Assembly (NCBI GenBank): GCA_011525625.1
Contig: WYAX01000015.1
Coordinates: 372,001 to 436,000 of the forward strand
Source: Nitrospira defluvii
GTDB lineage: Bacteria > Nitrospirota > Nitrospiria > Nitrospirales > Nitrospiraceae
DNA: 64,000 nt
Direction of reading: 5' to 3'
The stretch's first letter is position 1. Each line of letters opens with the position of its first letter. Positions 1 through 64,000 of this stretch are shown here, piece by piece. A program made the translations under genes and the position numbers. The notes beneath the pieces are model-generated. The model had not been told where the DNA came from, did no database searches, and saw only the letters and a list, made by a program, of their open reading frames with translations.

Positions 1-1
1 G

Positions 2-280
2 CAGCCGCAGGAATCGTCGGTGGTGTGGATGGTAGCCGATTCGAGCGCGATGACGGCGAATCCTCACAGCGACCTCATTTTTCGTGCGACCGGCGCGACG
101 ACCTGCATGGATTGTCATCGTGCCGGAAAAGACGGCTTGATGCTGTCGCAGGTGCAAGACAATCGGTTGGTGCAAGACCTCAAGGCCAAGGCGAAGGGTG
201 TTCACGGTCCCGGTCGATTCGCGGACTGTTTGCGTTGTCACGCCGGCGGCGACAAGGGAGTCGAGAAGTACCGAAAGTAA
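2..280 (+). CDS. Multiheme cytochrome c, C-terminal part (cut by the left edge)
   Basis: The frame is open to the left edge, so the gene starts outside the window and only about 92 residues are visible. They hold two heme-binding CxxCH motifs, CMDCH and CLRCH, the second close to the C-terminus. The stretch NPHSDLIFRATG before the first motif is nearly the same as NPHGEFIFRATG in the pentaheme cytochrome at 901-1455, and the spacing to the last heme also matches, so the two are paralogues. By family this is a periplasmic or membrane-attached electron carrier. A membrane b-type cytochrome gene follows 29 bases later, which suggests one redox unit. The partner and substrate cannot be read from the sequence. 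Confidence 0.8.
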   Translation, partial: QPQESSVVWMVADSSAMTANPHSDLIFRATGATTCMDCHRAGKDGLMLSQVQDNRLVQDLKAKAKGVHGPGRFADCLRCHAGGDKGVEKYRK

Positions 281-309
281 ACGGGGATCATGAAACACGG
301 ATCGTCTCG

Positions 310-897
310 ATGAGGGCCCTACGCTCGCGCCTCCTCGCCGTCGTCGCGACGACGGTCGGCGCGGTTGTCAGCGCGCTGGCCTTCGAGGCGCTGCTCAGTC
401 TCGACAAGGTCACGCCCTTCGGTCATACGCAGTACGGGCATGGCGTCGGCTGGGCGGGCTTGGCCGTCACGCTGCTGGTGTTCGTCTATCCGCTTCGGAA
501 ACGGACCAGTCCCTCGCGTCGATGGCCGCGCGGGTGGTTTCGAGTTCACATGGTGGCGGGCGTCCTGGGGCCGCTGCTGATTTTTCTTCACTCCGGTGCC
601 CATTACCATGCGATCGTTCCGATCCTGGCCATGAGTTCCATGGTGATCGTGGTCTTGAGCGGAATCGTGGGGCAGCTGGTGCATGCCGTGAGTCTGAGGG
701 CGCTCAACGAGGAACGTCACCACCTTCAGCATCAAGGCCTCTCTGAGAGTGAGGTCGACGCCCAGTTGCACGGGATGGCGTCTCAGGAAGAGGCCTTTCG
801 TCTTTGGCAGGCTATCCATGCACCGATGACGCTGATGTTCTTGGTCTTCACCGTCCTGCATGTGGTAGGGGCGTTGTTCTTTGCCGGAATGTCGTGA
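310..897 (+). CDS. Membrane b-type cytochrome-like protein, five predicted helices
   Basis: A 195-residue protein with five hydrophobic segments at about 8-30, 46-62, 78-95, 101-125 and 172-193. Histidines 80 and 94, and again 170 and 184, are each 14 residues apart. This is the usual spacing of ligands for heme b in four-helix membrane cytochromes such as the b561 and NarI types. Between the fourth and fifth helices lies a soluble, acidic, His-rich loop (about 130-168). I chose the ATG at 310; a longer in-frame ORF reaches further left but runs over the upstream cytochrome gene. The gene lies between two multiheme cytochrome c genes, so it probably passes electrons between the quinone pool and those periplasmic hemes. 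Exact family not recognised. Confidence 0.72.
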   Translation: MRALRSRLLAVVATTVGAVVSALAFEALLSLDKVTPFGHTQYGHGVGWAGLAVTLLVFVYPLRKRTSPSRRWPRGWFRVHMVAGVLGPLLIFLHSGAHYHAIVPILAMSSMVIVVLSGIVGQLVHAVSLRALNEERHHLQHQGLSESEVDAQLHGMASQEEAFRLWQAIHAPMTLMFLVFTVLHVVGALFFAGMS

Positions 898-900
898 CTC

Positions 901-1455
901 ATGCGCTACCTCCCGCTTCCGAGAACAGCGGTTCCGGCTGTGGCGTTGACAACCCTGGTGCTGGTGATATGGATAGGGTGGGGGACGGTGCGGAGCCCCG
1001 CCGCCTTCTGGGCTCCTGGCGACCTCAGCCGCTACCATGTGGATCGAGGCGGGTGCACCAATTGTCACGAGCCGTTTCGAGGGCCCAGTCCCGCCCGTTG
1101 CATCGCTTGCCATACTGAAGGGTACTTTGAGGCTCGAGCGACGCCTGCCGTGGCCGGGTGGCATCGCGCGCTGGTCGTCGAACGGCAGGCCTGCACCGGT
1201 TGCCATTCGGAGCATCGCGGAACGCTGGCTCAGATTACCGAGCAGACGCGTACCAATCCCCATGGAGAATTTATCTTTCGCGCGACGGGGACCAACTCCT
1301 GCACGGTCTGTCATGAATTTGGAAACAGGATAGCCACCCATCCGACGCTGCGAGACGAGGCGGTCGTACGGCAATTGTATGAGAAGGGGCGCGGTGCCCA
1401 TCGACCGGGTCGGATGGGACATTGTCTCGTCTGTCATGGCGGGGGTGGGCCATGA
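901..1455 (+). CDS. Pentaheme cytochrome c with N-terminal membrane anchor
   Basis: A 184-residue protein with an uncleaved-looking N-terminal hydrophobic segment (about 10-29) and five CxxCH motifs at 52-56, 67-71, 98-102, 134-138 and 175-179. It should be anchored in the cytoplasmic membrane with its hemes in the periplasm, similar in style to NapC/NirT or cytochrome c3-like carriers, though I cannot place it in a named family. Its C-terminal half is paralogous to the cytochrome cut by the left edge. The start follows the membrane cytochrome gene after three bases, and the stop overlaps the next ATG (ATGA), so the three genes look like one operon. Confidence 0.85.
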   Translation: MRYLPLPRTAVPAVALTTLVLVIWIGWGTVRSPAAFWAPGDLSRYHVDRGGCTNCHEPFRGPSPARCIACHTEGYFEARATPAVAGWHRALVVERQACTGCHSEHRGTLAQITEQTRTNPHGEFIFRATGTNSCTVCHEFGNRIATHPTLRDEAVVRQLYEKGRGAHRPGRMGHCLVCHGGGGP

Positions 1456-2012
1456 ACGGAGGTGAACCGAGGCCTATGCAGCTGAATCTTGACCAGGCCT
1501 TTCCTACTGAGCAGGCTCTTCGCGACATGATCGTGAAGCACAAGGTCTGTTTCGACCATGACCCATTTTACGTCAAGACGGGAGGGGGCGAGGTCGTTCA
1601 GATCGGATTTCAGCTCAACCTGTATGGGGCGTTCGACAATCCCGCCCAGTTGCCGCTGGGCGATGATGAGGAACACCGGGCGATTCTCGGCGATCTGCAG
1701 CGACTCTGCCGAGTGTTTTTCCAGACGCTCGATTTGCTCAAGCCCTGCGAGCATCCGCAACCGCCTGCCCACCGCATCGTGTTTTCACCGGAACGAAGGA
1801 ATCGGGCGGAAGTCTGTCTCCAGATTCCCATTTTCGATCTGGCGCATTTTCGCGACAGTTCAGCGCGCCAGGTGCAGGACCTGCTGGCCACGGCCGAATG
1901 TTTGTTGACGCATGTCGGCGCGAGACGGCGAATCTGGGACGACGGCGTGAGCAAACCGGCGTCGTCCTCCACCGCTGGTTGTGAAGGCCGTCAGGGGGCA
2001 GAGGGACGCTAG
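1452..2012 (+). CDS. Conserved-looking hypothetical protein in the cytochrome operon
   Basis: A 186-residue soluble protein with no signal peptide or membrane segment and no motif I recognise. It overlaps the stop of the pentaheme cytochrome gene by four bases (ATGA), which points to translational coupling and a related role, such as assembly or regulation of the cytochromes. A second ATG at 1476 with GGAGGTG upstream is an alternative start giving a protein eight residues shorter. The C-terminal 25 residues are low in complexity and rich in Ser and Gly. Function unknown. Confidence 0.6.
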   Translation: MNGGEPRPMQLNLDQAFPTEQALRDMIVKHKVCFDHDPFYVKTGGGEVVQIGFQLNLYGAFDNPAQLPLGDDEEHRAILGDLQRLCRVFFQTLDLLKPCEHPQPPAHRIVFSPERRNRAEVCLQIPIFDLAHFRDSSARQVQDLLATAECLLTHVGARRRIWDDGVSKPASSSTAGCEGRQGAEGR

Positions 2013-2215
2013 GTCTGCCGAAGCCGGATCGAGGTGAACCGGTCTCTGCAATAGCCATATTTCCCTATGGCATGTAGGATTGCCTTGTGGGAGTTTGTGC
2101 GGAAGGCCATGACGAAGCCACGCTTTGAATAGCGTCCAGACCGTCCGGTTTGCCTATCGAGCGTCCGCGATTCGTATCATCGGTGCCGGTTATTGGCGAA
2201 AAGGAAAGGCTGTGT

Positions 2216-2512
2216 ATGAACACGAAAATAAAATATCGAGATGAACCATTGGGCGCGATTCGTATCATTCCGGATTTTCTGCCCTCGCCTGCCGAATTGG
2301 CTTTTCGTGATGAAGGTATCGAGGTGACCCTGGCCTTGAGCAAAAAGAGTGTGGACTTCTTCAAGGCCGAAGCCTCCCGGCATCACACGCAATACCAGCC
2401 TCTGATTCGCCGCTTGCTCGATGCCTATGTCGAGAGGCAGCCGCAGGACCTTCCTTCACATTCGCCACGAACGGCTCGCCCGCGTGGGGCTCGTAAGCGC
2501 AGTACCGCGTAA
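2216..2512 (+). CDS. CopG/BrnA-like ribbon-helix-helix protein, orphan antitoxin type
   Basis: A 98-residue protein. The segment EVTLALSKKSVDFFKAEA followed by YQPLIRRLLDAYV matches the pattern of BrnA/CopG-type antitoxins, in which a short beta strand and two helices form a DNA-binding ribbon-helix-helix dimer. The N-terminal 35 residues are family-variable and the C-terminal tail is basic. I start at the ATG at 2216 because AAGGAAAG lies just upstream; a longer ORF from 2150 lacks such a site. No toxin gene of the BrnT type lies next to it, so it may be a lone regulator or an antitoxin that lost its partner. Confidence 0.6.
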   Translation: MNTKIKYRDEPLGAIRIIPDFLPSPAELAFRDEGIEVTLALSKKSVDFFKAEASRHHTQYQPLIRRLLDAYVERQPQDLPSHSPRTARPRGARKRSTA

Positions 2513-2520
2513 GTCACGAA

Positions 2521-5253
2521 TCACTTCCCCGCCACCCTGATCCGCGCATCCACAATGCTGTAGCCCTGTCCCGGCGGAAGGGCGAAGATCGGATTGAGGT
2601 CCAGTTCCACGATCTCCGGCACCTCCTCGACTAACCGCGAGAGCCGCAGCAGCAGATCCTGAATCGCATCGACGTCGGCCGGCGGGTGCCCGCGATAGCC
2701 TTGCAGTAGGCGATAGCCCTTGATGCTGCGAATGAGGTCGGCGGCATCCAGCTCCGTCAGCGGGGTGATCCGGAAACGCACATCTCCCAGAATTTCGACA
2801 TGGATCCCGCCGAGCCCGAAGCCGATCAAGGGGCCGAAGGAGGGATCTTGAACCATCCCCGCCATCATCTCGACGCCGCCTTTCACCATCGGCTGGACGA
2901 GCACGCCTTCCATCGCGTCCGTCTGCTGCTCTTGAGACAGGCGTGCGGCGATCTCCTCATACGCATGGCGCACCTCGGCCTTACTCGTGAGATTCAGATG
3001 CACGCCGCCGATCTCCGTCTTATGGACGAGGGTATGCGAGGCTAATTTCACGGCGACCGGAAAGCCGATCTGCGCAGCAAGTGCGGCGGCCTCCTCGGCG
3101 CTGGTCGCCACTCCGCCCGGAGGCAGCGTGATTGCCATGGCGGACAAGACCGCGCGCGTCTCAGTGACCGTCAACCAGCCGCCTCCCCTGGTGGCCAGCA
3201 CGTCGCGGCAGATGGTCTGAACGGCCGGCAGATCCAGATCGTCGAAGTCGGGCACCATGCCGAGCGGGCGATCGCGCCACTGGACGTATCTGGCGATGGT
3301 GCCTAGGACACGCGCGGGGAGTTCAGGCAGGCCGAACGTCGGAATGGTTTCCCCGGGCAGGGATAATCGGCGCTCGCGATCGGACTCCACCATCCAGCCC
3401 ACATAGACCGGCTTCTTGATCGGCTGTGCCGCCCGCGCCGCAGCAATCCCTCGGGTGATGCCTTCCGCAATCGGATCGACGTCGGTGCTGGTGACGGCGA
3501 TGTACAAGATGATCAAAGCGTCGATGTCGTCGGAGGTCAGGAGCGTGTGGATGGCCTCATGGTACTGCTCAGGGCCGGCCGAAGCGATTAAGTCGACCGG
3601 GTTGCGCAGCGAGGCGGAGGCGGGGAGAAACGGCGAAAGCCGCGTGATCGTCGCCTGAGACAACTCTGGGACCTCCAGGCCGGCCGCTTCACAGGCATCC
3701 GCGCAGAGAATGGCCGGCCCGCCTGCATTGGTCAGGATGCCGACCCGTGTGCCTTTGGGCAAAGGCTGCTCCGACAGAGCCGCCGCGAGCGCGAACATAT
3801 CTTCCAGCGTATCGGCCCGCAGAATGCCGGTTTGTTGAAACAAGGCCTCGACCGCGACATCGTTGGCGGCCAGCGCGGCGGTGTGTGAGCCGGCGGCACG
3901 TTTGCCGGACGATGTCCGGCCCGCTTTGAGTGCGACGATCGGTTTGTTGCGGCTGACTCGCCGCGCGATGTGCGCGAACCGCCTGGGGTTCCCGAACGAT
4001 TCCACATACAACAGAATGACGGTTGTGGCGGCATCGCTCTCCCAATACTGCAACAGGTCGTTCACGGAGACATCCGCCTTGTTGCCGACGCTGACGAAGG
4101 TCGACAGGCCGAGTTGCAATCGTCGTGACGCCGCGAGCAGGGCCAGTCCCAAGGCGCCGCTTTGCGAAGACATCGCAATCGAACCGGCAAGCGGAAAGGT
4201 GGAGGTGAAGGTGGCGTTGAGCTGCACCGACGGGTCTGTATTCAGGATGCCGAAGCAGTTCGGCCCGACCATGCGCATGCCATGCTGCCGGACCTTGTCC
4301 AACAGTTGCGCTTGCAGTCGACGCCCTTCCTCGCCGACCTCGGCGAACCCGGCAGTGATGACCACCAGGGCGCGGACTCCGGTTGCCGCGCAGTCGTCCA
4401 CCACGGAAAGGACCGCGTCTTTGGGCACGGCAATGACCGCGAGATCGGCCGGTTCCGGCAGGGCGTGGAGCGAGGGAAAGGTGTCGACCCCCGCGATTGT
4501 GGATGCATGCGGGTTGACGGCGTAGCAGCGCCCGCGAAATCCATTGCTGTGGAGCGCGTCGAGGAGGCGATACCCGATACTCTGCGGAGAGCGAGAGGCG
4601 CCGATCACGGCGACGGTGCGGGGATGGAAGAGGGGACGCAGTGAGGCGGTTGTGGCGACCCGCTCGCGCCATTCCGATTGCCGCACGCTCTCATCGGTTG
4701 GGGTCAGCGATAATTCGACCTCCATGTCGCCGCCGTCAAGATGTTCTTCCATGGTGAAGCCGGATGTGGCGAACACCTCACGCATCGCCAGATTGTCGGC
4801 ATGGGTGATGGCCCAGAGTTTGGTGAACCCGTGCCGGATGGCGAGTAGGGCCAGACGTTCGAGCAGAATCGTGCCGAGCCCGTGCCCATGGAGCCGGTCG
4901 TCGACGGCCATGGCGACTTCCGCCTCATGCGGGTTTCGCGCATGGTACGACCCTGAAGCGATAATGCTCAGCGTATCGTCCTGGCGTCGGAGAGCGAGCA
5001 GCGTGAGGCTCCGCTGTGGCTGCGACGAATCGCAGAGTGTGCGGATCACCTCGGCGGGGGGAGCGGTTTCCGAGAAAAAGCGATGGCGCGTTGCCGCCGG
5101 AGAGAGACGTTCGACGAAGCGTTGCAACTCGTCGGCGTCGCCTGGTTGCGCGATCCGCAGCAAGGCCGTGGTGCCATCGCTCAGGATCGTGTGCCCCGCG
5201 TCGGGTCCATCGTCCCGTAGGGGGGGTATGTGGCGCGGGCGAAGACGTTGCAT
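2521..5253 (-). CDS. GNAT acetyltransferase fused to ADP-forming acyl-CoA synthetase (Pat/AcdAB type)
   Basis: A 910-residue fusion. Residues about 30-185 form a GNAT acetyltransferase with the acetyl-CoA loop RLHGHGLGT at 120-128. Residues 207-300 are the CoA-binding Rossmann domain, about 310-480 the ligase domain with SHTAAL holding the expected phospho-histidine (His457), and about 690-905 an ATP-grasp domain. In isolated enzymes of this type the ligase makes acetyl-CoA or ATP from acetate or acetyl-CoA. In protein acetyltransferases such as Salmonella Pat the same domains are regulatory and the GNAT domain sits at the C-terminus. Here the GNAT domain is N-terminal and the His is kept, so either reading is possible. 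It ends the minus-strand run, four bases after the glutaredoxin-CcdA gene. Confidence 0.88.
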   Translation of the reverse strand: MQRLRPRHIPPLRDDGPDAGHTILSDGTTALLRIAQPGDADELQRFVERLSPAATRHRFFSETAPPAEVIRTLCDSSQPQRSLTLLALRRQDDTLSIIASGSYHARNPHEAEVAMAVDDRLHGHGLGTILLERLALLAIRHGFTKLWAITHADNLAMREVFATSGFTMEEHLDGGDMEVELSLTPTDESVRQSEWRERVATTASLRPLFHPRTVAVIGASRSPQSIGYRLLDALHSNGFRGRCYAVNPHASTIAGVDTFPSLHALPEPADLAVIAVPKDAVLSVVDDCAATGVRALVVITAGFAEVGEEGRRLQAQLLDKVRQHGMRMVGPNCFGILNTDPSVQLNATFTSTFPLAGSIAMSSQSGALGLALLAASRRLQLGLSTFVSVGNKADVSVNDLLQYWESDAATTVILLYVESFGNPRRFAHIARRVSRNKPIVALKAGRTSSGKRAAGSHTAALAANDVAVEALFQQTGILRADTLEDMFALAAALSEQPLPKGTRVGILTNAGGPAILCADACEAAGLEVPELSQATITRLSPFLPASASLRNPVDLIASAGPEQYHEAIHTLLTSDDIDALIILYIAVTSTDVDPIAEGITRGIAAARAAQPIKKPVYVGWMVESDRERRLSLPGETIPTFGLPELPARVLGTIARYVQWRDRPLGMVPDFDDLDLPAVQTICRDVLATRGGGWLTVTETRAVLSAMAITLPPGGVATSAEEAAALAAQIGFPVAVKLASHTLVHKTEIGGVHLNLTSKAEVRHAYEEIAARLSQEQQTDAMEGVLVQPMVKGGVEMMAGMVQDPSFGPLIGFGLGGIHVEILGDVRFRITPLTELDAADLIRSIKGYRLLQGYRGHPPADVDAIQDLLLRLSRLVEEVPEIVELDLNPIFALPPGQGYSIVDARIRVAGK

Positions 5254-5257
5254 CGAA

Positions 5258-6457
5258 TCACCTCGTCAGCAGGCTCGGTTTCACGATCAGCAGCAACCCC
5301 AGTGCGATCATGACCGCGCCGCTGAGGAGTTTCAACCACCGGCCTTCGCGTTCGTCCAACTTGCGGCGTCCCAAGGTGACGACCGCCAGCGTGACCATCA
5401 GCGCATCGTCGGCGATGTAGGCGAGATTGTAAAGCCCGAGGTAGGCATAGTAATGCCAGGTTGGCAGATGGTAGGTGCTCAACACCTGGGTGTAGAGGGC
5501 GGGGAATCCGGCCGTGCACAGTAACTCGACGAGGTTGACCAAGCCCGCCAGCACGATCACGCCGACCAGGGCGCCGGTTCGATGTTCAGCCTGGACGATG
5601 CGGCGGATCCTCGCATAGAGCCCAGGCTTGGCGGAGTCCGGAATGCTCAACGAAAATCCCCGCCGGAACGCGAAAAAGTCTTTCACGTTCACCAGGCCGA
5701 TCCCTATGGCCAGCGCTCCCAATATGAACTGGACGGCATGGGATAGGCCGATCAGTAGAAACAGGTTCAGCCAGGCCGCCATAAAGGCAAAATAGATGAG
5801 ACCGCTCACCAGCACGAAGGTGCCGGAGATGAGCGCCATGCCGAAGCGGTCGCGCAGGGTCGCCAGCAACGACAAGAGAAACAGGAGGACCCACATCGCA
5901 CAGGGATTGAAGCCGTCGAGCAGGCCGATGGCGAGCGTGAACAGTGGAAGGCCCAACTCAGCGACGCCGACGCGGCCCACCCACGGCAGCACGATGGTAT
6001 CCGCCTCAGCCGTGGCTTGGGCTTTGGCCTGGCAGTCCGGCTGGGCCGGGCGGCAGGCGACAAACGGTTCGGCGGCTGGCGTGGTGGGGGGATGCTCGAG
6101 CATGGCGAGGAGACGGGCGCCGGTGGTGTGATCGTCCTGGTATCCGACGATCAGTTCCCCATTCAGATAGAACGCCGGCACTCCGACCACCGAGAGGGCC
6201 TGGTCTTGCGCGAGCCTGTGCAGTCGTGCCAACGCATCGCGATCGACCGCGATGTCGTGGAACAGGATGCGGAGGTCGGGATGAGTCCGTCGAAGCTGTT
6301 CGAGAAAGACTTTCGCCGCCTCGCAATGGGGGCAGCCGGTACGTACGAACACTTCCACGTCGGGGGCCGGCTCCGAGGTCATGCCGACTCCCGGCCTTAT
6401 GGCCAGACAGAAGAGTAGCACGAGCAGGCCGGTGCCCACGTGTCCATACCGAACCAT
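5258..6457 (-). CDS. Glutaredoxin-like domain fused to a CcdA/DsbD-type membrane domain
   Basis: A 399-residue protein. After a signal segment (about 8-26) comes a thioredoxin-fold domain with the redox motif CPHC at 42-45 and a later cis-Pro segment VGVPAFYLNGE. From about residue 170 a bundle of six or so membrane helices begins with NPCAMWVLLFLLSLL, which resembles the Pro-Cys helix of CcdA/DsbD transporters that move electrons from cytoplasmic thioredoxin across the membrane; a second Cys sits in VELLCTAGFPAL. The fusion would carry reducing power to the periplasm, which suits cytochrome c maturation or peroxide defence. It lies beside a cytochrome c gene and the Usp gene. Confidence 0.82.
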   Translation of the reverse strand: MVRYGHVGTGLLVLLFCLAIRPGVGMTSEPAPDVEVFVRTGCPHCEAAKVFLEQLRRTHPDLRILFHDIAVDRDALARLHRLAQDQALSVVGVPAFYLNGELIVGYQDDHTTGARLLAMLEHPPTTPAAEPFVACRPAQPDCQAKAQATAEADTIVLPWVGRVGVAELGLPLFTLAIGLLDGFNPCAMWVLLFLLSLLATLRDRFGMALISGTFVLVSGLIYFAFMAAWLNLFLLIGLSHAVQFILGALAIGIGLVNVKDFFAFRRGFSLSIPDSAKPGLYARIRRIVQAEHRTGALVGVIVLAGLVNLVELLCTAGFPALYTQVLSTYHLPTWHYYAYLGLYNLAYIADDALMVTLAVVTLGRRKLDEREGRWLKLLSGAVMIALGLLLIVKPSLLTR

Positions 6458-6476
6458 GCGGCCTCCGGCCCGTCGG

Positions 6477-6839
6477 CTAACTCACAAATTCGGGTGCGGC
6501 GACGGAACGGATATAGGACAACACGTCCAGCATTTGTTGATCCGTCAATTTTCCCCGATAGCCGTGCATGGGGCTGAACAGGGCCCCGTTCGCAATCGTG
6601 ATCAGCAATTCCCAATCGGTTTTCACCCGCGAGTTGACCGACTGAAAATTCGCCGGCCGCACGATCAGATACTGCCCATCCGGTCCGTTCCCGTCCAGTT
6701 TGTCGCCATGGCACCGGAGGCAGTTTTTTTCATAGATGGCCTGGCCGTCGCGAGGATTGCCACGATTGGTCTGGCCGGAGGCCCAGGTGCTTCCCAGGAT
6801 CACGAGGCAAAGAGCGCAGAGAATACTGAAGGTTTTCAT
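6477..6839 (-). CDS. Secreted class I monoheme cytochrome c
   Basis: A 120-residue protein with a clear signal peptide (MKTFSILCALCLVILGSTWA). It has one heme motif, CLRCH at 40-44, and a likely axial Met at 91 in FSPMHG. The C-terminal helix KLTDQQMLDVLSYIRSV is typical of class I cytochromes c. It should be a soluble periplasmic electron carrier of about 10 kDa. The gene stands between the Usp gene and the glutaredoxin-CcdA gene on the same strand. Confidence 0.88.
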   Translation of the reverse strand: MKTFSILCALCLVILGSTWASGQTNRGNPRDGQAIYEKNCLRCHGDKLDGNGPDGQYLIVRPANFQSVNSRVKTDWELLITIANGALFSPMHGYRGKLTDQQMLDVLSYIRSVAAPEFVS

Positions 6840-6898
6840 GCGGGACTCCTTTATGGTTCAACGATGATTCGATGTCTTCCGAAAGATTGCCGCTCACC

Positions 6899-7756
6899 TC
6901 ATCGTACCAACAACACGGGACAAGGGACCTGGTGGAGCAGTGCGTGAGAAATACTGCCCAAGAGAAACCGCTCCAGTCCTTTCCGTCCGTGTGAGCCGAT
7001 GATCAACAGGTCTGCCGACTTGGCGCGTTCCGTCAGAATGTCCGTGGGATCGCCCACACTCACCTGCGTCCCGACCGTATACCGGTTGTTCATCACCGAG
7101 GCGGCGAGCTGTTTGACCAGATCTTCCGCCGAGCGTACGGCGATGCCGGTCCAGTCTTGAAGCGGAAAGAGGCTGAAGGGGTCGGTGGCGGGAATGGGCC
7201 GCACCACGCTCACAATGGTGAGATCGACCGGATTTCTAAACGGGTGGGCGAGCAGCCAGGATTTGATGCGCTCGGCGTCCTCATGTCCTTCGACGGCCAC
7301 CGTGACTCGCTTGACCGGTCCCTCCCGTTCCTTCACGATCAACGTCGTACAATCCGCATGCAGCGCGACGCGGTGGGAGACACTGCCCAGGACGAATTCG
7401 CCGACACGCCCGCGTCCCCGCGCGCCGAGCACGATCAGCTCCGGACGAAGATCCCGCGCCTTGTCCAGAATCAGCGATGCCGGTTTGGCGAACTCACAGA
7501 CGCGGGTGATGGACACTCCCTTCGCGGGCAGGAGCGTGGTGGTGTGATCCAGGAGCTGCTCGCCCGCCTTCTTCATGGCAGTGCGGAAGTCGTCATAGCC
7601 CTGCATGCTGCTCACTTCCGCGACGATGGGATATTGAAACATCCCGAGGTCGATTCCATGCAGCAGAACGACCTCATGCAGATCGTAGAGATACGAGGCT
7701 TCTCGAACGGCCGCAAACGCCTGCTCCGACCAGTCCAGTGCGATCAGAACGCGCAT
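6899..7756 (-). CDS. Universal stress protein, two tandem Usp domains
   Basis: A 285-residue protein made of two Usp folds of about 140 residues each. Both end with the ATP-binding signature G-2x-G-9x-GS: GARGRGRVGEFVLGS in the first and GSHGRKGLERFLLGS in the second. By family it binds ATP in the cytoplasm and helps survival under starvation, oxidative or respiratory stress. It is part of a minus-strand stress cluster with Hsp20, phosphoribosyltransferase and small redox proteins. A second tandem Usp protein is encoded at 29534-30415. Confidence 0.92.
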   Translation of the reverse strand: MRVLIALDWSEQAFAAVREASYLYDLHEVVLLHGIDLGMFQYPIVAEVSSMQGYDDFRTAMKKAGEQLLDHTTTLLPAKGVSITRVCEFAKPASLILDKARDLRPELIVLGARGRGRVGEFVLGSVSHRVALHADCTTLIVKEREGPVKRVTVAVEGHEDAERIKSWLLAHPFRNPVDLTIVSVVRPIPATDPFSLFPLQDWTGIAVRSAEDLVKQLAASVMNNRYTVGTQVSVGDPTDILTERAKSADLLIIGSHGRKGLERFLLGSISHALLHQVPCPVLLVR

Positions 7757-7769
7757 AGGCCTCCTTCCT

Positions 7770-8321
7770 TTAGAACAACGGATGCGGCGACGTGCCGAAG
7801 GGCATCAACCGCGGGGAATCGCCGACGTTGCCTCGAATGCGCCACTGTCCGTCTTCGAACGTCATGTAGTGAACTTCTTCATACCAACTATCGATCGGGA
7901 CACGTAAGCCGCCGGTCTTTGAGCGTCCGGACAAGCTGCCGGTGCAGGTGACTTCGATGATAGTGTTCGAGCCGCTGCCGACCTTGGCCAGCCTTGAAAA
8001 GTGATGGGTATCGGTGAGGTCCTGGAATTCATCGAAGAGATTGGCCCACACCTTCCGCATGTCGGATTTCTTGAGTCCGTGATAGTCGTACTGCTCGGAA
8101 TAGAGGGCCATCACGCCATCGAGGTCGCGTGCGCGGATCGCCTCATCGGCCGCGCGAAAGGTGCGCATGACCGCCTCTGTCGTTGCCTGATCCAGCTCAG
8201 TCGCCGCGTCCGGCAGCATCCGCACCTCGGCTCTCGCTGCCGGTAGGATGGCGAGTAGAACCAGGATTCCACCGATCAGCAATCCGCTCCATTGTAACCC
8301 TCTCCGCCGCCGTTCCCCCAT
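7770..8321 (-). CDS. Secreted NTF2/SnoaL-like protein
   Basis: A 183-residue protein with a twin-Arg-like basic start, a hydrophobic signal segment and an AraA-type cleavage region. The mature part has the pattern of the NTF2-like (SnoaL/DUF4440) fold: an N-terminal helix with ADEAIRARDLDGVMALY, an aromatic YDYHG segment, and a C-terminal strand ending DGQWRIRGN. Such proteins form cone-shaped dimers that bind small ligands; the ligand here is unknown. I begin at the ATG at 8321 because the longer ORF upstream overlaps the coding region of the next gene. Confidence 0.7.
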   Translation of the reverse strand: MGERRRRGLQWSGLLIGGILVLLAILPAARAEVRMLPDAATELDQATTEAVMRTFRAADEAIRARDLDGVMALYSEQYDYHGLKKSDMRKVWANLFDEFQDLTDTHHFSRLAKVGSGSNTIIEVTCTGSLSGRSKTGGLRVPIDSWYEEVHYMTFEDGQWRIRGNVGDSPRLMPFGTSPHPLF

Positions 8322-8386
8322 GACCCCCTCGCCTCGACCGTTCCGATTGCTGCGTGCATCCGTTGCATCCTGGTCACGCCGGGTAC

Positions 8387-8887
8387 TTAGCCGGTCCAGG
8401 TGATCCGGACAAACTCTTCGTCCTGATCGTACTGAATGTCCAATTCCCCATGGTGTGCATGTTTCAGCGCTTCGCCGATGCGCCTCGGCAAGTGGGCGTC
8501 GGTGGTGAGGACGACCAGCCCCTCGGTCCGGTCTTCGATCGTCATGATGCGAGCCATGGGGTGGGAGTTCTTTTCCTGCGCCTCGGTATTGTGAATCAGC
8601 CCCATCACCTGATCGCGATGCTGGGTCGTATATGGCCCTTTCAGGGTCACGAATCCCTTGGGATTCTTGTCCTGGATCCGCAGGCATGCGGGACAGGTGA
8701 TTGGCTCGGCATCTGCCGGTTTGGCTTCCCAGGTCCAGCGACCTTTTTGGTAGAGGGCGCCGCACGTGGTGCAGACCGTCGGCTCCTTCAACTTGCCCGG
8801 CATCTTGTACGAATCGTGTGTATATTCCTCAACGAATCGATCGCGGCGCGCGCTGTGGCCGCCTTCCGTCTGTTTGTTCATTGCCAT
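8387..8887 (-). CDS. Zinc-ribbon hypothetical protein, BCAM0308-like
   Basis: A 166-residue soluble protein. Two Cys pairs, CTTCG (about 39-43) and CPAC (about 65-68), form a likely zinc ribbon in the N-terminal half. The C-terminal half is an alpha/beta domain with a DLDIQYDQDEEFVRITW-like strand-rich end. Length and layout resemble the BCAM0308 family, found next to heat-shock and stress genes in several bacteria; this match is from memory of the pattern. The role is unknown. It lies between the NTF2-like gene and the phosphoribosyltransferase gene in the same orientation. Confidence 0.7.
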   Translation of the reverse strand: MAMNKQTEGGHSARRDRFVEEYTHDSYKMPGKLKEPTVCTTCGALYQKGRWTWEAKPADAEPITCPACLRIQDKNPKGFVTLKGPYTTQHRDQVMGLIHNTEAQEKNSHPMARIMTIEDRTEGLVVLTTDAHLPRRIGEALKHAHHGELDIQYDQDEEFVRITWTG

Positions 8888-8935
8888 ACGCCCCTTTCCT
8901 GGCCGGAGCGCCGGTTCGTGGCGCTCTCCCGGCGC

Positions 8936-9589
8936 TTATGACCTGCTCACAAATGCTTCTTCTGCGAGGTTGAGATACTGCAACACTTCTCGGTCTTCGA
9001 CCTGTTCGAATTCCCGGTAGAAATTGCCGACGGCATAAAACGGGTCCGGTGTTCGGAGCACCACCAATTGATCCACGATCGCCCGCGCCTGTTCCACGGT
9101 GCTGTGCGGACCGACCGGAACGGCCCCGATGACACGGCGGGGATGCGCCTGACGCACCGTCGCGACCGATGCAAAGAAGGTGGCGCCGGTTGCCAGTCCG
9201 TCGTCCACGAGAATCACCGTCCGGTCCTTGAGTGAGGGGAACGGCCGCCCCTGCCGGTAGAGGGCCACACGCCGGGCGACTTCCTTTTGCTGCGTCTGTA
9301 CGGCGGCCGCCAGGTCTCGATCCGTCAATGAGAGGCCGGAGAGCGCCTCCCGATTCCAGTAGACCGCTCCCGTTTCACTGACCGCCCCCAGCGCATATTC
9401 CGGATTGCCGGGCGCGCCGATTTTACGTGTGATCAGCACATCCAGAGGCAGATGCAGCGCCAGACTCAATTGATAGGCTACTGCCACCCCTCCGCGCGGG
9501 AGCGCGAGCAGGATCGCCGCAGGATCGTTTCGGTATGCGGCTAATTCCTGTGCGAGCAGTTCGCCGGCTTCTTCACGGTTCTTGAACAT
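8936..9589 (-). CDS. Phosphoribosyltransferase-domain protein
   Basis: A 217-residue protein with the type I phosphoribosyltransferase signature VILVDDGLATGAT, which binds the ribose phosphate of PRPP, at about residues 123-135, and an upstream flexible loop with LPRGG. By family it transfers phosphoribose between PRPP and a base, but the substrate of this stress-associated subgroup is not known to me. It forms a same-strand set with the small membrane protein and Hsp20 gene to its right and the zinc-ribbon gene to its left, a grouping seen in stress and dormancy regulons. Confidence 0.85.
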   Translation of the reverse strand: MFKNREEAGELLAQELAAYRNDPAAILLALPRGGVAVAYQLSLALHLPLDVLITRKIGAPGNPEYALGAVSETGAVYWNREALSGLSLTDRDLAAAVQTQQKEVARRVALYRQGRPFPSLKDRTVILVDDGLATGATFFASVATVRQAHPRRVIGAVPVGPHSTVEQARAIVDQLVVLRTPDPFYAVGNFYREFEQVEDREVLQYLNLAEEAFVSRS

Positions 9590-9641
9590 GTCGCGTGCCC
9601 CTTATTCGCCTGTGTCGCACGGTGTGTCAGTCTTGTGCTGT

Positions 9642-9791
9642 CTACCAGAGCCCGCTGGTCACTCCCACGCCGATCAAAAAGAGTGCCACAACAATCATGA
9701 GGAACACCAACCACCGGTGATGGTGCGACGACCCCTCAGGATGCCAATGCATTTCCCAGGGAATATCCAAGTACCGAGGATGTTTGAACAT
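9642..9791 (-). CDS. Small His-rich membrane protein, 49 residues
   Basis: A short ORF between Hsp20 and the phosphoribosyltransferase, read right to left. The protein starts MFKHPRYLDIPWEMHWHPEG, continues with a run of three His, and ends with one hydrophobic helix of about 21 residues. The sequence AAGGAG lies just upstream of its ATG. It looks like a single-pass membrane protein with a metal- or heme-friendly cytoplasmic His-rich head. Function unknown. Its good ribosome site, correct strand and position inside a 220-base gap support it. Confidence 0.6.
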   Translation of the reverse strand: MFKHPRYLDIPWEMHWHPEGSSHHHRWLVFLMIVVALFLIGVGVTSGLW

Positions 9792-9807
9792 GGTCTGCTC
9801 CTTCCGC

Positions 9808-10281
9808 TCAGGAGACCTTGACCTCGATGGATTTCGGTTTGGCCTTCTCCGATTTCGGCAGATGGACCTTCAGCACACCGTCTTTGTACTCCGCCGCGAC
9901 CCTGCTGCCATCGGCATCTTCCGGCAGCGTGAAGCTCCGCAGAAAACTGCCGTAGGCGCGCTCCACCCGGTGGTACTTCTTGTCTTTTTCTTCCTTCTCG
10001 TATTTCCGTTCGCCGGAAATGGCGAGCACATTGTCCTGCACGGTCAGCTTCACGTCTTCCTTTTTGATCTCCGGCAGCTCGGCTTTGATCAGATATTCCT
10101 TGTCGTCCTCCGTGATATCGACCAGCGGAGCCCATTCGGCTACCGAGATCGCTTCCTTTTGTCCTTCGACCTTCCCCTGGGGCCGTCCCCAGAGTGCCGA
10201 CAGACGCTTCTCCACATCTTCCAGTTCTTTCCAAGGGTTCCACTGCGCGCGAAACGGTTCCCAGCGTGTCAGTCCACTCAT
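9808..10281 (-). CDS. Small heat shock protein, Hsp20/alpha-crystallin family
   Basis: A 157-residue holdase chaperone that binds unfolding proteins without ATP. The alpha-crystallin domain runs from about residue 47 (WAPLVDITEDDKEYLI) to about 145 and includes the conserved segment YGSFLRSFTLP and the A-x-x-x-G-V-L-type end EYKDGVLKVHLPK. The N-terminal arm begins with a WEPF-type motif. I start at the ATG at 10281 because AAGGAG lies nine bases upstream; an earlier in-frame ATG lacks one. It is the first gene of the minus-strand stress cluster, so its promoter should lie in 10282-10530. Confidence 0.92.
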   Translation of the reverse strand: MSGLTRWEPFRAQWNPWKELEDVEKRLSALWGRPQGKVEGQKEAISVAEWAPLVDITEDDKEYLIKAELPEIKKEDVKLTVQDNVLAISGERKYEKEEKDKKYHRVERAYGSFLRSFTLPEDADGSRVAAEYKDGVLKVHLPKSEKAKPKSIEVKVS

Positions 10282-10535
10282 GATGCCGTCTCCTTTGTGC
10301 AAGCCTGTGGATGGTGCATCTGCGCCTGACCATCGACCATTCGTTCGTCACGCGCAACTGCTTCCGGACTATTGCAGGCCCGATGCCAGGAAGAAATCCT
10401 GCGATGGCCGCATCCGGGAGTGGCGAAAGTTCACTCGCTTAGAGCAATCGGCGAGGCGTCCTCCTGGTTGTCAGTGCCGGAGGGTGGGGCGATACGGGGC
10501 AGCAGCGCGGAGCGGCAATGGTGCCAATTACCTCA

Positions 10536-10829
10536 TTGATTCCAGGCCGACCGTGCTTACATGAATAGGTGAAGGGAGGTGGAGCCAGGATAAGGTCGAC
10601 ATCCCCGCTTCTGTGCAGCGAAGAGTTGGTTCGGGGATTGCGTCTGTGCCGGTTTCGGGATCAGTTCTGAAGGGACGCGCTTCCATCTCGGTGCCAGTAT
10701 GAGGCACGGCTCCAGTGGGAGCCCGATGAACGGGAGGCGCGGGACATCTGGCGTGAGCGTGGTGCCGGGGTGTCCGGATGGATCTCGCTCGGTCGGCAGG
10801 CCCGATCTCCACACGGAAGCGGGTTTTTT
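10536..10829 (+). ncRNA. Candidate structured noncoding RNA, copy A
   Basis: This intergenic stretch has no convincing reading frame but matches the region 28615-28931 over its whole length in the same order. Shared blocks are TTGATTCC followed 15 bases after TTGATT by TTAC and then GTGAAGG, CTCGGTGCCAGTA, GCGCGGGAC, and a T-rich end. Three hairpins follow one another: GTGCC/GGCAC (10691-10695 with 10703-10707), GGCTCC/GGAGCC (10708-10713 with 10718-10723) and CCCG/CGGG (10722-10725 with 10731-10734, sharing two bases with the second). The end, CCCG...CGGG followed by six T (10824-10829), looks like a Rho-independent terminator. No plus-strand gene lies upstream for it to serve. Boundaries are approximate and expression is not shown. 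Confidence 0.5.
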
Positions 10830-10856
10830 ATGTTCGCGCTGCCGGTCGTTCGGTCG

Positions 10857-11537
10857 CTAACGCAGAAACGCCTTCCGCAGTTTGAGCAGGTATGCATCGG
10901 CGAGGTCCGGGCGCGCCTGTTGCGTGCAGGTGCGAAGACGGCGAGCGGCCTCTTCACTCCAGTACTCCCCTAGATCGATGACTTCACCGGGCCGGTACTG
11001 TCCCGACTTGATCCGACGCACGACTTCGCCGACCGGAGTTTCCGAAATCCTGATACTGAAACTGCCGCGTTCCAGCAACTCGCAGAGATTAAACAGCACG
11101 CGCACGTAGGCCGCGGCGTATTTTGCCGGCCTGCCGTCTTTTTTCTCCAACATCTTCTTGCGCTGGTTCTCGCAGTAGTTGAGAAAGGAGTCATAGGCGG
11201 TCTGTGCGGACCAGAGACGGGGGAAGAGTTGCCGGAGCTCCGTGCCCCAGTCGTCCATCGTGACGACCGGAGCGACCAGCGTTTCCAGCACCAAGGGATG
11301 GCCCTGCAGCGCGAGCTGGAGAAAGTGCCCGATTTCCCAGGCGGTCTCGTCGTCTTCTTCCTTCATCATCCTCGTGCCTTGGTATTTGAAACCTACACGA
11401 AACAATTCAGCGGTGGGCAGCACGAACACGCTGCGGAAATCCTTGTCGCTGTCCGGTCCGGCCAGGCCGTGCGCATGCGAGCCGACGACGACTTTCAGGA
11501 TGCAGGTGTCGCTTGCTGGCAAGTGGGGGTTGGTCAT
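10857..11537 (-). CDS. Predicted nucleotidyltransferase, RlaP/DNA polymerase beta-like
   Basis: A 226-residue protein with the nucleotidyltransferase active-site pattern GSHAHGLAGPDSDKD at residues 19-33 (GS followed by a D-x-D pair). The pattern and length fit the RlaP-type family, predicted to add nucleotides in RNA repair or modification. The C-terminal part is helical and basic. The ATG overlaps the stop of the acyl carrier protein gene (ATGA), so it is the last gene of the pyruvate-dehydrogenase-type operon. A functional link with acyl metabolism is not obvious. Confidence 0.72.
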   Translation of the reverse strand: MTNPHLPASDTCILKVVVGSHAHGLAGPDSDKDFRSVFVLPTAELFRVGFKYQGTRMMKEEDDETAWEIGHFLQLALQGHPLVLETLVAPVVTMDDWGTELRQLFPRLWSAQTAYDSFLNYCENQRKKMLEKKDGRPAKYAAAYVRVLFNLCELLERGSFSIRISETPVGEVVRRIKSGQYRPGEVIDLGEYWSEEAARRLRTCTQQARPDLADAYLLKLRKAFLR

Positions 11538-11791
11538 GTTCGCGATGCGGCAACCTGGGCGACGCAACCGTTCAAGGTCATGTATTTGGGATAGTCGGTT
11601 TCAGGGATCTCGATGTGGAAGGCCTTGTGCAGTGCGACCACGAAGTTGAGGAAGTCCATCGAGTCGAGGTCGAGCTGCTCTCGAAAGCTGACATCGGGGT
11701 TGAGGCAGGCCAAGTCTGCCTCGGGGGCGATCTCGCCGAGAAGACGGAGAATTTGCGCGCGGGTGTCGGCGTCGGATGGTGTGGTCGTCAT
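11534..11791 (-). CDS. Acyl carrier protein
   Basis: An 85-residue acidic protein with the phosphopantetheine attachment motif DLDSMDF; Ser44 is the expected attachment site. It overlaps the E2 gene by four bases upstream and the nucleotidyltransferase gene downstream. The main fatty-acid ACP usually lies in a fab operon, so this is probably a specialised carrier. In this context it could carry the octanoyl group needed to lipoylate the neighbouring E2, or load acyl groups produced with the acyl-CoA synthetase. This is inference from gene order. Confidence 0.88.
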
Positions 11792-12960
11792 AACGATTGA
11801 GGCTCTTGTAGAAGACGATCGATTTCAGCCAGAAACAATCCGCCGCGATGGCCGTCGCTGACACGGTGATCCGCGGACAACGACAGGGTCACGACCGGTC
11901 GTGGGACGACCTGCCCGTCGGCCACCCAGGGCCGTTCGACCACCTTGCCGAATCCGACCAACGCCACTTGCGGAGGATAAATGACTCCGAACACGGTTTC
12001 CACCCCTTGTTCGCCAAGACTGGTGACGGTGATGGTGGCGTCCGACAGTTCCGAACTTCGTAACGAACCGGCACGGGCCCGTTTGACCAGGTCCTGGAAC
12101 CGTTGCATCAAGTCGCCGAGGTCGGCGCGGTCGGCGTCGTGCAGGGCCGGTGCGACGAGCCCTCCCTGGCGCAGAGAAATGGCCGTGCCGATGTGAATGC
12201 GCTCGCTTCTGACTGCATCGCCGTCCTTCCACAGGGCATTGAGCTCGGGTACCTGCCGAAGTGCGAGGGCGACGGCCTTGATGAAGAGGACACTCACTAA
12301 CAGCCGTTCCGTCACCGGGCGGCACCCATTCTCCGTTGTGAGCCATGCCAACGCGCGGCTCATGTCGATGGTGGTGCTCAGGTAGTAGTGCGGGATCTCG
12401 CGTTTGGAGCGAGCCATGGCGGCGGCGATGGTTTGCCGCATGCGCGCCTGGCGCTCGGCCATGGTGAGTGGTGCGGTGACCTTGACGTCGCTCGCGAGCG
12501 CACGGGTGACATCGTCCAGCGTGATGGCCCCTTCCGGCCCCGTTCCCTGAAGGCCCGCCGGATCAATCCCTCGCTCGGCGGCCAGCGTTCTGGCTGCGGG
12601 AGAGATGCGCAGGCGGGTACCCGGCGACGATGCGGGAGCAGTCTTGGCAACGGGCGGGATTCTGGAAGGAGTGACCGGCTGGGGCGCGATGTGCTGTGGC
12701 TGGACCGCGGCGGCTGCCGGTTGCCCTGCTTCGCGAATGATCGCCATCACGGTGCCGACCGGGACTTTGTCTCCGGGTTTGGTCAGCAACTGTTCGACGA
12801 TCCCGCTGGCATGGCATTCGACCTCGATGGCCGCTTTTTCCGTATCGACCTCTGCGATGATCTCGCCCTTGGCGATCCGGTCGCCGATCCGCTTTTTCCA
12901 TTGCACCAAGGTCCCCTCGGTCATGTCCGCGCCGAGGGTGGGCATGAGGAATTCAGCCAT
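11788..12960 (-). CDS. Dihydrolipoyl acyltransferase (E2) of a 2-oxo acid dehydrogenase
   Basis: A 390-residue E2. The lipoyl domain (1-75) has DTEKAAIE with the lipoylated Lys42. A Pro/Ala-rich linker and a peripheral-subunit-binding domain (about 112-150, [16 protein letters not shown]) follow. The catalytic domain (about 165-390) ends with the DHRVSDG motif that holds the active-site His. It takes an acyl group from E1 and passes it to CoA, forming the core of the complex in the cytoplasm. I start at [10 protein letters not shown] (12960); the longer frame to 13170 overlaps the E1 beta gene. No E3 gene is present in the window. Confidence 0.9.
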
Positions 12961-13048
12961 GAAAGAGACTCCCTGAAGCGTGAAGCGCGAATGGTGACAC
13001 GTAAAATGGAACGGCCGATGCGTGACGGAGCAACAGCCAAGCCAACGA

Positions 13049-14020
13049 TTATCCCAGCAACCGGCGAACCGCCTGCACGATGTTCTCCACGGACGGCAGC
13101 GCCGCCTCCTCCAGATGTTTCGGATAGGGAATCGGGACCTCTTCACTGCATACGCGCGCGACCGGGGCATCCAACTCGTAAAACGCCTGTTCCATGATCA
13201 CGGCGGAGATTTCCGCGGCGAAACTGCCGGTGCGCCAGGCTTCGTCGATCACGACCGCTCGGTGAGTCTTTCTCACCGACGCAAGAAGGGTGTCGCGATC
13301 AAGCGGGCGCAGGACCCGCAGATCCACGACTTCAGCCTCGATGCCTGCCTGCGCCAGTTGTGTGGCGGCGGCCAACGCTTTCCAGAGGCTGCCGCCGAAG
13401 GTGAGCAGGCTGACATCCTTTCCAATGCGACGGACGGCCGCATGCGAGATCTCGACCGGAACCGGGCCCTCTTCCAGAGTGCCTTCCATGGAATAGAGGT
13501 ACGCATGTTCGAAGATAAAAACCGGGTCCGGTTGTTCGAGGGCGGTGAGCAGCATGCCACGCGCATCCGTCACGGTCGCGGGCGTCAGGACGGTGATGCC
13601 GGGAATATGCGCATACCAGCCCTCCAGACTGTGGGAATGTTGCGCGGCGACCTGCCGACCGGCTCCGGTGGCCATACGGACGACGAGCGGCACGCTGAAT
13701 TGTCCGCCCGACATGTGCCGGAGCGTGGCGGCATTGTTCATGATTTGATCCAGTGCCAGCAGGCTGAAGTTGACGGTCATGACTTCCACGATCGGGCGCA
13801 TGCCCCCGAGCGCCGCACCGATGCCTGCGCCCACGAACGTGCTTTCGGACAACGGCGTATCCCGAATCCGTTCAGGGCCGAACTCGTCGAGCAACCCTTT
13901 GCTGCACGCATAGGTGCCGCCGTACTTGCCGACGTCCTCTCCCATGAGGAATACACGAGGATCGCGCTGCAGGGCCTCCCGCAGGCCGCTTCGCACCGCT
14001 TCTCTGTAGGTGATGTTCAT
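13049..14020 (-). CDS. pdhB: Pyruvate dehydrogenase-type E1 component, beta subunit
   Basis: A 323-residue transketolase-like beta subunit. It includes the N-terminal motif [11 protein letters not shown], the [18 protein letters not shown] segment and a C-terminal domain with [12 protein letters not shown]. With the alpha subunit it forms an alpha2-beta2 enzyme that binds thiamine diphosphate and oxidatively decarboxylates a 2-oxo acid, most likely pyruvate, onto the lipoyl arm of E2. Closely related subunits serve acetoin dehydrogenase (AcoB), and sequence alone does not exclude that. It lies between the alpha subunit and E2 genes on the minus strand. Confidence 0.9.
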
Positions 14021-14045
14021 GAATTCAACTATAACTCCACAGCGT

Positions 14046-15061
14046 TCAGCGATCGGCGTTCAGCTTCTGGCTGATGGCTGACTGCTGATTGCCGACCGCT
14101 CGGCTGTCCACATCCTTGGGGAGATCGTCGACCGGCTCCCACGGCCCCGCTTCCGCGAAGGCCACGGCATCCTCCACTTCGGCGGCAATCGATGCGTCCA
14201 ATTGCGCCCGATCCTCATCGTTCCAGAGCCGGGCGGCGCGCAACCTCTGTTCGAAAATGGCGATCGGGTCTCGCTGTTTCCATTCGTTCACTTCATCTTT
14301 GGTGCGATAGAGTTCGGCGTCATACATGGAGTGGGCACGGAAGCGGTAGGTTCGATATTCCAGAAAACAGGGCCCGTTGCCCTGTCGCACGAACTCGACC
14401 GCGCGCCTCGTGGCGACCTCGACTGCCAGGACATCCATGCCGTCGACCGTGTGGGCGGTCATCGCGTAGGCTCTCGCTTTTTCCGCAATGTCCGGTTGCG
14501 ATTGGTGTCGGGCCAACGCGGTGCCCATGGCGTAGAGGTTATTCTCGCAGAGAAACAGCACCGGCAGCTTCCACAGGGCGGCAAGGTTCAAGGATTCGTG
14601 AAATTCGCCTTCGGCCACGGCGCCGTCGCCGAAATAGCAGGCGGTGACGCGCGCACGGCCTTGCAGTTTGTCGGCGAGCGCCAACCCCACCGCCACGGGC
14701 AATCCGCCGCCGACGATTGCGAGCCCGCCGTAGAAGCGGCGTGACGCGTCGAAGAAGTGCATGGAGCCTCCACGTCCGCGCGCGCAGCCGGTGGCCTTGC
14801 CGAACAACTCGGCCATCAACGATCGCATGGAGGTCCCACGGACGAGCGCGTGGCCATGTTCACGATAGGTGGCGACGATGGCATCGTCATGCGTCAGAGC
14901 GGGAATAGAGCCGGCGGCTACGGCTTCTTCTCCGATATACAAGTGGAGAAATCCGTGGATCTTGCCGAGTTGGTAGAGCTCCGCCGCCCGTTCCTCGAAC
15001 CGGCGGATCCGCAACATCTGCCGCAGCCACTCCACGCCCTGTTCGCGTGTCATCGACGCCG

Positions 15062-15065
<4 letters not shown>
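14046..15065 (-). CDS. pdhA: Pyruvate dehydrogenase-type E1 component, alpha subunit
   Basis: A 339-residue alpha subunit with the thiamine diphosphate motif GDG...[20 protein letters not shown] followed by [10 protein letters not shown]. The phospho-loop region [11 protein letters not shown] is also present. The final 20 residues are extra and low in complexity. The start overlaps the stop of the acetyl-CoA synthetase gene by four bases, so translation is probably coupled. Acetoin dehydrogenase alpha (AcoA) is the main alternative. Together with E1 beta and E2 it would feed acetyl-CoA into the cell. Confidence 0.9.
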
Positions 15066-16828
<1,763 letters not shown>

Positions 16829-16990
16829 GCTGGTCCCGATGCTCCGAGCATGGGTTCTGCAAGGCGTAGACCATCAAAGAGAGTCCGTACGGCACAGCCA
16901 AACGCGAGACGTTGCACTGGTCCTGTTGAGGTTGCCTGGAAGGCGGGCTGTGGCGGCTGTAGCATTATTCATCAGAGGTGGAAAAACGCC

Positions 16991-18337
16991 GTGGACAATC
17001 GCGCCAAGCATGAAGGGACCCGGGTGCTCATCATGGGAGCCGCCGGGCGGGATTTTCATAATTTCAATGTGCGGTTCCGTGACAATCCCGACTATCGAGT
17101 CATGGCTTTTACCGCGGCGCAGATCCCGAATATCGCCGATCGGTTGTATCCGGCATCGTTGGCCGGCAGTCTGTATCCCAATGGCATCCCAATTTATCCC
17201 GAGCAGGAACTTGACCGGTTGATTCGCGCGCAGCATATCGAGCTGGTGGTCTTTGCCTACAGCGACATTGCCCATGAGTCCCTGATGCGGCAGGCGTCCC
17301 GTGTGCTGGCGGCCGGCGCCGATTTTTCGCTGTTGGGGCCACGATCCACCATGTTGCCCGCACAAAAGCCGGTGGTGTCGGTCTGTGCGACCAGGACCGG
17401 TGCCGGCAAGAGTCCCGTGGCGCGCCGGATCGTCGCGATCCTCCAGCGGGAAGGGCTGCGGGTTGCCGTGGTGCGGCACCCGATGCCCTACGGTGATCTG
17501 GTGAAGCAGGCGGTGCAACGATTCGACTCCTTGGCCGATCTGGATACCGCCGGATGCACCATCGAGGAGCGTGAGGAGTATGAGCCGCATGTGGCGCAGG
17601 GTTGTCCGGTCTATGCCGGGGTCGACTATGGGAGGATTTTGCAGGCGGCAGAAGGCCGGGCGGACATCATTGTCTGGGACGGGGGCAACAATGATTGGTC
17701 GTTCTTCGTGCCTGAGCTGGAGATCGTGTTAGTGGATCCGCATCGAGCCGACGAACAAGCCTGTTTCCCGGGCGAGGTCAATCTGCTTCGCGCGGACGTG
17801 ATCGTCCTCACGAAGCTGGATACCGCCTCGTCGACGCAGGTGGCCGCAGCCCGCCGATCCATTGAGCGATTGAATCCTCGGGCCACAGTGGTGGAGACGG
17901 TCATGCCCTTGAGCGGGGATGAGTCCGGCCTGATTGCGGGGAAGCGTGTGCTGGTGATCGAGGACGGGCCGACGCTGACCCATGGCGGCATGGCATTCGG
18001 CGCCGGGTACCTGATGGCTGAACGGCAGCACGCCCGTGCCATCGTCGATCCCCGACCTTCTGCCGTCGGAAGTCTCAACGCCACGTTTCAGCAATACCCG
18101 CATATCGGGTCGGTCCTGCCCGCGATGGGGTACGGGCCGCAGCAGATTCGTGACCTGGAGGAAACCATCGGACGGGTCGACTGCGACCTCGTGGTGATTG
18201 CTACACCGGTGGACTTGCGGCGGCTGATCCGGATCACGCAGCCGGTGGTGCGGGTGCGGTACGACGTCGAGGATCATGGGCGGCCGACGCTGGCCGACGT
18301 GTTGCAAGGGGTGATCAGGAAGGCGAAGGGGGCCTGA
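16991..18337 (+). CDS. Cyclic 2,3-diphosphoglycerate synthetase-like NTPase
   Basis: A 448-residue protein. The N-terminal part starts RVLIMGAAGRDFHNFN and keeps SLYPNGIPIY, typical of the cyclic 2,3-diphosphoglycerate synthetase-like group. A P-loop, GAGKS, occurs in VSVCATRTGAGKSPVARR at about 130-147, with a later KLD pair. In archaea such enzymes close 2,3-diphosphoglycerate into a cyclic solute using ATP. In bacteria the product is not established. I start at the GTG at 16991 with AGAGGTGG upstream; the ORF extends left only into the 5' end of acsA on the other strand. It is divergent from the acetyl-CoA operon. Confidence 0.78.
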   Translation: MDNRAKHEGTRVLIMGAAGRDFHNFNVRFRDNPDYRVMAFTAAQIPNIADRLYPASLAGSLYPNGIPIYPEQELDRLIRAQHIELVVFAYSDIAHESLMRQASRVLAAGADFSLLGPRSTMLPAQKPVVSVCATRTGAGKSPVARRIVAILQREGLRVAVVRHPMPYGDLVKQAVQRFDSLADLDTAGCTIEEREEYEPHVAQGCPVYAGVDYGRILQAAEGRADIIVWDGGNNDWSFFVPELEIVLVDPHRADEQACFPGEVNLLRADVIVLTKLDTASSTQVAAARRSIERLNPRATVVETVMPLSGDESGLIAGKRVLVIEDGPTLTHGGMAFGAGYLMAERQHARAIVDPRPSAVGSLNATFQQYPHIGSVLPAMGYGPQQIRDLEETIGRVDCDLVVIATPVDLRRLIRITQPVVRVRYDVEDHGRPTLADVLQGVIRKAKGA

Positions 18338-18411
18338 ATCCTTTTTGTCCGTCCCTGCTCAAACGAACTGTGAACGACTTCATCACGACCAACAGAAAGG
18401 CGAGACCATAT

Positions 18412-18630
18412 ATGGTGACTCACTCCACATATATCGCGCAGGACCGGTGCCTTCGGTGCGGCGGATTCATGGTGCCGGAGGAGATTCGCGAGGTCAATCA
18501 GATGGGATGGCGGTGCGTGATGTGCGGCGAGCACATCGATCCCCTCATTCTTGAACATCGACGGCAGATGGCTACTCCCGAAGGCGCGAGGCAACTGATC
18601 GCGAAACGGGAGAAGGCCAAGCTCAACTAG
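18412..18630 (+). CDS. Small zinc-ribbon protein, 72 residues
   Basis: A small protein with two Cys pairs, CLRCG and CVMCG, about 21 residues apart, which should bind one zinc ion as a ribbon. After these come a short helical region and a basic C-terminus. It follows the diphosphoglycerate-synthetase-like gene on the same strand after 74 bases. I prefer the ATG at 18412 with AGAAAGG upstream over a GTG at 18370. Role unknown; small zinc ribbons often help transcription or translation. Confidence 0.68.
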   Translation: MVTHSTYIAQDRCLRCGGFMVPEEIREVNQMGWRCVMCGEHIDPLILEHRRQMATPEGARQLIAKREKAKLN

Positions 18631-18643
18631 TGGGGTCGCCCGA

Positions 18644-19534
18644 TCACGGCGCACAAGCTTTTCGCCGCCGATGGCGGTTCGTTGCCGAGACCAGCAGTTG
18701 CTTGATGCGAAAGGCGGGCTCCACCAGTCCGAGCCCGAGAAAACTCGGCGTCAGAAGCGGTTCTGACGCCTTCTTGCCTTCCACGTAGAGATCCACCTGT
18801 TTGCCGCCGGCCAGCAGGGGCAAGCTTTGAATCCGGGCTTGGGTCACGATGCCGAGCAGCGTGATACCCCCTTCGTCGGGACGGCGGCCAGCCCGATCCA
18901 TGTTGTCGGGGAGCCGGAAGACCGGCCCCCCGCTGTTCCCGGGAAAGACGTGGCTGTCGATCAGAAACACTTCGGATCCGGGACGCGTCGGCGAGACCCA
19001 GGAGACGATGCCCTGCCGGACGATCGCCCGCGGCGAGTCGGGGATATCGAAGGCCGCGGGATATCCCAACACCACCACCGGCGCCCCCTCATACAAGTCG
19101 ACGGTCGTCGCGATGTCCATCCAGGCGATGGAAGTGGGCCGGCCCGATTTCGATTGCCGCGGATGAAGCGGGAGCGGAAGACAGGCGAGATCCACGCCTC
19201 GGTCCGGGTGAGGAAACCAGCAGCGCCGCCCTGCCTTGGTGAGTTGAAGGGGAAGGTCAACGATCTGTGCCGGGCCCCGCCGGTGGCTGTCCGGAAAGAC
19301 CATGCCGAGGGTGGACGGTCTCCAGTCCTCGGCCGGATCGGCAAAGACGTGTTTCGCCGTGACCAGCCAGGACATCGGACGCCGCGTCCCATATAATGAA
19401 AACAGCACGCCGGTGCCGACCACGGCAAAAAACGATTTCCGCGACACTCGGCCGCCGCGTGACCGAATCTCGGCCTCTTGCACACAACCGAGGGCCACGG
19501 TTGCCGAGCGCCATCGGTCGATCCATCCGGCCAT
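18644..19534 (-). CDS. Trypsin-like serine protease, S1 family
   Basis: A 296-residue protein with the catalytic triad of chymotrypsin-fold proteases: His in LVTAKHVF, Asp in GVDLACL, and Ser in the motif PGNSGGPVF. No PDZ domain follows, so it differs from DegP/HtrA. No clear N-terminal signal peptide is seen, though a weak hydrophobic segment (FFAVVGTGVLFSLYG) lies at about 35-50 and is part of the fold. I start at ATG 19534, since nothing conserved lies in the longer frame to 19693. It is convergent with the zinc-ribbon gene. Target unknown. Confidence 0.75.
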   Translation of the reverse strand: MAGWIDRWRSATVALGCVQEAEIRSRGGRVSRKSFFAVVGTGVLFSLYGTRRPMSWLVTAKHVFADPAEDWRPSTLGMVFPDSHRRGPAQIVDLPLQLTKAGRRCWFPHPDRGVDLACLPLPLHPRQSKSGRPTSIAWMDIATTVDLYEGAPVVVLGYPAAFDIPDSPRAIVRQGIVSWVSPTRPGSEVFLIDSHVFPGNSGGPVFRLPDNMDRAGRRPDEGGITLLGIVTQARIQSLPLLAGGKQVDLYVEGKKASEPLLTPSFLGLGLVEPAFRIKQLLVSATNRHRRRKACAP

Positions 19535-19913
19535 CCTCCGCTGCCTCCAGTCGGACACTGTTTCGCACGGTTTTCTCTGACGACCAGCAAGCCCGGTGCC
19601 GCGCGACGGCGGCGTCTCTCTCGCGTGAATCCTGACATGGCCCGGCGAACCGGCGTGGTAACCCGCTCCGCTCGGGGTCTGCCCGGATGGCACATCGTTT
19701 CGAGGCGTTCTGCGACAGACTGGTTCCCTCGACTGGGGAAGAAGGCAACGGTCGCCGGTGCGTGGGGCCGGGCATGGCTGTGTTCCGGCTGTTCATGAAG
19801 ACCTGCCCCGGTGCACGATGTGCTCGTGCCGCGAGGGGCGAGCAGTCCGGTTCGCTGGCCGGGCCCCGAATATGCCTATCCCTGGTTCAGCAGATCGGAT
19901 GGCGAGGTGTGGG
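19535..19913. other. Intergenic stretch without a supported gene
   Basis: Several short frames are open here but none has a ribosome site together with a protein-like pattern. The stretch should hold the promoter of the serine protease gene (reading left) and whatever drives the small gene and polX on the right. I saw no repeat or clear terminator. Confidence 0.5.
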
Positions 19914-20093
19914 ATGCAGAAGACGCCGTTCAAGAACTTGCCCAAGCTTGAGTTGAGACGCTACCGGAAGTTCACGCTGAAGAAGGCGCAGGATCAGGCC
20001 ATGGACATGGTTGCCCGGCGGCGAAGATTCTACGGGCAGGATGGCGTCTGGCATTGGTTTCAACCGTGGCGGAGCCGGCATGACCGTGCATAA
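19914..20093 (+). CDS. Small basic hypothetical protein overlapping the polX start
   Basis: A 59-residue basic protein (starts MQKTPFKNLPKLELRRYRKF) with GAGGTGTGGG before its ATG. It overlaps the start of polX by 14 bases, which could couple the two. Composition (many Arg, Lys, Gln, aromatic residues near the end) suggests nucleic-acid contact. It is too short for a confident call and could be a chance frame. Confidence 0.4.
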   Translation: MQKTPFKNLPKLELRRYRKFTLKKAQDQAMDMVARRRRFYGQDGVWHWFQPWRSRHDRA

Positions 20094-21810
20094 CGGCGAG
20101 ATTGCGGCGATCTTTGAGGAGATGGCCGACCTGCTCGAAATCGAAGGGGCCAATCCGTTTCGGGTCCGGGCCTACCGTTTTGCCGCGAGGACGATCCGCG
20201 ATCTTCCCGGCGAGGTGGCCGAGATGGTCGCGCGGGGAGAAGATCTCACCAGCCTGCCCGGTATCGGCGACGATTTAGCCGGAAAAATCCGGGAAATCCT
20301 TCGGACCGGCACCGTCGGTGCCCTGGAGGCCCAGCGCAGCAAGACCCCCGCGACACTGACGGAGCTGCTGCGTATTCCCGGGCTTGGCCCCAAGCGCGTC
20401 CAGGCCCTTGTCCGTGCGCTGAACCTCCGCGGCCTGTCCGATTTGCAGCAGGCGGCGCGGGAGGGGCGTATACGCACCCTTCCCGGATTCGGGGAAAAAA
20501 CCGAACAGCATATCCTCGACGCGTTGGCCGCACGGACCGGGAAAGAGTCTCGCATGCAGCTGGCCCTCGCCATGCCCTCTGCCGAGGCATTGGTGGCCTA
20601 TCTCAACCAGTGCCCAGGGGTCGGCCGCGTTGTGGTGGCCGGAAGTTATCGGCGCGCAAGGGAGACCATCGGCGATCTCGATATTCTCGTGACCGCCGAC
20701 ACGGGGCGGGCCATCACGGACCGATTTGTCCGCTACCCCGAAGTTCGGGAGGTGTTGGTTCACGGCGAGACGAAGGCCAGTGTCCGCCTTCAGAACCACC
20801 TGCAAGTGGATGTGCGGGTGGTTCCTGACGAGAGTTATGGGGCCGCGCTGCTCTATTTCACCGGCAGCAAGCATCACAACGTGGTGCTGCGGCAGTTGGC
20901 CCAGGAGCGAGGGTTCAAGCTCAATGAGTATGGGGTATTTCGCGGGGCGGTCCGCGTCGCCGGTGACACGGAAGCGTCGGTCTATGCCGCAGTCGGCCTG
21001 CCGTGGATTCCCCCGGAGCTCCGGGAAAACCGGGGTGAGTTCGACGCGGCGAAAGAAGGCCGGCTTCCGACGCTCGTGGAACTGCAGGATCTGGTGGGGG
21101 ATCTGCACGCCCATACGACTGCCACGGACGGTCGGCATAGTCTGAAAGAGATGGCGGACGCGGCTCGGCGGCGCGGGCTCCGCTATCTCGCGATTACAGA
21201 CCATTCCCGCCGGTTGACCATGGCCAGGGGCCTCACTCCTGCCAGGCTCTCTGCGCAAATGGACGAGATCGACCGGCTGAACAGGGACCTCACGGACATT
21301 CGCCTGTTGAAAGGGATTGAGGTCGATATTCTCGAAGACGGCTCGCTCGATTTGCCGGATGACGTGCTCGGTCGCTTAGACCTGGTGGTCGGCGCGGTTC
21401 ATAGCCGCTTCACTCTCTCCAAGCAGAAACAAACCGACCGCATCCTGAAAGCCATGGACCATCCGCACTTTTCGATTCTGGCCCATCCCAGCGGCCGCCT
21501 CATCGGTCGCCGTGAGCCCTATGACGTGGACATGGTGCGCATTATCCGGAAAGCCCGGGAGCGCGGCTGCTTCCTGGAGGTGAACGCCCATCCGGAACGG
21601 TTGGACCTGACGGACATCCATTGCCAGATGGCGCGGGAGGAGGGGGTGCTGCTGGCCGTCAACAGCGACGCGCACAGCACGGCCGACCTCGATGACAGGA
21701 GATACGGTGTCGGACAGGCGCGGCGGGGCTGGCTCCGGAAGGCGGATGTCCTCAACACGAGATCCTATGCGGAGGTGACACGATTGTTGAGACGGACGAT
21801 GGAGCCCTGA
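20080..21810 (+). CDS. polX: Family X DNA polymerase with PHP domain (PolX)
   Basis: A 576-residue protein, close to the usual 570 residues. The N-terminal polymerase part has helix-hairpin-helix motifs (LPGIGDDLAGKI and IPGLGPKRVQAL) for DNA binding and the nucleotidyl-transfer pattern GSYRR...GDLDIL with the metal-binding Asp pair. From about 350 comes a PHP domain with DLHAHTTATDG and later AHPSGR and NAHPERLD motifs that bind metals for phosphatase or 3'-5' nuclease activity. By family it fills small gaps during base excision repair. I start at ATG 20080; the ORF extends further left but without conserved sequence. Confidence 0.92.
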   Translation: MTVHNGEIAAIFEEMADLLEIEGANPFRVRAYRFAARTIRDLPGEVAEMVARGEDLTSLPGIGDDLAGKIREILRTGTVGALEAQRSKTPATLTELLRIPGLGPKRVQALVRALNLRGLSDLQQAAREGRIRTLPGFGEKTEQHILDALAARTGKESRMQLALAMPSAEALVAYLNQCPGVGRVVVAGSYRRARETIGDLDILVTADTGRAITDRFVRYPEVREVLVHGETKASVRLQNHLQVDVRVVPDESYGAALLYFTGSKHHNVVLRQLAQERGFKLNEYGVFRGAVRVAGDTEASVYAAVGLPWIPPELRENRGEFDAAKEGRLPTLVELQDLVGDLHAHTTATDGRHSLKEMADAARRRGLRYLAITDHSRRLTMARGLTPARLSAQMDEIDRLNRDLTDIRLLKGIEVDILEDGSLDLPDDVLGRLDLVVGAVHSRFTLSKQKQTDRILKAMDHPHFSILAHPSGRLIGRREPYDVDMVRIIRKARERGCFLEVNAHPERLDLTDIHCQMAREEGVLLAVNSDAHSTADLDDRRYGVGQARRGWLRKADVLNTRSYAEVTRLLRRTMEP

Positions 21811-21875
21811 CGGTGCCGGACGGCTCATGTGGGGGCCAGTCGCGTGACGGTGACGAGATCGGAGGAGGGAAGACG

Positions 21876-23219
21876 ATGACGGAACGAGCCGACCTGTTGG
21901 CGAAGGCGTCGAAACCGGCGGAAGACGCGTTGCGCCTGCACGCCTACTACAAGGGTAAGATGCAGACAATGCCCAAGTGCGCGATCCGCAGCCTGGAAGA
22001 CTTTTCCGTCTGGTACACGCCCGGAGTGGCCGCACCCTGCAAGGCCATTCAGGCCGATCCTGATTCGATCTACGAATACACGAACAAGGGGAACATGATC
22101 GCCGTCGTCTCCGACGGGACGCGCGTGTTGGGGCTGGGCGACATCGGCCCGGGCGCCGGATTGCCGGTCATGGAAGGCAAGGCGATGTTGTTCAAATATC
22201 TGGGCGGGGTGGATGCCGTCCCGATCTGTCTCGACACGAAAGATCCCGATGAACTCATCAGGACCGTCCGCGTACTCAGTCCGTCCTTCGGGGCCATCAA
22301 CCTGGAGGATATTGCGATGCCCAAGTGTTTCCGGATTCTGCGCGAGCTACGGGCGATCAGTCCGATTCCTGTCTGGCACGATGACCAGCAGGGGACCGGG
22401 ACGGTGCTGCTGGCGGCGTTGATGAACGCGCTGAGCGTGGTGGGAAAAGACATGGGGCAGGTGCGCATTGCCATGATCGGCATGGGAGCGGCCAACGTGC
22501 CGACCTATCGATTTCTCACTGCGTGCGGCGCCGATCCCGCGAGAATCGTCGCCTGCGATGCGGGAGGCATCCTTGGAACTCACCGACGGGAGTACGAACA
22601 GGATTCGGCGTTCAGCGAGCAATGGAACGTGTGTCGTCACACCAATCCGGCCGGTGTACGAGGCGGTATCGAAGAAGCGTTACGAGGCGCCGATGTGTGT
22701 GTGGCCTTCTCGGCCGGCGGCATCATCAAGCCGGAATGGGTAAAAGGCATGGCGCGGGATGCCATTGTGTTCGCCTGCGCCAATCCCGTCCCCGAAATCT
22801 GGCCCTGGGAGGCGAAGGAGGCAGGCGCGCGCATCGTGGCGACCGGACGCAGCGATTTCCCCAACCAGGTGAATAACTCGCTCGTGTTCCCCGGCATCTT
22901 TCGCGGTGTGCTCGACGTGCGGGCGAAGGCCATTACCGACGAAATGGCGATCGCGGCGGCGCATGAACTGGCCCTGTGCGCCAGGGAGCGCGGCATCCAT
23001 GAGGAGAGTATTCTGCCGACGATGGAGGAATGGCAGGTGCCGATGCGGCTTGCCGTGGCCACGGCGACCAAGGCCCAGGAACAGGGCTTGGCGACGGTTG
23101 CGAGAACGCGCGACCAGGTGCACATTCTAGCGGAATCGAAGATCCGTTCCGCGCATGAAGCGATGCGCGTGTTGCTGCGCGAGGGGCTGATTGTTGCGCC
23201 GTCGGCAGCGAGGGAATGA
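21876..23219 (+). CDS. NAD(P)-dependent malic enzyme
   Basis: A 447-residue enzyme converting malate to pyruvate and CO2 with reduction of NAD(P). Visible motifs are WYTPGVAAPCKAI, VSDGTRVLGLGDIG, NLEDIAMPKCF and VWHDDQQGTGTV in the malic domain, then the dinucleotide-binding segment IAMIGMGAANVP. The start at 21876 has GGAGGAGGGA six bases upstream. The length fits the short bacterial form without a phosphotransacetylase-like domain. It supplies pyruvate, which suits the PDH-type operon found 6 kb to the left. Confidence 0.92.
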   Translation: MTERADLLAKASKPAEDALRLHAYYKGKMQTMPKCAIRSLEDFSVWYTPGVAAPCKAIQADPDSIYEYTNKGNMIAVVSDGTRVLGLGDIGPGAGLPVMEGKAMLFKYLGGVDAVPICLDTKDPDELIRTVRVLSPSFGAINLEDIAMPKCFRILRELRAISPIPVWHDDQQGTGTVLLAALMNALSVVGKDMGQVRIAMIGMGAANVPTYRFLTACGADPARIVACDAGGILGTHRREYEQDSAFSEQWNVCRHTNPAGVRGGIEEALRGADVCVAFSAGGIIKPEWVKGMARDAIVFACANPVPEIWPWEAKEAGARIVATGRSDFPNQVNNSLVFPGIFRGVLDVRAKAITDEMAIAAAHELALCARERGIHEESILPTMEEWQVPMRLAVATATKAQEQGLATVARTRDQVHILAESKIRSAHEAMRVLLREGLIVAPSAARE

Positions 23220-23486
23220 TCGAAATGGGGGAGCCGGGAATTGTGATGGCCGTGCAGGCCTAGGCGCAGGGTCGAGTTGTATTAAGCGGTATTCAATAGA
23301 ACGGAAAACGTCCGATGAGCTCGGGCCTCGAAAGGCCGCTCTCGGCCAAGTGCGGAAGTTCGGGGCTAAGATCGCACCGCCATCAAGCGGTCCTCAGCCC
23401 TGCCGCATTGACGCGATTCAGTTCGGCGGCGGGCCACGAAGCGCACTGCTCGCCCTTCTGCGGGGTCCGGCGGTTCACCATTCGGC

Positions 23487-25325
23487 TCACTCCTCCGGGA
23501 TGAAACCACGACGCCCTTGGTCGTTCCCAGTGAATAGCTCGACGTTCACGCCATCGAGCATCCCATCGACAGGAAGTTGGTGGCTGTTCTCGATGATGAT
23601 GACCTGTGCTTCTGTGAAGGCGGTCTTCACGCTCTCCCAGAAGTGCTTCTTGATGTCCTGCGGAAACGACGACTCGTCCGCATCGGGCTCCTCGTAGACT
23701 AGAAGCGGAGAGTCGATGAGAACAAAGTTTGGGAACGGGCACTCGTCCTCGATGCAGAGGCGCAGGAGCGCGAGGTTGAACGCGGCCCTTGTTATGGCTC
23801 GCACGCCCTTGCCGTGGCTCCTACGCGCTCGCCCAGAAATTACGACGTCCTGGTCGTTCTCACTGAACGTGACGCGATCGAGTTCAGGGAAGTGCCATGC
23901 TTTCAGCAGCGCTTCGACTTCCCTACTGAACGGGTCGGCCTGAGCAGTGGTCACGGCTGCGCCAGCGACGTCGGTCTTATGCCTCTTCTTGGGCTTGTTC
24001 GCCTCTTCAAGCAGCTCGTTCAACTCCTGGATTCGCTCGAGGTGTTCGATCGCCTTGCGGCAGGCCTCTGCGCGTACACGTAGGTCATCAACCTTCTTGG
24101 AGGCCACCTCGACGTGCTGCCCCATCAACGCCTTCAGATCTGACGCAATCGCATCCAGTTCGCGCTGGCGCGTATTGCGGGTGCTTTGAAGCTGCTCGAC
24201 CTCGGCAGCGTTTGCGCTCCGAGTGGCCTGCAGATCCTGGAGAAGCTTGAACGTCTTGGCCGCCTCCGCCTTACACGAATACGCAACATCTGCAGGGGAA
24301 AGGCGCGTATCTTGATGGCTGTGGTCGTGATGTTCGGCGCGTGCACCGCACATCGGACAGCACTCCTCCTTGAGCTGATCGAGCCGAACCCCCGCCTCAG
24401 CGATTGTCTCCAACCTTCGTAAGTCAGACTCGTACTGCTCCTGCAGCAGGTCGAACCTCGTCTGGAGCTCAGACAAGACCGCGAGCTTTGACTCAGCCGT
24501 TTTCAGCGCCGTCCACACCGTGCTGCGCTTCGTCTGCAGAGGCGCGAGGTTAGCCTGCGCGGCGTTTCGCTCGGCAAGAGAAGTTTGAATCGATGCATCA
24601 ATCCGCGTCAGGCGCTCTCGTTCCTCGGCGAGGGTGCTCACCTCACCAAGCTCGGCGAGACGCCCGCGGGTCGTCTTCAGAAGGCCTTCGAGCAGCTCCA
24701 CCTTACCAGCCTGCCGCCCCTTTGCGACCTTTGGATCTTCCTTCGCAATGATTGAGGAATCGTCGGTGCCCGTGAGAAGTAGGCGAAACACACCGCTCTC
24801 AACCGTCTTGTGAATGACCTGGCCACTTAGTACGGGTGAGTCTTCCTTGATGACCGTCTCTTCGTCGATGATAACGAGTCGTGCAATATCGCGAAAGCTG
24901 AGCGGGCGCGTCGCGCCACGCTCGTTGGTGCGCACCTTTTTCGTGCCCAATCCCGACAGGTCGAGCAAGAACTGAGAGACTGTGTCTTCCTTGCCGCCTT
25001 GGTGTTTCGCCGAGAGTACACGGTCGGGTTTCCCGTCGGTCTTGCAGAGGATCTCACCGCCCCGCACGCTCCTCTCCAGCGAGTAGACGCGCTGGTCGCT
25101 GTTGGCCTCGATCTCGAGGACGACGGAACTGTAGCCAGCCGCTTCGGGGATCTCCTTCGGTGGGTCGCCGCTTCCCAGCGCATAGTCTAGGCACTGCGCG
25201 ATGAAACTCTTGCCGGTGTCCGAAGGCCCAGCGACCACGTTCAGGCCACGCGTGAATGTGACTACTGCGGGCGCCTTCCCCGGTCCGACCAGCGCGAGTC
25301 GCCGAATCGCGAAGCCAAACTTCAT
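23487..25325 (-). CDS. ABC-3C system ATPase, Rad50/SMC-like with CPMC hook
   Basis: A 612-residue ABC-class ATPase. Walker A is GPSDTGKS at 33-40. Residues about 200-460 are coiled coil, and a CPMC motif at 323-326, close to the middle, looks like a Rad50-type zinc hook. The C-terminal lobe has the Walker B segment FVLIDSPLL. ABC three-component (ABC-3C) systems, described by Krishnan and colleagues (2020), pair such an ATPase with a middle component and a variable effector in conflict with phages and plasmids. The start ATG overlaps the stop of the middle component (ATGA). It is the last gene of the operon. The C-terminal part is of the DUF3732 type as far as I can judge. Confidence 0.85.
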   Translation of the reverse strand: MKFGFAIRRLALVGPGKAPAVVTFTRGLNVVAGPSDTGKSFIAQCLDYALGSGDPPKEIPEAAGYSSVVLEIEANSDQRVYSLERSVRGGEILCKTDGKPDRVLSAKHQGGKEDTVSQFLLDLSGLGTKKVRTNERGATRPLSFRDIARLVIIDEETVIKEDSPVLSGQVIHKTVESGVFRLLLTGTDDSSIIAKEDPKVAKGRQAGKVELLEGLLKTTRGRLAELGEVSTLAEERERLTRIDASIQTSLAERNAAQANLAPLQTKRSTVWTALKTAESKLAVLSELQTRFDLLQEQYESDLRRLETIAEAGVRLDQLKEECCPMCGARAEHHDHSHQDTRLSPADVAYSCKAEAAKTFKLLQDLQATRSANAAEVEQLQSTRNTRQRELDAIASDLKALMGQHVEVASKKVDDLRVRAEACRKAIEHLERIQELNELLEEANKPKKRHKTDVAGAAVTTAQADPFSREVEALLKAWHFPELDRVTFSENDQDVVISGRARRSHGKGVRAITRAAFNLALLRLCIEDECPFPNFVLIDSPLLVYEEPDADESSFPQDIKKHFWESVKTAFTEAQVIIIENSHQLPVDGMLDGVNVELFTGNDQGRRGFIPEE

Positions 25326-25828
25326 TGCGCCTCCTCGGTCCAGAGAACAGACTCCATTGAGAATTCGGCACCCCACCTGCCGATGCGGTCGCGGACTATC
25401 GTGTTGAGCTCGGCGTCCTCAATCAGGCCGAAGCTGTCGACCACCCAGTCAGCGCGTTCGCGAAGGATCTTCAAGTACTCAGTGCTCAGCGTGTCGAGAA
25501 AATCGGCGGACTTGTCGGTTGCCGCAAAAAAGATGCCTCCGTCCTTGTAAACGCGCTCAACGAGTCCGCGGCTCTCGTAGAGAGTGAGGCCATCTTGAAG
25601 CACGCCGCGACGAACCAGGATCTCTCCTCCGCGATGAGGCGTTTGGGGATGCAGCCCCTCGGGCCCGCCCTCGATGTCATCAGAGTGAATGAGGAAGTAG
25701 TCGAAGATGACAAGCCGCTGTAGCGCATACGCCACAGGGAATGCTGTCGTCAGCACGCACAGCGCTCGCAGGCCGATCTCGACAGGCCCGTTGAATGGCG
25801 AGAGTAGCCGGGTTGATCTTTCCGTCAT
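25322..25828 (-). CDS. ABC-3C system middle component (type 2-like)
   Basis: A 168-residue protein. The N-terminal FNGPVEIGLRALCVLTTAFP, the HSDDIEGGPEGLHP segment and RGGEILVRRGVLQDGL match the pattern of the ABC-3C middle component 2, as I remember it. A winged-helix-like layout is likely. It is thought to connect the effector with the ATPase. I start at ATG 25828, which overlaps the effector stop as ATGA; a GTG at 25837 is possible. The stop also overlaps the ATPase start as ATGA, so all are translated together. Confidence 0.82.
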   Translation of the reverse strand: MTERSTRLLSPFNGPVEIGLRALCVLTTAFPVAYALQRLVIFDYFLIHSDDIEGGPEGLHPQTPHRGGEILVRRGVLQDGLTLYESRGLVERVYKDGGIFFAATDKSADFLDTLSTEYLKILRERADWVVDSFGLIEDAELNTIVRDRIGRWGAEFSMESVLWTEEAQ

Positions 25829-26913
25829 TTGACCCACCGGACCTTTCCATCATTGGCAAGCTGATGGCAGATGCCGCCACGATCACGCGTGTGGATGCGG
25901 GTGGTGAGCGGGTTGTTGGTAAGCTGTAGCGAGCGGGCTGTTTTCACCGCCGCGACAACGCGACGATAGCCGTCTGCGTGATCACTGCGGACCTCGTCCT
26001 TGATGCCGGAATGGACCTCGTCTTGTAGTTTTTCGAACTCGCCCGCAGGCAGCGTGTCCCGGGAGAAGGTTCGCAAGCCCTCAGCGCTATAGAACTCGAC
26101 GCGCGCGTCATGGAAGTGCTCGCGGAGGTCTTCCCGGGACGCCAGCTCTGCGTCGAGATCCTTCACGTCCTGTTTGAGATGATCCGCATACGCACGTCGA
26201 AGCTCACCGACAAAGATCGCCTCGTTGTCGGCCGGCATGCTTGGCGGCGGTAGCGGTTCAGGACGCGGTGGGAGTCCACCACCAAACCGCGCCACGTACC
26301 AGCGCGTCTTAGCGTGTTCTTCGATGATACGGAGGAGCGGCTTCGTCTTGAAGATCGAGAAGTCGAGGCTTGCGATATGCGCCTTCATCACAGCGTCGCA
26401 CTCAACGACTTGCGTCTTAGTGATTGCCGTTCGACACATCTTGTCCCAGTTCGCGAGAAGGCCATCACGCAGTGCTTGGGGCTTCTTCAAGAGGTTCGAG
26501 AGTTTAGGGCCGACTCCCTGCGGTGCAACGAAGAAGTAGCGTCGAGGGTACGAGTACTCGCCGTTCAGCGTGTAGTATGCGAGCTTGCCCAACTCGACCC
26601 AGACGTCGCTGGGCGCGAGCGCTCTATGGTAGTGCTTGCACTGGTAGTTATCCCACGCACCGTTGCCGCCCTTCACGGTCGCAATGACATCGCGTCCCAT
26701 GTCGCCTGCACCGCCGCACCGCTCGACCAGCTCGTATTCGGCCCGCAGCGAATCGACCCACTCCTGAACGAAGTGCTCCCACTGGTCAGGGCTGAAGAGC
26801 CTGACGCGGTCCGCAGGATGCACCGGAAGTCCCGATGCCACGACGTCCGCGGCCAGACCGGGCGGCGGCGCCGAAGGCTGAGGGACCGGGACGGGAGGCG
26901 GAATCGTCCTCAT
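25825..26913 (-). CDS. ABC-3C system effector with restriction-endonuclease-like N-terminus
   Basis: A 362-residue protein. After a Pro-rich leader (1-20), a domain at about 40-190 has the Mrr-like nuclease pattern: a helix with Glu (WEHFVQEW), then GRDVIATV with Asp75, then QCK at 91-93. These are the expected metal-binding residues of the PD-(D/E)xK fold. The rest (about 235-362) should be the C-terminal ABC-3C domain that contacts the middle component. The inference is DNA cleavage when the ATPase senses an invader. Its ATG overlaps the stop of the small upstream gene and its stop overlaps the middle component. Confidence 0.8.
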   Translation of the reverse strand: MRTIPPPVPVPQPSAPPPGLAADVVASGLPVHPADRVRLFSPDQWEHFVQEWVDSLRAEYELVERCGGAGDMGRDVIATVKGGNGAWDNYQCKHYHRALAPSDVWVELGKLAYYTLNGEYSYPRRYFFVAPQGVGPKLSNLLKKPQALRDGLLANWDKMCRTAITKTQVVECDAVMKAHIASLDFSIFKTKPLLRIIEEHAKTRWYVARFGGGLPPRPEPLPPPSMPADNEAIFVGELRRAYADHLKQDVKDLDAELASREDLREHFHDARVEFYSAEGLRTFSRDTLPAGEFEKLQDEVHSGIKDEVRSDHADGYRRVVAAVKTARSLQLTNNPLTTRIHTRDRGGICHQLANDGKVRWVK

Positions 26914-27185
26914 GAGCTCAGCTCTTCGCCATCACCAACAACCGCTCGAAAGCCCAGCGCTGAGGCTCCGGCGTGACCGGCTTGCTGGTCACGCCACCGT
27001 CCCACATCAATCTTGCCGATCACTGCGCCTACGATGAGAGCGGAGCAGCATTTCTTTAGGAAGGGATTCGTGCGTTTGGCTACATCGAGTACGGCCTCGC
27101 CCTTCTCAGTTTCGCGCGCGATGTACTCGACGATTGCACGCTGCTCCTCAACTGGTGACTTCGCGTCGCACTGTCGTGTCGTCAA
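26910..27185 (-). CDS. Small first gene of the ABC-3C operon, unknown function
   Basis: A 91-residue protein read from a TTG start (27185) with AGAGGTGG five bases upstream. The N-terminal half is charged and helical (EEQRAIVEYIARETEKGEAV) and the middle is hydrophobic (CSALIVGAVIGK), perhaps a short amphipathic or membrane helix. The stop overlaps the effector ATG (ATGA), so it belongs to the operon. I do not recognise it. It may be an extra subunit, an antitoxin-like regulator, or the 5' remnant of a longer gene. Confidence 0.55.
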   Translation of the reverse strand: MTTRQCDAKSPVEEQRAIVEYIARETEKGEAVLDVAKRTNPFLKKCCSALIVGAVIGKIDVGRWRDQQAGHAGASALGFRAVVGDGEELSS

Positions 27186-27598
27186 TTGCCACCTCTTCGG
27201 TCAATGATCTCAGTTCTTGGGGCGTCTAACGTCCGGCTTCAGGTGCGCGTCGCTCTGCAAGCCGCTGTTCGGTGAAGTTTCTACCGTCGCAGTAACCGGT
27301 CGCATCCTTTACCAGTGCTGCACTCTTGCCACCCAACTATGGTTGGGCCGATCCGCAAAAGCCGGATCGGCTATTTTCTGTCCGTATAACACGCCACTTC
27401 TGTTCGCGAACAATACGCCATAAGCGCCGCTGGTTCAACGAGTTGCGACTGAGGGTACTGTCCCAATTAGGACACTTCACCACAAGCCATGGCAGCCTGC
27501 GTGTTGTAATGGACGTAACTCGAATGTCTGATTCGGACAGTTGGCAAGACACATGAGGACACAGGAGTGGGCACGAGAAGACAAGGGGCAGTAGCGTG
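27186..27598. other. Noncoding gap between the ABC-3C operon and the toxin-antitoxin pair
   Basis: About 410 bases with only short frames that lack ribosome sites. The ABC-3C promoter, reading left, should lie at its left end. It holds the hairpin noted separately at 27347-27377 and an imperfect palindrome around 27460-27475 (TGTCC..AATT..GGACA). AATTAGGAC recurs near 28465 and 29481. Confidence 0.5.
27347..27377 (+). terminator. Hairpin with T-rich tail
   Basis: A perfect nine-base-pair stem, GCCGATCCG (27347-27355) with CGGATCGGC (27363-27371), a seven-base loop and then TATTTT. It looks like a plus-strand Rho-independent terminator. No plus-strand gene ends just upstream, so it may belong to an unrecognised transcript or be left from a lost gene. 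Confidence 0.4.
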
Positions 27599-28000
27599 CT
27601 AGACGGGGAGAAAGTGGCGAACAATGACCTGGGAAATGTTCTGAAAATCGCGGTCTGAGGTGAGGATGGGAAGCCCGTGCTGCATGGCGCTGGCAGCAAT
27701 CCAGATATCGTTAGCGGCCACCGGGGTGCCGGCCTTTTTCAATGCCACGCGAATGGTCGCGTACCGTTCCGACGTCTCTTCGTCCACGATCAGCACGCTG
27801 ACGCGCGAGGATTCCAAAAACATTTGTAACTCACGCTCATGGCTTTCGCGTTTACTCCCCTGGAGAAAGCCCGCGCGAAGCTCTCCGAGGACAATCGGAC
27901 TGAGCCATATCTCTTCGGCTTGAGGAAGGATCTCAAGCACCTCGGGGTGTCTTTTCTTGAACGCGATATACGCGGAGCTATCCAGAAGTAGCCGGGTCAT
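27599..28000 (-). CDS. vapC: PIN-domain toxin, VapC/FitB type
   Basis: A 133-residue PIN-domain ribonuclease. The acidic metal-binding residues are visible in LLLDSSAYI (Asp7), VLGELRAG (Glu), AANDIWIA (Asp) and LTSDRDF (Asp). By family it cleaves tRNA or other RNA when not bound by its antitoxin, slowing growth. The ATG overlaps the antitoxin stop as ATGA. It lies 413 bases from the ABC-3C operon, which makes a small defence island. Confidence 0.9.
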   Translation of the reverse strand: MTRLLLDSSAYIAFKKRHPEVLEILPQAEEIWLSPIVLGELRAGFLQGSKRESHERELQMFLESSRVSVLIVDEETSERYATIRVALKKAGTPVAANDIWIAASAMQHGLPILTSDRDFQNISQVIVRHFLPV

Positions 28001-28257
28001 TTCCAGAGCTCCGGATCAATCGTGCGTTGCTCGGCAATGAGGACCTCGAAGGCGGCGGCCTCTTCCTTCGTCCAGGTTCCGGCGAGATGATCCAAATCAT
28101 GATAGCGGACCGGCGCTTTCTTTTTTCTCTTGCTCCCAACCGATTCTTCCAACAACTCGATGACCGCCTTATTGACGCTCGTCTTCTTCTGTTTGGCTCG
28201 CTGTTGAACTGTACGGGCAACGTCGGGTGGAAGGTTCCGTAACGTAATCGCTTTCAT
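27997..28257 (-). CDS. vapB: Ribbon-helix-helix antitoxin, VapB/FitA type
   Basis: An 86-residue protein. The first 40 residues (MKAITLRNLPPDVARTVQQR, then KKTSVNKAVIELLEE) are the ribbon-helix-helix DNA-binding domain. The C-terminal half, with DHLAGTWTKEEAAAF, should wrap the toxin. Such antitoxins repress their own operon, so an operator is expected just right of 28257. It is translated immediately before the toxin gene. Confidence 0.85.
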   Translation of the reverse strand: MKAITLRNLPPDVARTVQQRAKQKKTSVNKAVIELLEESVGSKRKKKAPVRYHDLDHLAGTWTKEEAAAFEVLIAEQRTIDPELWK

Positions 28258-28614
28258 GGCGCCGTGCCTCCATGCATCATAGGTGCCTCACAGTGATGCA
28301 CAGTATACCGCAGTGCACCTGGCTCGTCAAAGCACGTGGGAGCCGCGGATGCTGTTCTCATGAGGATATACAGGGTTGAGATCGGGACGTACCATCCCAG
28401 ATTAGGGCAGATTGCGTGTGACATGGCATTGGACTGATCGGTCAACTGAGGACAGCCCAGGATAAATTAGGACGGCACCCGACTACGGGACCATGTATCA
28501 CGGGTTCTTATGCGGATCGGCGTAAGCCCCCCACTCTGGTAACGGTCAGTCGTGGACCTCTGCCTTGGGTCGATAGCTGGCACTGACCGCCGGGTCGAGT
28601 CTGAAGCACTAGAG
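28258..28614. other. Noncoding stretch right of the toxin-antitoxin pair
   Basis: No supported gene. The vapB promoter and operator should be at the left end. AATTAGGAC occurs at about 28465. Short minus-strand frames cross the region but overlap the RNA candidate further right and have no ribosome site. Confidence 0.5.
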
Positions 28615-28931
28615 TTGATTCCTGCTGTTCTGTGCTTACCTAATAAGTGAAGGAAAAGAGGCGCACAGCTTCTTGAGGTCAGCAGCCTCATGTGAGTGTG
28701 ACTCGTCCTTGTGCAGCCAGCGTGCGTAGGGCACCGCTTCTGCCTCGGTTGCGAGAAAGGGTTCACGGTACGCGCATTGTTTCTCGGTGCCAGTAGGCAC
28801 GGCCGTCGATGCGGTCCTTGTAAAGATCGATGCGCGGGACGATCAGCTAGTAAAGCGACTGAAGGATTGTCGAACTCTTCTCGGCCAGTCGGCAGCCCCG
28901 GTGTTCCACACAAGGGCGGGCCGTTTTTTTT
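28615..28931 (+). ncRNA. Candidate structured noncoding RNA, copy B
   Basis: Second copy of the element at 10536-10829. It begins with TTGATTCC, has TTAC 15 bases after TTGATT, then GTGAAGG, as in copy A. Hairpins are GTGCC/GGCAC with loop AGTA (28787-28800), GGCCG/CGGTC (28801-28805 with 28812-28816) and GATCG/CGATC (28825-28829 with 28840-28844). GGCACCG at 28730-28736 could instead pair with CGGTGCC at 28785-28791, giving two exclusive folds. The end is GC-rich and closes with eight T (28924-28931). The second hairpin keeps its place but has a different sequence from copy A, which is what RNA structure would predict. Confidence 0.5.
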
Positions 28932-29533
28932 CTCACCTCGAAAGCCCTCGATCGTACTTGTCGGCCTCTCTCCTCCTACGTCTGCGGATTCACGTCACAG
29001 AAACGCACGAATAGTTCTCAAGAAGGACAGCGTGTATGGTTTGTGCGTTGGATTGAAAGGCTGAGGAAATAAAAAAAGCAGGGCGGAGGCGGGTTCAGAG
29101 AGCGTCCGTCAACTCTGGAGGCCTTGGAGGGGTTTCAGGCTTCCCGCTTCGCACCTACGGGCCTGCTCACCACCCCTGCGCTCGACCTCGGTGTCCGTCT
29201 CTGTTCCTCTCACCGAAGCCTCCGCTCACTTTATAGATAACGTCGCTTCGGCAGCGGTCAAGCCGCTTAACTCCCGTCGTAGGGCGGCCACGCTACAGAG
29301 GAAATTCTGCTCTGTAGCATAATAGGGCAGCGGCAACGAGACGACCGCGTGTCCGTATCCTCTTCCGTTCAATACCGTTTGCAAACCCCTTGTTTCTTGG
29401 TCTGTTCTTCCTGTTCGTCTGTGCATGGTTGTCTCCATCGTCGAGGTCGCCCTGGCATAACCTATGCTGCCTTATGTGAAAATTAGGACAGGTGACGGTT
29501 CATGGTCGAGAGGCGCAAGAGGGGGCGCCGGTG
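28932..29533. other. Noncoding stretch before the second Usp gene
   Basis: About 600 bases with no supported gene. It contains a perfect nine-base inverted repeat, GCTACAGAG/CTCTGTAGC (29292-29300 and 29310-29318), and a third AATTAGGAC at 29481. The Usp promoter should be near the right end. Confidence 0.5.
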
Positions 29534-30415
29534 ATGCGATGGTTGATCGCGCTTGACGAATCCGAGTTCTCGGAACGGCTCATCGGATGGATGCGCACGT
29601 TTCCCCACCCGGAGCATACGGTGGTGACCGTTGTGCATGTGCTCGAACCGCTCGCCGTGCCGGAGACGGCCGGTGCCAGAGGGCAAGAGCTCGTGCGTCA
29701 GCAACAGGGGTCGATGGTGGAGGCATTGTTGGATCGGGCCAGGACGCTGCTGGCGCAATCGTTCGAGACCGTCGAGGTGATCCTGCGGGAGGGAGTGCCG
29801 AGCCAGGAGATCCTGCATGTCATTCAACAGCATCAGCCGGATTTGGTGGTATCGGGCATGCGGGGATTCTACCAATCGGCGGGGTTTGCCTTCGGCAGCG
29901 TGTCGCAACGTCTGTTGGCCTATGCTCCCTGCTCGTTGATGTTGGTGCCCGGCAAGGTGACGTCGAGACTCGGGCTTCGGGTGATGGTGGCGACCGATGG
30001 TTCGCCTGACGCCCTGCGGGCCGCCGGCCTCGTCAAGGACCTCCCGGGCGTGCGTGAGATTATCGTGGTCAGCGTCGTGCGTCCGCTCGGGGCGGCGCAG
30101 GTGGTGCTCGACCGGTTCCAGCGTGGCGAGAGCCGGACCATGCAAGCCGGCTTGTTGCGGAGTAGGCGCTCGGCGGCGCGGAAGGCCATTGCCGAGACCC
30201 TGGAGCGGTTGCAGGGGGTACAGGCGAACATTCGTACGGTGGTGCTGGCCGGTCATCCGGCCGAGGCCATCGTTCGCGCAGCCCGGCGAGATGAAGCGGA
30301 TGTGTTGGTCCTCGGCGCACGCGGGTTTACGGGGGTGAAAGCGCTGGCACTCGGCAGCGTCTCGCAGGCCGTGGCCCAGTTAGCGACCTGTCCGGTGCTG
30401 ATCGTGAAGCCCTAG
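29534..30415 (+). CDS. Universal stress protein, two tandem Usp domains (second copy)
   Basis: A 293-residue protein with two Usp folds. Both keep the ATP-binding pattern G-2x-G-9x-GS: GMRGFYQSAGFAFGS and GARGFTGVKALALGS. The ATG at 29534 follows AGAGGGGG. A GTG three bases upstream is an alternative. Its TAG stop is the first part of a palindromic-ended repeat. It lies just before a PAS-LuxR regulator gene, and the two may respond to the same respiratory or redox stress. It is only distantly similar to the Usp protein at 6899-7756. Confidence 0.9.
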   Translation: MRWLIALDESEFSERLIGWMRTFPHPEHTVVTVVHVLEPLAVPETAGARGQELVRQQQGSMVEALLDRARTLLAQSFETVEVILREGVPSQEILHVIQQHQPDLVVSGMRGFYQSAGFAFGSVSQRLLAYAPCSLMLVPGKVTSRLGLRVMVATDGSPDALRAAGLVKDLPGVREIIVVSVVRPLGAAQVVLDRFQRGESRTMQAGLLRSRRSAARKAIAETLERLQGVQANIRTVVLAGHPAEAIVRAARRDEADVLVLGARGFTGVKALALGSVSQAVAQLATCPVLIVKP

Positions 30416-30606
30416 CCCACATTATTCATGACTGTTCTGCTGCAATCGCCGATCCGCTGTTTCGACAAACCTGCGGCCGGCGGGCTCGCCCCTCAGACCC
30501 TCGACGTACTTCACGAGTACGGCTCTGGTCCTCCGGGCTCCGCGCGCCGGTCTCACAACGCGGTTGGGCGATTTCGCAACGAACAGTCGTGAGCAATATG
30601 GGCTAG
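30412..30606. repeat. Palindromic-ended repeat element, copy 1 (195 bp)
   Basis: The ends are inverted: CTAGCCCACATTATTCATGA at the left and, read from the other strand, CTAGCCCATATTGCTCACGA at the right. The next inward bases also pair (GTTC...GAAC, ATCGCC...GGCGAT). The left half and, more strongly, the right half match the element at 32686-32803; this copy has about 75 extra central bases. CTAG at the left end includes the stop codon of the Usp gene. It looks like a REP- or MITE-like nonautonomous element. No transposase is inside. Confidence 0.7.
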
Positions 30607-30664
30607 CCGCGCGGGATGGGCGCGGCACTAATTAAGCGGGAGATGTTCGATTGAGGGGATGACT

Positions 30665-31438
30665 ATGGGGCAAATCGCGGAGATGGTGGCGCGTATCGCC
30701 GATGGCGCCATGGTGGCGGATGACACCGGCATCGTAAGGATGTGGAACAGGGCCGCCGAGCGGTTGTTGGGGTTTCGTGCCGGGGAAGTGCTGGGACGCC
30801 CTTGCTGGGAGGTCCTCTGCGGTCGAAGCTCAGGCGGGAGCGAATTGTGTTCACCCGCATGCGACATCGGGAAACGCCTTGCGGAAGGGGCCGGCGTGCG
30901 AAACTACGATATGCAAACCCGCGCGAAGTCCGGTCGGGTCGTGTGGATCAATATCAGCTCCATTCCCGTGCCGACCAGGAAAGCCGGCCGATTCCTGCGG
31001 CTGCATCTATTTCGCGACATCAGCCGACAGATGAAAGCGCTTCAGTTGACGGAGGATCTGCACTGCATGCTCTCGCCCACGGGCCATGTGGGTTCGATGC
31101 CGGCACCGGTGCGACCGACACCGCAAGCCTCCGCAATGCTGCCGGTCGGTCGAGGTGTGTCCTTGTTGACGAAGCGGGAAGAGGACGTGCTGCGGTTGAT
31201 GGCGGCCGGGAGTACGACAAAAGAGATTGCGGACGCCCTGTGTATCAGCAACGTGACCGTTCGAAACCACATCCAGCACATGTTTGAGAAATTGGGCGTA
31301 CACAGTCGTTTGCAAGCCCTTGCTCTCGCCTTCCCCCCGGTCCGTCCCAAGCCCAGCGAGAAGGGAGAACCGACAGTCGGCTTGAGGGAGATGCGTGGCT
31401 GCCTGTCGCATGATGCAACTCACCCAGTGTCAAAATGA
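30665..31438 (+). CDS. PAS-domain LuxR-family transcription regulator
   Basis: A 257-residue regulator. Residues about 1-125 are a PAS domain (starts MGQIAEMVARIADGAMVADD, with MWNRAAERLLGF) followed by a short Cys-containing insert (ELCSPACDIG) that might bind a metal or sense redox state. Residues about 170-230 are a LuxR-type helix-turn-helix (LTKREEDVLRLMAAG, then TTKEIADALCISNVTVRNHI). I take the second ATG (30665) because GAGGGG lies six bases upstream; an ATG at 30659 is also possible. It precedes three secreted cupredoxin-like genes and is a natural candidate to control them. Confidence 0.85.
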   Translation: MGQIAEMVARIADGAMVADDTGIVRMWNRAAERLLGFRAGEVLGRPCWEVLCGRSSGGSELCSPACDIGKRLAEGAGVRNYDMQTRAKSGRVVWINISSIPVPTRKAGRFLRLHLFRDISRQMKALQLTEDLHCMLSPTGHVGSMPAPVRPTPQASAMLPVGRGVSLLTKREEDVLRLMAAGSTTKEIADALCISNVTVRNHIQHMFEKLGVHSRLQALALAFPPVRPKPSEKGEPTVGLREMRGCLSHDATHPVSK

Positions 31439-31451
31439 TGCAAACGTCTCA

Positions 31452-31480
31452 TTGTCTCGACGGTCATGCTTGCTTACATA
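31452..31480 (+). promoter_or_regulatory. Possible sigma-70-like promoter
   Basis: TTGTCT (31452-31457) and TACATA (31475-31480) are 17 bases apart and resemble -35 and -10 boxes. They lie between the regulator gene and the first cupredoxin gene, about 225 bases before its start, which would leave a long leader. Weak evidence by eye only. Confidence 0.25.
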
Positions 31481-31704
31481 GTTCCTATGACGAGGGTCCC
31501 ACAATCGCCCGGATCGGTCGATGATCCGATGGGAACGAGAAACGGAGTGAGCGAGGTGATTCGTAAATCCCAGACGGCAAACGATGACGTTTCTCCCGGT
31601 GTTGAGGGTATCGGGTTGTGAGGAAGGAGGGCGGACCCGACGGCGGATGCCGCGCAAGGAGAAATGGTTCACGTCATTCGCGCATCAAACAAAGGAGGGC
31701 AATC

Positions 31705-32202
31705 ATGAGAATCAGAGGAGGCACAGTACGGTGGCTTGGGGTGGCCGTGGCTTGCGCGGCCATGACGGTATGGTCGGCGATGGGCGCGGACCGCGCGATG
31801 GGTCAGGCGCCGGGGATGGGGGCTTCGCCGTCGAAGGTGGAGATCACCATCAAGGATCGGCAGCACGGATATGAAACCGTGGGGTTCACGATGCCGTCGC
31901 ATGACACGACGATCGTGGTACACAATCGGGACACGGTCACGCATGGGTTTGCGTCGAACCTATTTAAGGATATTCCGGTTCGCGTCGAAGGCGGCATTGA
32001 GGTGCGAGGGAAACATTTCAAATCCTACCATGTCGATGCGGGAAAGACGATGACGCTGCACTTCTCCACGGCTCCGTCGAAGTTCGATCCTGCTACCGGT
32101 ATTGCGGAGAGCATGCGGCATGCACTCTGGTGTGACATTCACCCCGAGGTGAAGGGGGAGCTGTATGTCATCGAAACCAGGGGCGAAATCGGCGGAGGCT
32201 GA
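31705..32202 (+). CDS. Secreted cupredoxin-domain protein 1
   Basis: A 165-residue protein with an N-terminal signal segment (about 10-30) and a single cupredoxin-like fold. Likely type 1 copper ligands are the His in VTHGFAS and the Cys and His in ALWCDIHPEVKGEL. It should act in the periplasm as a copper-binding electron carrier or copper-handling protein. The ATG has AAGGAGGG six bases upstream; the longer frame to 31618 has no signal. Its end overlaps the 5' flank of the next gene. Confidence 0.75.
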   Translation: MRIRGGTVRWLGVAVACAAMTVWSAMGADRAMGQAPGMGASPSKVEITIKDRQHGYETVGFTMPSHDTTIVVHNRDTVTHGFASNLFKDIPVRVEGGIEVRGKHFKSYHVDAGKTMTLHFSTAPSKFDPATGIAESMRHALWCDIHPEVKGELYVIETRGEIGGG

Positions 32203-32263
32203 ACGTGACGTTCGCCTGCAATCGAGAGGTCTCGCCTGTGAGACAGGGGGAGTAACCTTCCTG

Positions 32264-32689
32264 ATGAACGGCATGGCGACCGCAGCTCTGGTCGGAGTCC
32301 TCAGTTTGGGGAGTTCGGCCGGGGCTGCGGAACTCCATTTTGCCGTTCAAGAGGTCGGGGAGAAAAGGGCTCTCTGGGTGCCTCAGGAGGTGGTGCTGCA
32401 CCGCAGCACGGAGCTGGTGGACGGTCTGGTGTTCGTGTTGAAAAACTTGACAGATCGAACCCATGCCTTTGCGGCCTACGGCCTGTTCGAGGAAGTGACG
32501 ACTGCCGGCGGAGGCGTGGCCAGGAAGCCGCTGCGTGTCAATGTGACATCGGAAGATACGGTCCTTGTGCAGATCAGCACGACGCAGTTCCTCGGGAGTA
32601 CGGATGGGGAGGTGGGAGAATTTCCGTTCTTTTGCCCGCTGCATCAAGGAGATGCCCACGTGGGTGGCACGATCCGCGTGATTCCCTAA
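32264..32689 (+). CDS. Secreted cupredoxin-like protein 2
   Basis: A 141-residue protein with signal peptide (MNGMATAALVGVLSLGSS) and a cleavage region ending AGA. The core resembles a cupredoxin: His in RTHAFAAYG, and Cys and His in FPFFCPLHQGDAHVGG. It is clearly paralogous to the protein at 32827-33312 (shared EVVLH/EVVIH, VQIS, FFCPLH and RVIP/RVVP ends). AGGGGGAG lies upstream of the ATG. The stop TAA is the start of the second palindromic-ended repeat. Confidence 0.72.
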   Translation: MNGMATAALVGVLSLGSSAGAAELHFAVQEVGEKRALWVPQEVVLHRSTELVDGLVFVLKNLTDRTHAFAAYGLFEEVTTAGGGVARKPLRVNVTSEDTVLVQISTTQFLGSTDGEVGEFPFFCPLHQGDAHVGGTIRVIP

Positions 32690-32803
32690 CCCGAATTATC
32701 CATGAGCGCTTCTGCTGCGATCGCCGATTCACTGCTTCGCGCGCCGGTCTCGCCACGTGACTCGGCGCTTTCGCGACGAACCGTCATGAATAATGCGGGC
32801 TAA
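32686..32803. repeat. Palindromic-ended repeat element, copy 2 (118 bp)
   Basis: The left end is CTAACCCGAATTATCCATGA; the right end, read on the other strand, is TTAGCCCGCATTATTCATGA, so the ends are inverted repeats. It lies flush with the stop codon of cupredoxin 2, as copy 1 does with the Usp gene. Between the ends are the same motifs as in copy 1 (TTCTGCTGC, ATCGCCGAT, CGCGCCGGTCTC). No reading frame inside. Confidence 0.7.
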
Positions 32804-32826
32804 GCGCCTGTGAGGGCGGAGACAGC

Positions 32827-33312
32827 ATGAGACAGGACGTGAAGCGCGCGCAGAGACCGTGCGGCCGGTTCTGGCTTTCGGCAGTGGGACTTTTCCTGGT
32901 GATCGTGGGTATTGCCGCGATACCCACGAAGGTGGCTGCCGCAACGTTTCGTTTTGTGGTTCAGGATGTGGAGGGGGGCGCGGCGGCCTGGTTCCCGCGC
33001 GAGGTCGTCATTCACAAGAGCACGGATCTCGAAGGGGGATTACGGTTCATTCTGGAGAACCCGACGCCCCGCACCCATGTCTTCGAAGCGCCGGATTTGT
33101 TCGAACAGACGACGGAGGGGACCGACGTCCCGTCCGTCAAACCGTTGCGAGTCTATGTGGCCCCGGGAGAGACCGTGCAGGTTCAGATCAGCAGCGAGCA
33201 GTTGTTTCTCGGTCCGGAAGCCGATGCGTCGGGTTCGCAAAATTGTCCGTTCTTCTGTCCGTTGCATGGGACCGAGGATACGTCGCGAAGTATGATCCGG
33301 GTGGTGCCGTAA
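32827..33312 (+). CDS. Secreted cupredoxin-like protein 3
   Basis: A 161-residue protein with a longer basic N-terminus and a signal helix (about 15-35). The domain is paralogous to cupredoxin 2: His in RTHVFEAPDLF and Cys-His in NCPFFCPLHGTEDTS, which should bind copper. The extra Cys two residues before the FFCP Cys is not present in paralogue 2. The gene follows palindromic repeat copy 2, which therefore separates the two paralogues. It is followed by a remnant of another gene. Confidence 0.72.
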   Translation: MRQDVKRAQRPCGRFWLSAVGLFLVIVGIAAIPTKVAAATFRFVVQDVEGGAAAWFPREVVIHKSTDLEGGLRFILENPTPRTHVFEAPDLFEQTTEGTDVPSVKPLRVYVAPGETVQVQISSEQLFLGPEADASGSQNCPFFCPLHGTEDTSRSMIRVVP

Positions 33313-33423
33313 TCGCCGGAGGCGCGAGAAGGGGGCATCAGCGGGCGGGCGGCCGACGAGCTGTGGGACTACTGCCATATGGTGAGTCCGCCGGCCTTGC
33401 ATGATGTCAGGTGTCATCGACAA
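33313..33423 (+). pseudogene. Remnant paralogue of the next gene's C-terminus
   Basis: In the frame directly after the stop of cupredoxin 3 the translation reads SPEAREGGISGRAADELWDY, then CHMVSPPALHDVRCHRQ. This matches the C-terminal region of the protein encoded at 33487-33918 (QAREAGISQEAADRLFDY, then CYVVTPARYHDVSRHLHR). There is no start codon or N-terminal part, so it is a broken copy. It suggests that a unit of cupredoxin gene plus this partner gene was duplicated and then partly deleted. Confidence 0.6.
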
Positions 33424-33486
33424 TGGTGGGAGACGCATGTGGAGTCGGAGAGATTTTCTGGGAGGAAAAGGTGGGTGAGGGCTGTC

Positions 33487-33918
33487 ATGCGATTCATTGA
33501 AGACATCAGAGACGTCAGATGGATGCTGGGAATCGTTCTGTTTCTGTCGATCGTCATCTGTGCCGCGCCGGTCGGATTGAGCGTGGCCTCCGCGGTAGGA
33601 GACGACTGGCTTGATGCGATGGTACAGGCGGTCTTGATCGAGCAGACGAAGGATGGAATTGAGGTCGGCCGCTTCTCACCCTATGTGGCGCAGTTGGCGA
33701 TGGTGCGCACGCACCTGCTCAACGGCGAAGGCGAAGGGGTATACCGGACGATGAATCGGTTCATGGAGATGCTCCAAGCGCGGGAGGCAGGTATTTCCCA
33801 GGAGGCGGCGGACCGCTTGTTCGACTATTGTTACGTCGTGACGCCGGCGCGTTACCACGATGTGTCCCGGCATCTCCACCGGCTCAGCGGGCATCAGGCT
33901 GGTGCGCCGTCGGCCTGA
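33487..33918 (+). CDS. Small membrane-anchored or secreted protein, cupredoxin-linked
   Basis: A 143-residue protein with an N-terminal hydrophobic helix (about 14-37) and a helical, soluble C-terminal domain with two conserved-looking parts (YVAQLAMVRTHLLNGEGEG and EAADRLFDYCYVV). I recognise no family. I start at ATG 33487, since the upstream frame carries the paralogous remnant. It directly follows the third cupredoxin gene and may be its partner or an assembly protein. Confidence 0.6.
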   Translation: MRFIEDIRDVRWMLGIVLFLSIVICAAPVGLSVASAVGDDWLDAMVQAVLIEQTKDGIEVGRFSPYVAQLAMVRTHLLNGEGEGVYRTMNRFMEMLQAREAGISQEAADRLFDYCYVVTPARYHDVSRHLHRLSGHQAGAPSA

Positions 33919-34007
33919 GTCTGCTTCAGGCGAGGAGGTACAGGTCATTCTCTGCTCCGCTGGACGCGGTTCGAAGGGGGTTGTGCGGGTTGTGGCTCCA
34001 TGCAAGA

Positions 34008-34244
34008 ATGGGCACCATGTCGGCGGATGGCGGAAATGCTGGACAACGCGAAGCACTGGAAGCCAGATTTCGCCTCTGGCGGGCCGCCCATAAAACTCCT
34101 AGTACGGTCCTCGACGCCCATCGCGAGGTCTTGTTGGAGCGCGTCTCCCAATCCATGACCTTCGAAGGCGAGCCCGTGACGGTCTCTCGCCTCAAAACCC
34201 TCCTGGAGCAATCTGGCCCATGGCCGAAGACCCCGGACACCTAG
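34008..34244 (+). CDS. Small helical hypothetical protein, 78 residues
   Basis: The C-terminal part of a plus-strand frame encodes REALEARFRLWRAAHKTP, then DAHREVLLERVSQSMTF and SRLKTLLEQSGP, a protein-like pattern of amphipathic helices. Starts are possible at 34008 or 34017 (the latter gives MSADGGNAG). No strong ribosome site is seen. Function unknown. It could be a real small gene next to the cupredoxin cluster. Confidence 0.45.
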   Translation: MGTMSADGGNAGQREALEARFRLWRAAHKTPSTVLDAHREVLLERVSQSMTFEGEPVTVSRLKTLLEQSGPWPKTPDT

Positions 34245-34293
34245 GTACCACCCGCTCGTTCGAGACGACGCAAGGGGCCTTGAGTTCACAGCC

Positions 34294-35295
34294 TCACAAG
34301 AAACAATACAAGGCCGCCACGATTCCGAAAAACTCGGACGTATTTCGCCCACTCAGACTCATCCAGGGACCGGCCAACACCCCCACATGCTGGTTCCAGC
34401 TGTATTCCAACGCCGGTGCGATGGTGACCAGATTGCTGGCGCCCCGCCCCACGAGTGCCGGTCGGCCTTGGGCATCGAGACCGGGGTCGCCTGAAAAATG
34501 TGTGGCGGTCACGGTTTGGAATCCGATGTCGAGCGCCAGCACGAGACGGCGGGTCAGGCTGTACTCCCCGGCGATCGTGACCGTCGAGACCGCTCCAGGC
34601 CTCACCTGTCCCATTGTGCCGAAGCCTCCGCCGTAGGCGTTAAATCCACGGACATCGACCGACGAATAGATGCCGTACGTGGCGTTGAGCCGGTACCGCA
34701 AGACATGCTCTCCGCCGAAGGGAATCGCCTTTTGGAGGGCGATGCCGATCGTGGTCGCGTAGGCGCCGCCTCCGGTCCGTTCCAGGTCGGCCTTCGCCGG
34801 GCTGAGTTCGGAGTAGCGGCCGGTGGGAAAGATCTGTTGCACCCAGAGCCGGATATCGGGCACCCAGGATTGCGCGGGACTGCGCCAGGCTTGAACCCCC
34901 AGATTCAGCGGCAGGTCGCCGAATCCACCGGAGGAGTCGCCACGCGCGTGGTTGCCGATCCATTGTGGCGCGATTTCGATGTCGAGGGAGTCGGTGAGCC
35001 CGTAGATGAAGTAGGTTTGCTGGGTGAGGCTCTGGGAGGTGGTGGCCGATTGGAGCCGCCAGTTGTCGTTGTACAGACCGCCGTACCGCGTGTAGTACAG
35101 ATAGGGCTGTGCCACCGCATGTCCTTTACCCAGACTGGTCCCTCTCGTAGACAGGAGCGTTCCGGTAAACCAGGGAGTCGTCTGAGGAACCTCGTCGGCC
35201 GACTCCCCTCGGACAACGTCGGTACCGCACATGAGGAGAAGGAACAGGCAAAGCAGCAGGGTGCGTAAATGGCGATGCCGTGCGCGGATGGTCAT
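34294..35295 (-). CDS. Outer-membrane beta-barrel protein
   Basis: A 333-residue protein with a signal peptide (hydrophobic LLLCLFLLLMCG at about 11-24). The mature part is rich in aromatic and Gly residues with alternating strands (for example YLYYTRYGGLYNDNW and YRLNATYGIYSS). The final residues WNQHVGVLAGPWM and ALYCFL end in an aromatic/hydrophobic residue typical of outer-membrane barrels. It resembles barrels of the phenol-degradation or transporter type. A TTG at 35316 is an alternative start. It lies close to the MlaC-like gene, both on the minus strand. Confidence 0.7.
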   Translation of the reverse strand: MTIRARHRHLRTLLLCLFLLLMCGTDVVRGESADEVPQTTPWFTGTLLSTRGTSLGKGHAVAQPYLYYTRYGGLYNDNWRLQSATTSQSLTQQTYFIYGLTDSLDIEIAPQWIGNHARGDSSGGFGDLPLNLGVQAWRSPAQSWVPDIRLWVQQIFPTGRYSELSPAKADLERTGGGAYATTIGIALQKAIPFGGEHVLRYRLNATYGIYSSVDVRGFNAYGGGFGTMGQVRPGAVSTVTIAGEYSLTRRLVLALDIGFQTVTATHFSGDPGLDAQGRPALVGRGASNLVTIAPALEYSWNQHVGVLAGPWMSLSGRNTSEFFGIVAALYCFL

Positions 35296-35499
35296 GCCGA
35301 TCGGATACCGTTCCAAGTGGAATCAGGTCTTGTCCGACCCATGCTACTCCGATTGGCGGGGAGAAAGGGAGTGGACCGAGAGATACCAAGCAGTGGGAAA
35401 TATCCAGCCGTTCAACAGCGAGTCGCTCCCCGAGCCGGAACGTGAATCGGCGGGACGCAACAGGTTGCGTAAGATCCACAGGCCGGGTGGTGTGACCGG

Positions 35500-36147
35500 T
35501 CAGGTTTTCGGTGGGCCTCCATCTTTCGTGGGCCGTTCCCGCAGGCGGCGCAGGAGTTCTTGAAAGGACGACTCCGCCATGATCTTCGTGAACTGGCTGC
35601 GATAATTCATGACGAGACTGACCCCATCGACAATGACGTCGTAGGCGTACCAGGTGCCATGCTTGCCGGTGAGACGATAGTCCATCGGCAGGTCCAGCTT
35701 GTCGGACACCAGTCTGGTGCGGACTTCGGCATAGCCGTTCGCCGTACGTTCAGACAGATAGACCACTCGTTCGCCGGCATACCCTTCGATTCTCGCCGCA
35801 TATTGATCCGAGAGAAACGCCTTGAAGAGCTGGACGAATTCCTGGCGGTCCTTGTCGCTGAGCGTCTTCCACTGAGCGGCCAGTGTCCGCTTGGACATCT
35901 CCTCGTAGTCGAACCGCTCCGCGATCACCTGTTCAAGCTGGTGCCGCCGTTGTTTTGCCTGCGTGGCTGGTTTCAGGTGTGGATCGTCGAGAATATGAAA
36001 CACGGCATCGAGCGTGGCGCGCACCACAGCCGTGGGAGTCTCGCGTCCGCTGTCCGCCGGTGCCGGGATGGGGAGCAGGAAGAGCAGCCCGGTCAGGAGG
36101 GCGACATGAAGCGTGCCGATGCAGAGCCGAAGCCGGGTCCCTTGCAA
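35500..36147 (-). CDS. MlaC/Ttg2D-type phospholipid-binding periplasmic protein
   Basis: A 215-residue protein with signal peptide (about 8-31) and the MlaC domain. Conserved parts are ERFDYEEMSKRTLAAQW, FVQLFKAFLSDQYA, and the WYAYDVIVDGVSLVMNYRSQF stretch. By family it shuttles phospholipids between outer and inner membranes with an ABC transporter; MlaE/F/D are not in the window. It begins with TTG at 36147 (AGGAG eight bases upstream). The next gene is the giant activase on the same strand. Confidence 0.86.
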   Translation of the reverse strand: MQGTRLRLCIGTLHVALLTGLLFLLPIPAPADSGRETPTAVVRATLDAVFHILDDPHLKPATQAKQRRHQLEQVIAERFDYEEMSKRTLAAQWKTLSDKDRQEFVQLFKAFLSDQYAARIEGYAGERVVYLSERTANGYAEVRTRLVSDKLDLPMDYRLTGKHGTWYAYDVIVDGVSLVMNYRSQFTKIMAESSFQELLRRLRERPTKDGGPPKT

Positions 36148-36162
36148 TGTGGTCTCCTGTGC

Positions 36163-39100
36163 TCACGCCGGTGCCGCATGCGGCCGGCTGGCATGGTCGA
36201 GCACCTGTTGAATGTGGACGTCGATTTGCCGCAACACCGACGGCGAGACGGCATAGCCGTCGCTTTCATAGGTGAGAATCGGCATCCCCTGTTGAATGCT
36301 CAGCGGCTTCAGGATGGCCTCTGAAATCCGGAACGGGAGACAGTTGAACGGGCCGATCAGGATCAAACCGTCATAGCCCTCGCGTGCCGCGTCCAACCCC
36401 TTGCCGATGGTGGGCAGCAGTTCTCCCCAGATCGTGTGGGAGACATGCTCGGCACCCTTCTGAAACACGGTGGATGCGACGTTCGGCCCTGCCACCAGTA
36501 AGCCGGTTTTCTGGAACAGTCCGCGGTAATGTTCTTCCACGCCCTGCAGCATCTGATGCCCGGCCCACTGCTGGAGATATTGTTTGCCTTCCGGTTCGAA
36601 GATTCTGGTGCAGGCCTTGGCCATCGCGAGGCCGCCCGGCTGAAGGCCCCAATTCCGGGCGGTCGAGGCCATTTCATCATAGGCGAAGTAGAGGAAAAGG
36701 TCGCTGAGATCGACCGGCTTGAGGATGATGCCACGCTGGGCGTAGAGGTCTCGGACCCCGTCCATGAAAAACGAACTGAACCGGGTGAAGAAATCGCCGG
36801 CCACGACGACACGCGGGCAGGTCATCGGATCTTTCGTGCGCGGGAGCGCGGCCAGTGTGTCCACGAACGCGGGCAGGCCCGCGTGAAACTCCTCCAGCGA
36901 TCCCGCGCGTTCCACGAACCGTGCCCATTCGTGAGTCAGTTGCTCGATGCTTCCTGGTGCTCCCACAACGCGAAGGACATGATCGATCTCCACCAGGACA
37001 TCTCCGACGATGATGGCCGGGGAGAGCGATTTGGTCAGCCGTTCTTTGTCGAAGCCGAGATAGCCGTTCTCTTCGCGGGGGTCGAACAGGAACAGGTCCG
37101 GCATCCGCTGCTCTGCGATGAATCGTTCTAAGTATCCCATGTACGAATCGCTGACGCAGGGAGCCCCGCCTCGCAGCATATAGAAACCGGCCACGTCTCC
37201 CGGCTTGCGCTGCTCGTGGACCTGGAGGAGTTGACCGATGCAGATCGGCAGGGGCAGGCATTCGCGACCGGAGGTGTACTGCAGTCCCCGGTCAAGCTGG
37301 GCGCGTGTCAGCGGCAGGACGGCACCGGGATGGAGCCCAAGCCAGCGGGAGGCCATGATCACGGCCTGGGTGTGGTAGGGGGAAAAATTGGGGAAGTAAA
37401 TCGTGACCTGCGGATCGGTCAGTCGTATGGCCTCGCCGTCGGAGCGGATGATGCGGCCCCCCGAGACGAGGCGGCAGGCCGTGAAGGGGGCTCCGCTGCT
37501 GCGGCGGCTCTCCTCGTAGTTGCCGATGATGTCCAGAAAGGCTTCCAGCCTGGTCTGGACTCCCGCATCGGCGGTGTGGGCATCGATCTCCAGGATCAGA
37601 TAGGGCTTCGATCCCAGCTCGGAGGCGAGCATGGAGTGTGTGAAGGCGTCGATGGTGCAACTGAAGTTACTGACGCTCAAGAGAAACAGGTTTGGGTGCT
37701 GCTTCGCGATCGCCACGGCATTCAAAATCTGATTTGCAAAGTGCCAGGAGGTGGGACCCTCTCCGACCGGCAACAGACAGTCGGCGGGGATGATCGCGAC
37801 GCCCATACTCGTGAGTTTCTTGCCCACCGATTGCGACGCTTCCGGTGTGAAGGCGTTGTAGCTGTGGCCGGCGAGGAGGATGGCTGGTTTGCCTGCCGCG
37901 ATGGCCGCGTTCAGTGCTTGTGTGCCGAGTTCGCGGAGCCGGTGTTCCGCTGCGGTCTGGGCCGTCACTGCCGCCGACCAGGCCGCCGCTGCTGCGTCGC
38001 GTGGGACACCCAGTTCCTGAACGGCGGTGTCGATGAGGGCCGAGCAACCTTCATATCCATTGGTAAAATCCAGGACCGGAGACAGCAGTCGGCTTCCGGG
38101 AAATGCTTTGGCGAGAAAGTAGGGTTCCGCTTGAGTGATCGGACAGAGGTACGATTCCCGGCAGTGGTTCGGATGGGGCATGCGCATCACGTGCGGAATG
38201 AAGATCAGTTCGATGCCCCGTCTGGTCAGGTCCAGCACGGCGCCGTGCGCAATTTGTGCGGGAAAACAGAAACCGGAATTGGACGTGAGATCGCCTCGCG
38301 GGTCCACGTCCGACAGGAGGACCTCCATGCCCAGGCCTGTGAAGAAGGTCGAGTAGAGTGGAAAGAGCGAGTGGGTCGTCAAGGCTCTGGGAATGCCGAT
38401 GCGGACGTCGCCGGCCGGAGCGGCCACGGTTGAGTGTCCCAACGATTCGCGCACGAAGGCTCTGGCGCTTTCGTAGGCGGGGCCGACTCCCCAGTGCTTG
38501 CGCGCGACCCGTTGCGCTTTCGGCGTGGCTGCGGGCCGGCTTGGCGGCACGTGAAAAAGCACCTCGGCCCGTCGTTCGACGAGGTCCGTGACGCCGGCCG
38601 TGCGCGCCTTTCGTTTCCACACGTTCTCGTACAGGCTGCAGCGGCCACCGAACGGAAAGCGGCGACCGGCGACCATGAACCGGTCGATCGTGCAGTACAT
38701 CTTGCAGGCCCCGCAGGTGAAGTGGCCGACGAGTTGCATGTCCGGCGAACCAAGTGTGTGTAGATCGACGGGAGACCCCAAGACGGATCCGGATCGTGTC
38801 AACGCGAGCAACGCGACTCCCAGCGCGCCAAGGAGTTCGGGGCTGGGGGGAATCACCACGGGCCGGCCTACGCTGTGGGCGAACGCATGTCCGACGGCGT
38901 GGTTCAAGGCGACACCGCCTTGCAGAAAGACCTTTTTGCCGACGTAGCGAGGTCCCTTCACGCGGTTGAGATAGTTGGCGGCGATGGCATAGACCAGTCC
39001 GGCCACGATGTTGTCGCGGGGGTGTCCTTTCTGCTGGGCCAGACGGATATCGGAGTTGATGAAGGCTGCGCAGGTCGCCTTGAAGTGCACGGGAGCGGGT

Positions 39101-40416
39101 GCCGCAATGGCCAGGTCGGCGATGCCGGACACGGTGATGCCGAGATCACTCTGGGCGCTCTCTTCGAGGAAGGACCCCGTGCCGGCCGAGCAAGCGTTGT
39201 TCATCGCATAGTCGATGGGCACACCATTGCGTAGATAGATGTACTTTGAATCCTGGCCGCCGATTTCAAAGATCGTGTCCACGGTCGGGTCAAAATGCGT
39301 CGCGCCCGCCGCATGGGCGGAAATTTCGTTATAGACATGTTCGGTGCCGAGATAGGCGCCGGCCAGCTCACGAGCGGAGCCGGTGGTGCCGATCAATCCG
39401 ATCGGGCGGTTCCCCACCGCGTCGATGAGGGCGTGCAAGCATTCCCGTGTCGCCGCGACGGGATTCCCCTTGGTGCGCCCGTAATGGGAGGCCACCACCT
39501 TGCGCGTCGATGGATCGAGCAGGATGGCCTTGGTCGTCGTCGAACCGGCATCGACGCCGAGGACCAACGGCCCCTCCGGCGGTGCTTGGAGGGGCGGGCT
39601 GTCGATGACCTGCACCCGTTCACCGTAGGCATGGAGCGGCGGGAGGTGTCCCAGTTCGGGCGGCGCGGCAAAGGCGGGTGACCGATGGTGCGGATTGTCG
39701 CGCGTGAGGAGGGCAGTGCCCCAGGCTTCGAACCAGGGACTTTCCGGAAGGACGACAAAATCCGTGTCCGGCAATTTGTTCCGCAGTGCCGCCAGCATCG
39801 CGTCATTACGGGTTACGCCGCCGATCAGCAGCACCCGCTTGGGTGCGCGCACGCCTTTCTCCAGCAGGGCGATCACCTTGTTGGCCATGCTGTCGTGCAA
39901 CGTATGGAGAATGTCCTCGGCCGTGGCTTCGTTGCGGTTGAGCTTGTGGGTGATGTCGGATTTGCAGTGGACCGAACAGCGCGAGGCCAACGGCACCACC
40001 TTGCCGTCGAACGACCGACGCACGGCCTCCTCCATGCCGAGCCCCATCCGGCCGATCTGTTGTACGAAGAACTCGCCGCTTCCCGCTGCGCACTTGTTGT
40101 GCGACAGGACGTTGGTCAACTTGCCCTCGACCAGCAGGTACACCAAGAACGATTCGCCGCCGAGCGAGGCCACCGCGTCGAACGTGCCGCTCACTTCCTT
40201 GAGCGCCCGCTGAATCGCGGCCACTTCCGGTACATGCCCGAGCTGACCGGACACCCCGAAGTATTCCGCGTCGGCAAACTCCGGGCGAGCCAGTACCTCA
40301 TGGAGAATCTCCAGCGGTCTGCCTTGATGGGCTAGAACGGTGGCGCTACGGGCATCGCCGCGTACGGCGGCAACTTTGACGGTGAGCGCCCCGACATTGA
40401 TGCCGATATGGGACAT
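36163..40416 (-). CDS. Giant acyl-CoA dehydratase activase with fused dehydratase-like region
   Basis: A 1417-residue protein. It has two ASKHA/BadF-type ATPase modules: residues 1-245 (cluster-binding Cys in NKCAAGSGEF at 109, and Cys147 or 151) and about 284-540 (LGVDAGSTTTKAILL; Cys409 in CSAGTG and Cys449). In the known HgdC/BcrA enzymes such Cys pairs hold a [4Fe-4S] cluster between two subunits and drive an electron into a dehydratase using ATP. From about 560 follow a Cys-rich segment (CGACKMYC) and regions resembling DUF2229 and the D-component of 2-hydroxyacyl-CoA dehydratases. The whole unit may be self-contained. Its substrate is unknown. No separate dehydratase subunits are nearby. 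Confidence 0.88.
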   Translation of the reverse strand: MSHIGINVGALTVKVAAVRGDARSATVLAHQGRPLEILHEVLARPEFADAEYFGVSGQLGHVPEVAAIQRALKEVSGTFDAVASLGGESFLVYLLVEGKLTNVLSHNKCAAGSGEFFVQQIGRMGLGMEEAVRRSFDGKVVPLASRCSVHCKSDITHKLNRNEATAEDILHTLHDSMANKVIALLEKGVRAPKRVLLIGGVTRNDAMLAALRNKLPDTDFVVLPESPWFEAWGTALLTRDNPHHRSPAFAAPPELGHLPPLHAYGERVQVIDSPPLQAPPEGPLVLGVDAGSTTTKAILLDPSTRKVVASHYGRTKGNPVAATRECLHALIDAVGNRPIGLIGTTGSARELAGAYLGTEHVYNEISAHAAGATHFDPTVDTIFEIGGQDSKYIYLRNGVPIDYAMNNACSAGTGSFLEESAQSDLGITVSGIADLAIAAPAPVHFKATCAAFINSDIRLAQQKGHPRDNIVAGLVYAIAANYLNRVKGPRYVGKKVFLQGGVALNHAVGHAFAHSVGRPVVIPPSPELLGALGVALLALTRSGSVLGSPVDLHTLGSPDMQLVGHFTCGACKMYCTIDRFMVAGRRFPFGGRCSLYENVWKRKARTAGVTDLVERRAEVLFHVPPSRPAATPKAQRVARKHWGVGPAYESARAFVRESLGHSTVAAPAGDVRIGIPRALTTHSLFPLYSTFFTGLGMEVLLSDVDPRGDLTSNSGFCFPAQIAHGAVLDLTRRGIELIFIPHVMRMPHPNHCRESYLCPITQAEPYFLAKAFPGSRLLSPVLDFTNGYEGCSALIDTAVQELGVPRDAAAAAWSAAVTAQTAAEHRLRELGTQALNAAIAAGKPAILLAGHSYNAFTPEASQSVGKKLTSMGVAIIPADCLLPVGEGPTSWHFANQILNAVAIAKQHPNLFLLSVSNFSCTIDAFTHSMLASELGSKPYLILEIDAHTADAGVQTRLEAFLDIIGNYEESRRSSGAPFTACRLVSGGRIIRSDGEAIRLTDPQVTIYFPNFSPYHTQAVIMASRWLGLHPGAVLPLTRAQLDRGLQYTSGRECLPLPICIGQLLQVHEQRKPGDVAGFYMLRGGAPCVSDSYMGYLERFIAEQRMPDLFLFDPREENGYLGFDKERLTKSLSPAIIVGDVLVEIDHVLRVVGAPGSIEQLTHEWARFVERAGSLEEFHAGLPAFVDTLAALPRTKDPMTCPRVVVAGDFFTRFSSFFMDGVRDLYAQRGIILKPVDLSDLFLYFAYDEMASTARNWGLQPGGLAMAKACTRIFEPEGKQYLQQWAGHQMLQGVEEHYRGLFQKTGLLVAGPNVASTVFQKGAEHVSHTIWGELLPTIGKGLDAAREGYDGLILIGPFNCLPFRISEAILKPLSIQQGMPILTYESDGYAVSPSVLRQIDVHIQQVLDHASRPHAAPA

Positions 40417-40640
40417 GGCGCACTCCCCGGCAAGAGGAATCCCGGCTCACCTGCCCGCACAGTCTCAGTGAACATAGGCAGCAAGTCGCATACCTCAGAG
40501 CCCCGATGGCCGGTATTGTCGTGATGCAGGCCTGTCGCGTGATGCGGCAGCGCAACCATGGTGGCTACGGAGAGATTTGGGGGTAGATGCCTCAGCAGCC
40601 TGGCTGCCCCTGTCGCAAATAGGGGCAGGGCGAAGCCCTG

Positions 40641-41312
40641 TCATTCAGCGGGTAGGTCTTTGAACAGATCGTCGAGCATGTGGGTCCACAAACGGCGGGC
40701 GATCTCATCGAAGGGAATGCGGAATTCACGCACGTCTTCGCCGGCCAGCGTCGCTTCACCCGACGCTTCCCAGACGATATCCCCGGTTCTCGTATCCCAC
40801 AGCTGCAGGCTGAGGCGCAGCATCGTGACCCGAGTTTGCAGGACCCGCAAGCCGAAAAACGAAAAGCGTCCGGACATGGATTGACTGAACGAAGCGAGGC
40901 TGGGTTGAAAGACATAGCCGGCCTGGAGCGCCATGCCGAGTTCCTGCAACCCTGCCCGGTTGAGGATGCCGGTTTTGGCATAGGCAGCAACCATGTCTGC
41001 GTACGTCGGCGTTAACCCGCTTCGGTTGATGCGATTCAGGGATTCGTGCGCCGGGAGTGCGGTGATCTGGGCGGGGCGCTGCTCCAAGGCGCTCGACAGC
41101 GAACGCGAGACTTGATGGGCATACCCTTCTAATCCGAATCCCACGACGGCGTTCAACACCGCCGCCCGTTCCTGTTTCAGTGTGGCCGGGTCGAACGAGG
41201 TGGTCTTGCGATGAAAGGCTGTGGCTTCTCCCCATTGCTGCAGGGGGCCGACGCATCCGGTGCAGAGCCAGAGTCCCGTGACCAGTAATACGCGAATAAT
41301 TGATTGCGCCAC
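40641..41312 (-). CDS. Lipoprotein of unknown function
   Basis: A 223-residue protein starting at GTG 41312 with GGAGG just upstream. The N-terminus has a lipobox, LCTGC, with Cys20 as the lipid-bearing residue. The remainder is a mixed fold with helical and strand parts; SLQLWDTRTGDIVWEASGE is typical of periplasmic proteins that describe their own assembly (LptE/CsgG-like), but I do not place it. It should sit in the outer or inner membrane leaflet facing the periplasm. The divergent neighbour is the diaminopimelate dehydrogenase-like gene. Confidence 0.7.
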   Translation of the reverse strand: MAQSIIRVLLVTGLWLCTGCVGPLQQWGEATAFHRKTTSFDPATLKQERAAVLNAVVGFGLEGYAHQVSRSLSSALEQRPAQITALPAHESLNRINRSGLTPTYADMVAAYAKTGILNRAGLQELGMALQAGYVFQPSLASFSQSMSGRFSFFGLRVLQTRVTMLRLSLQLWDTRTGDIVWEASGEATLAGEDVREFRIPFDEIARRLWTHMLDDLFKDLPAE

Positions 41313-41608
41313 GCACCCTCCCTTCGACGAGGCGGTCGCTCGGCAACTTCCCAGCATCCTGTATGCAATGGCCGATCCTGTTCCTTCGCGTGCGGGCTGC
41401 GGAAATCCGCCACAAGGGCGTTGGTGGTGCTGCTGCGAAAGGGCACAGGAACGATCCGGTTCGTCGGCCGTTCCTTCTGCGGAAAGTCCCTCGATTCCGG
41501 CAAGTTTGTTCGGGAAACGACCGAGCGGCTGCGTGCAGGTCACGGCTGGACGAGGCAGGCACTACGATTGCTCACACGATGTTACATCCACAGGAGGAGG
41601 AGTCACGG

Positions 41609-42544
41609 GTGGTCAAACAGAACAGTCGACATGGGGAAAAGGAACTGCGTCTCGGCATTGTCGGGTTCGGGCGGGTGGGCCGGGCCTGTGCGGACGTGGT
41701 GCTTGAGGCGAAGGATCTGACCGTGGCCGCCATCGTGCGGCGACTCGACCGTGTCGCACAGCCGTTGCCTGAGGTGTTCAGTCAGGTGCCGGTGGTGTCT
41801 CATACGGCGCAGGTCCCGGGAATGGATGGCGTGCTGCTCTGCGTGCCGACGGCGCAGGTGTTCGAAGCGGCGCACGATTGTCTCCAACACGGCGTACCCG
41901 TCGTCGAATCGTCGATCCTGCACGGGGAGGCGTTTCAAGCGCACCGCGAGGCGATCGACCGGCTCGCCGTTCGGTTTAAGGTGCCGGCCATCGTGGGCGC
42001 AGGCTGGGACCCCGGGGCGTTGTCGCTTTTCCGCTCTCTGTTCGGCCTCCTGGTGCCGGAGGGCGAACTTGAGACCACGCATCGGGTAGCGGCCAGCCTG
42101 CATCATACGGCGATGGCGCGTCAGGTCACAGGGGTGAAGGAGGCGCTCTGTACGGAGCAAGTCGCGGCGGGTGGAACGAAGCAGCGGTATGTGTATGTCG
42201 AGGTGGAGCCGGGCGTGGATGTCGCGCATGTGGCCGCGGCCATTCGGGCCGATCCGCTCTTTTTGAATGAGGAGACGTTGGTCTTTCCCGTCGACAGTGT
42301 CGCAGCGCTGGAACAGGAAGGCCGTGGCGTGGTGCTGGAGCGGCGGAGCGGGCCGGGAAGCAAGGGGCATCAACGGCTGCTGTTCGAAGCGCGTTTCGAT
42401 GATGCGATGATGACGGCGCGTCTCATGGTGGCCGCCGCACGGGCGTTACCAGGCCTGAGTCCAGGCGCCCATGCGCTCGTCGATGTGCCGTTGGGTGCCT
42501 TGTGGGGCGAGCAGGCCTACGATGCGGAGCGGGCCTGGCTCTAG
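41609..42544 (+). CDS. Diaminopimelate dehydrogenase-like NAD(P)-dependent oxidoreductase
   Basis: A 311-residue protein. The Rossmann start LGIVGFGRVGRACADV and the following segments (CVPTAQVFEAAHDCL and GAGWDPGALSLFRSL) fit the meso-diaminopimelate D-dehydrogenase family, which makes the lysine and peptidoglycan precursor from tetrahydrodipicolinate in one step. Length is close to the usual 320. I start at GTG 41609, eight bases after AGGAGGAGG; upstream frame is longer but not supported. Its stop codon TAG is the left tip of a 133-bp inverted-end repeat. Other Gfo/Idh-type enzymes are possible. Confidence 0.75.
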   Translation: MVKQNSRHGEKELRLGIVGFGRVGRACADVVLEAKDLTVAAIVRRLDRVAQPLPEVFSQVPVVSHTAQVPGMDGVLLCVPTAQVFEAAHDCLQHGVPVVESSILHGEAFQAHREAIDRLAVRFKVPAIVGAGWDPGALSLFRSLFGLLVPEGELETTHRVAASLHHTAMARQVTGVKEALCTEQVAAGGTKQRYVYVEVEPGVDVAHVAAAIRADPLFLNEETLVFPVDSVAALEQEGRGVVLERRSGPGSKGHQRLLFEARFDDAMMTARLMVAAARALPGLSPGAHALVDVPLGALWGEQAYDAERAWL

Positions 42545-42673
42545 CAGGATGCAGAAAACGTCCGCCGGCGGCGTGCTCGCATCCCTCAGCGGCTGACCGT
42601 CCGGCGGGAGTACGGATTCGCCACGTCGCTCGCTGCGGCCTTGCGGGACGGCCTGTGTGCGCATCCTGCAGGG
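42541..42673. repeat. Dispersed inverted-end repeat, third element (133 bp)
   Basis: The left end is CTAGCAGGATGC, and the right end carries GCATCCTGCAGGG, its reverse complement apart from the tip. It begins on the stop codon of the diaminopimelate dehydrogenase-like gene. I recall similar CAGGATGC-ended elements dispersed in Nitrospira genomes, but cannot check. The interior holds GC-rich part-palindromes. It differs in sequence from the two elements near 30.4 and 32.7 kb but shares the stop-codon position. Confidence 0.6.
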
Positions 42674-42813
42674 TATTCTGCTATCGATACGGCGCATGAG
42701 GTGATCCTTGCGTCTTGGGCAACACACGAGTGGTTCCGCAGTCTGCTGGATCGGCGCCGTTGCCGGTGTACGCTGCAACGCCGGCTGAGAAGGCCTGCTG
42801 AAGGAGGAGAGAC

Positions 42814-43278
42814 ATGGCGACGTTTGAACTGACTGCGGGGACGTTCAGGGAGGGCGCATTCATTCCGAAGCAGCATACGTGTGAGGGCGAGGACCGTTCG
42901 CCGCCGTTGCGCTGGGACCATCCGCCGGCGGGCACGCGCTGCTTTGCGCTCATCGCGGACGATCCCGATGCGCCGGGCGGGACGTGGGTGCATTGGGTCC
43001 TGTTCAATATTCCGATCGATGTGCGCGGGCTGGCCGAGGGACTGCCCCTGCAGGACGTGTTGCCGAATGATGCGCGTCAGGGGATGAACGATTTCCATCG
43101 CCTCGGTTACGGCGGTCCCTGTCCGCCACCGGGGAAGCCGCACCGGTACTACTTCACACTCTACGCGTTGGATCGTGACTTGCCGCTCAAGTCGAACGCG
43201 ACCAAGGCCCAGGTCGTAGAAGCGATGAAGGGCCATGTCCTGGCCGAAGCCCGGTTGATGGGACGGTTCGGGCGGTAG
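42814..43278 (+). CDS. YbhB/YbcL (Raf kinase inhibitor-like) protein
   Basis: A 154-residue protein of the phosphatidylethanolamine-binding protein fold. Conserved stretches are CEGEDRSPPLRWD, the DPDAPGGTWVHWVLFNIP ligand-pocket region and GGPCPPPGKPHRYYFTLYAL. The ATG has GGAGGAG upstream. By family these are soluble proteins binding small anionic ligands; the bacterial role is not settled. No signal peptide, so cytoplasmic. Confidence 0.9.
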   Translation: MATFELTAGTFREGAFIPKQHTCEGEDRSPPLRWDHPPAGTRCFALIADDPDAPGGTWVHWVLFNIPIDVRGLAEGLPLQDVLPNDARQGMNDFHRLGYGGPCPPPGKPHRYYFTLYALDRDLPLKSNATKAQVVEAMKGHVLAEARLMGRFGR

Positions 43279-43350
43279 GCCGAGGCGCGACCGATCCGGC
43301 GACGACCCGCTGGAACGGGTGGAGTTGCGAATGATCGAGCCTAAAGAGCG

Positions 43351-44340
43351 ATGCTGCTCGCATTAACCGGCGATGTGATGCTCGGCCGTATGGTGAACGA
43401 GTCTGTGGTCGAGAACCGCGCCGTGCGTCCTGAAACGCTGTGGGGTGATCTGCTTCCCGTGATGCGGCGTGCCGACTGTCGCCTGATTAATTTGGAATGT
43501 GTGATCAGTGACCGGGGCATGCCGTGGCACCCGAACACAAAAGCCTTTCACTTTCGCGCCGGGCCTCGGGCGGTGGAGGTCCTGCGAGCAGCCGGGATTG
43601 ACGGGGTCATGCTGGCGAACAACCACGTGCTTGATTATGGGGAGGAGGCGTTTCTGGATTGCCTGAGGCGGCTCAATGGAGCCGGTCTCACCCACGCAGG
43701 GGCCGGGGCGAGTGTGGAAGAGGCGCTGGCTCCGGCGGTGTTCCATATCGGGGAACGGTCCTTAGCCCTTGTGGCGTTGACGGACAATGAACCGGAGTGG
43801 GAAGCGACGCACCGTAAGCCCGGCGTCAACTATGTCGCCTACAATGATCGCGGCTTGCTGGCTCCCTATCGACAGCGTATCGCTCAGGCGCTGTCCTTGG
43901 CGCGACGGCAGGCGGATGTGGTGATGGTGAGCGCGCATGTGGGGCCCAATTGGGGGGCACCGTCACGCGCGATGCGGGCGCTGGCGCATGAATTGATCGA
44001 GATGGGAGCGGACCTCTACTGGGGACATTCCAATCATACCCCGCAAGGAATCGAGCGCTACCACGGGAAGCCGATTCTGTATTCGGCCGGCGACTTCGTT
44101 GACGACTATATGGTGGACAGCGCAGAGCGCAACGATCTGTCCTTCCTCTTTCTGGTAGAGGTCGAGGAGAATCGTATCAGACAGATCCTGCTCCATCCGA
44201 TCCGGATCGAGAATTGTCGAGTCAGGCGGGCCAATGAACGGGAGTCCACCTTCCTTGCACGAACGATGCAGGCCAAGTGCGCGGCCTTCGAGACGTCGAT
44301 CCTGTTCCGGGAAGGGGTCGGCACAGTGACGATTGCATGA
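43351..44340 (+). CDS. CapA-family metallophosphatase-like protein
   Basis: A 329-residue protein with the CapA/PgsA family motifs: LTGDVMLGRMV, INLECVISDRG, LANNHVLDYGEEA, SAHVGPNWG and GHSNHTPQGIE. These Asp, Asn and His residues make a metal site as in calcineurin-like phosphatases. CapA proteins take part in capsule (polyglutamate) synthesis, though many family members stand alone as this one does. No signal peptide is seen, so it may act inside. Start ATG 43351. Confidence 0.88.
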   Translation: MLLALTGDVMLGRMVNESVVENRAVRPETLWGDLLPVMRRADCRLINLECVISDRGMPWHPNTKAFHFRAGPRAVEVLRAAGIDGVMLANNHVLDYGEEAFLDCLRRLNGAGLTHAGAGASVEEALAPAVFHIGERSLALVALTDNEPEWEATHRKPGVNYVAYNDRGLLAPYRQRIAQALSLARRQADVVMVSAHVGPNWGAPSRAMRALAHELIEMGADLYWGHSNHTPQGIERYHGKPILYSAGDFVDDYMVDSAERNDLSFLFLVEVEENRIRQILLHPIRIENCRVRRANERESTFLARTMQAKCAAFETSILFREGVGTVTIA

Positions 44341-44415
44341 TGAAGCGACACGGATCACAGCTCGTTGGCGCTGGGTGAGAGTAGCGCGGTCGGCGTGATG
44401 CAGCGGCGACGATGG

Positions 44416-44853
44416 TCAGTACGGGCTCTTGCTTGGTGTCGACGCACTCTGCCTGAGCGCTGCCAGATAGGCGAGAATGTCTGTGATGTCTTGATCGCTC
44501 AACGTCGAATCCGGGAACATGCCGCTTCCCGGATGGCCCTCGCGGATCGCGCGAAAGCGGGCCTTGTTGTCTTTCAGGGTCTGAGCAGCACGATTGCGGA
44601 GGTCCGGGGCCGCGGAGGCGAACGTTCCGATAGCAGCTGCGGTGTCCGGTTTGAGGGAGGGCTTCTTGTCGATGACGCCATCCACACCATGGCAGTAGTG
44701 GCAGATCCCCTTGCCGTTGAAGAGAGTTTGTCCCCGGGTGGCATCGCCTTTCAGCGTAGTCCCGGTCCCGGCTGCCCCAACGTCATTGCCGGACAGGATG
44801 GAGAGCAGCAAGGTCATCAGCATCGATGTGTCGCGCAGCCGGTGTAACCACAT
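44416..44853 (-). CDS. Secreted monoheme cytochrome c
   Basis: A 145-residue protein with an N-terminal signal region (from MWLHRLRDTSMLMTLLLSIL). It holds one heme motif, CHYCH, and a likely axial Met in SGMFPDSTLSDQDITD. The C-terminal helix ITDILAYLAALRQ fits a class I cytochrome c. It should be a periplasmic electron carrier. I start at ATG 44853. It is convergent with the CapA gene and divergent from the repeat-rich basic protein gene. Confidence 0.85.
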   Translation of the reverse strand: MWLHRLRDTSMLMTLLLSILSGNDVGAAGTGTTLKGDATRGQTLFNGKGICHYCHGVDGVIDKKPSLKPDTAAAIGTFASAAPDLRNRAAQTLKDNKARFRAIREGHPGSGMFPDSTLSDQDITDILAYLAALRQSASTPSKSPY

Positions 44854-45071
44854 GGTGTCTGTCCTCAGGGTGCCAGGTACCGGGGCAGTATGCCGCGAAG
44901 CGGGCGGGAACACAATGGCGCGGGAGGAACTCCGTCTTGTCCCTGCTCACCGTTCTGGGCGCTGCCCGCATTCATCCGCTACGGCCTGCCTTGATATAAT
45001 GCTGGATGTGTTTCATGCGGCGTTGGTACCGCAGGATCAAAACCGAGTCGCGATGAGGAGGGCGAGACACC

Positions 45072-45470
45072 ATGAAGGTACGAAAAAATGTCTCCAAGAC
45101 CGGCGAGACGCAGAAGAGCAGCAGATCCTCCAGCCTGTTGGCTCGTCAAGCCACGGCGGCGAAGCAGCGACGGAAGCACGACGATGTGACCGCAGCAATG
45201 GAGGTATCCCAACGGAAAGGCGCGATGGCAAGCTCGCCGAAGATTTCTGCGGCGTTGGTGCGAACCGTCCAGGCGGCGACGCTCAGACGGAAGAAAGAAG
45301 CGATGACAGCAGCCCTGGAAGAATCGCAGCGAGATGCCGCTCTTCAGCGTAACCCGCAGTCGGAGGCGTTGGCGCGAACGGTGGCGGCACACGACCGTCT
45401 GCGCGCGAAAACGGCCGTCACGGCGGCGATGAACGAGTCTCAACGTCGGTCGGCTTCACAGAAAAGTTGA
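45072..45470 (+). CDS. Basic protein made of three imperfect repeats
   Basis: A 132-residue Ala, Lys, Arg, Gln and Ser-rich protein. It consists of three units of about 33 residues, each with a pattern like LARxxxAxxxxRxK followed by VTAAMExSQR (TAAMEVSQRKGA; TAALEESQRDAA; TAAMNESQRRSA). The charge and helix pattern suggest DNA or RNA binding, as in histone-like proteins. GAGGAGGG precedes its ATG. I do not recognise a family. It lies between the cytochrome gene and the PEP-CTERM locus. Confidence 0.7.
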   Translation: MKVRKNVSKTGETQKSSRSSSLLARQATAAKQRRKHDDVTAAMEVSQRKGAMASSPKISAALVRTVQAATLRRKKEAMTAALEESQRDAALQRNPQSEALARTVAAHDRLRAKTAVTAAMNESQRRSASQKS

Positions 45471-45947
45471 ATGTGGATGGCCCACCTTCGTGTGACTCTG
45501 CGAAATAGTCTTGCCCTGCAGGGAGTCCGGCAGAGGGCCCAACGCGACAGGCCGGGACAATCAGAGACGGCGCTCTGCCTGAGCTGACTCTCTGGCTCTA
45601 CATGTTGTCGTGCTTGTCTGGTGAGTCCGTTGATCCTCGCGAGCCTGTGAGCGTTCGGGCCTCGTACGAATGGACGCCGCTTGCCCCAAATTGCCCCAAT
45701 ACGTGCATTGCCTGCTGAAGAATCTTGCTACAGGGGAAAGGTCGTCTTTCTGTCATTCCATGAGCCCGATGTTCACTGAATCCGCATCAATCAAGGGCGA
45801 AGGCACTGTCTGACTGTCCCGCTTGTCCCCGGCAGCGGAATTGCTGCTCCGTAGAATAAGTGGCGACTTACGCCGGGCCCCGCTTGCAGTAAGGTAGCTC
45901 CGCGTCAGGGGCACGATCATCGATCGCCTGCCCAGGAAGGATGCTCC
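45471..45947. other. Long leader region before the response regulator gene
   Basis: About 480 bases with no supported gene. It contains a ten-base tandem repeat at 45681-45700 and a block near 45837-45863 (GGAATTGCTGCTCCGTAGAA) similar to one near 29300-29320. Probably regulatory DNA for the response regulator and PEP-CTERM genes. Confidence 0.5.
45681..45700. repeat. Tandem ten-base repeat, possible operator
   Basis: Two copies of TTGCCCCAA plus one base (TTGCCCCAAA, TTGCCCCAAT) stand side by side about 250 bases before the response regulator start. LuxR-type regulators often bind direct repeats one helical turn apart. Confidence 0.35.
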
Positions 45948-46616
45948 GTGTCAGAAGCTGATCGACAGAAGAAAAAGCCTCGGGTCATCATCGTAGACGA
46001 TCAGACCGTTGTCGCGGCAGGAGTTCGCAAACTGATCGAGCCGGACTGTGAAGTGGTGGCGTGCGTCGAGGACGGCCGGGCGCTCCTTGCCGAGGCGGAG
46101 AGATTGCGACCTGACATTATTGTGATGGAAGTGCTGCTCCCGTCGCTCAACGGCCTGGATGCGGCTCGTCACCTCGCCAGAACGGTGCCTGAAAGTAAGA
46201 TCGTCTTCTTGAGTGTTCAGGGCAGCTCCTGGCACGTGGCGGAGGCTTTTAAGGCGGGCGCCTCGGCCTATCTCCTTAAGCGTTCACAACCATCGGAATT
46301 GACTCAGGCCATTCACGCCGTATTGATGGGCCAATGGTATCTCACCCCACTTGTTGCCAAAAATGTGGTGAAAAACCGTACGACTGGGTCACAGGGGCAC
46401 AGCAGCAGTCCGGGATGGTCTGCCCTGACCCCGCGTCAGCGCGAGGTGCTGCAATTGATCGCTGAGGGACGAGGGACCAAAGAGGTGGCCAGTATGCTCA
46501 AGATTGCGGTGAAGACCGTCGAGTTCCATAAATTTCGCATTATGGACCAACTGAATCTCCATTCGACCGTCGCCCTCACAAAACATGCCATCGTTGAAGG
46601 TTTGGTTCGGCTGTAA
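45948..46616 (+). CDS. LuxR/NarL-family response regulator with Glu at the phospho-acceptor site
   Basis: A 222-residue regulator. The receiver domain (10-128) keeps the acidic pair Asp17-Asp18, Ser89 and Lys111. The residue that should be the phosphorylated Asp is Glu61 (IIVMEVLLP instead of the usual VMD/LLD pattern). A LuxR helix-turn-helix covers about 160-215 (LTPRQREVLQLIAEG and TKEVASMLKIAVKTVEFH). Glu can imitate a phosphorylated Asp, so the protein may be always active or respond without a kinase. It starts at GTG 45948 after AGGAAGG. It heads the PEP-CTERM locus, whose genes it may control. Confidence 0.88.
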   Translation: MSEADRQKKKPRVIIVDDQTVVAAGVRKLIEPDCEVVACVEDGRALLAEAERLRPDIIVMEVLLPSLNGLDAARHLARTVPESKIVFLSVQGSSWHVAEAFKAGASAYLLKRSQPSELTQAIHAVLMGQWYLTPLVAKNVVKNRTTGSQGHSSSPGWSALTPRQREVLQLIAEGRGTKEVASMLKIAVKTVEFHKFRIMDQLNLHSTVALTKHAIVEGLVRL

Positions 46617-46775
46617 TCTGTGACGGCGTGTCGGTCTCAGCATAGGACGCGGCCTCAAGTAGACTTCCTAGTTTCTCCGATTCCGCATTGAGCGTAGGGT
46701 ACAGGCTGCGTGTCAGCGATTTCTGCGTCTGCGATCGGTGCTGAGGCCGACAGCCGATCTGGAAGGAGACCGATC

Positions 46776-48731
46776 ATGATTCTCCCCCGGTCTGGTATTC
46801 GTCTCAGCCTCGTGTGTTTCCCGCTACTGACGGTGTTGGCAATAGCACCGGGTGAGCTTCTCGCGATTCAAATCGCGCCCAATCCGAATCCAACCGGAAA
46901 TACGATCACGATCACTCCTGCCACGCCTGCTGAAAATCTCGTTCCGTTCACCAATGTCGGGGTCATCAACATACAGCCCTCTGCATCGTTGTCCAACCAG
47001 AGTCGATTTGAGAATTTCGGGGGAGGAGTTGTCGGCGGGTGGATCATCAACTCCGGAACCATCACCAATTCGGATGTGTTCATCAACAACAGAATCTTCA
47101 CCCTGCAGGAAGGATCACGATTCAATAACCTGGCGTCCGGCAGCTATAGCGGCGGCTTGGGCTCGATTGGTATCAAGGGCACCTTTGTCAACGAAGGCAC
47201 CGTGACGCACAGCCTTGGCTATATCGTAGTCGGGGAAACAGGCGAATATATTCAGCGACAGGGTGCTGGTTCTGCCGTGACGCCAACCACGAGCACCCCT
47301 GACGCGCCGTTTACAAACGCGGGGCGGATCCACATTGCTGCCGGCGACTTCATCATCGACCCAATTAGCGTACGTGCGGCTTCGGCGACGTATGACCAAT
47401 CGTCAAGCGGCACGACGCAGATCGACGCGAGACTTCACAGCATTGGCGGCACGGTGCGCAATGCGGGTGCGATCACAATCGGGTCAACAGGGGAGTATCG
47501 CCAGGAAAGTCCATCGGTTCCGTTCTTGGCCGGCAGCACCACGAATACCGGCAGCTTTACCAATGCGGGCACGACCAACATTGCGACAGGTGTCTTCACC
47601 AATCAGGGCAGCGTGGCGAACTCAGGCACGTTCACTGTGGGAGCAGCAGGGCAGTATGTTCAGGAAGTGAGCTCTGGCAGTTCCCAGCAGCCGGGGACGC
47701 AGAACAGCGGCACTTTTACCAACGCGGGAACGGTGCGCATCGGCGAGGGCACGTCGTTCGGCAATTTCTCCAACCGGACACCACCAGTTGCGCAGTATAT
47801 CCAGCAAGCCGGCGGCACCACCTACATCGACGGGACGTTTCAGGTCGGGGGTGCCAAGGTGGAGAACGCCGGTAGCATGACGGTCAGTTCGACGGGGACG
47901 TATTTGCAGGCATTTAATAAGTTCGTGCCGGTTGTCTCCACGACGGTGAACAGCGGGACGTTCGCCAACGCGGGCAGCACAGTGATCAATGCAGGGACGT
48001 TCACCAATTACGGTACTCTGGTGAACTCGGGAACGGTTCAGGTAGGCGTTGTCGGCCCGGGCGCCCTCATCAATCATGGCGGTGTCGTGAATACCGGAAC
48101 CTTCGAGGTCGCGGCTGCCGGTCAGGTAACGGGCAGCGGGAGTTATGTGCAAACTGCCGCGGCGGCGCAGACGATCGTCAACGGGACGTTTGCGCACAAC
48201 ATCGCTCTGCAGGCGGGTGCGTTGACTGGGAGCGGGACGATTCAGGGAACGGTCCAGAACAGTGGGGGACTGCTCCTGCCCGGCAACAATGGGTTGGGGA
48301 CGCTCACGATCAAAGGGCAATACGCCCAAGGGTTTGGCGGGACATTTGGTGTCAACCTGGCAGGCTTGAGTCAAGGCGTGACCTACGGTCTGCTCGCGGT
48401 GCAAGGGACGGGAGCAGCAGTGACGTTGGGCGGCGGCCTCAAGGTGGGGCTGCTGAACGGGTTTTCGCCGTCGTTGGGCAACACCTTTGGCGTCCTGACC
48501 TGCACCGGCTGCACCATCAGCGGAGGCTTGCGAAGTCTGTCGTTGCCGACACTGGCCTCGGGGTTAGACTGGTCGGTGCGATTTGTGGACGGGCTCGGGA
48601 CGTTGCAGCTGGCGGTCGTCTCGGCACCCACGGCCTCTGCGCCGGAGCCGGCCACGCTGTTGCTCGTCGGTTCCGGTTTTGTCGGGTTGGCCGCATGGCG
48701 GCGCAGGCAGCGGGGGAGTGCCAGGCGATAG
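46776..48731 (+). CDS. PEP-CTERM protein with beta-rich repeats
   Basis: A 651-residue secreted protein. After the signal peptide (about 1-30) come many repeats of the type NSGTFTNAGTxxI and GxYVQE, rich in Gly, Asn and Thr, which should form a right-handed beta-helix or adhesin-like stalk. The C-terminus holds the sorting signal APEPATLLLVGSGFVGLAAW followed by a basic tail (RRRQRGSARR), read and cut by an exosortase. The ATG at 46776 has GGAAGGAG upstream. It is likely exported to the matrix or cell surface together with exopolysaccharide. Confidence 0.9.
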   Translation: MILPRSGIRLSLVCFPLLTVLAIAPGELLAIQIAPNPNPTGNTITITPATPAENLVPFTNVGVINIQPSASLSNQSRFENFGGGVVGGWIINSGTITNSDVFINNRIFTLQEGSRFNNLASGSYSGGLGSIGIKGTFVNEGTVTHSLGYIVVGETGEYIQRQGAGSAVTPTTSTPDAPFTNAGRIHIAAGDFIIDPISVRAASATYDQSSSGTTQIDARLHSIGGTVRNAGAITIGSTGEYRQESPSVPFLAGSTTNTGSFTNAGTTNIATGVFTNQGSVANSGTFTVGAAGQYVQEVSSGSSQQPGTQNSGTFTNAGTVRIGEGTSFGNFSNRTPPVAQYIQQAGGTTYIDGTFQVGGAKVENAGSMTVSSTGTYLQAFNKFVPVVSTTVNSGTFANAGSTVINAGTFTNYGTLVNSGTVQVGVVGPGALINHGGVVNTGTFEVAAAGQVTGSGSYVQTAAAAQTIVNGTFAHNIALQAGALTGSGTIQGTVQNSGGLLLPGNNGLGTLTIKGQYAQGFGGTFGVNLAGLSQGVTYGLLAVQGTGAAVTLGGGLKVGLLNGFSPSLGNTFGVLTCTGCTISGGLRSLSLPTLASGLDWSVRFVDGLGTLQLAVVSAPTASAPEPATLLLVGSGFVGLAAWRRRQRGSARR

Positions 48732-48938
48732 CGGTCGCGCGGAATTCCGGCAACGTCGCGCCTGCGTGAGGGGTGTCTTCGGGTGCGCTCAGGAAAAGAG
48801 TGCCACGTCGTGCAGACAACTACAATGGAACCATTACGTTCCGCGACAGTGGAAAAAGGGTTCTAACGATTACGGCCAGCGAGCGTTCGGCGTATGTACT
48901 CCCCTGGTGGAGTGGCCCTATCGCAGAGGAGGAACGAT

Positions 48939-49799
48939 ATGCCTAGGCTATCAGCGCAACGCGGGACGATCCTGGTGCTCAGTCTGTGTCTGTCGGTGCC
49001 GTCGATTGCCTCTGCCGGTTCGATCGTCTTTTCTGACTTCGGGACGATTCAGGACACGGTGGATGCCTTTCGATCCGCGATAGGGGGAGTCAACAACGGC
49101 AATGCCCCCGGGCCGTTCACGGCGGGCCGCAGAGAAATCAATTGGGATGGAGGCGGGGTCAATGCGCAACCCTTGGTAAACATGCCCAAAGACCTGTTCT
49201 TGAACAACCGCGGGGCCTTTTACGAGCCATCCCCTACCACCTTCTCCATCAGCGGACAAGCCGCTCCCAATGACGCCACACTGGCGCGGTTCGGCAATAT
49301 CAATTCCACGTATCCCACCACATTCACCTCGTTCAGCAATCCCCGCATGTTCGCCCCTACCAACAGCATCGTGACGGAGCAAGTGTTCTTTCAGCCAGGA
49401 TCGAGCAAGAATATCCCCGCTGTCACCACGGCGTTCGGTGTCGTCTTTGCCGACGTTGATCGAGCGCGGACCACGTCGATCGAATATTTCGCGGCGAATA
49501 ATAAGTCGCTCGGGAAATTCTACGTCCCTCCCGCGAACAATGGTCTTTCATTTCTCGGAGTTAAGTTCGATGGCGGCGAGCTGATCAATAGGGTGTCCAT
49601 TACGACCGGTAATACGGTCCTAGGGCCGAATGACGGAGGCGCGGTGGATGTGGTGGCAATGGATGACTTCATTTACGCCGAGCCCAAATCGTTCGCGTCG
49701 GCGGGCGCGCCGGAACCGGCAACGTGGCTTCTGGTGGGCAGCGGGGTCGTTGGATTGTTGTGGCGACGCAGGCCGTCGCGGCTGACGTTGTCGGCGTGA
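48939..49799 (+). CDS. PEP-CTERM protein, second
   Basis: A 286-residue secreted protein with signal peptide (about 9-27). Its mature domain (rich in Asn, Phe and Gly; for example FSNPRMFAPTNSIVTEQVFF and EYFAANNKSLGKFYVPP) looks like a jelly-roll type found in many PEP-CTERM proteins. The C-terminus, APEPATWLLVGSGVVGLLW plus RRRPSR, is the exosortase sorting signal. GAGGAGG precedes the ATG. It is next to the exosortase gene and probably its substrate. Confidence 0.88.
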   Translation: MPRLSAQRGTILVLSLCLSVPSIASAGSIVFSDFGTIQDTVDAFRSAIGGVNNGNAPGPFTAGRREINWDGGGVNAQPLVNMPKDLFLNNRGAFYEPSPTTFSISGQAAPNDATLARFGNINSTYPTTFTSFSNPRMFAPTNSIVTEQVFFQPGSSKNIPAVTTAFGVVFADVDRARTTSIEYFAANNKSLGKFYVPPANNGLSFLGVKFDGGELINRVSITTGNTVLGPNDGGAVDVVAMDDFIYAEPKSFASAGAPEPATWLLVGSGVVGLLWRRRPSRLTLSA

Positions 49800-49875
49800 G
49801 GGCCGCTGCCGGCATCTTTTCCGGGCCCTCCAGAATGACCCGCTGCTTCTGAGGATTCATTCATCCGGGGCTGCT

Positions 49876-52047
49876 ATGGCCAAGTGGATAGCATTCTGCT
49901 GCGTTTTCGCCCTGGCACCGCTTCTCGCTTCCTGTTCGGACTCGTTGAACGACCGTGCTGCCCGGCATGAACGCCGGGGAGACGCCTACGTCGAGCAGGA
50001 TGAATTCCGCAAGGCGGTGATCGAGTACAAGAATGCCGTGCGGGACAAGCCCGATCATTCCGATCTGCATTGGAAGCTTGCGTCGGCCGCATTCAAAACC
50101 GGAGATGTGCCTGCTGCCGCCATGGCTTTGAGGCGAGTCGTGCAGCTCGATCCGGCCCATTTCGACGCTCGCTGGTCGCTCGGAGATCTGTATCTGGCGG
50201 CCGGCAAGACCCAGGAAGTTGCGAAACTCGCCGAAGAGTTACTCGTTGCGCGCCCTCAACATCCGGCCGGTTATCTGCTTCGTGCCGGCATCGCTCTCGA
50301 CGAAGACCGGATCGTGGATGCCATCGGATCTCTCCAGCAGGCGGCCGCACTCGATCCAACTATGCCGCGCCCCCGCCTTGCTCTCGGACATGTCTATTTT
50401 AGCCAACGGGATCTCGCCGCGGCGGGCGAATGGTATGCGCGAGCGGTGCAGGCAGATCCGTCATCCGTGGAAGCTCGACTCGCCCATGGATACTTTTTGT
50501 GTGCGACGGGAGCACTGGATGAGGGCAGGAGAGAATTTCACCACGCTCTAGAATCGAGCCGAGACCAGGAATTCGTCACATTGCTGCTCGCCGATCGGTA
50601 TATCGTGCTGGGTTGGCGAGATGAGGCAGCGCGCCTACTGGACGGACTTGTTGTCGACATGAATTCCCAGAAGGCCAGGAAGGCGCTTATTGAGTTGAGA
50701 CTGGCCGGCGGGCAGGTGGCGGAAGCCAAGCCGCTCGTGAACAACATTCTGGAAGCCGATGCTCACGATGCTGTGGGGCTCTATTTCAAAGGGCGTATCG
50801 CTCTTGCGGAAAATGATGTGCTTCAAGCCGCTGGTCTGTTCGAAGAAGCTATTGGACGGGATGTGTCCCAGGCGGGAGCGCATCTTCACCTTGGCTGGGC
50901 ACGTTTGGCGCAGAACCGTATGGATTCAGCGCAAGAAGAATTCAACGAAGCGATCAGGTTGCAGCCATACAACGACACGGCCCATCTGGCGCTGGCCAAG
51001 TTGTACCTGGCTCTGCACAAGTCGACTGAGGCTGAGCAGGAAGCATGGCGGGCATTACGGTTGAACCCTTCCAACCCCGAAGCCGCCCTTGTGGCCGGAG
51101 ATGCCTTGGTCCAGGCGACGCGCTGGCCCAAGGCCGAAAGCGTGTACGACGAGATCGTCAGGCAACTTCCCGGACAGCCTGTCGGCTATGTGAAACTCGG
51201 AGGTCTCCGTCGGTTGCAAGGAAGGCCATCCGAAGCGGCGACATTCTTTGCTCAAGCCCTCTCGCGAGCGCCTGATGATCTCGTGATTCTGCAGGACTAT
51301 TTGGTAGCCCTCGTGGAGTCGAATCAGGCTCACCAGGCGGATCGCGTCCTCGATCAGTATCTGACTAAAGCCTCGCATGATCCGAACCTCTGGAGACTCG
51401 CGGGACGGGTGCATCTGTCCCAGCGAAGGACGGACCAGGCTGAGCAGGCCTTGCGGAAGGCCGTCGACCTCGCGCCGGATCTTGCGCTGGTCTACTATGA
51501 ACTGGGCCAGCTCTATCTAGTGCAGCGCAAGCTGTCTGCCGCCGAGTCGGCGTTTCAGGCTGCGCTCAAGAAGGACGAGACCAATTCGGAGGTCCATACA
51601 GCGTTGGGGCTGGTGCTGGCGGCGCAGGGGCGGGTCGATTTGGCGAATACACACTATCGGCGAGCGGTTCAACTTGATCGGCACAACGTGGTGGCTGCCA
51701 ACAATCTTGCGGCCAGCCTGACCGAACAGCAGGAATTTGACGATGCGCTGGGGTTGGCCCTGGCCGCCCACGATCGGGCACCTTCGAATCCTGGTATTCA
51801 GGATACGCTCGGGTGGATCTACTACAAAAAGAACCGGTTTGAGGATGCCCATCGACTGCTCGCGGAAGCCTCGGCGGCGCTCCCGCAGCATCCGACCGTG
51901 CGGTACCATCACGCGATGTTGCTCTCGAAGATCGGCAAGCAGGAGGCGGCCCTGTCGGAGCTGAAGACTGCCCTGTCACTCCCTGGTGGATTTCCGGAGG
52001 CGGATCGAGCGGCGCGGATGGTAGCGGCCAACAAGATCGATGAGTAG
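49876..52047 (+). CDS. PrsT-like TPR lipoprotein of the PEP-CTERM system
   Basis: A 723-residue protein with a lipobox at LLASC (Cys20) and about 17 or more tetratricopeptide repeats filling residues 30-720. Length and place before the exosortase gene fit PrsT (PEP-CTERM system TPR-repeat lipoprotein). TPR proteins like this act as scaffolds in exopolysaccharide export. The start at 49876 is supported by the signal sequence. It is followed 41 bases later by the exosortase gene. Confidence 0.86.
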   Translation: MAKWIAFCCVFALAPLLASCSDSLNDRAARHERRGDAYVEQDEFRKAVIEYKNAVRDKPDHSDLHWKLASAAFKTGDVPAAAMALRRVVQLDPAHFDARWSLGDLYLAAGKTQEVAKLAEELLVARPQHPAGYLLRAGIALDEDRIVDAIGSLQQAAALDPTMPRPRLALGHVYFSQRDLAAAGEWYARAVQADPSSVEARLAHGYFLCATGALDEGRREFHHALESSRDQEFVTLLLADRYIVLGWRDEAARLLDGLVVDMNSQKARKALIELRLAGGQVAEAKPLVNNILEADAHDAVGLYFKGRIALAENDVLQAAGLFEEAIGRDVSQAGAHLHLGWARLAQNRMDSAQEEFNEAIRLQPYNDTAHLALAKLYLALHKSTEAEQEAWRALRLNPSNPEAALVAGDALVQATRWPKAESVYDEIVRQLPGQPVGYVKLGGLRRLQGRPSEAATFFAQALSRAPDDLVILQDYLVALVESNQAHQADRVLDQYLTKASHDPNLWRLAGRVHLSQRRTDQAEQALRKAVDLAPDLALVYYELGQLYLVQRKLSAAESAFQAALKKDETNSEVHTALGLVLAAQGRVDLANTHYRRAVQLDRHNVVAANNLAASLTEQQEFDDALGLALAAHDRAPSNPGIQDTLGWIYYKKNRFEDAHRLLAEASAALPQHPTVRYHHAMLLSKIGKQEAALSELKTALSLPGGFPEADRAARMVAANKIDE

Positions 52048-52088
52048 TCTGCGAGTACCCCAGTCGCGATAGTACGTGAGGCCTGCGC

Positions 52089-53687
52089 GTGGAGAACTCT
52101 CTGCTCGATCTTCCCGAGACGGTGCCTGGTTCAAAGCCCTTGCACGTGGTCGCTCGTCCCAAAGCGGATGTGCTCCGCCACTATCCCGTGCTGCTGCGAG
52201 TCGCCGGACTCGGCATTCCTCTCATGCTGCTCTCCGCGCCTATTTTAGGCGACCTCTGGAACTTGTGGTGGAACCGGTACGGCTTTTCCCATGGATTCCT
52301 CGTGCCGCTGGTCAGTCTGTACCTCGCCTGGTTGCAGTGGCCCGCGCTGAGGCAGATCCCCATTGAACCGGCATTCGTGCCGGGATTGCTCTGGCTGGTG
52401 GTCTCGACAGTGTTGCTCTTGGCGAGCGAAATCGCCGGAGTCATGACGACCGGCAGCCTCGCCCTGATCATGCTGCTCGCGGGGCTTGTGTGGCTTCTCT
52501 GCGGATATGCCTATCTGCGGGCACTGGCATTTCCGCTGGCCTATTTGATTTTCATGACGCCGGTACTCGACGGCTTGACCGAGCCTCTTGTCTGGCCCTT
52601 CCAACTCCTGACCGCGAACATGTCGGTGGCCATCTTGCAGGCGCTCGGCATTCCCGTATTGCTGGAGCACAGTACCTCCATCATCCTTCCCACTGTGACG
52701 TTGGAAGTGGTGCGCGAATGTAGCGGGGCTGGATTGCTCATCGCCGTGCTGGCCATCGGATTGCCGCTGGCCTCCCTCACGTTGGAGGCTTGGTGGAGCC
52801 GGATCACCCTGGTGCTGTCGTCGGTCGTGATTGCGATCGTGGCGAATTGGGTGCGCGTGGCAGTCATGGGGATCTACGCACAGGCTGGAGGGAAAGATCT
52901 TCACGGCCCCTACCACATTCTTCAAGGGCTGTTTGTCGATTGGGTTGCATTTGGGTTTCTGTTTGTCGGGGCCTGGCTGCTGGGCAAGGTGGAAAAGGTG
53001 GAGCAAGCTGCGCCGCCGCCGTCTTTGCAAAGGGAGGAGAAGAGACGTGTTTCCGGACCGGCCTTTCATGGTCGGGCCTTGAATCGCGCCTGGTGGATGG
53101 CCTGCGTCACCATTGCAACTGCGACGCTTGCGCTGTACTCCCTTGATCGCGGGACGTCGGGACTCAAGCAAGAGCTGGCAACCTTCCCGACCGTCATCGG
53201 CGATTGGGTCATCGACTACCAGCCGAACGATGAATCCCTCGTCGGCCTACCGGATGCTGACGAAACACTTGCCCGGACCTACCGAGCATCTGACGGCCGG
53301 CGTGTGCGTCTGTATGTGGCCTACACGAGGGCGCAACGCCAGGGGAAAGAAGTTGTCGGCATGCAGACGGCGCCACTGCATGAAAAGGCCGACGCCACGA
53401 TTCTGCAGGTCGGCTCGAAGGCGGTCTCCGCGAATCGCACCATCCTTGAGAGGGGTCGCCGGTCCATCCCGGCCGTGTTTTGGTATCACATCAATGGCAG
53501 GAGTTACGCGGGTCGTACTCAGGCGAAACTTGCGACGATCGAACAAGCGTTTCTCCGCGGGCGGACTGATGGCGCACTGGTACTGGTGTCTGCTGAGCCT
53601 CGGAAGGATCAACGCGACGACCGGTGGAAGGCACAGGAAGAGTTTGCCGCCGCCATCGTTCCTCTCATGCGGGAGTATCTTCCGTGA
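52089..53687 (+). CDS. Exosortase fused to EpsI-like domain
   Basis: A 532-residue inner-membrane protein. The N-terminal half (about 35-295) has eight or so helices and the exosortase catalytic residues: Cys211 (RECSGAGLL), Arg256 (ANWVRVAVMG) and His276 (GPYHILQG). The C-terminal part (about 335-530) is a soluble EpsI-type domain with the pattern FPTVIGDWVI and VGMQTAP. Exosortases cut PEP-CTERM proteins and hand them to a cell-surface acceptor. The fusion is common in EPS-linked loci. It begins at GTG 52089; its stop overlaps the next GTG start (GTGA). Confidence 0.9.
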   Translation: MENSLLDLPETVPGSKPLHVVARPKADVLRHYPVLLRVAGLGIPLMLLSAPILGDLWNLWWNRYGFSHGFLVPLVSLYLAWLQWPALRQIPIEPAFVPGLLWLVVSTVLLLASEIAGVMTTGSLALIMLLAGLVWLLCGYAYLRALAFPLAYLIFMTPVLDGLTEPLVWPFQLLTANMSVAILQALGIPVLLEHSTSIILPTVTLEVVRECSGAGLLIAVLAIGLPLASLTLEAWWSRITLVLSSVVIAIVANWVRVAVMGIYAQAGGKDLHGPYHILQGLFVDWVAFGFLFVGAWLLGKVEKVEQAAPPPSLQREEKRRVSGPAFHGRALNRAWWMACVTIATATLALYSLDRGTSGLKQELATFPTVIGDWVIDYQPNDESLVGLPDADETLARTYRASDGRRVRLYVAYTRAQRQGKEVVGMQTAPLHEKADATILQVGSKAVSANRTILERGRRSIPAVFWYHINGRSYAGRTQAKLATIEQAFLRGRTDGALVLVSAEPRKDQRDDRWKAQEEFAAAIVPLMREYLP

Positions 53688-54808
53688 AGGCGAACGCTCC
53701 GCTCACCATCCGCACTGTGACGACCCTCGATGAATTCAAGGGGCTAGCCGGGGACTGGGAGCAACTGCTTCGCACCGTGCCGGGACATAGTCTGTTTCTC
53801 ACGTGGGAGTGGCTGTACTACTGGTCGACACATTATCTGAGAGATCATCGGCTCAGAGTGCTCCTGGCGTTCGACGAGCACGAGCGCCTGGTTGGCATTG
53901 CACCGTTCTACCTCCGCATCGGAAGGGACCTCGGTCTGATCCCGATGCGGGAATTGCGATTTCTCGGGAGCGAGGCCGTCTGTTCGGCCTACCTCGACAT
54001 CATTGCGGGCGAGCGAGATAAGCGGGCCGTATGTCGGAGCCTGTATCGATACCTGTTCAACGACGCGAGGAACGACTGGGATATCCTTACGCTTTCTGCG
54101 ATGCCTGCCGAGTCGTCCACCATCGACGAGTGGAACGAGTTGTACGACGAAGCAGGGAAGGTCGGAGCGGTGGTGGGGACGAGCTGCTGCCCGGTGATTC
54201 GGCTGCCGGGCGACGTCGATACCTATCGCACCGGCCTGGGACGAAACAAACGGTATACCGTGCAACGAAAGACCACATGCCTTCAACGGGCCGGACGCAT
54301 GGAATACGCACGTGCCACGAGTCCTGCCGAGGTTGATGCGGCGTTTGAATCCTTGGTGGCCCTCCATCAGAAGCGGTGGAGCCTGCACGCGAACGGAGGG
54401 GTGTTTGCCGATGACCGTTCCCGACAATTTCACCGGGAGGTGGTGCAGGTGCTGAGCGAACGGGGCCGTGTCAGCCTCGATCTGCTCAAGCTGGATGGAC
54501 GGCCGATCGCGGCAATCTATGGCTTTGTCTACGAGGGCTGTTATTCCTTCTACTTGCCCGGTTTCGATCCGCTAGCCATGCCCAAGGCGAGCCCTGGTCT
54601 GCTCCTGCTCTATCACCGTATTGAGGCGGCAATCCGCGAGGGGATGAGCACCGTCGATCTGTTGCAGGGAGCACAACCGTACAAATTGGAATGGTCCACC
54701 GATCGGCGAAGACTGGTGACCGTGCGGTACTACAATCGGCATGTGCGTGCCGCAGCCCTCAAGCTGTGTGAGGGTGCCAAGCAGGCGATCAAGATACTGG
54801 TCAGATAG
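53684..54808 (+). CDS. GNAT/FemAB-like acyltransferase of the exosortase locus
   Basis: A 374-residue protein with a FemAB/BioF2-like GNAT region in the C-terminal half: LHQKRWSLHANGG, LKLDGRPIAAIYGFVY and SFYLPGFDP, ending LLQGAQPYKLEW, the typical end of this family in EPS loci. It probably transfers an acyl or aminoacyl group during polysaccharide or cell-surface assembly. The GTG start overlaps the exosortase stop by four bases. The next gene is a polysaccharide deacetylase. Confidence 0.85.
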   Translation: MKANAPLTIRTVTTLDEFKGLAGDWEQLLRTVPGHSLFLTWEWLYYWSTHYLRDHRLRVLLAFDEHERLVGIAPFYLRIGRDLGLIPMRELRFLGSEAVCSAYLDIIAGERDKRAVCRSLYRYLFNDARNDWDILTLSAMPAESSTIDEWNELYDEAGKVGAVVGTSCCPVIRLPGDVDTYRTGLGRNKRYTVQRKTTCLQRAGRMEYARATSPAEVDAAFESLVALHQKRWSLHANGGVFADDRSRQFHREVVQVLSERGRVSLDLLKLDGRPIAAIYGFVYEGCYSFYLPGFDPLAMPKASPGLLLLYHRIEAAIREGMSTVDLLQGAQPYKLEWSTDRRRLVTVRYYNRHVRAAALKLCEGAKQAIKILVR

Positions 54809-54839
54809 CGGGTCGTGGGACATGCAGGGATGCGCACCT

Positions 54840-55844
54840 ATGAAGTTGGTGGTGACGGTCGACGTTGAAGAAGATCAGTGGGGTATCACGCCGCCTTCTC
54901 ATGCGACGGTCAACAACGTGTACCGCCTGCCCATTCTGCAGAGGTTGTTCGGCGAGTTCGGTATTGTGCCGACCTACCTCCTCACCTACCCCGTCGTCAG
55001 GGATGCGCGCGCGGCGGCCATCCTGCGGGGCCTGTTGGACGCCGGCGAATGTGAGATCGGGGCGCATTGCCATCCGTGGACTACGCCGCCGCATGGGGAG
55101 AGTTTGACGACGTTCAATAGTATGCTCAGCAACTTGCCGCCGGCCCTGCAGTTTGAAAAGCTGCGATGTTTACACGAAGCCATTGAGGAGACGTTCGACA
55201 TGGCGCCCATTGCCTTTCGAAGCGGGCGTTGGGGGTTCGACGCGCGCGTGGCGAAGCAGATCGCCAGGCTCGGGTATCGTGTCGACACCTCCGTCACGCC
55301 GTATACCTCGTGGACGAAGGAGTCCGGTCCCGATTTCTCGCACGTCTCGCCTTGTCTGTATACCTTCCCGCAGGAGCCGTTCAGCGAGCCTGGTTCGAGA
55401 GGCGCGCTTGCTGAAGTTCCCGTGAGCATCGGCTATCTCCATGGGGACTTTCGGGCCTGTGCGAACATGGCGCAACGACTCAGGCTGGAGCCGTTTCGCA
55501 GGTTCAAGCTCGGCGGGCTGCTTTCGCGATTGCACGTCTTGCGAAAGGTATGGCTCTCGCCGGAGATGGAAACTCCCTCGAGGATGCTGCAGCTTGTACG
55601 CCAGATGAAGCGGCAGGGCTACGGAGTGCTGAATCTGGTCTTCCATTCGTCTGCGCTGATGGGAGGGTGTGGGCCGTTCGTCCGGACGAGCGCCGAAGAG
55701 CAGCTGTTTCTGGAGAGGCTCAGGACGTTTCTGCATCGTGTGACAGGAGAAGCGGTCACATGTGCCTCTCTATCACGGGTCATCGAGCTCCCAGCGGCCT
55801 CGGGGGCGTTTCCGGCAGTTGCGGAGATGTCCCGGGCCGGCTAA
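54840..55844 (+). CDS. Polysaccharide deacetylase-family protein
   Basis: A 334-residue NodB-type enzyme. The N-terminal metal-binding Asp pair is in VTVDVEEDQWG, followed by HCHPW with His-x-His, and RSGRWGFDARVA as the third catalytic motif. By family it removes acetyl groups from polysaccharides and is a routine part of exosortase/EPS loci. I start at ATG 54840 (MKLVVTVDV); an upstream ATG at 54822 adds six residues. It ends the plus-strand exosortase cluster. Confidence 0.85.
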   Translation: MKLVVTVDVEEDQWGITPPSHATVNNVYRLPILQRLFGEFGIVPTYLLTYPVVRDARAAAILRGLLDAGECEIGAHCHPWTTPPHGESLTTFNSMLSNLPPALQFEKLRCLHEAIEETFDMAPIAFRSGRWGFDARVAKQIARLGYRVDTSVTPYTSWTKESGPDFSHVSPCLYTFPQEPFSEPGSRGALAEVPVSIGYLHGDFRACANMAQRLRLEPFRRFKLGGLLSRLHVLRKVWLSPEMETPSRMLQLVRQMKRQGYGVLNLVFHSSALMGGCGPFVRTSAEEQLFLERLRTFLHRVTGEAVTCASLSRVIELPAASGAFPAVAEMSRAG

Positions 55845-56156
55845 GCGCGCGTGGCTAAGTATAGGCGGAATCGGCTCTGTCTGGACGTCAGATGACGCGA
55901 GCGCCGCTCCGGTGTTGAGAGATTGAGCGTTCAATGTCCATGGAGAGCACATCGTTGCGCGGCTCCTCGTCCTGCGTCGATGGCTATATGTGGACGTTGC
56001 AGCCGTGAGGCCCACGAATCGTTGTGTCAGTATATGTCTGGCGTGAATCTGCGTAAAATTCGTAGTGGCAAGGGTGGAGAAATCTGCTAGGGTTGGGCCG
56101 AATTCAGTCGGAGATGGCGCTTCTCGTAACGTCCGCCGCGATTCGGGGAGGTTCTT
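55845..56156. other. Intergenic stretch after the EPS cluster
   Basis: About 310 bases without a supported gene. A GGCTAAG motif occurs twice at about 55841 and 55853. Nothing else stood out. It separates the EPS genes from the small zinc-ribbon gene. Confidence 0.5.
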
Positions 56157-56327
56157 ATGCAGAGTCCTCAACTCGATCCGACCACGACACGGTCCCTCAT
56201 CTGTGTGCACATGCGACTCATCGACCGCATCCGCTCCGAGCACGACGAGGACCCTCCTCGTTATCGATGCCTCGAATGCGGAGCGGTGATTCAAGAGCCG
56301 CAGTATCACGCCGAGCCTTCCGCCTAA
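56157..56327 (+). CDS. Small zinc-finger-like protein, 56 residues
   Basis: A short gene with GGGGAGG five bases before its ATG. The protein is MQSPQLDPTT at the N-terminus, basic and acidic in the middle, and has a Cys pair CLECG with a further Cys and His earlier (LICVHM), which could bind zinc. It lies between the EPS cluster and the SufB gene, which reads toward it. Function unknown. Confidence 0.55.
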   Translation: MQSPQLDPTTTRSLICVHMRLIDRIRSEHDEDPPRYRCLECGAVIQEPQYHAEPSA

Positions 56328-56361
56328 TCAGGGCTGTCCGACTCCCGGTGGGACGTTCGAG

Positions 56362-57297
56362 CTACCGAAGTATCCCGCTCACGATCAGTTCAACCGCCTG
56401 CTCGGGGCTTAATCCCCTGGCCATCAGCGTTTCCAACGCCTGTTTGTCCACGCTGCCGATGGCCGCTTCGTGCGTGACCTTGGCGCCCGGGTGACACACC
56501 TTCACGATCGGGATGGCGCTCGCCTGAGCCCGCCCTTGCACGACTTCCATACAGTCCACGTGGCCGCGTGCGCCTGCCGCATGGGCTTCGGTGATGCCGG
56601 TGATCTCCGCGCGTGCCTCGTCTTCCAGGACGACTCTGCTCCGAATCAGGCTGCGCGCCCGTTCGCCTCGGAGGACGACCGCTTCTTTCAGCGTAATGCG
56701 ATCCGTCTTGTGCGCAAGGATCTTCGCGCTGAGCTCGGCGAGACCGTCCTCCTCCACGTCGACGCGATAGTCGATGTCGAGGTGTCCCACCGAGCCAGAG
56801 AGCAGGGAGAAATCGGAGAAATAGCGAGCGCCCTGGCCGACCGTGATCGTGGCATGGGGCAGGACTTGCATGCCCCCGTGCAGACCATGGTAGTGGCCTT
56901 CGGTATAGGTCAGCGATGCGCCGGGGCCGATCGTCATTACGGCCTGCATGCGATGTTGGGCTGCTTGGGCGACGGGGAAGAGGCAATGGGACAGGATTCG
57001 CGCTTGCGCCCCTTCCTGTAGCTGCACGTCGATGGTGATCTGCTGCACCCCCGTGGGGTCGGTCAGGCCGAAACAGAGGTGAACCGGCTGAGCGATGGTG
57101 GCGCCCGCCTCGACGGTGAGTTGCCCGATCAGGGCGTCAGGGGTTTCCTCCAGTTCCACGCGCAGGCCTGGGACCGTCCGACGGCTGAGGATGCGATGCC
57201 CGTGCGCGACGACATGGGCGATACCCGTATCGTCCAGGATCGATGGCTCGGTGCCTACCATCGGCAATGTGTGCCTGAGGGTCTCAAGGTCGGACAT
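56362..57297 (-). CDS. SufB/SufD-family Fe-S assembly scaffold protein
   Basis: A 311-residue protein of the SufBD beta-helix family. The C-terminal part has the AIGSVDKQALETLMARGLSP segment and ends AVELIVSGIL, like SufB/SufD proteins, and a Cys (VDCMEVVQG) sits at about 238. It is shorter than the 480-residue E. coli SufB and closer to the archaeal-type minimal form. The ATG at 57297 overlaps the SufC gene end by 14 bases. With SufC it should build or hold Fe-S clusters. Confidence 0.85.
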   Translation of the reverse strand: MSDLETLRHTLPMVGTEPSILDDTGIAHVVAHGHRILSRRTVPGLRVELEETPDALIGQLTVEAGATIAQPVHLCFGLTDPTGVQQITIDVQLQEGAQARILSHCLFPVAQAAQHRMQAVMTIGPGASLTYTEGHYHGLHGGMQVLPHATITVGQGARYFSDFSLLSGSVGHLDIDYRVDVEEDGLAELSAKILAHKTDRITLKEAVVLRGERARSLIRSRVVLEDEARAEITGITEAHAAGARGHVDCMEVVQGRAQASAIPIVKVCHPGAKVTHEAAIGSVDKQALETLMARGLSPEQAVELIVSGILR

Positions 57298-58012
57298 AGC
57301 CACAGATCTCCCCGTCGCACCGGACACAATTTCGTCCGCGAAAATGAGCCACGGCTTCGCGTGGACTGCCGGAATAGATAATGCGCCCCGCACAGAGTTG
57401 CGATGCGCGATCGGCAATGAGAGCCACGTCCTCCTGATGCGTGATGAGCAAGACCGAACCGCCGGCTCGCTTCAGCGCGCGAATGATATCGATAATGTGA
57501 CCGATCGAGAGCATATCGATCCCCGCCGTCGGTTCATCGAGGATGGCCAGCTTCGGTTTCATCGAGAGGACAGCGGCGAGCTCGATCCGATGCCGTTCGC
57601 CGCCGCTGAGTCCCTTGTCGACCCGGCGTGCCAGATATCGTTCAGGGTCCAGACCCACCTGCCGCAACGCCGGTTCAGGATTCTGTTGCCGATGGCCCAG
57701 ACTCACATACTCACGAACCGTGATGCCTTCGAACCGTGCCGGTTCCTGCCAAGCGAGCGTGAGCCCCAGCCTGGCCCGTTCGTGCAGAGGGAGCGCAAGA
57801 AGATCGGCCCCCCGAAAGAGGACCTGCCCGGCGCTCGCTTGGTAGCCGTCGCATCCCATGAGGAGATACGCCAGGGTGGTCTTCCCCGATCCATTGGCTC
57901 CAAGCAGGGCGTGGATTTCGCCGGCCTGCACGGTGAGATCGAGTCGATCGAGAATCCGGTGGTGAGCGACCTCACAGGTGAGGCCGCGAATGTCTAGCAA
58001 TGGAGTCGGCAT
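57284..58012 (-). CDS. sufC: SufC-like Fe-S assembly ATPase
   Basis: A 242-residue ABC ATPase. Walker A GANGSGKTT, signature LSGGERHRIEL and Walker B LAILDEPTAGID are present. Length and the FRGADLLALPLHERARLGL segment fit SufC. It couples ATP hydrolysis to Fe-S cluster assembly on the SufB-type partner encoded right after it. No sufS, sufU or sufE lies near, so cysteine sulfur must come from elsewhere. ATG 58012 is chosen; 58045 gives 11 more residues. Confidence 0.85.
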   Translation of the reverse strand: MPTPLLDIRGLTCEVAHHRILDRLDLTVQAGEIHALLGANGSGKTTLAYLLMGCDGYQASAGQVLFRGADLLALPLHERARLGLTLAWQEPARFEGITVREYVSLGHRQQNPEPALRQVGLDPERYLARRVDKGLSGGERHRIELAAVLSMKPKLAILDEPTAGIDMLSIGHIIDIIRALKRAGGSVLLITHQEDVALIADRASQLCAGRIIYSGSPREAVAHFRGRNCVRCDGEICGYVRP

Positions 58013-58313
58013 AAGGAGACAGTAACTACGTAGATGCCTATGCATCGTATGTGCCTGTGACGATGCGGGCGAAGTCTCTGTCCTTGCTTGTCTTAAAGAT
58101 CGTATCCGTGGCCTTTTGCGGCAGGACGGGAAGGCGCGCTGGGGCGTTCTTCCGCAGAGTAAGACGCATCTGATTTGCTGCCTCTTCGTCTGGGCCCCGC
58201 ATGGGGTGGGTAGTCTGAAGCGCCTCCACGTGGACCATCATGGCATCACCCTTGCCTCGTTCATCAGCAATCTCAGCGGCACAGAGTCCGTTCACTTCAA
58301 CAGGAGGCAGATG

Positions 58314-58703
58314 ATGGAAACCGGGACGAATCAATCGTGGTATGACATTGTCGAGACGTATCCCAAGGCGGACAAGGTGACGCAATATTTTTCCGGCCGC
58401 AGGGGCAAGGCTCTCAAGATCTCGACCGGTACGATCACCTTGGGACTGTTTGGGAAACAGATGCAGGAGTTTGCGTCCAATCCGGCGAAGTTTCTGCAGC
58501 GTGTCCTGGAACAGGACGGCAGAACAGTGAACGGCGTGAAGGTGTTGTTCCGCGCCGCGACGAAGAAGCGGCTGAGCAAGGCGAGAGGGTGGGGCTTTTA
58601 TGGCAAGTGTCATTGGGTCCATATCGATGAGCCGCCGGAGGATGAGTCGTGTTGGATCTGTTACGATTTTGAGGACCCGTGTTTCCTGACACCATTGCGG
58701 TAA
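58314..58703 (+). CDS. Hypothetical soluble protein, 129 residues
   Basis: Starts at ATG 58314, six bases after AGGAGG (a first ATG at 58311 is too close to it). It has a mixed helix/strand pattern with SWYDIVETYPKADKVTQYF near the N-terminus and a Cys-containing end (CHWVHIDEPPED, CWICYDFEDPC). The four Cys in the last 35 residues could bind a metal. No family recognised. It reads away from SufC and toward the DUF2238 genes. Confidence 0.6.
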   Translation: METGTNQSWYDIVETYPKADKVTQYFSGRRGKALKISTGTITLGLFGKQMQEFASNPAKFLQRVLEQDGRTVNGVKVLFRAATKKRLSKARGWGFYGKCHWVHIDEPPEDESCWICYDFEDPCFLTPLR

Positions 58704-58907
58704 CGTGAGGACGGCGGCCGGGCCAGTTGCGTAGAGTCAGTCGGATTCCGATCGTCGCGTGTTCATGGCATCGCCCGCCTCCGGAGCTGCGGCAGGTTCC
58801 TGGGGGCGGTTGCAGGAAGGAGAACCATCCAGTAGAGTAACTTCAGCTTCTCCCCACTGCAGGTGGAGGGGCGCCCTTCCTGGACCCTGTCACAAGGAGA
58901 ACCTTCG

Positions 58908-59546
58908 GTGAGTCGGAATAAACTGGTGTCGATCGGACTGCTCTTGTGGTATTTGGCGGTGTCGGTCTGGATGGCCCAAGCCCCGGTCGATCCCCAGTTC
59001 TGGTTGATTGCGAGCATTTTGCCGGCCGCCTTCGTCGTCCTTCTGATCGCGACGCATCGGTTCCTGCCGCTGTCGCATACCTCATATGCGCTGATTACGG
59101 CGTTTCTCACGTTGCACACGATCGGGGTACATTACACCTATGCGGAGGTACCCATCGGGGTCTGGATGGACCAAGTCCTGCACCTCGGGCGCAACCATTT
59201 CGATCGGGTGGTGCATTTCAGTTTCGGGTTTCTGTTGGCCTATCCGATGGAAGAATTATTTCGCCTGAGCGCGAGCATCCGGGGGTGGGTGGTGTATTAC
59301 CTTCCCGTGATGACGGTCCTGGGATTGAGCGGACTCTGGGAAATCATCGAGTCGTGGGTGGCTCGCGCCGTGCACCCCGAATTGGGCGTGACCTATCTCG
59401 GCTCGCAAGGCGATGTCTGGGACGCTCAGAAGGATATGGCCGCGGCGCTCTATGGCGCGTTGCTGTCGATGACGCTGTTGCTGGTCGTGCGCGCCTTGCG
59501 TGGAGCAGAGACCGCGCTGGAGTCAGAGGCGGCGTTCTCGGAATAA
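58908..59546 (+). CDS. YjdF/DUF2238-like membrane protein 1
   Basis: A 212-residue membrane protein with six or so predicted helices and conserved stretches HYTYAEVP, FDRVVHFSFGFLLAYP and SQGDVWDAQKDMAAALYGAL. The Asp-Ala-Gln-Lys-Asp motif marks the DUF2238 (YjdF-type) family. Starts at GTG 58908 after AAGGAG. Function unknown. A close paralogue follows directly. Confidence 0.8.
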   Translation: MSRNKLVSIGLLLWYLAVSVWMAQAPVDPQFWLIASILPAAFVVLLIATHRFLPLSHTSYALITAFLTLHTIGVHYTYAEVPIGVWMDQVLHLGRNHFDRVVHFSFGFLLAYPMEELFRLSASIRGWVVYYLPVMTVLGLSGLWEIIESWVARAVHPELGVTYLGSQGDVWDAQKDMAAALYGALLSMTLLLVVRALRGAETALESEAAFSE

Positions 59547-59556
59547 CCAGTCGGGC

Positions 59557-60201
59557 ATGCATGGTGTAGAGAGCGTACAGCGTACGAACGAGGCGAACCA
59601 CCGTCGCATCGCGTTAGGCCTATTTCTGGCCTACGGGTTGTTCTGGTCTGTGCTGGCAGTGGCGCCGGTCAGTCGCCAAGATTGGTTGCTCGAAAATCTG
59701 CTGGCTGTTGGGCTGGTCACGACGCTGGTATTCACCTATCGGCGGTTCCCGTTTTCCCTCACGTCCTACGCGCTCATTGCGGCGTTTATGGTGCTGCACG
59801 CGATCGGCGCCCATTACACGTATTCAGAAGTTCCTTTCGGGTTTTGGCTCAAGGATGCGTTGGCATTGAGCCGGAATCCCTTCGACCGGCTTGCCCATTG
59901 TGCCTATGGCCTGCTCCTCGCTTATCCGTTGCGCGAGTTGCTCGTACGCTTGGCCGGATTGCGTGGAGGATGGTCCTATTTTTTGCCGGTCAGCGGCGTG
60001 CTGGCGCAGAGCGGATTTTTCGAAGTGGTTGAAGCGATCGTGGCCATGATCGTCAGTCCGGAGTTGGGCAGTATGTATCTCGGCACGCAAGGCGACGAAT
60101 GGGATGCGCAGAAGGATATGGCGGCGGCCTTCGCGGGCGCCGTACTGGCCATGGTGTGTACGGCTTGGTTGGAGAGGAATCGGCCGCTCGACTCCGACTA
60201 G
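59557..60201 (+). CDS. YjdF/DUF2238-like membrane protein 2
   Basis: A 214-residue paralogue of the preceding gene (shared HYTYSEVPFGFW, FDRLAHCAYGLLLAYP and TQGDEWDAQKDMAAAFAGA). It starts ten bases after the first gene ends. The pair is likely a tandem duplication and may form a heteromeric membrane protein. Function unknown. Confidence 0.8.
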   Translation: MHGVESVQRTNEANHRRIALGLFLAYGLFWSVLAVAPVSRQDWLLENLLAVGLVTTLVFTYRRFPFSLTSYALIAAFMVLHAIGAHYTYSEVPFGFWLKDALALSRNPFDRLAHCAYGLLLAYPLRELLVRLAGLRGGWSYFLPVSGVLAQSGFFEVVEAIVAMIVSPELGSMYLGTQGDEWDAQKDMAAAFAGAVLAMVCTAWLERNRPLDSD

Positions 60202-60462
60202 CGATTGCCCTGTGTTCGCTGCGACTGCATCATCTGGATCGGTCCCGCCCGCAGCGCGGACGGTCGCTCTGTCTGCGGCCATTCGCCCCAGTGTCACCTC
60301 GTCGTGCTGTGGACATTCTCCGCAGCCATCCCACCGCATGAGGCGTTCCTGGCCGATGTCCTCAGCCTACAGCGCCACTTCTGTGTGTGGTGCGAGTCCT
60401 GGCATGTCTGTTGCGCTCTTCATCGTGAAATCTCTGTGTCGACTCATCCCGTGGAGGTGCGT

Positions 60463-60627
60463 ATGACAACCCTATGGAGCGTGGGGATCGCCTGTGTCTT
60501 GCTCGTGACGCTATCGTTCACGGCGTGCGCCCCGCCGACTCCCAAAGTCGAACCGTCTGGCCCCTCGTCGATCGTCGAGCCGGAATCGCGCTCCTCGGCT
60601 GATTCGACGGGATCGCTCAGGCGGTAG
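60463..60627 (+). CDS. Small lipoprotein, 54 residues
   Basis: ATG 60463 follows GTGGAGGTG. A signal helix (VGIACVLLVTLSF) is followed by a lipobox ending TAC, then a Pro- and Ser-rich mature part. It is a probable entericidin-like or structural lipoprotein. It is too short to match by eye to a family. Confidence 0.55.
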   Translation: MTTLWSVGIACVLLVTLSFTACAPPTPKVEPSGPSSIVEPESRSSADSTGSLRR

Positions 60628-60656
60628 GGCAACGCGTTGTGAAGGCACGAGGGCTT

Positions 60657-61244
60657 ATGGGGAAGCGCATTGCGATGATACAGGGCCATCCCGATGGGCA
60701 GACTCGCCATTTTTGCCATGCCCTGGCGGATGAGTATGCCAAGGGCTGTGAGGACGGCGGGCATGAAGTGAGGCGGATCGAGGTCGCCCGACTGGAGTTT
60801 CCTCTGTTGCGGACGAAGGCGGAGTTTGAGCATGGAGTCCCGTCCGATTCGATCAAGCAGGCGCAGGATGCCATTCGATGGGCGGACCATCTGGTCATTG
60901 TCTACCCACTCTGGCTGGGATCGATGCCGGCCCTCTTAAAAGCGTTTTTTGAACAGGTGTTTCGCCCGGGTGTCGCTTTCGAATATCAAGCACGCGGGCA
61001 GATGGCCAAGAAGCTCCTCACGGGAAAGTCGGCGCGTATCGTGGTGACGATGGGTATGCCGGCGTTGGTGTACCGGTGGTTCTTTTTCGCCCACAGCCTC
61101 AAGAGTTTTCAGCGCAACATACTTGGCTTCTGCGGTATCGGGCCCACGCGGACGACCCTGGTCGGCGGGATAGAGGGGCTGAATGAGCGGCAACGCGCCA
61201 CCTGGCTGGATCGGCTCCGTGCCTTAGGAGACGCGGGGCAATGA
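60657..61244 (+). CDS. Flavodoxin-fold NAD(P)H dehydrogenase (quinone reductase type)
   Basis: A 195-residue protein with the Flavodoxin_2/MdaB-like pattern: IQGHPDGQTRHFCHALADEY (FMN or FAD phosphate loop region), VIVYPLWLGSMPALLKAFFE, and a C-terminal RTTLVGGIEGL segment. By family it reduces quinones or other acceptors with NAD(P)H in the cytoplasm. Starts at ATG 60657 with GAGGG upstream; a GTG at 60639 is possible. Confidence 0.85.
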   Translation: MGKRIAMIQGHPDGQTRHFCHALADEYAKGCEDGGHEVRRIEVARLEFPLLRTKAEFEHGVPSDSIKQAQDAIRWADHLVIVYPLWLGSMPALLKAFFEQVFRPGVAFEYQARGQMAKKLLTGKSARIVVTMGMPALVYRWFFFAHSLKSFQRNILGFCGIGPTRTTLVGGIEGLNERQRATWLDRLRALGDAGQ

Positions 61245-61319
61245 AGGGGCGACGCTCCGTCGTCGGTGAGAACAACGGAGAGGGGCCTACTTCGTCGAGA
61301 ATGGGGAGGAGGGCACATC

Positions 61320-61955
61320 ATGTCCGGAATCGAAACAGTTCGTGCCTCGGTCGAGAAGAAGCTTGAGGCGTTGGAGCATCAAGCGGAGGCCCTGGAGGCG
61401 CAACTCACGCAGACGAGGGAACAGGTCTTGGAACGGGTGGAGGAGGGAAAGCGGCGGCTGCGCGACCTGGTGATGTCGGTGCGGCAGGAACTATCCGATT
61501 CTCCGGGTGTCGCCGATCAAGTGAAGGCTGAGCTGCAGAGCGCACTGGACCATCTGGAGGTGCAACTGGCACTGGGGAAAGCCGAGGCACGGGACGCGGT
61601 GGACGCACAGCGAGACAAGATTGCGCAGGCGTTGCGCCGCTTCGAGTCTTCGGCGGATCGAATGTTGACGGATAGGGCATTCCAGTCCGGTCGATTGTGG
61701 GACGACCTGGTTGAGCGAGCAAGCAGGCTTGAAGCGGAGTTCGAGGCCGTGAGGCACGGATGGCTGGATGAACGCGGGGCGCAGCGGCAGATGCTTGAGG
61801 CGACGCAACAAGAGCTGCTCAGGCGGTTGCGCGCGTATCGGGACGATCTCAGAGTGAAGCGTCAAATGGCACGGGCGCGTGCCGATACGTTCGAGATCGA
61901 TCTGCGAGAGGGCTTGGCGCAGATCAAGACGGCGTTTCAGAGATTGTTCGAGTAA
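61320..61955 (+). CDS. Coiled-coil protein of unknown function
   Basis: A 211-residue protein, nearly all helical, with heptad patterns over 1-60, 85-110 and 130-205 (rich in Glu, Arg, Leu and Gln). It has no signal peptide or membrane helix. ATG 61320 follows GGGAGGAGGG. Such proteins often act as spacers or organisers. No family recognised. Confidence 0.7.
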   Translation: MSGIETVRASVEKKLEALEHQAEALEAQLTQTREQVLERVEEGKRRLRDLVMSVRQELSDSPGVADQVKAELQSALDHLEVQLALGKAEARDAVDAQRDKIAQALRRFESSADRMLTDRAFQSGRLWDDLVERASRLEAEFEAVRHGWLDERGAQRQMLEATQQELLRRLRAYRDDLRVKRQMARARADTFEIDLREGLAQIKTAFQRLFE

Positions 61956-62046
61956 CCCCGTGCGGCAGCCGTGATGTGGACGTGTTAGCACCGGGCCTGA
62001 CGTGAGGTCAGGATCGGTGCCCACTCGATGTGGCGAGGGCACGCCG

Positions 62047-62961
62047 TCATTGGGTGTACAGCAACTTCCGGCACTCGCCCAGAATGTAGATCGGTCGCGT
62101 GTCATTGCCCTTTTTGTCCGGGTTGTGCCCGATGGCCATGCCGGTGAGCACCATGCCTGGGGGACATGTCCAATGATCGACCCTCAGCATCCCGCCCAGT
62201 CCGAAGGCGTCCGGTATCTTCTCGCTGAGCGTAAAGTCGTCGACGGGCCGAGCGTGTGTTCCGGCCGCCTGAATTGTCGCGGCGCCTGTGTGTTCCAGGG
62301 CGATTTGCAACAGGCTTTTTCTACCGGTCAGGGCGTTGGCGACTTCGAAGATTCCGAACGTGAGGTGCTGGCTGGCCGCAGTCGCTTCGTACAGTTTGCC
62401 TTCCCGTTCGAAATTAAACAGAAAATCGGATTTCTGCGCAGTCCCGATCATGCCGCCGTCCGGCGCGATATCGCGGCAGGAAAATCGGAACGATTCCCAT
62501 GTGCGATTGTTGACCTCCTTGATGGAAAGGCCTGAGACCACGCCGTTGGGGAAGAGATCGAGGCAGGAGATGAAGCGGCTCTCGACGACCTTATCCTTGA
62601 GGTAATCGAGGTCGTTGCAGGCCACCCATACCGATCCGACCGGGCCCTTGATGGGTAAATTCTTGGGCACACAGCCGGCGACCACAAAGGTGCGACCTGC
62701 GTTGGAGGTGTATTGCTTGTCCTTCTCGTCCAGCGGGCTCTTGTCCACATAGTAGCCCTGCTGGTGATGGATGGTCGCCGTCACATCTGACCCGGCCTGG
62801 GCCCAGAATCCCGCCGCGAGCGTCAGTTCCTGGGGATCGTCGTAGTAGCGAGCGGTGCCGTCTTTGATCACCTGGTTCAGCGTGGTGCCGGTGTCGGCTG
62901 CGACCGGCAGGGCGAAGGCCGCCAGTAGCAAGGTGGTGGCTATCGTCGTGAGTCGCGTCAT
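62047..62961 (-). CDS. Secreted protein of unknown function
   Basis: A 304-residue protein with signal peptide (MTRLTTIATTLLLAAFALPV, cleavage near ADTG). The mature part contains several Cys (VVAGCVPKN, VACNDL, ISCLDL, FSCRDI, TCPPG, ECRK), so disulfides are likely. It has a compact mixed fold that I do not recognise. It is followed on the minus strand by no other gene of known function. It may be an envelope or surface protein. Confidence 0.7.
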   Translation of the reverse strand: MTRLTTIATTLLLAAFALPVAADTGTTLNQVIKDGTARYYDDPQELTLAAGFWAQAGSDVTATIHHQQGYYVDKSPLDEKDKQYTSNAGRTFVVAGCVPKNLPIKGPVGSVWVACNDLDYLKDKVVESRFISCLDLFPNGVVSGLSIKEVNNRTWESFRFSCRDIAPDGGMIGTAQKSDFLFNFEREGKLYEATAASQHLTFGIFEVANALTGRKSLLQIALEHTGAATIQAAGTHARPVDDFTLSEKIPDAFGLGGMLRVDHWTCPPGMVLTGMAIGHNPDKKGNDTRPIYILGECRKLLYTQ

Positions 62962-62999
62962 GAGTCGGTTCTCTCCAAGTGGATGTGTGGTGATCCTAC

Positions 63000-63743
63000 C
63001 TACTGACTCTGTGCGTGGAGGGATGACCGGTCCCGCTCCAATCGGTGAAGCCTCGCCTGCAGCGACTCAATGGTCTTGTGCTGTTCAATGGCATGCAGCG
63101 TCAGCTCCTCGATTTTCCTGAGGAGTTTTGCCTGCATCTCGCCGAGACTGACGCCCGTGGCCGACACGTCGGCGGCGCTTGGCATATCCGGGAGGTGTTG
63201 ATGGTCCCGGATATAGGTCGCCACTTCCGGGAGTGTCGCGAGCCGGTAATCAGGTTGAAACACATAGTCCGCCCAATCCTTGATGAGCTTGATGCGGACT
63301 TCCTCGGCCAGCACCTTCCCTCCGACCACGAGTCGATAGTCGGTCGGGAGTCGTTCCGTGACGTTGTTGACGCCGACGGCGATCCCTCGTCCCACGGCGA
63401 GGTCGAAGACCCCGTCCGGCACCAGGGCGGTCCTAGTGGCCGCGCCGCCGAGGTACACGCGCTTGGTATCGGCCTGGAGAACCGTGGCTGTGGCCTCTCT
63501 GAACGTCGACCGGAGGCTGAGCAAAATGTCGTCGTCGCCGGAGAGCGGCCGCTGGATCTCAAGAAGCGGCTTGTTGCCTCCGCCCGCCGCCGGTTCGAAT
63601 CCTAACGCTACGCTTCCCGGTCGCCAAATGGCTCCGGTCGGAGTGTGCGGTCCGTTCCATGGCTCGGCGTGGACGGCGGCGGCCATGGTGCCGAGTAGGA
63701 AGAGCGTAGTCAGTGTAGCCTTCACGTGGATGTACGTAGACAT
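63000..63743 (-). CDS. Secreted protein with S74-like/coiled-coil C-terminus
   Basis: A 247-residue protein with a signal peptide (about 8-26). The C-terminal part (DYVFQPDYRLATLPEVATYI, HLPDMPSAADV, then a coiled coil GEMQAKLLRKIEELTLHAIE) matches the pattern at the end of peptidase S74/endosialidase-chaperone-like tail proteins found in bacterial surface proteins. The N-terminal half may be a beta-prism-like domain. It could be a surface adhesin or a stalk. It lies next to the other secreted protein gene. Confidence 0.7.
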   Translation of the reverse strand: MSTYIHVKATLTTLFLLGTMAAAVHAEPWNGPHTPTGAIWRPGSVALGFEPAAGGGNKPLLEIQRPLSGDDDILLSLRSTFREATATVLQADTKRVYLGGAATRTALVPDGVFDLAVGRGIAVGVNNVTERLPTDYRLVVGGKVLAEEVRIKLIKDWADYVFQPDYRLATLPEVATYIRDHQHLPDMPSAADVSATGVSLGEMQAKLLRKIEELTLHAIEQHKTIESLQARLHRLERDRSSLHAQSQ

Positions 63744-64000
63744 GTCATGGTCCTCCGTGCGTCATGGTCGAATGGTGTGCAAGTGCATCGGCCGCTGTGC
63801 ATAGCAAGGAGCCTGCCTTGCTGTCGAGCGCATGGCACGAGCGCTTCATCTGCATTCCGTGAGGGCCACGATCGATTTGCCGGTGCAGGGTTGTATCTCT
63901 CTCGATACGATGTAGGAAAAACAGATACGATGCCGGTCCGCGGATCGGCCATCGAAATTGACAGCGCCCGATCCCCCGCGTAGCCTCTGTTCATTTCTCC

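Follow-up and report, generated by a model that had tools for sequence, protein, structure and literature searches.

A structured noncoding RNA family of Nitrospira with copies beside a 6S RNA paralog

Two intergenic elements, A and B, on the plus strand of a 64,000-nt stretch of Nitrospira defluvii DNA (the window, meaning the whole stretch analyzed) are paralogous copies of a single structured RNA, ~225 nt long without its 5′ leader, and we are nearly certain that they represent a new family of autonomous structured noncoding RNA (ncRNA). This RNA has no relative among known families; structured ncRNAs of unknown function are, as a general kind, already known from bacteria. We observe the family and its structure, the type of its promoter, its linkage to 6S RNA, a Shine-Dalgarno (SD)-like leader and the absence of an open reading frame (ORF), and we infer from these what the RNA may do.

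Copies and distribution of the RNA

Copy A lies between two minus-strand genes, as a sequence-only reading of the window had described, and copy B is flanked by a FitA/PIN toxin-antitoxin pair on one side and a gene for a universal stress protein (Usp) on the other. Candidatus N. defluvii FP929003.1, from the same genus, carries A, B and the 6S paralog described below.

9808-10302, minus strand: hsp20, one flank of A
10857-11567, minus strand: RlaP-type nucleotidyltransferase gene, the other flank of A
10603-10830, plus strand: structured domain of RNA A (covariance model, 186.6 bits; covariation)
about 28701-28931, plus strand: structured domain of RNA B (covariance model, 200.7 bits)

The sequence-only reading had quoted blocks common to A and B and taken the copies to be homologous, and all of these blocks are present in the same order. 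With A as the query, pairwise blastn against the same genome matched B only weakly (39 nt, 80%, E 0.37), so the two copies alone are not sufficient to settle homology. It is settled by profile searches, in which A and B match each other with E ~1e-20, and by a covariance model of the new RNA (R1; 225 positions and 70 pairs, from a 43-sequence alignment), which detected these two copies and no others in the 4.6 Mb genome, with the scores given above.

Rfam 15 (4227 covariance models) gave no match at gathering threshold over the window, and A and B stayed unmatched even at E up to 5, which bears out the earlier impression that no known class fits. The RNA resembles the orphan structured RNAs from GC-IGR and CMfinder screens (e.g. 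PMC11109978) in being intergenic, covarying and of unknown function, but differs from them in being absent from Rfam 15. We found no relevant literature on Nitrospira small RNAs or 6S RNA, and Nitrospira goes unmentioned in the main texts of three structured-RNA screens that our search returned (PMC8632094, PMC11109978, PMC6429828).

Of 175 genomes of the GTDB family, 52 contained relatives of A and 71 relatives of B by blastn, and the R1 search returned 126 copies in 94 genomes and 18 of the 22 genera, with one to five copies per positive genome. The RNA is present in 62 of the 114 genomes of good quality; roughly half of the family's genomes lack it, so it must be dispensable. These surveys are limited by their reliance on metagenome-assembled genomes (MAGs). 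Two larger scans were run with strict filters. In a phylum-wide draw (396 genomes, 169 genera), all 59 positive genomes came from this one family and no copy was found in the other families sampled. A GTDB-wide scan for exact patterns yielded 103 stretches, from which R1 retained only Nitrospira/Nitrospirae records. Weak matches outside Nitrospira (L175, L153) were rejected because they fall inside coding DNA. Viral-contig pattern matches were likewise discarded, having no R1 match above ~10 bits, and no match to the RNA was found in plasmid and phage records.

The A-type copies form their own clade, with which a deep-branching, 6S-linked copy (L070:18814) groups weakly. We also noted a set of low-scoring copies (~57-82 bits, ~214 nt), frequently from genomes in which a B-type copy is present as well, which possibly constitute a third subfamily (L079:10043-10256, G014:C9:144958-145167, G168:C72, G169:C6, G171:C17, G009:C39, G010, G012 and G170).

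Fold and covariation

The common fold consists of a 12-bp closing stem (P1) with a U-tract behind it, followed inward by P2, P3 and a junction with P4 and P5; P5 in turn carries two hairpins, the almost invariant P6 (CGGUGCC-AGUA-GGCACGG) and P7. All positions below are on the plus strand.

10604-10615/10812-10823, plus: P1 of A
10633-10640/10803-10810 and 10642-10646/10797-10801, plus: P2 of A
10656-10662/10781-10787, plus: P3a of A
10666-10669/10775-10778, plus: P3b of A
10743-10749/10768-10774, plus: P4 of A
10676-10684/10733-10741, plus: P5 of A
10691-10695/10703-10707, plus: P6 hairpin of A
10708-10713/10718-10723, plus: P7 of A
10824-10829, plus: U-tract of A
28702-28713/28909-28920, plus: P1 of B
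28924-28931, plus: U-tract of B

A stem built from different bases in the two copies had been pointed out from the sequence, and this holds for several helices: P2 pairs GGGGAUUG with CGAUCUCC in A but GCACCG with CGGUGU in B, and P3b and P4 also differ. Over 89 distinct sequences, 92.1% of cells pair and 53 of the 70 pairs have changes on both sides. The same sequences hold 740 compensatory cells, compared with 246 ± 24 after shuffling (0/500), and pairing collapses to ~38-49% when partners are slid. In the seed alignment, where no fitting to the covariance model was involved, both-side changes occur in 46 of 70 pairs and 355 cells are compensatory (vs. 118 ± 13 in shuffles), and copies held out of the seed are 91.6% paired in an alignment fitted to R1. 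None of these counts is corrected for phylogeny. The sequence-only reading had suggested a new ncRNA family, to be checked by a covariance-model search and by covariation in the stems, and would have given the idea up had no homologues with compensatory changes existed; they do exist, in 94 of the 175 genomes, and the suggestion holds.

The P6 loop has a base that covaries with one lying a few nucleotides 5′ of the hairpin (B-type: C-G in 22, G-C in 20, A-U in 2, U-G in 5 and unpaired in 6; A-type: C-G in 32), which suggests a tertiary contact. Other pseudoknot candidates from mutual information were mostly phylogenetic noise, and the P6 loop contact alone was clear. Unpaired purines at the junctions (AAGGGACGCGC, GAUGAA) are near-invariant.

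Although minus-strand ORFs overlap both copies, and thus speak for coding DNA, no frame is open across the homologues (at best 21 of 33 in A and 19 of 54 in B), and a protein-coding or leader-peptide gene was rejected on this ground. Given this lack of a conserved frame, the compensatory changes, the two genomic copies and the missing plasmid or phage matches, we consider chance similarity, coding DNA or a mobile repeat to be practically ruled out.

Promoter, leader and the 6S paralog

Not all of the blocks shared by A and B are part of the RNA. Two that had been read as RNA motifs, TTGATTCC and TTAC, lie 15 nt apart and are the −35 and extended −10 boxes of a promoter.

10490-10535, plus strand: A-type upstream block CGATACGGGRCAG ... 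GCCAATTACCTCA, from alignments
10536-10563, plus strand: promoter of A, TTGATT (−35) ... TGCTTACATG (extended −10)
10567-10602, plus strand: leader of RNA A, with SD-like GGAGGUG (10575-10581) and invariant CCAGGAUAAGG (10585-10595)
28615-28642, plus strand: promoter of B, TTGATT ... TGCTTACCTA
28645-28700, plus strand: leader of RNA B, with degenerate SD-like AAAAGAGGCG (28654-28663) and hairpin GAGGUCAGCAGCCUC (28675-28689)

RNA A itself should therefore extend from ~10567 to 10829, with an inferred start site and no expression data. The pattern TTGATTY-N11-TGnTTA, with a drifting spacer, is common to A, B and most homologues, and two of its three occurrences in the genome are at A and B. 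Standard promoter and terminator scans called none of these sites, because the −10 box resembles that of sigma70 promoters only in part and the stem of the terminator is formed by P1, which pairs over a long range. The RNA ends like an intrinsic terminator, in its closing stem plus U-tract, and this end, the conserved promoter and the varied neighbors together indicate that it is autonomous. The block upstream of A is nearly invariant at A-type loci of the genus and missing from B; its GCCAATTACCTCATTGATT occurs once in the window and never in shuffles, and its GCCAATTACCTCA lies in the spacer that separates A from the divergent hsp20 gene. It is a probable activator or regulatory site.

Between the promoter and P1, the best conserved part of the leader is the SD-like GGAGGUG, a third conserved element that the sequence-only reading missed. 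An exact complement of at least 7 nt to the 16S tail is present in 34 of 35 A-type and 40 of 55 B-type leaders, typically ~21 nt (A) or ~38 nt (B) before P1, and the organism's own 16S rRNA ends in the usual tail, GGATCACCTCCTTTC. Predicted leader-16S duplexes are stronger than those of shuffled leaders in both types (A: −19.4 vs. −11.8 kcal/mol; B: −16.4 vs. −11.3 kcal/mol). No conserved start codon or ORF follows the element in A- or B-type leaders. A mini-frame of A-type leaders (GTG GAG CCA GGA TAA) was dismissed as a leader peptide, being broken in two loci (L018, L019) and absent in B. Purine-rich leaders easily yield SD-like sequences; moreover, the element is weakened in B of the window (AAAAGAGGCG), and GGAGGUG in A of the window is predicted to be only partly unpaired. 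Several GGA motifs, such as CCAGGAUAAGG in the A leader, recall the CsrB/RsmZ sponges, but the motif of the A leader is absent from B, Rfam gives no match, and by inspection of the alignments we found no GGA repeated in hairpin loops, the conserved loops being AGUA and AGURNGA.

6S RNA brakes transcription, binding sigma70-RNA polymerase and templating a product RNA. The main 6S RNA of this genome matches RF00013 and lies on another contig (C2:40118-40192); in relatives, RF00013 gives weaker matches just beside B-type copies. Just 3′ of B, on the other strand, we found a 6S paralog that had escaped the sequence-only reading.

29067-29229, minus strand: 6S RNA paralog, 155.8 bits with the R2 model, homologous to the main 6S RNA
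29235-29261, minus strand: promoter of the 6S paralog, TTGACC ... CGTTATCT, of the same type as at A and B

The paralog shares the core GGUGGUGAGCAGGCCCG...CGGGAAGCCUGAA with the main 6S RNA and has a rod fold with a central bubble, and the A/B profile, in its promoter part, also matches the sequence upstream of it. It scores below the Rfam gathering threshold and is thus missed by standard annotation. Using a model of the Nitrospira 6S paralog (R2; strong copies have ~105 bits and more), we detected 117 strong copies in 98 genomes of the family. Almost half of the R1 copies (61 of 126) lie within 1 kb of a strong match, and these are mostly convergent (52 tail-to-tail, median gap 138 nt), with 8 in tandem, the 6S paralog upstream, and 1 divergent. 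Both RNAs occur in 79 of the 175 genomes, R1 alone in 15, the strong 6S paralog alone in 19 and neither in 62, again without correction for phylogeny. The pairing is a property of B-type copies, across genera; it does not extend to A-type copies, and an R1 copy is lacking next to about half of the 6S paralogs. In several genomes B is only a fragment beside an intact 6S paralog (L232, L233), which makes B the more dispensable partner. In a tandem group (L140:2059-2516, L145, L152, L169), 40-50 nt without a terminator-like U-tract separate the two RNAs, so they may be co-transcribed as a two-RNA operon, for which there are no expression data. A possible pairing between the RNAs in the window (GGGUUCA/UGAACCC) was rejected, since homologues inspected by eye do not keep it.

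Neighbors and downstream genes of R1 copies vary between loci, and no protein gene is a constant neighbor. Stress genes occur near A (hsp20, Usp, phosphoribosyltransferase) and near B (Usp). A-type copies adjoin hsp20 and phosphoribosyltransferase genes, and in many genomes they are 0.6-22 kb from the B/6S site. An island of stress and carbon-metabolism genes (2521-23219) recurs around the RNA in other genera; it contains an ADP-forming acyl-CoA ligase, Usp, phosphoribosyltransferase, hsp20, pyruvate dehydrogenase parts, an AMP-binding ligase, PolX and malic enzyme. A candidate three-component ABC-3C defence locus (MC2, CTD6, AAA ATPase; 23487-26913) lies between the malic enzyme gene and B, and the PIN-domain toxin with its FitA-like ribbon-helix-helix antitoxin (27599-28257) is directly upstream of B.

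Possible functions

The most economical reading, which we infer and hold only tentatively, short of even confidence, is that of an autonomous, trans-acting stress RNA with a 6S partner, whose 5′ end docks on the 30S subunit. A and B would be two genes for this RNA, each with its own promoter and 5′ leader. Slow growth or stress would cause this RNA and the 6S paralog to accumulate side by side; while the paralog held RNA polymerase, GGAGGUG, which complements the 3′ tail of 16S rRNA and is not followed by a conserved start codon, would dock the RNA on 30S, which might protect the RNA or damp initiation, and the folded body would bind a protein partner. Expression, stress timing, docking and the protein partner are all inferred. 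Against this mechanism stand the lack of expression data, the A-type copies without 6S linkage and the dispensability of the RNA.

A conservative view of the leader is that it merely stabilizes the RNA, 30S shielding the 5′ end, while the function resides in the folded body as a ribonucleoprotein scaffold or a protein-binding, ligand-binding or catalytic RNA. This is possible, if doubtful. The near-invariant junction purines and the P6 tertiary covariation point to a compact, specific fold, and 5′ SD sequences that stabilize RNA are already described (STAB-SD; Agaisse and Lereclus, 1996, as cited in PMC7509114). Like the STAB-SD of cry3A mRNA leaders, the element here is strong, near the 5′ end and without a properly spaced start codon, but it heads a structured ncRNA rather than an mRNA leader, and no binding data exist for it. 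Rfam, however, recognized no ribozyme or ligand motif, and without a constant protein-gene neighbor no partner is suggested. That a stand-alone gene with a rho-independent-like end and conserved unpaired leader segments encodes a classical base-pairing sRNA, acting in trans through an unpaired seed on mRNAs, appears distinctly unlikely, because a large, rigid, covarying fold is unusual for such an sRNA and the only conserved unpaired leader element complements rRNA, not mRNA.

The linkage to the 6S paralog raises the question of whether the RNA is itself a highly divergent 6S RNA whose direct target is RNA polymerase. Both are stand-alone ncRNAs, often neighbors, with the same promoter type and a closing stem followed by a U-tract. 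The model searches and the fold nevertheless exclude 6S identity: in the window, R2 matches neither A nor B and R1 does not match the 6S paralog, RF00013 misses both copies at E 5, and the fold is branched (covarying P4-P7) and its 5′ bulge lacks a 3′ bubble to match, whereas 6S RNA forms a rod whose central bubble is symmetric. The RNA is also larger (~225 nt plus leader vs. ~160-185 nt), and we rate this explanation as quite improbable. A cis-regulatory leader, riboswitch or attenuator, for a downstream gene would account for the terminator-like 3′ end, but gene context excludes that role; the gene after A is on the opposite strand, downstream genes vary by locus and a 6S gene converges on many of the copies, leaving it hardly credible.

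A bolder extension of the stress-RNA mechanism is a paired RNA brake, in which the 6S paralog occupies RNA polymerase and the adjoining, unrelated RNA occupies 30S through its SD mimic. We think this unlikely; if true, transcription and translation initiation would be damped together in slow-growing nitrifiers. The restriction to Nitrospira-type bacteria, the strong fold and the copy beside a second 6S RNA indicate that the RNA is probably part of stress management in slow-growing nitrifiers of this type, a function that remains inferred. Nitrospira are widespread nitrite oxidizers and comammox bacteria, and to our knowledge their regulation is almost unstudied. A covarying RNA in about half of Nitrospira genomes, stably paired with a second 6S RNA, offers a testable entry into the global control of slow growers, and raises the question of why a 6S paralog needs an RNA partner.
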